Of a DNA stretch of 20,852 nucleotides, positions 1 to 20,852 are shown piece by piece (position 1 is the first letter of the stretch; each line of letters starts with the position of its first letter). The DNA comes from Geosiphon pyriformis (taxonomy: Eukaryota; Glomeromycota; Glomeromycetes; Archaeosporales; Geosiphonaceae). Under the pieces are notes generated by a model. The model was given only the letters and a program-made list of their open reading frames with translations, was not told the DNA's origin and ran no database searches. Location of the stretch: NCBI GenBank assembly GCA_016748015.1, contig JAAOMT010000741.1, forward strand, positions 137,440-158,291, written 5' to 3'. A program made the position numbers and the translations under genes.

Positions 1-1
1 A

Positions 2-223
2 TTCCACACCTGTGAAAACGTACTACAAAACCCAATTTTTCAACCTTTGAAGATTCAATACATTGGAAAGCTCACAGAACTGAAATTTCAACAATTTTCA
101 GACCAAATTTCTTCAATAATTTTGGATTATTATCTGGAAATAACAGACAGTACTTGGACTTTGATGGAGCTCAGTCTTGAGGAGGAGGTTATGTTACCAG
201 ACGAAATTAGAGATATTATTTAG
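2..223 (+). CDS. 3' end of an unrecognised protein-coding frame, truncated by the window edge
   Basis: An open frame runs in from the left edge and ends at a TAG at 221-223, giving 73 residues with no internal stop. In a region this rich in stop codons that is more than expected by chance. The reading is rich in Leu, Ile, Gln and Glu, includes a TCENVLQNPIF stretch, and has an acidic C-terminal part ending LSLEEEVMLPDEIRDII. There is no obvious membrane segment. I do not recognise the family. It could be the C-terminus of a host protein, or the end of a transposon polyprotein, because an LTR-like promoter/polyA pair follows on the same strand at 573-664. It differs from the other coding remains here in carrying no nonsense codon, though it is short. 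Confidence 0.4.
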   Translation, partial: FHTCENVLQNPIFQPLKIQYIGKLTELKFQQFSDQISSIILDYYLEITDSTWTLMELSLEEEVMLPDEIRDII

Positions 224-408
224 CATGAAATTATCTTATAATTCCTATCATTAATTAGCATATATTATCATTTCAAATGATCACTTATTACATTAGCAAA
301 AATGTCTGAAATTATCATTTAATTAATAACCCAAATTGTACACAACACAAATGTAACCTAATTGCGATGATCAATCATGCAATACCCCAAACTATGTAAC
401 ATTCAAAA

Positions 409-528
409 AGTTCGCCGAAATTTGTAGAAATTTGCTGAAATAATTGATAGTTCACTGAAATATTTAATAGTTTGCCAAAATAATTTATAATTTGCCAAAA
501 TGTATCTTTAGTTCAACAAAATTTTAGA
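409..528. repeat. 20-bp minisatellite, six diverged copies
   Basis: Six tandem copies start at 409, 429, 449, 469, 489 and 510. The consensus is roughly AGTTTGCCRAAATAATTTAT. The first four copies are exactly 20 bp and the fifth is 21 bp. A core of TTYGCYRAAA or TTCAMYRAAA is kept in each copy. The array ends about 45 bp upstream of a TATAAAAG box. It is not a multiple of three and lies in no open frame, so it is not a coding repeat. Confidence 0.85.
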
Positions 529-572
529 AAATAGTAAAGTTCAAGTTCATAGAATAGTGTTATGACAAGTTG

Positions 573-664
573 TATAAAAGAAGAGCTTCTCTCTTCGAGA
601 AAATGTATCTTACTTTAGATTTATCTTTTAAAAAACCATTTCTATACACACAAAAAGAAATAAA
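573..664 (+). promoter_or_regulatory. Candidate TATA box, hairpin and AATAAA polyadenylation signal (LTR-like)
   Basis: A TATAAAAG box at 573-580 is followed directly by an inverted repeat, GAAGAG (580-585) and CTCTTC (591-596) around a 5-nt loop, then by AATAAA at 659-664, about 80 bp after the box. A TATA box with a close downstream AATAAA is the usual arrangement inside a retrotransposon LTR, where the transcript starts and ends within the same repeat. No gene starts downstream on this strand, which fits a 3' or solo LTR better than a host promoter. The motifs are short and the region is A+T rich, so chance occurrence is possible. Confidence 0.3.
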
Positions 665-875
665 TATTAAATAATTCGAAAAACCAAATTTTTTAAATTA
701 TTGTACTTGGAAAATTCCCAAAACCCAACTAACATTTCGAAATTGATTAGCTACCAATTTCAGTAAACTGTTAGTGACTCCAGGCCTGAATAGAAAACGT
801 TTCTCTTGATAAGATCCTATTTCTTTTACACTTCTTTTATTTTTCTTTTCTTTTCTTATTACAATCATTAAGGTA

Positions 876-998
876 GCCTACAGACGAGATTCCTGTAGAA
901 GAGTTGACTTTCACAGCAAAGTAACTACACATTTTTAGTGAGCTTCCAGACGAGCAATTCCTGAGAAAGAGTTGACGTTTACTACAATGTAACTACAT
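876..998. repeat. Imperfect direct duplication of about 55 bp
   Basis: Segment 876-930 and segment 942-998 share an ordered set of blocks: CCAGACGAG or ACAGACGAG, then ATTCCTG, then AAGAGTTGAC, then GTAACTACA. An 11-bp spacer separates them. The copies differ by substitutions and small indels. They lie just beyond the C-terminal end of the minus-strand Gag-protease relic. The function is unknown. Confidence 0.7.
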
Positions 999-1261
999 AA
1001 AGCAACTGGCATGGAATTGGCCATTCCACTCATAAGCCCAGCAAGTTCAAATTATAGAAGATAATTTGAAGATAAATTCAGCTACTGGAGGTTCAACCAC
1101 ATCCAGAAAATGTGAATTCACAGCAAATAAGTATCAACAACATTACAGAAAAGAGACCAAAAACCTTCAGTAACATCGTCTAGGCAGGATATAGCTTGGT
1201 GTCATATTGCTGTGATGGGTGTACCATGATTCACCCAGTTGCTGATGAGGATCATGTATTG

Positions 1262-1495
1262 GCACGAAGTGTCACATGTTCCTCTTCGACCAGAAATGTT
1301 GTTCCATATTTCTTTGTTGAGTAATTGTTTGCTGCAAGTGAGACATGGTTTGTTGTCCCACTTGTCTTGTCTTTTTGGATAGCCATATTATTCCCTATGA
1401 TAGGGCTTACAATAGTAATGGGTTCATGTTTAGTAGTCTTTGTTTGACACTACCCAAGCTCCCATTGAGGACAGTTTTTTCACACAGTCCTTGCA
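1262..1495 (-). other. C-terminal Cys-rich zinc-ribbon segment of the polyprotein
   Basis: In the same frame as the protease, two CxxC-type units are visible. The first is CKDC (1484-1495) paired with YCKPYH, where the second Cys of the partner CxxC appears replaced by Tyr (codon 1400-1402). The second is CLTC (1334-1345) paired with CDTSC (1262-1276). The layout suggests two treble-clef or ribbon folds after the protease. From memory of related Glomeromycotina polyproteins this tail is a regular part of the family, but its role is not known to me. It is broken by TAA, TGA and TAA between 1380 and 1440. Confidence 0.6.
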
Positions 1496-1860
1496 TTTGA
1501 GAGGTATATATGATGGCTTTTTTATTGGTTCACATGAGTATTCCCTTTCCCAGCCACTAGTTATTTTTTTTGCAGTGGTGGTTTTTTCAAATATGTTTTC
1601 TTCCTTTCCTTTCCCTTTTTTCTTGTTTTTTTCTTCTCAATCTAGAATTGGTGACATCTTACTTTGGTTGTTGTCAGTTCAAGCATTAATGGTGGCTTCC
1701 CAGATAAGTTCTTCTCTTTGTTTCTCCTTTTCATTGTTGTTGTTGTTCCAGGCGAGTATTGGCAGCAGTTCATTGTGGTCAATGTCAACCCACAAGACTT
1801 GGTATGCTTCCCAGATGGGTTTCATTTTTTCTTTCTCAAATTTGATAAGTGGTGTTGATG

Positions 1861-2359
1861 GCATGGTAATAGGCTTGAAGTGGTCACATGTGGCTGATAC
1901 CTATGTGTGTCGACTGTTCTGGCTAAGCTGGAGCTCTTGGATGTTCTAATCTAGGGTCACGTTGGTTTTGGACAGCCAGTTGTTTCCAATAAGTACTTAG
2001 TATTGAGTGGCTTCTATGACAAGTACTTTGATTGGTACTATGATGCCATTGACTTTTATGGGAAAATCATCAATCTCTCCAATAAGTGTTTTGGTTGCTC
2101 TATCAGCTGTAATAATTCTGATGCTGGCAGCGCAATTAACTCAGTGATCTAATTGATCCATGAATTGTCTTGTGATAATGCTGCCAGCTGATCCACTATC
2201 TAGGATCAGTTTGATGAAGTGACCATCAACTTTTGCATCAGTGTACATCACGGTGATGGGTTTTTTCTCGAGTGCTGCTCCACTAAACAAAGATGAGTTG
2301 ATGATTTTTTCCAATTCAAAAGGAAAGATGACTATGAGAGATTTGTTTTCAGTGATCAT
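1861..2359 (-). other. Retropepsin-like aspartic protease domain
   Basis: A stop-free part (2359-2141) contains DAKVDGHFIKLILDSGSAGS, with the catalytic Asp-Ser-Gly at 2192-2200 (Asp codon 2198-2200), followed by IITRQFMDQL. The same frame continues through TGA, TAA, TAG and TAG into IDDFPIKVNGIIVPIKVLV and a GNNWLS motif typical of the second half of retropepsin-like domains. The enzyme would dimerise to cut the Gag polyprotein. The first active-site strand is intact but the domain is interrupted four times. Confidence 0.85.
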
Positions 2360-2866
2360 TGCTGGTGGAATATTGTTGGTGAGTGTTGTTTGGGGTGAGT
2401 TGGATTCCGAGTTATTGGTGGTGACATCTTTTGGAATAACCAGAAGACTTAAATAGTTCTGGGAATTTGGGTTTTAGGTAGAACCAATACCTGAATTCCA
2501 CTGTTGAGAGCCTGATAGTTGGTGAGAGAAGCTGGGGATCAGTTGATGAACAACTATTGCTGATCTCCAGTTTTGAGTAATTCTAAGTCTTGGATTTTCT
2601 GATGTTATTTGAGTGGGGTTTTGGAGTGGTATTTGAATTGGTTGTTGGGGCTGATAAATTATTTGGGGCTGTGGCTGATAAATTACCGGTGGCTGTGGTT
2701 GATAAATTGGAAGTTGATATACTGGTGGTTGATAGATTGGTTGCTGTGTCATTGGCCGATAAGTGGTTTGATATTGGTCTTGATTTGGGTAGTGATTCTG
2801 AGTATGAAATCTGTGATCAGGGTTTTAATATTGATTTTCCGATCATGGATTGTTGTTATAAAATTG

Positions 2867-2908
2867 ACAGTTGGCTCTAATGTGACCTTGTTTACCACAG
2901 TTGTGGCA
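2867..2908 (-). other. CCHC zinc knuckle of Gag
   Basis: The minus-strand reading CHNCGKQGHIRANC matches C-X2-C-X4-H-X4-C exactly, the retroviral/retrotransposon nucleocapsid knuckle that binds element RNA. It lies between the Gag core and the Gln/Pro-rich linker, the expected place. The four zinc ligands are intact although stops lie on both sides (TAA at 3023-3025 upstream, TGA and TAA within about 45 bases downstream). Confidence 0.9.
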
Positions 2909-3025
2909 AACATGCATTTTTGGCTGCCATGGCTGATTGGGTAATGATGATAACAATAATGTTGATGGACATGGCTGATTTTGGAAATGATTCATGTTTT
3001 CTGAATTATTGCATTGTTGTGGTGG

Positions 3026-3660
3026 TTAATAAATTGCACAATTGTCAGCTAAGTATCCCTCTAGTTTTTGATTAATTGTATTACTGAATTGTTTTAGTTT
3101 GGAATCCAAGTCAGATAATCCATTTATCACTAAATTTACAGCTTGAACATGGTTAGCTTTTAGCTTAGCTGCTTCAAAATCTCTGATGTAAGTAATGATG
3201 ATTGGGAGGTCAACTAGATGTATTGGATATATTCGCTGAAGGATGTTACTGCGCAATCCTCTGATAAACTGGTTTAAAATCTGTGGTACTGTAAAGTAAT
3301 TAGCTTGGATTGTCTGAATTTGATGCAGATTTCTATGGAAGTGTCCCAAGTAAGTGGTGACTGCTTCTGTGTCCCCTTGTTTGATGATGGTAAATGTGTT
3401 GGTCAAGTGATTGATACTATTGTTATTACTAAAGTATCTCAAGAATTCTGTTTTGAACTCATTGAAGATTTGTGGTTTGGCGGCTAGGCTCTGATACCAT
3501 AAGTCGGTGGTATTTTTGAGAAAATAGGGAATCATTTAAAGAGCTCTACCATTGTTCTATCCATTGGCCACTATGGTTTTTTCAATGTTGTTGAGCTATA
3601 TTTGGGCGTTGTCCTCTTCACTGGTAAAATTGTCAAGTTTTGCGATTGGTGCATAGGCTA
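3026..3660 (-). other. Retrotransposon Gag core domain within the Gag-protease relic
   Basis: The longest stop-free part (3535-3026) reads with the IPYFLKNTTDLWYQSL and FLRYFSNNNSINHL motifs and an Arg/Leu/Ile-rich helical tail, as in the retrotransposon Gag capsid family. Upstream, 3660-3536 continues the domain in the same frame (YAPIAKLDNFTSEEDNAQ) but is cut by TAG, TAG and TAA at positions where the family context suggests Trp, Trp and Gln. The segment ends at LADNCAIY followed by a TAA. The role is particle assembly around element RNA. The domain is dead as encoded. Confidence 0.8.
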
Positions 3661-5076
3661 TTGGATCTAAGTTGGATTGTTGTGGTGATAGTTGAAGTGG
3701 TTGTTGTTGCATGGGTTGTTGGAATGATAGTTGAAGTAGTGGTTGTAGGGATTCAGTTATTGGATTAATCAGTGGTTGATCGATGATGATTACTAGAGGT
3801 AAGTTTTATTAATTTATTAAATCAGAGTTTCGATTATCCTGAATTGGTGGTGTCTGAATATTCAGAGTTTCAATTTCTGGATTTTCTGAGATTAGATTTT
3901 GCTGAGTTTAAAGATTCAGAATTTCAAATTCCAGGTTTTTAGTAATCAGGTTCTGGTAAGTGAATTCTTGATCTTCAGCTTCTTCTTCTTTCTCTTCTTT
4001 TGATTCTATTACTTCCCATGGATCAGAAATTCCGAAATCTGGAGAAGGTGGTGACAATCAGAGTCCTGATGGTGTTGATAATCACAAGTTAAATCCTTCA
4101 AAATACATACTGTATGGTTCTAATAATTCTGCTTTCCTTTGTTTACTTTGAAATGAGAATCATCCAAATGCTGATGTCATGTTTGATGTGGTTGTGCCAG
4201 TAGATGTAATATTAATGGCACTTCCAGGTGTATAATAGTATGATGAATTAGTTGGGAATTCAACTCTTGTTTTTTTCTAAGTAAATGGTTGTATTTTTTT
4301 GGGTATTACTGCTGGTGTTTGCAGTTTTCCTTTGCCTTTACTCGCATAAGTAATAGAGTATCTTTGCTGTGTGTGATGTTCAATTTTTTTGTTGATTTCC
4401 GTAATGATGGAGGTAAAATTGTGATTTGTTGGCAGGTTGGTATTTTGAATTAATTCACTGTAAAAGGCTTCTTTTGCCGATTTAATATTTACTGGTGTTC
4501 CTAACAGATAGATAATTCTTTTGTTAACATAGAAATTGAAAGCTGATTCCACTGATATATGGTTGTAATTTAATCCCAAATGTTGACAATAGTGTTGAAA
4601 TAAAGATTTCATGAATCCTAGATGGTTTGCTCTTATGTTTTCTGATTCTGCCACTTTTAGATTTGTGTTGGTGCTGGTTCTCTGTAGAATTATACCTCAT
4701 AGGGAGCACCAAATATTACAGGTGACTATTTTTAGTGTTGGATTAGATAACAAATCTGTAACTTAGTGCTCAAATCTAGTTGTAGTTGATAGTGATCTGA
4801 AGATTTGTGTCTGAAAAGTTTGTATCCGAAGGATTTGGTTAAGTTCTTTGTATAATGGACAGAGATTCAATGGTAATAGTTTTATTTGTAGCTTCCCAAA
4901 ACTGCAGTTTTGTCAATTTTTTTCTCAGCTTGATGGCTGGTATTCTTCCTGGTAAGCTATCCTCAATCGAGTGTTCTACTCTTATTTTTGGGTCTTTTAC
5001 CAGTCACATTTATCCTGATGTCAGTACCCTGCATGTTAATCCTCAATAGAATTAGTAAACAACAATAAAATCAAAG

Positions 5077-5122
5077 CAAGAAATAAAGAAAAGAAAAGAA
5101 AATAAAGAAAGAAAAGAAATAA
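5077..5122. repeat. Polypurine (GAAA-rich) tract
   Basis: A run made almost only of A and G, mainly GAAAA and GAAAT units, lies on the plus strand; on the minus strand, the transcribed direction of the Gag-protease element, it is a polypyrimidine tract in the leader. It interrupts no coding frame. A pyrimidine-rich tract also lies at about 834-858. No function can be assigned from sequence alone. Confidence 0.6.
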
Positions 5123-5203
5123 GCCAAGGCAATTTGCAAGTTAGTATTCCATCAATAGCCATGATCAAGAGCTATTGTTCCAGTGTGGTTAAGTATCAAT
5201 TAT

Positions 5204-5224
5204 TATCAACATGAAGTGTTGATA
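5204..5224. other. Perfect 8-bp hairpin
   Basis: TATCAACA (5204-5211) and TGTTGATA (5217-5224) are perfect reverse complements around a 5-nt loop. It sits downstream of the TATA box and AATAAA signal of the candidate LTR in minus orientation, so it would be in the element's transcript. Confidence 0.6.
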
Positions 5225-5255
5225 GTGGCAGTGGGTTTGAGATAACAAACAGTTA

Positions 5256-5340
5256 TTTATTTGTGGTTTGAAAAGTTGTCTAGATAAAATCTAAACTAAG
5301 AGGTCTGTCTTTTTAGCTTTTAATCTTACTGCTATATATA
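5256..5340 (-). promoter_or_regulatory. Candidate LTR TATA box and AATAAA signal
   Basis: On the minus strand TATATATAG (5340-5332) is followed 71 bp later by AATAAA (5261-5256). This close pairing is typical of the U3-R part of an LTR. It lies in the correct orientation for the Gag-protease frame and directly downstream of the 38-bp repeat array. Confidence 0.4.
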
Positions 5341-5396
5341 CATAATTAAGATTCCTCAATTCCTCAATTCTTCACAACAGGAATCCTGAGATTCTT

Positions 5397-5509
5397 GGAA
5401 TCCTGCAATTCCTTGAGAGGAATTCTGGAATTCTGGAATCCTGCAATTCCTTGTAAGAATCCTGTAATTCCTGGAATTCTGCAATTCCTGAGAGGAATCC
5501 TGGAATTCC
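5397..5509. repeat. 38-bp tandem repeats built from GGAATTC/GGAATCC modules
   Basis: Three copies occupy 5397-5434, 5435-5472 and 5473-5509 (38, 38 and 37 bp). Each begins GGAATCCTGCAATTCC or GGAATTCTGCAATTCC, followed by GGAATTCTGG- or GAATCCTG-type modules. A degenerate half copy lies at 5380-5396. Because GGAATTCC is palindromic, each unit can also fold on itself. The array ends 57 bp from the TATA box on the minus strand, a plausible upstream enhancer position in an LTR U3. Confidence 0.85.
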
Positions 5510-5570
5510 ACATTTTACTACATCTACTTCTGATTGGCTAATAACTATGCTAATATATATTCCCTATATT

Positions 5571-6071
5571 TCTATGAGTAATATTATAAACAACTCTTTA
5601 GCTCAACATGTTTCCAAGATAGAGGAAGTTCCTGGTCATATTGTTTTAATGCATCTTTTTTTTAAGGACAGAGTTTCAGTTTCAATCATTGACTTGTATG
5701 CTTGTGTCTCTTCAGGTAACCAATTTGAGCAGGCATCCAATGTTAATTTTTTTATAGCCCAGGTAGTTAATTCCAGCAGCTTTGTTGTTTTGGGCAGTAA
5801 TTTTAATGAATACAGTTCTAAAAAAAGTGCAAATTATGAATTTTGTTTGAATCTGAGATTAGTTAATTCTTTTGGTGGACATTCTCTGGCTGGAACCTCT
5901 ACTTGGAGCAACTCAAAGAGTGTTGAAAAAGTTATTGACCATATCTTGGTTAGTGAATCCCTAATTTTGGCTGTGGCCAGTCATAGGATTGGCTCTGTGT
6001 TTGAATTTTTTGACACTGATCACAAAGCTGTCTCAGTTTCAGTGAGTTTGAATGGGCTTTTGGACGTTTGA
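5571..6071 (+). other. APE-type endonuclease domain, C-terminal part, of LINE-1
   Basis: A stop-free stretch covers motifs of exonuclease/endonuclease/phosphatase enzymes: SIIDLYACVSSG, VVLGSNFNEYS (GxDFNE motif, codons 5793-5810), STWSN and KVIDHILVS, and FFDTDHKAVSVSV (TDH, His codon 6021-6023). The Asp of the GDFN motif is Asn here (AAT 5799-5801), which would abolish metal-dependent nicking; LINE-3 keeps Asp at this site. The distal TDH catalytic pair is intact. The first strand and its catalytic Glu are missing because of the 5' truncation. Confidence 0.8.
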
Positions 6072-6699
6072 TTAGGGGTTTTACGCAAATAGGCGAATAA
6101 GAATCATTGGAAATTCAAGCTGAAGGGCATGGATGTTAATGGGTGGAAATGCTTTATGAAGTGTTCTGCAGGCAAATTTTTGAAGAAATCAGTTGATTTT
6201 CATGTTGCGGAACACATCAGTAATTTAGACAAAATGTGGAATATTCTTAAAAGAGTAGTGGTTAATTCTGCTGATGAAATTTTCTCCAGGCTCTAGTTTA
6301 GTGAGTTTGAAGGTGTAAGAAACAAGTTGTCATCTAAGTTTCATAGATTGGAATTGCTGATGTCCAAAATTGCCAGTAGTTTAAATTTGGATCTGGTTTC
6401 AAAGACTGACTACTTGATTGATACATGGTCAAGCATAAATAGCATTGAAGCATCCAAAATTTGTGTTATGATCAATATAGATAACAAGATTGAGGATATT
6501 TTACATCATATTTTGGTTATTAAAAGGGGTTACCACAAGTCCAAGTATCATGAATTCAAAGTTGTCAGAGATGACTCCATCAAGAAAGCTATATCAAGAC
6601 ACATGGAAAACTTTTGCACAAATAAAGAGCAGATAATAAATAGCATTCTAGATTGACTATTCAGGAAAGTAGTTCTCAATCATTTGATTGTGGACAATG

Positions 6700-8036
6700 A
6701 GCTCATCTTAGAGCTTCAGATGATCAAATTTTCGATTAATACTATAATAGAAGGTTGAACAAGGAAATGCTTAGTTGCTGGTGATCTGTCAGATTGGTGG
6801 AATATTCAGTATGCTCCCTTAAGTCACGTTGATGATAATACATTTTCTGGGATTATGAGTGATGTCAGCATGGAAAAACTTCTACAGATTGTTAGGAACT
6901 TACCAGATGGCAAAACTGCTGGGCTCTTTAGCATTCTTAATGAACTTTGAAAGCATAGTAATTCTTTGGTCTTCAATGGTCTTTTGAGCATTTTTAATAA
7001 GTGTTTGATATCTGAAGGGGTTCTTGAGCAATGGAGGAGGTCCTGGGTTTTCATAATTCCTAAACCTTATGATTGAGAAGGCACTCTTACTAATACTAGG
7101 CCAATTGCACTAATTGAAACTGCCCAGAAGATTTTGTTTAAAATTCTTTCAGACAAGATCTCTTTGGCTTGTAGTAGGTTTGATGTTTTGCATGGTGACA
7201 ATTTTTTGGTGTTAAAAGACACTTATACACAATTTTCTATTTTTGCTGTTGGCTCAATTGTGAAAGATGCTCTGGAGAAAAACAGAGAGTTGTGACTGGT
7301 TCTTCAGGATATGCACAAGACCTATGACTCTGTTAATTGGTCTCATTTGCTTAATAGTTTGGTCAGGATCAAAATGTGTCTCTGTTTTATAAACTTTTTC
7401 AGTAACATACACAATGGTAGATTCAATCAGGTTATGACAGATTTTGGTCTGTCTGATAGTTATATTGTGCATAATTGGTCTGGACTAAGGTGAGGTGTTT
7501 TTGCCACTGCTGTAGCATATTTTCTATGATTCATTATTATGCGAAGTCAAGAAACATGAACAATTGTATGACTATCAAATGTGTTCAAAATTCTATGCCA
7601 AATCTGGTAAACCTGACCAAAGTAATAACAGGACATCATTTTTTGCTGCGGAAGCCTTTATTAATGACACAATCTGAGTTGGTAATTATTTGGCAGCAAC
7701 ACAAAATATCTTGAACATAGTAAGTAAATTTTTTTCTATTAATGACATTTCAATAAACTCTGAGAAAACTGTTGCTATCCTTATCAACCAAGGCATTAAG
7801 GAAGCTAAGCTATTTATTAGTGGGTCAAGCATTTCAGTGGCCAAGAAGAGCGAGTTTCATCACTATCTGGGAATTTTCCTATCAACTGAGGACCTTTCCA
7901 AGCCGAGTTTAGCCAAAGTTCACAATGATGTCAAGTTTTTTTCGAATGTGGTTTTGAGAAAAGCCATAATTGAGAAGCAATTTTTATATTTGGTTTCTGC
8001 TGTTCTACAGTCTATCATTTGTTATAGGCTTTAATT
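6700..8036 (+). other. Reverse transcriptase domain of LINE-1
   Basis: Recognisable blocks in order: LPDGKTAGLFSILNEL, FIIPKPYD, TNTRPIALIETAQKIL, LVLQDMHKTYDSVNW (palm motif A; its Asp is in LQDM), GEVFLPLL (motif B, after the frameshift), and SFFAAEAFINDTI (motif C region). Motif C is F-I-N-D at 7657-7668 instead of F-V-D-D, with the first catalytic Asp changed to Asn and a TGA two codons after the motif. Thumb-like sequence NDISINSEKTVAI and YLGIFLSTEDLSKPSLAK follows. These are typical non-LTR reverse transcriptase features. Confidence 0.85.
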
Positions 8037-8729
8037 TAGCTTTGCTTTTAAGGGTGTTTATGAAAAATGAGACAAATTGTTAAAGAAGGGGCTCAAGTTC
8101 AAAGCAAATTTGCCTAGAGACTTTCCTAGTGTGGCACTATATCATTCTGAGTTGTATGGCCTAAAGTCTTTTAAGCAAGTGCTCTCTAAAAGTTTGTTGG
8201 CCAACCTGATCAATTTTAGTAATACTAGTGGAACTCTCAGCAAATTTTTCAACCACAGAGTGATGGACTTACAGACTGTTAGCTGGATGTCCTGGCACTC
8301 TCTTTGTTTTCTGGTCACATTACCTATCAATCCTTTAAACTGTTTTTTGGCTAGCACTACTTGGATACTCATTTCATGCAAAACCTCATTAGAAAGTGCA
8401 TTTTCTAATGTTTTTTGGGCTGGAACTGGTGTGCCAATTTTGAATGTGCTGGGCCTGGATGGTTATTTGGGTGTTAGAAAATTTCTCATGAAATATGGCC
8501 TCATTTTCGCCAACCAACTTTTGGATCATTATGGCATATGCTTCACTTAAAACACCTTTTGCAGATGAAAAAAACTTGACCTGAGAGGTCTGATTCCTAC
8601 CTGGTTTGTTTCTGTTACTAATTTCGTCAATAATGGTGGTTTGGATGTCATAGTGAATGTGGTGTCTCATTCTGTTTCCACCAATTTTTTTCATAATGTT
8701 GGTTTTACTTCTGAGTATTTGTTGGTCCT

Positions 8730-9130
8730 TAAGCATGAATCTATTGAAGTTTACACTGATGGGTCTATCAATAGTTTGGGGTCAATTGGTGTCTATGGTG
8801 GCACTGCTGCTTATTTTCCAAGAGCCAATATTAGCATTGGTGTAAAAGTTCTTGGCTCATTGTCCTCAACACTGGTAGAACTACAAGCTATTACTTTGGC
8901 ACTGGATTGTGTACCTATTTCTAGCACAGTTGAATTGTTCACAGATAGTCAGGCATTGCTAGACATTTGTAAATTTGACATAGACATGTCTGTTCTTGAT
9001 TTTTGCTGCGAATGTTGAATTGAGAAGGAGCATATTTGTCAAGTTATTTCAAAAAAAAATCTGTTAGTCACATGGAGAAAGATCAAAGGACATTCAGACA
9101 TTATCGAAAATGAACAGGTGGATTTTCTTG
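8730..9130 (+). other. RNase H domain of LINE-1
   Basis: The four acidic active-site positions of RNase H can all be read: VYTDGS (Asp codon 8758-8760), STLVELQAI (Glu 8878-8880), LFTDSQALLD (Asp 8944-8946), and KGHSDIIENEQVDFLA (Asp 9121-9123, with the conserved His just before). One TGA interrupts the domain at 9016-9018, where related sequences suggest Trp. The domain would remove RNA from RNA:DNA hybrids during retrotransposition. It is the best-kept catalytic module of this copy. Confidence 0.85.
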
Positions 9131-9489
9131 CTAACATCACAGTTTTCTCTAAATCTATGCTGTCCTTGGATGTGCCATATCACTTTCTCAGGGTCAAAGA
9201 CAGGCCTGTTTCTGAGAATGCATGTTATTTTATCAAAAACTTGTTCAATGCTGTTAATTTTGTCAAGTAAGACTCCAAGTGTGGCACTAGTATTATTGAG
9301 ACTGGTGATGCTGGCAAAATCGATGCACACAAGTCATTCAGTGTTTGGCACCCTAATGGTAGGATCCAATCTGGTTATACCAGTTTGTTTTCAGCTTCTT
9401 TGCAGTCCTATCTTATGAAATCTCTACATCGTTGCCTGCTGGTCACTGTAAGAAAGAGGTTGTATGATCCCAGGTATCTTAGCGTAATG

Positions 9490-9537
9490 TGTATTAGGTG
9501 TAGTATGGTCGAGGACTCTGATCACTTATTTCTATGC
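9490..9537 (+). other. C-terminal zinc motif of LINE-1 ORF2
   Basis: CIRCSMVEDSDHLFLC fits C-X2-C-X7-H-X3-C, the zinc-binding motif found near the C-terminus of many LINE ORF2 proteins. It is intact, and the same spacing occurs in LINE-2 and LINE-3. In other LINEs this region helps bind element RNA or target DNA; here the role is inferred from the family. Confidence 0.8.
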
Positions 9538-10038
9538 TCACATGATAACAATGCCAAGAGGATTATATTGTTTTCTATTAGAGAAAGGTGGTACAAAGTG
9601 GCTGGTGATTCCGCTATAGGTGATAGGGTGGTATATTCTCTGTATAAAGCTGAGTTATTCTATAGTTTGTACATGTTATTGGCCAAGGGATTTGTGTTGA
9701 AAAGCTGGACAGCTGATGCTATCCGGTGTCTTGGCTTGGCTTCAGGTGGCCATGTGATCATCAATTTGGTTTATAGTCTTGTGGAGTGTCATAGATTAGA
9801 CATTTGGTTGCCTGCAGCCAAATTAAGAGCCTTCTATGAAAAGCACAATCTGTTACTATGTAATAGATTTATAGTGCCATTGGTTATTGGTTTGTTGGAC
9901 TTCTAAGCTGTTGATGTTATCTGTGGCCTTGGTATTAGGTTGGGTATTTACATGAGCTTTGGTTTGTGTCCTCATATTGCTGGTTTGGGTTTTGGTTTCT
10001 TGTGTAATATTTCTTTAATAGATCCTGTGAGTGCGTAG

Positions 10039-10165
10039 TGCTGTCTTGACTAGGCTAAGTATCTGGTTACGTGTAGAAAAGACATGAGCTATACTTAATT
10101 TAAAATCTAGTTTGATTTTATGTATTTAGGTAGTAGTTAGACTGCACTTGTAAAACTCTAATAAA
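10039..10165 (+). other. 3' UTR and tail of LINE-1
   Basis: The sequence after the ORF2 stop aligns by eye with the ends of LINE-2 and LINE-3: TGTCTTGA, then TAAGTATCTGGTTACGTGTA, then GAAAAGACATGAGC, then ACTTAATTTA, then TTTGATTTTATGTATTTAG, then GTAGTTAGACTGCACTTGTAA. It ends in a CTAATAAAAAATAAAAAA tail. Shared 3' UTRs are usually what the reverse transcriptase recognises when it starts copying. Confidence 0.75.
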
Positions 10166-12009
10166 AAATAAAAAAAATAATGTAAAACGATATTAATAAT
10201 TAAATATATTTTATTAAATATAATATTTTTTTAAAATACCAGTTTTAATAATAATAATATTTAAATTTTTTTGAAAATTATTAGTAATAATTACATATTA
10301 ATATTATTAAAAAAATCAGAAAAATAAAAAATAAAACAAATATAATTATATACTTAAAAAACCAATTTATTAATTATAAAAACAGTATAACCAAAAAAAA
10401 ATTAGCCAATTTGGCTTTAAAACTATTATAAAAAACAATAATTTTTAATTAATTAATTAAAAAAAATTTAATATTATTTTTTTATTAACACAAATTAATA
10501 AACAAAAATAGTATTAACAACAAAAATTTTTTTAAAATAAATAATAATATATTGTTATAAACTAACAGATTTTAATGTTATTAAGAGTAATACCAAAAAA
10601 AAATTACAAAAAACAATAACAAAAAAAAATAATAAATTAATAATTATTACAAAAAATTTTTCAATTTTAAAAATAAAAAAATTTAGCAAACTTAATTTAT
10701 ACAATAATATTTAACGAAACTTAAAATACAAATTTTATATAAAAAAACTTAAAATTGTATTTAATAATTAAATTTAACTCAAAAAATTTATGTAAAAATT
10801 AAAATACAGTTTTAATAATTTTATTAAATAATAAGATAAAGTTTATTTACTTAAAAAATTTTTAATAATTAATAATTATTTCTTAAATATTATTAAAAAC
10901 AATATTATTAGAAAAAAAAGTAAATTTAAATTTTATTTATAATTATAATAAAACTAAATATTATATTAATACAAAAAAAAAACCGATAAAAAAGCCAAAA
11001 AAAATCAAAGTTTTATTTTTTTATAAAAAAAAATTGGCTTTAATAATATTAAATTATTATTAAAAATACTAAAAAAATAAAGTTTTTTAATATTATAAAA
11101 GAATTAATACTCAATTTAAAAAAGAAAAAAAAAGTTGTTTTAGTTTTTTTTGCTATTTAAATAATAATAAAAAAGTAACAAAAAATAATGGCTTAACTAT
11201 AATTAAAAATTTTAAAACTTTTTAATAAAAATATTAATTGTTTTAAAAAATAAAAAAATTGCAATTTTTTTAATTTTTGTTTTGATTATAGTAATAAAAT
11301 ACAAAAAAAAAGTATTTTTTTATAGATTTTTTATTAATTATTACAAATTAACAAAATAAATTTTATAAAAAATTATTATTATTTTATTAAAAACTTATCT
11401 TAATATTATACAGATTTAAAATATAAAAATTATTTTAAAAATAAATAGCTTATTAAAGATTTAACAATTTTTATTAATAATAATATTAATAACAATATTA
11501 ATAATATTAAAAAAATATTAAAATTTTTGGTAATATTTAGTGTTTTTTTAAAATTATAATATATACAAAGTAATAATTATTTTTAATATAATAATTTTAA
11601 AATATTATTAATTAATTTATATTTACTATAAACAAAAATTTTGAATTTTAAACAAAATTATAATTATAAAGAAAATATTTTTACAAATATTTAAAAATCA
11701 AATTAATAACTATATTTTTAAAACTACAATATTTCTAAAAATTTAATTCAGTTAATTTTTATTTTTTATTTAATTTAAAATCAAAACAAAAAAATAACAA
11801 CAATAAAAAACTTAATAATTTGTTTAAATAATATACAATATTCTAAGAATAATTGTCAAACAATTATAAATATTTAAACAAAAAATTAATAATAAATTAC
11901 TATTTTTATTTAAATTATTTTTAAAATTATTTGTTTGTTTATTAAAACAAAAAAAATTATATTATTAAAAAATTTAAGTTAATAACAAAAATTAACTTAT
12001 ATTAATATT
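10166..12009. other. Extremely A+T-rich block, left part, no genes
   Basis: About 1.85 kb is almost pure A and T; for example I count five G or C in 10801-10860. AAT/TAA/AATATT strings dominate and CG is nearly absent. No frame longer than a few dozen codons is seen and no RNA gene was recognised. Only short islands such as AGCCAATTTGGCT (10405-10417) and an AAGCCAA/TTGGCTT inverted pair (about 10993 and 11034) stand out. It is continuous in character with 12832-13624, and the LINE-2 insertion splits the two parts. It could be a centromere-like or gene-free compartment, or an ancient heavily mutated repeat; nothing decides between these. Confidence 0.7.
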
Positions 12010-12021
12010 AATTTAATTAAT
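12010..12021. repeat. Left target-site duplication of LINE-2
   Basis: AATTTAATTAAT is identical to 12820-12831 on the other side of the insertion. In such A+T-rich DNA a chance 12-mer match is possible, but its exact placement at the first base of ORF2 similarity and just after the A tail argues for a true duplication. Confidence 0.75.
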
Positions 12022-12688
12022 GGCTGCAGGTTTCACAAGCAAACTCTCTGCTGGTTTACATACATATTTTATAAAGGCCTTATATTATTGGCTACTTGTT
12101 GCTGTTCGAAAGTGACTTTACTTCAGATATTACTCTAGTGTATTGTGTTTATTTTGTGGTGATATAGAGATTTCTGATCATGTTTTCTCTTGTGAAATTG
12201 ATCTTTCCATCTGTTGTCAGCTGTTAAATACTTATGCGGCTTTCTGGGTGCTAATTTTTAGTCTCTCTTGTTCCTTTTCTTGTGTGTCTCAGCTTTTGTT
12301 ATCTTGTGCTTTTAATGTCTCTATATTCACATCCATTTTCAAAAGTTTTGTTTTTAAAGATTGGTTCTAAGAGGCTGTGTCTGTCTTTTATGATTCCAAA
12401 CTTGCAAGTTGGAGGATTGTGAATTTTGTGCATTTTATTAGTCTTAGTTTCAAGAATTATATCTGATCAGTCTGTACTAAACATTGAGTTTTCATGAAAA
12501 AGAATAGGTTAATTTCACCTGATGGTTTGATTCTTGTTTCGATTTCTAGATTGTTATTGGAGTTGTTTGCTAGTGTTGTTAGGTTGCTTGATATTGCTGA
12601 CACTTTTGGTGTTCACTTTGGTTTTCATAGATCATATTTATTTTTTTCTAGTATTGGTAATAATGTTTCAGTTTACATAGTTGCTTAG
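12020..12688 (+). pseudogene. LINE-2 ORF2 C-terminal fragment
   Basis: A single frame runs from 12020 to the TAG at 12686-12688 (223 codons counting stops) with four internal stops and no frameshift. It begins AAGFTSKLSAGLHTYF, matching GYTSLFSASLQSYL of LINE-1, and carries the zinc motif CLFCGDIEISDHVFSC (C-X2-C-X7-H-X3-C, 12146-12193). It ends with the hydrophobic FGVHFGFHRSYLFFSSIGNNVSVYIV tail. Two of the stops are TGA where related copies suggest Trp and Arg (around 12464 and 12482). All enzymatic domains are missing, so this is a dead-on-arrival insertion. It differs enough from LINE-1 and LINE-3 to be a separate subfamily. Confidence 0.8.
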
Positions 12689-12819
12689 TGTTGTCTTGAT
12701 CAGTCTGAGTAACTGGTCATGTGTAAAAAAAGCATAATTCGCATCTAATTTAGATCATTTATTTGATGTATTGTATTAGGTAGCATTTGGATCTCACTTA
12801 TAAAGTGTTAATAAAAAAA
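12689..12819 (+). other. 3' UTR and A-rich tail of LINE-2
   Basis: TGTTGTCTTGATCAGTCTG, GTAACTGGTCATGTGTAAAAA, CATCTAATTTAGATC, TTGATGTATTGTATTAGGTAG and ATCTCACTTATAAAG follow the ORF2 stop in the same order as in LINE-1 and LINE-3, ending in TTAATAAAAAAAA. Confidence 0.75.
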
Positions 12820-12831
12820 AATTTAATTAAT
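12820..12831. repeat. Right target-site duplication of LINE-2
   Basis: AATTTAATTAAT, identical to 12010-12021, directly follows the A-rich tail of LINE-2 and leads back into A+T-rich DNA. Confidence 0.75.
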
Positions 12832-13624
12832 TATTAAAAGAATAACAAAATAATTATTTAAAAAAAAAACATTTTAAACCAATTTTAAATGAAAAAAATA
12901 ATAAAAATACAAACAAAAAAAAGAAAATAAAAACAATAACAATAAAAATAAAAACAAAAACAAAAACATAATTATTTTAAATATTGCAAAAATTTTTAAG
13001 TTTTTAAAAAAAAATATTGACTAATTTTTAAGAATAATTTAATAAAATTATAAAAACAACAAATATTAATAAATAAAATAAAGCTAAAATACTAAAATTA
13101 ATATTTTGTTTTTTATAAAAAACAGTAAATAAATAGATTAGAAATTTTAATATTGTTATAAAATTATTAATTTTATAAGTTTTTTGATTCAAATTATTTG
13201 ATATTATTGTAATTATAATATAAAATTTTTATTAAAATTATTTAATAAATTTTATTTCTAGTTTTTTTATATTATATATAATATATTTTTTAAAAAATTT
13301 AATTCTAAATTTTATTTACTGTTATTAAAAATTTTTTAAAACTAAATTTGTAATTGTCTAATGTGTTTTTTAATTTAAAAACACAAAATATTAATAATAT
13401 TTTTGAATATTTTTTAAAATATATAGCTGTAAATTTTTTATTGAATAATAATAATATAAATAATTTTAATTAAAAATTATTTTTCTAAAAAATTCAATTA
13501 ATAAATAATAGTTTTATTTAATAATAGATATAAGTAAGTTTTATTAATAAAAATTTATATTTTATAAATAATATTTATTATTATATATTAAATATTAAAT
13601 ATTAAATTTTTTATTTATTTATTA
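12832..13624. other. Extremely A+T-rich block, right part, no genes
   Basis: The character is the same as 10166-12009. It includes a short CAAAAA microsatellite-like run at about 12949-12967. The plus strand is A-rich up to about 13090 and then turns T-rich towards 13600. Its right edge meets the 3' tail of the minus-strand LINE-3. No coding frame or RNA gene was recognised. Confidence 0.7.
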
Positions 13625-13741
13625 AGTAATAAGTACAGTCCAACTATTATCTAAGTATATAAGATCAGACAAGATCCTAAATTAAGTGTGGCTCATGCTT
13701 TTTCTACATGTGATCAACCACTTAAGCCAATCAAAACAACA
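13625..13741 (-). other. 3' UTR of LINE-3
   Basis: On the minus strand, TAGTGTTGTTTTGATTGGC, CACATGTAGAAAAAGCATGAG, ACACTTAATTTAGGATCTTG, TGATCTTATATACTTAGATA and GTTGGACTGTACTTATTA follow the ORF2 stop. This is the same block order as in LINE-1 and LINE-2. Confidence 0.75.
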
Positions 13742-14245
13742 CTATACACCTAAACCACCTACCACAGGAAAGTCACACAGAAAACTGAAATACATGCTTG
13801 CCAATCTGAAATGTAAGCCAAAACATACATAAATATTTAATTTGATGCCAAAATCACAAATTTTCTTATGAGACCACCAAAAGACCAATTCAGAAATGGC
13901 TAGCACCACAGATCCATCTTTTGGCAAAAGGTTGTGCTTATTATAATGTGCCCTCAGCCTGGCATTCAACATTCAGATAGCAGATCTGTGATCTTCAGCA
14001 AAATTACAGATTATGTTAACAACTAATGACTTTCCATCAGACTCAGAACCCAACATACTCATTATGTCAGCCATCTAATCTTTTATCACAAAACTCTTGA
14101 CTAAAGCCATATACAAACAATTGGAAGATTCAGCCATGTGCAGAGATTGAACCACAGTGCATTCAACATAGCTAATACTTAGTATATTAGCCTAAGATCT
14201 GATCATATTAGAAATCAATTTTTTCTTGGCATCAGAGTTCTTTTC

Positions 14246-14293
14246 ACATAAAAATACGTGATCAGAATCATCAGTTAAACTGCAGCAGATGCA
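14246..14293 (-). other. C-terminal zinc motif of LINE-3 ORF2
   Basis: CICCSLTDDSDHVFLC keeps the C-X2-C-X7-H-X3-C spacing seen at the same place in LINE-1 and LINE-2, although the surrounding frame is shifted and carries stops. Confidence 0.75.
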
Positions 14294-14639
14294 TAAAATG
14301 CTAGAATAACTCGACTTGTACAATCTCTTTCTTTTTGCAATAGGCAGCTGATAATGTAAAACTTTCATAAAATAAGACCTAAGTATTGCAGAGACAAAGC
14401 TAAAAAAAACCTAAGCAAATACAACCATCTGGATGCCAAACTTTGAATATCCAGTGCATATCAAAATGCACATTGAGACTAAGATTTACAGCATTACTTA
14501 TACACCTAGATTCCTATCCAACAAAATTAACAATATTGAATAGATGCTTTATGAAGTAACAAGTATTACCAGAGACAGACCTGTCTTTGACAGCAAGAAA
14601 ACAATACATCACATTAACAGGCAGCACAAATTTTGAATC

Positions 14640-15120
14640 AGTGGCAGCATTCACAAAAAAGTCAGCATGCATATTACTAACAATTCCAGAGTGACTCTTG
14701 ACCTTGACTCAAGTAACTGACAGATTCTTAGAAGTGACAGTAGAACAGATGTGTTCTTTTTCAATCCAGCACTTTTTGTGAAAGTTGGGATTAACAGAAC
14801 AGTCCAAAGAAGCATACATATTCAAAGAGGCCTGGCTATTTGTGTGTAAGACCACAGAACTTGAAGCAGGAATGCAATCCAAAGTAAGAACAATAGCCTG
14901 CAGTTCTGTAAGAGTTGAAAACAGCAGACTGTATACTCTAATACTTACATTCAGATTGATGCATGAGAAGTAAGCAGCAGCATCACTACAAGTATTTACA
15001 GACCCTAAACCCTTGACTGAGCCATCAGTATAAATGTCTATAATACCAGATCCAAACTGTATAAGATGATTATTAATAAACCCAAAATTACACAAGAACT
15101 TACTTGGAGTGAAATGACAA
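14640..15120 (-). other. RNase H domain of LINE-3
   Basis: IDIYTDGSVKGLGS, FSTLTELQAIVLTLDC, LHTNSQASLN and KVKSHSGIVSNMHADFFV mark the fold. Three of four acidic residues remain; the Asp of TDSQ is Asn (14838-14840), and KGHSG reads KSHSG. A TGA at about 14709 replaces what is probably Trp just before the last strand. The domain is inactive by point changes alone. Confidence 0.8.
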
Positions 15121-15699
15121 GCCATAACACTACTGCCAACCAAACCACCATCTTCAATAAATGTGACTGTAAAGACAAACCAATCAGGAATGCGGCTCCT
15201 AAGATCCAATTTTTTCCATTTGTGAAACATATACCACTTGAAGCACACATAATGGTTTAGAAACTGATTTGCAAAGACAATGCTGAACTTTTGTAGTGAC
15301 TTAACCACATTTAGGTAATCTTTTACACCTAATATATCTGTAACAGGAGCACCAATATCAGATCAAAAAACATTAGGGACATCATTAATTAAAAAAGACT
15401 CATATGACACCAATGTGTTGGTTATGCTAGCTTAAAAGCAGTTGGTAAAATCAATTAACAATTTGACCAGAAAACTAAGAAGTTGCTGGAGCATCCAATT
15501 AACGGCCTGCAGATTTATGGCTCTGTGTTTGAACAATCTGCCAAGGACACCTTTTGAGTTGGCAAAATTAACCAAATTAGTTAGTAAGCATTTGGTCTGC
15601 AATTGACTAAATGACTTTAGACTATAGAACTCAGAATGATACAAAGCCTTCTTGAGAAAATCTCTGGATAAGTTAGTTTTGAGCTTCAAATTTTTTCTC

Positions 15700-16950
15700 A
15701 ACAACCTGTCCCATTTTTTACACACACCTGGCAACATATAAGTGAACTGAATCTTGTAGCAAACAATGAAATGAAGTACTGCAGACACTAGATACAAAAA
15801 TTGTTTGTCTAAAACAGCTTTTCTCAGAATCATATTTGTAAAAAATCTGATATTCAAGTGGGTTTTGCTTAGACTGTGTTTGGAAAGACCATTTGTAAAC
15901 AAAAAAATGTCCAAATATCTGTAAAATTCATTCTTCTTAGCAATCAGAATATTGGATCTACTAATCTGCAGCTAAGAGCACTTCACTCTCTGGTTGATTG
16001 ATATGACTACTGTCTTATCTGTGTTAATTGAAATGTCATTAATCTGGAAGAACTTATTAGTTATATCCAAAATATTCTGAGTTATAGCTCTGCTATTATC
16101 AATTCAAATGGTATTATCTACAAAAGCTCCAGCTGCCAGAAATGAAGTCAACCCACTTTTGAGATCCTGCCTACCAGATTTAGTAAAGAACTTTGAGTCC
16201 AATCTGTATTGTATAATTTATCATGTTTCTTGACCTTGCAGAGCAAAAAATCATAAAAATCTTTCACAATAATGATGAAAAAACTTTCTCCTGATCAAAA
16301 CCATCATGAACAACATAATCTTGTGTTAGCCCAAAATCTGTTATAATCTAATTGATATGGCCATTGTGTATGCTACCAAAGAACTTAATAAAATGAGAGC
16401 ACATCTTAATCTTAATCAGACTGTTTAACATGTGAAACTATCCAACAGAGTCATATGCTTTTCACATATCCTGAAAAACCAGCCACAACTCTTTATCCTT
16501 TTCCAATGCATCTTTAACAATCAAACCAACAGCAAAAATTGGAGTTTGAGTAGACATCTTCTTTAAAATTGAGAAGTTATTATCATGCAACACATCAAAC
16601 TTATTGCATGCCAAAGAGATCCTATCAGACAAAATTTTTGAGAGTATCTTCTGGGCTGTTTCAATCAAAACAATTGGTCTGGTATTGGTAAAGTCTTCTC
16701 CTAATTATATGGTTTTGGTATTATGGAGACTCAAGCTTGTTTCTATTATACAGATATAGAACCAGAAACCAAACAAGCATTAATAATGTCCAACAAACCA
16801 TCCAGAACTAGTTTATTATCATGTCTCTAAAGCTCATTAAGAATGCCAGAAAGACCAGCAGCTTTTTTATTAGGCAAATTTTTAATCACCCGAAAAAACT
16901 CACCAAAACTAATACTACTCATAACATCACAAAAAGCATTGTTATTAACA
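15700..16950 (-). other. Reverse transcriptase domain of LINE-3
   Basis: Readable blocks: LPNKKAAGLSGILNEL, VSIIPKPYN, TNTRPIVLIETAQKILSKILSDRIS, LVFQDM followed by a TGA and KAYDSVG (motif A), DQEKVFSSLL (motif B), FLAAGAFVDNTI (motif C, with the second catalytic Asp replaced by Asn), NDISINTDKTVVI and FTNGLSKHSLSK. Motif C is followed by a TGA in the same place as in LINE-1. Three frameshifts are inferred from jumps of this conserved order between frames. Confidence 0.8.
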
Positions 16951-17699
16951 TAAGCCAAAGAAACATATTGATTAAACCAATAAGTAAATATAAAGTTGGT
17001 AATTACATGTTTTTTTATTCATTTTTTCATGATATTATCAATCATGAACTTAACTTCATCAGACAACAGTATCAAATCATTATTTACAATTAAATGGTCA
17101 AGCACCACTTTGCAAAATAGACACTTTAAAACACTTTTGATCATCTGCCCCTTATTAGAACAAAAGTTTTCTATGCATTTCTCAATTGTTTTTCTGATAA
17201 GTACATTTTTTGCAATTTTAAACTCAAAATATTTGGATCTGCAGTATCTCTTTTTGATATTTGACAAGTGATATAAAATCAAGTTCAAATTTGTGCCATT
17301 GTTAATTATGTTATGCAAATTAGAAGTCTTTTTTTCATTGACAATGAACCAAGCTTTGATAAAGTAACCAGCTTCATAACTTCCAGATGATTTCAAACAC
17401 TTTACCAGTTTAGCCACCAACAATTTCAGTCTGAAAAATTTTGATGAATGTTTATTTCTTGAGCAATCAAATTCACTAAACCAGTATATAGAAAAAACTT
17501 CATCAACAGTCCTGACTACCATATTCTTAAGGATCACCCACATAGTATCTAAATCCCCACCAACTTTTGTACTATTAAACTTGGCAGATTTAATCAAGAA
17601 CCTGTTCAGTAAGCACTCCCTAAAATACAACCACTTCTCAATACTAATATCCTTGATTTTGAATTTCTACTTATTCCTATTAGCTTGTTTACATTTACT

Positions 17700-18425
17700 A
17701 TTAAGACTAGCATTCAGTAGACTGCCCAAGCCAATTAAGACCAAAACAGCATTGTAATCAGTATCAAAAAAATCAAAAATGGGTTCAATCTAATAACCAA
17801 CTACTGCAGAAGACAGACTCTCACTCATAAAAATAAAATCAATAATCCTTTCAACACCCTTTGAGTTATTCCAGATAGAAGCATTAACAAGTAGATGCCC
17901 AGCAAATAAATTAACCAAACCAAGATCTGAGCAAAACTTGAAGCTCATATTTTTTCCAGAGCCATTTTCATTGAAATCTCCACCAAGAACCACAAATGTG
18001 CTGAAATTAACAGCCTTAGCAATAAAAAAGTTGATTTCTGAAGTCTGATCAAACTTATTTGCAACAGAAGCACCAGCATACAAGCCCAAAATTGCAACTG
18101 AAAGCTTGCCTTTAAAGAAAAGCTGCACTGAAATAACCCAACCAGAAATATTCTCAATTTTAGATACATGATGAGCCAAAGAACTGTTTATAATAATAGC
18201 TACCATAGCATCAAGAAACCTTTTATCCAAACCAAATGAAAAAACACATATTCCCTTAAACTTGTTCATAATCCAAGATCTGATGCTAGGCCTCAACTTT
18301 GTTTCTGTAATAAATGAGATCATATTTCCAGACTTTTTATGTCAATGAACAATGTCTTCTTACTTGGCAGAAACATTAATACTCTGAACATTACATGTAG
18401 TCACCTTCCAAACCAAACCACTCAT
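17700..18425 (-). other. APE-type endonuclease domain of LINE-3
   Basis: Motifs in order: TTCNVQSIN, SFITETKL (catalytic Glu), LSVAILGLYAGAS, VVLGGDFNENGSG (Asp codon 17976-17978, intact), ASIWNNSKGVERIIDFIFMS, and, after a TAA, FFDTDYNAV. The catalytic His of the final TDH motif is Tyr (TAC at 17754-17756), a single C to T change on the coding strand. The N-terminal part has a TAA and a TGA between residues 21 and 30. The domain would nick the target to prime reverse transcription. Confidence 0.8.
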
Positions 18426-18442
18426 TGAAAAGAAGAAAGTTT

Positions 18443-20310
18443 CTAAGAATTCAAACTAGTACACAATTGATCTAACTTTACCAGAATTGAACCAACAGAG
18501 ACATTAAGGGCCACCAATTTAGATTTCAAACAGCTTATTTTCATAGTCAAAACTTTTGAACTACTCAAACCAAAGACTGAAATGTCAAAAACAACAGAGG
18601 AAAAAGATAGAACCTCCAATACAAGATTATTTAAAACCATGTTCATTTCCAAGTCTGAGCCATTTGATGTGGAATTATTTGCAGTATAAGAGAAAAGAAG
18701 AGGAGCCAGAGGCACCAAATTTACACTATAGAGTTTATACATTAAACTAGAAACTAGATCTATCAAGAGCTCTAAGGAGCATTTTAAAGAAGCCAACTGA
18801 GTGTTCAAAAAAGACCCAGAAATTAAAACAGAAGAGGAATTATTGCTCAAACCTAAGGCATTAGAAAAAGAGGAGCCAAAACCAGAATCACTACCAAGAT
18901 AAGAGTGGCTAAAAGAAGAATTAAGCATAACCACTTATGCCCAAGACTTACCACCAAAGGCAGTGGGTCAGGAAATAAGAACACTCTTTTTAGCATATAA
19001 CTTTGTTAACTAAAAACACTGTTCATCTGAAACAACTCTCTTTTTAAATGTGTTTAAAGACTTAGGAATAGACGCAGTTGATACATTACACTTCAAAGCA
19101 AAATGTCCAAACTTCCTATACTTTTTGTATTAAGCCAGATTCATCCTTGTTTAAGAAAGCCTAACACCACCAAAAATTGGCTCTGTGCAGAATGCTGACT
19201 CCAAATCTTCATTAGATTTAAAACAAATCACAGCACAATAGAACCTATTACCAGTTTTTAAAGACCAACTAATAACACAAGTTTTCTCACTAGTTCTTTC
19301 CAAAAAATTTCCAAGATTATGCACTGTTGTTTCTATTAGCAAAGTAAACAAAAGCACTCTAAAACAATTTCTTGACACCCAAATTTTATGATCTCTTATG
19401 ACCATAAGTATATGCACTGAGTCTTTCCCAATAAAGAATAACCATTTTAAAACTAATTGCTCTGCCTAACCAGATTCAACAAATTTTACTACAGTCTTCT
19501 GCCACATTCCAATCAATTGAATTTTGATTGACTTAATTTTTCTAAATGCAGACACTATAGTAACAATCATATTCTTTGACATGTTTATGAAAATTTCTTT
19601 GATTACTACAGTCTGATCTAAGCAAACTCCTTGTTTCTTGAGATTGCTGTTTATAATAATCACATTTCCCTTGGCCAATGAGACTGCCTTTTTCATGCTT
19701 TCTTCAGAAGTAAATGTCAATTGGATAATCCTCTCAAATTTTGAGGGAATAGTGGCTCCCTCCCAAATCTATTGATTAATGAAAAAAATTTTCTGATAAG
19801 TTGAATCTTAGCTGTGGCAGATTTGCCTTCTACTGCTGAAAGATTAATGTCCAATGCAAATAATTTTTTGACTGACACCTTGACAAAAGTTTTAATAATT
19901 TTTGAGTCAATCCACTTCTTGTCCAAAGAGATAAGTAAGCAAGGGGAAAGAACAATTTCATTGTCATCAACATAGAAATTGGGAGAACTAAGCAGAGAGC
20001 CAAAATCAGCACCAGTATTAACATGCTTTGCTCTAGAAATAGTAGCAGCCGAGCCCAAAAAAAGCCCACTATTAACACCAATCATGTTAACATTCTTATC
20101 ATTATCAGTCAAACTATCCATGTCAAAATACATACTATTATCAGGACCAGATTTACTCAAGAAGATATCTCTCTTATCACCAGAGTATTTAACATTATTA
20201 AGAACAGCTTTTTTTCTCTGAGAAAAAAAATTACCAGCAGAATCATAAAAAGTATCTTTGGATGTCTTCTTCTTAGACATATTGCTACTTGTAGCAGCCA
20301 CCAAATCCAT
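18443..20310 (-). pseudogene. LINE-3 ORF1 relic (RNA-binding, RRM-like and zinc-knuckle protein)
   Basis: The start ATG at 20308-20310 opens a Ser/Lys-rich N-terminus (MDLVAATSSNMSKKKTSKD), stop-free to 19717. A two-base slip in a GGGAGGGAG run (about 19752-19762) moves the frame; the new frame holds to the TAG at 18443-18445 with several stops. An RRM-like fold follows (TVVIKEIFINMSKNMI to QKTVVKFVESG, about 19660-19466), then a second one (RVLLFTLLIETTVHNL to ESAFCTEPIFGG, about 19360-19170), then a zinc knuckle whose first two Cys are Tyr (YKKYRKFGHFALKC, about 19130-19085), and a Ser-rich tail ending in a Leu/Val heptad-like coiled coil (about 18600-18450). ORF1 proteins bind element RNA. 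The total is about 620 codons. Confidence 0.75.
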
Positions 20311-20513
20311 GGAAAACAGGTTATTAGGTAAAGAAATATTGATGTAAACTAATAAGAAAAAACTAAAAAACTTTTTTTTTCAAAAAAACACACTTTTTAA
20401 GAATTAATGGAGGTGTTATGGTTTAAGAATTTAGCAAAAAGAATCATAAAAATAATACAAACTATTCAATCATAATATAGCACAGTAATAATCTTAGAAA
20501 GGTAATGATTAAC

Positions 20514-20605
20514 ATAGTAGCAAACACCATCTCGCAATAGTGGCAAGCACCAGTTCACAATAGCAGCCAATACCAACTGGTGATAGCAGCAAGCACCAGG
20601 TTGAA
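20514..20605. repeat. 23-bp tandem repeat, four copies
   Basis: Four copies, each exactly 23 bp, start at 20514, 20537, 20560 and 20583. The consensus is about ATAGCAGCAAGCACCAG plus six variable bases. The period is not a multiple of three, so a minus-strand frame that crosses it is unlikely to be a real protein. A TATATATA box lies 42 bp to the right. Confidence 0.9.
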
Positions 20606-20646
20606 ATATCAAAAAGAAAGTATTTTTTCGTAGAACTACAAACATG

Positions 20647-20695
20647 TATATATACAGTAGTTTTAATATTGGGAAAGAATCAATCAAGTAATAAA
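20647..20695 (+). promoter_or_regulatory. Candidate TATA box and AATAAA signal
   Basis: TATATATA (20647-20654) follows the 23-bp array by 42 bp, and AATAAA (20690-20695) follows 36 bp later. The order of array, TATA and AATAAA repeats what is seen at two other places in the window. The motifs are short, so confidence is low. Confidence 0.25.
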
Positions 20696-20852
20696 AATCA
20701 TAACTTATCAAGCAATAGATCCAATTTTATCCAACAAACTCCACTTTAAATCATACTTTCAAATTAAATATCCCAAGAAATCTTTAAAATCAAAAAGAAA
20801 TGAAAAAGAATATTTAAAACTGAACTATCACAACCCAAAGTATTAAGAAACC

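Follow-up and report, generated by a model that had tools for sequence, protein, structure and literature searches.

How can a reading frame collect some two dozen stop codons and still keep its phase from end to end? The question is raised by the minus strand of the window (the whole stretch of 20,852 nucleotides that was analysed), where a frame running from 4696 to 1118 holds one phase through 1,193 codons and contains 25 stops. The final 20 codons lie outside the repeat family, similarity to other copies stopping at about 1178. The family part (1178..4696, minus strand) is a Gag-protease frame of 1,173 codons with 24 in-frame stops (10 TAA, 9 TGA and 5 TAG), and it carries neither an insertion nor a deletion relative to 34 other copies, which were taken from the best 40 of 3,720 candidates in the same genome. 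The initial annotation, which had described a single minus-strand frame with about two dozen stops and no frameshift, was therefore accurate on both points.

To judge from its predicted products, what lies in the window is a dead Ty3-like retrotransposon copy encoding Gag and protease, with dUTPase and reverse transcriptase (RT) found in a related copy (L002), outside the window copy. The order Gag, aspartic protease, RT is that of a Ty3-like element, the protease and RT matches being below cut-offs. An open stretch at 3026..3535 (minus strand) contains the Gag domain (Pfam Retrotrans_gag, PF03732, E 3e-10), and the motif CHNCGKQGHIRANC at 2867..2908 (minus strand), picked out by eye from the translation with hand-derived coordinates, is what we take to be a CCHC zinc knuckle. 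A further open stretch at 2141..2473 (minus strand) is the putative start of the aspartic protease, with a DSG motif recognised by eye and Pfam matches that are all sub-cut-off (best E 0.007). The 5' portion of the same element occupies 4697..5581 (minus strand), as delimited by similarity to three flanked copies (L002, L003 and L004) that reaches 5581-5584. At the opposite end, repeat X (192..1176, strand not assigned) adjoins and cuts the element, starting at about 1176; it also matches near each of the three flanked copies, in an orientation relative to the element that varies. No direct flanking long terminal repeats were seen in these three copies, but other repeats interrupt them and none could be recognised as a complete element. 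Part of the window has a GC content of 8-13%.

The stops are not private to the window copy, each of these codons also being a stop in some of the 34 other copies (at least 2, at most 20). For every one of the 24, at least one other copy has a sense codon from which the stop can be reached by C>T or G>A alone, as had been proposed. The accompanying proposal that Trp, Gln or Arg codons had been hit holds for Gln and Trp, the commonest sense residue elsewhere at 15 and 9 of the positions, respectively, but not for Arg, which accounts for none.

The same kind of change dominates the whole family, which is star-like, with copies about 13% different from each other. Among 33 copies (the more distant L034 and L035 were left out of this count and of the context, strand-run, CpG-retention and background-excess counts), 1,312 of 1,321 variable columns are C/T or A/G (757 and 555, with 9 others), and over all pairs transitions outnumber transversions 36.6 to 1. 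Private changes tell the same story: 51 of 53 in the window copy are C>T or G>A, and pooled over 34 copies the rates are 6.0% for C>T, 6.5% for G>A, 0.23% for A>G, 0.33% for T>C and 0.06-0.18% for each transversion type. Near-exclusive C:G>T:A transition, a hallmark of RIP-type mutation, is thus present. Indels remained scarce, private ones being absent from 7 of 35 copies and numbering 1 to 6 in the others. Against 31 near-full-length copies (the short L033 being left out together with L034 and L035), the window copy shows on average 473 substitutions and 2.0 gap events, gaps in either copy counted. Such a low proportion of indels is not ordinary for this genome, because a pair of host paralogs (L078/L087) differs by 25 gap events with 151 substitutions. 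As a check on ascertainment, 13 further places were obtained with a 200-base probe and measured outside the probe; ten are family members with a similar load (CH 9-15%), five of them at places already known as partial matches and five wholly new. Seven partial matches had stayed outside the first-round copy set, and L067, L069 and L070 were set aside as belonging to other subfamilies.

A count by strand, of the kind that the initial annotation had recommended, showed all four CpN contexts to be mutated on both strands. CpG is the hottest on each (45.5% and 45.6% mutated in 33 copies), followed by CpC (14-20%), CpA (11-15%) and CpT (10-11%), with similar values for the two strands. The window copy retains 23 of 176 CpG sites, and over all copies 918 of 5,750 CpG cells are retained (84% lost); 13% of non-CpG cytosines are mutated. 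Relative to a background of four kinase paralogs, the excess is roughly 364-fold at CpG and 54-fold at CH sites; in mammals the CpG excess is 10-20-fold, far below that of this family. At CH sites the rate depends on the 5' base (TpC 19.4%, CpC 13.5%, ApC 8.3%, GpC 7.9%), mutation is no more frequent at CHG (9.5%) than at CHH (13.7%), and the excess is independent of the distance to a CpG.

Host genes behave differently. Five pairs of kinase paralogs (2-2.5 kb, 86-90% identity) have transition/transversion ratios of 0.66-1.1, so that neither duplication nor a genome-wide AT bias explains the family spectrum; a pair of DNMT paralogs differs by 40 transitions and 17 transversions. These kinase paralogs and the one DNMT pair are the gene duplicates that were tested. 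The kinase family is large (597 first-look candidates, 144 of them scored), and a genome search for the type I fatty-acid synthase family found no match; both observations are consistent with the Glomeromycotina named in the initial annotation. An 18S primer pattern had no match in the genome. The CpG observed/expected ratio is 0.62-1.17 in 21 host loci, two of which overlap, and falls to 0.03-0.21 in three stretches of repeat DNA within the window. One second repeat family (part of it at 8571..9870, plus strand), which looks LINE-like by eye and has a weak RNase H match as its sole support, shows a C>T bias similar in kind and weaker. A Pfam search of four stretches of putative LINE-like elements found no match, and a 3' probe of this family recovered mostly long copies already known. 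Taken together, these results support a cytosine-specific process that affects the repeat and spares the tested host gene paralogs, in line with the earlier suggestion of a targeted cytosine mutator; neither of the two outcomes that the initial annotation had named as refuting was observed.

The load of changes also informs on how this process works. Load per copy is near binomial (variance ratio 0.65 for CpG and 1.45 for CH), with slight overdispersion of the CH load among copies (p 0.048). Two copies related by segmental duplication (L017 and L026) have 111 CH changes in common, against about 40 expected, and acquired 62 and 72 of their own after the duplication; given that their totals (173 and 184) are near the average of the other 31 copies (164.5), this indicates accrual over time that continued after duplication. 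Transversions provide a separate clock: copies differ by 10.7 per about 3,500 sites, and a host gene duplication with comparable overall divergence by 72 per 2,514, by which the copies are about one-tenth as old. Transposon ages taken from plain divergence would be badly inflated in this genome.

The best explanation, and one that we consider moderately probable, is a gradual, transposon-restricted decay of cytosines, through methylation by DNMT1-type enzymes followed by deamination. A Ty3-like retrotransposon would have spread in a burst, after which each copy would have lost its cytosines separately and step by step through C>T change, whatever the strand or the sequence context, with other mutations and indels staying rare and the tested host gene paralogs being spared. 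Host DNMT1-type enzymes would densely methylate cytosines in silenced transposon chromatin, most strongly at CpG and more weakly elsewhere, and deamination of methylcytosine to thymine, which we infer to be spontaneous rather than enzymatic, would outpace repair. The hottest context is indeed CpG on both strands, genes keep their CpGs, and the genome has DNMT genes (on contigs C96, C318, C327, C355, C307 and C346), among them one DNMT1-class C-terminus and one locus in which a BAH domain is clearly recognisable; a PDB search for a class of these genes beyond DNMT1 gave no match. Methylation confined to CpG would leave little excess elsewhere, and the 54-fold CH excess therefore calls for non-CpG methylation or another agent. 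The preference for TpC and CpC over ApC and GpC counts against plain methylation, which predicts none, and the slight CH overdispersion counts against the methylcytosine reading as well, as does a CpG excess far above the mammalian one. So do UNG-like exons on contig C271 (lowest E 1.8e-14, below the cut-off for the whole protein) and a weak UDG-superfamily match, presumably TDG/MUG-like by its motif, which speak against a plain lack of repair. In R. irregularis, transposons are reported to carry CG methylation (PMC8647823); on the opposite side, a 2026 review states that 5mC has largely been replaced by 6mA in early-diverging fungi including Glomeromycota (PMC13297926).

A dedicated cytosine deaminase, guided to transposons by small RNAs or heterochromatin and acting slowly in all contexts on methylated and unmethylated cytosines, appears rather unlikely. 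It would suit the large non-CpG excess, its lack of dependence on a nearby CpG and the TpC/CpC preference, but CpG is still the hottest context, and processive deaminases tend to leave clusters or strand runs, whereas at CH sites neither strand runs (z 0.5-0.8) nor clusters (z 0.1-1.3) are seen. CpG sites do give a strand-run z of about 16, and close pairs are over-represented whether CpG sites or all sites are counted (z up to 8.7). In our reading these signals are artefacts of mutual exclusion: once either cytosine of a CpG has changed, the site is a TpG or CpA, and its other cytosine no longer belongs to a CpG.

RIP proper, a premeiotic and homology-triggered mutator that acts in one or few sexual cycles, is more doubtful still. 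It requires a sexual phase and RID or DIM-2, affects all long duplicated DNA including genes, and is expected to produce strand runs or very uneven loads between copies, with the CpA preference typical of ascomycetes. As in Neurospora and other Pezizomycotina, change is nearly confined to cytosines, reaches both strands and non-CpG sites, and inactivates repeats through stops with few indels, in a genome with DNMT genes. Unlike in those fungi, CpG rather than CpA comes first, long kinase paralogs are spared, non-CpG sites lack strand runs and clusters, and the load is at most slightly overdispersed, clock-like and still rising after a duplication. The decay of the family hence resembles RIP in outcome, but without signs of a pairing trigger or of a burst. 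RIP is reported to be absent in Gigaspora margarita (PMC8647823, PMC7082362), a finding relevant here should the host belong to that group. The initial annotation had left the choice between a RIP-like outcome and deamination of methylated cytosines; the nearly even, clock-like load and the involvement of all CpN contexts, CpG most, fit the latter better.

Genome-wide AT mutation pressure or lost uracil repair is very improbable. The window stretch at 8-13% GC would agree with it, as would the lower stability of CpG sites in the kinase pair too (29 of 41 CpGs of L078 are still CpG in L087), but private kinase changes comprise 101 transitions and 114 transversions (C:G>T:A 3.3% vs A:T>G:C 0.95%), the CpG observed/expected ratio is at least 0.78 in 20 of 21 host loci, and loss of uracil repair was rejected on account of the UNG-like exons and the UDG-superfamily match. 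Long-read errors can occur at methylated sites, yet sequencing or assembly error is even harder to credit, as changes were inherited through a segmental duplication and host gene paralogs lack the pattern. Least credible is APOBEC-like editing of cDNA during reverse transcription, which would give cytosine-specific change in a retroelement, against the equal CpG values on the two strands, their similarity elsewhere and the changes that went on after a DNA-level duplication.

Methylcytosine decay has known parallels. In vertebrate and plant transposons, deamination of 5-methylcytosine gradually turns CpG into TpG and CpA on both strands, as here, although here the excess looks far larger and extends to all CH contexts, with CHG not above CHH. 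The CpG-biased C>T decay of Microbotryum and Tuber transposons, for which PMC4352252 invokes methylation and deamination and, for Microbotryum, a Masc2-type enzyme, likewise has CpG as its strongest context; in the present family non-CpG change is far above background, and the host group is probably different. The same paper gives transition/transversion ratios of 1.2-1.7 for Arabidopsis and three fungi without strong bias, against 36.6 pairwise here, a rough comparison as the two were measured differently.

In this genome, mutation has killed the transposon copies, and a large kinase family still contains long paralogs free of the bias. The host is possibly an arbuscular mycorrhizal fungus, from a group long considered ancient asexuals; if so, this would be mutational decay of transposons in a group where RIP is reported absent, and a decay open to direct test, the methylome and mutation spectrum being readable in culture. 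RIP ruins duplicated genes together with transposons. It is conceivable, and we put it forward tentatively, that arbuscular mycorrhizal fungi have a cytosine-mutating transposon defence of their own, independent of pairing, working continuously on silenced chromatin in all CpN contexts and sparing duplicated genes; if true, such a defence would allow gene families to expand greatly, whereas RIP would destroy such expansions.

The minus-strand Gag-protease frame runs from 4696 to 1118 in a single phase, bears 25 stops and, as the initial annotation stated, has no frameshift. Of the 1,190 codons with about two dozen stops attributed to it, the stops hold, since 24 fall in the family part (1,173 codons), but the end does not: the match to other host copies stops at about window 1178, and the final 20 codons are part of the adjoining repeat. 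A Gag domain (PF03732, E 3e-10) is present in the translated frame, as is the beginning of an aspartic protease, the latter with matches under the cut-off. In L002, a related flanked copy, a dUTPase follows the part of window type (one piece above the cut-off, one slightly below), and on its minus strand (1660-2958) the dUTPase domain lies upstream of a reverse transcriptase (PF00078, E 2e-6, slightly under the cut-off), an arrangement unusual among Ty3-like elements. Together these domains point to a Ty3-like element, although no long terminal repeats were seen in L002-L004. The element's 5' region (5381-5508) has short tandem-like repeats rich in GGAATTC/GGAATCC, with matches also in L002 and the flanked copies L003 and L004. 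The boundary with another repeat (window 192-1176) is of nearly the same kind in the window and L002, in opposite orientation.

The host genome (124.7 Mb, 406 contigs) was searched at the DNA level; scoring the best 40 of 3,720 candidates gave at least 42 matches including the window, and 34 of the 41 others were taken for comparison. All 35 examined copies are broken, with 16 to 26 stops per copy (738 altogether), and transitions alone separate 731 of these stops from the commonest sense codon. The window copy is an ordinary member of the family, and each of its stop positions is also a stop in 2 to 20 of the 34 other copies. The stops had been suspected to concentrate at Trp, Gln or Arg codons, requiring only G:C to A:T changes. 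Among the other copies, Gln is the prevailing sense residue at 15 of the 24 positions and Trp at 9, with Arg at none, and in every case at least one other copy has a sense codon that C>T or G>A alone turns into a stop; at 6 of the 15 Gln-type stops the third base departs from the commonest codon too.

The same bias pervades the family. Counting alleles that occur in two or more of 33 copies (the more distant L034 and L035 excluded), C/T or A/G variation accounts for 1,312 columns and every other kind for 9. The window copy has 53 private changes, 39 of them C>T and 12 G>A (51 together), and none of them A>G or T>C. Far from being no commoner than transversions, transitions prevail with a ratio (Ti/Tv) of 36.6 across all pairs of copies. 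The median pairwise distance is 0.129, and non-CpG changes are shared about as site rates predict (median observed/expected 0.90; 528 pairs, 33 copies), so that the copies form a near-star with a single clear pair, L017/L026. Because the copies are young by transversions (mean 10.7 over about 3,500 sites), few indels are expected, and their lack follows.

The host genes tested present ordinary spectra. The kinase paralogs L078 and L087 (2.5 kb aligned, 89.8% identity) differ by 79 transitions, 72 transversions and 25 gap events, a contrast to the window/L002 spectrum with Fisher p 3e-39. Ti/Tv is 0.66 to 1.1 in the five longest close kinase pairs (2-2.5 kb, 86-90%), the 65 kinase alignments of at least 300 bases sum to 5,695 transitions and 7,041 transversions, and private changes in four paralogs number 101 versus 114. 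The DNMT gene pair gave 40 transitions and 17 transversions in the longer aligned piece and 10 and 5 in the shorter. CpG observed/expected is 0.62-1.17 at 21 host loci (L040 and L042, both DNMT, overlap) and 0.03-0.21 in three window repeat stretches. Over the kinase yardstick, a single gene family with column rules differing between the two site classes, the C>T excess is roughly 54-fold at non-CpG (CH) and 364-fold at CpG sites. A very large kinase family and a missing type I fatty-acid synthase are hallmarks of Glomeromycotina; the former is present and PF08354 had no match in the host genome, which is consistent with, but does not establish, the assigned host group. An 18S primer site was not found in this genome, from which rRNA may be missing.

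CpG is the most mutated context (45.5% of cells on one strand, 45.6% on the other), followed by CpC (14.2 and 19.5%), CpA (10.8 and 14.5%) and CpT (9.5 and 11.2%). The window copy retains 23 of 176 ancestral CpGs; the rest became TG (67), CA (71) or TA (15). Non-CpG sites favour a 5' pyrimidine (TCH 19.4%, CCH 13.5%, ACH 8.3%, GCH 7.9%), without preference for CHG (9.5%, versus 13.7% at CHH) or trend with distance to CpG, and the load is spread evenly over the length of the frame. A second family (8571-9870; LINE-like by eye, weak RNase H match only; 16 other copies taken) is more diverged and less biased, with Ti/Tv of 9.8 among the 10 closer copies and 6.7 when all 17 are included, private rates in 11 copies of 11.9% (C>T) and 11.4% (G>A) versus 2.0% (A>G) and 0.9% (T>C), and 22-23% of CH and 51-56% of CpG sites mutated. 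Another stretch LINE-like by eye (14700-20400, minus) shows the strongest CpG loss of the stretches measured (observed/expected 0.03); three pieces of it had no match in a Pfam search. Positions 10001-12000, of 8-13% GC, are perhaps very old decayed repeats.

The suspected targeted cytosine mutator, similar in outcome to RIP or to methylcytosine deamination, is supported insofar as the C>T process hits these repeats and spares the gene duplicates tested. With somewhat better than even confidence, the best fit is methylation-coupled deamination, whereby cytosines of silenced transposons would be methylated and then deaminated to give C>T. Ten DNMT matches lie on six contigs, including a DNMT1-class C-terminus (L043), a clear BAH domain at the L041 locus and a weak one at L045, and a duplicated cytosine methyltransferase gene (L040/L042 and L044, C318, about 32 kb apart, inverted, ~90% identical). 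Transposons of R. irregularis are reported to be CG-methylated (PMC8647823), and the CpG-biased decay of transposons described from Microbotryum and Tuber has been ascribed to methylation (PMC4352252). Among DNMT background sources (PMC7862722, PMC13297926), part of the latter describes 5mC as largely replaced by 6mA in early-diverging fungi, which counts against a methylcytosine reading. Methylation-coupled deamination also explains poorly why the excess at non-CpG sites is so large and favours TpC/CpC, which leaves room for non-CpG methylation or an uncharacterised deaminase acting at these sites. Among the titles and abstract beginnings listed, none reports such decay in Glomeromycotina.

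RIP is spoken against by the sparing of tested long gene duplicates, by a load nearly even between copies (variance ratio to binomial 0.65 at CpG and 1.45 at CH, the latter slightly overdispersed, p 0.048) and by the lack of one-strand runs of CH changes (z 0.5-0.8); CH changes do not cluster either (z 0.1-1.3). At CpG sites, changes strongly tend to fall on the same strand (z about 16) and close pairs are somewhat in excess; we tentatively take both for artefacts that arise because the two cytosines of one CpG exclude each other. PMC8647823, citing Venice et al. 2020, gives RIP signatures as undetected in Gigaspora margarita or Mucoromycotina, and PMC7082362 RIP as lacking in G. margarita. 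Editing of cDNA is contradicted by the involvement of both strands and by accrual continuing after DNA duplication. General AT pressure or repair loss is at odds with the host-gene spectra and with UNG-like exons and a weak UDG-superfamily match.

The tempo is best seen in L017 and L026, which sit in a 13.4-kb segment found on contigs C213 and C5 (94% identity; 735 transitions and 24 transversions apart). On C213:22000-37000 and C5, a segment present on both contigs carries a row of related elements (L036-L039, L017, L026) at some 8-9 kb spacing and ~75% identity. The pair has 111 CH changes in common and 62 and 72 of their own, with ordinary totals (173 and 184, versus a mean of 164.5 in the other 31 copies). 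The cytosine changes are therefore inherited and the mutating process was active before and after the duplication, so that steady accrual fits the decay of this family better than a single burst.
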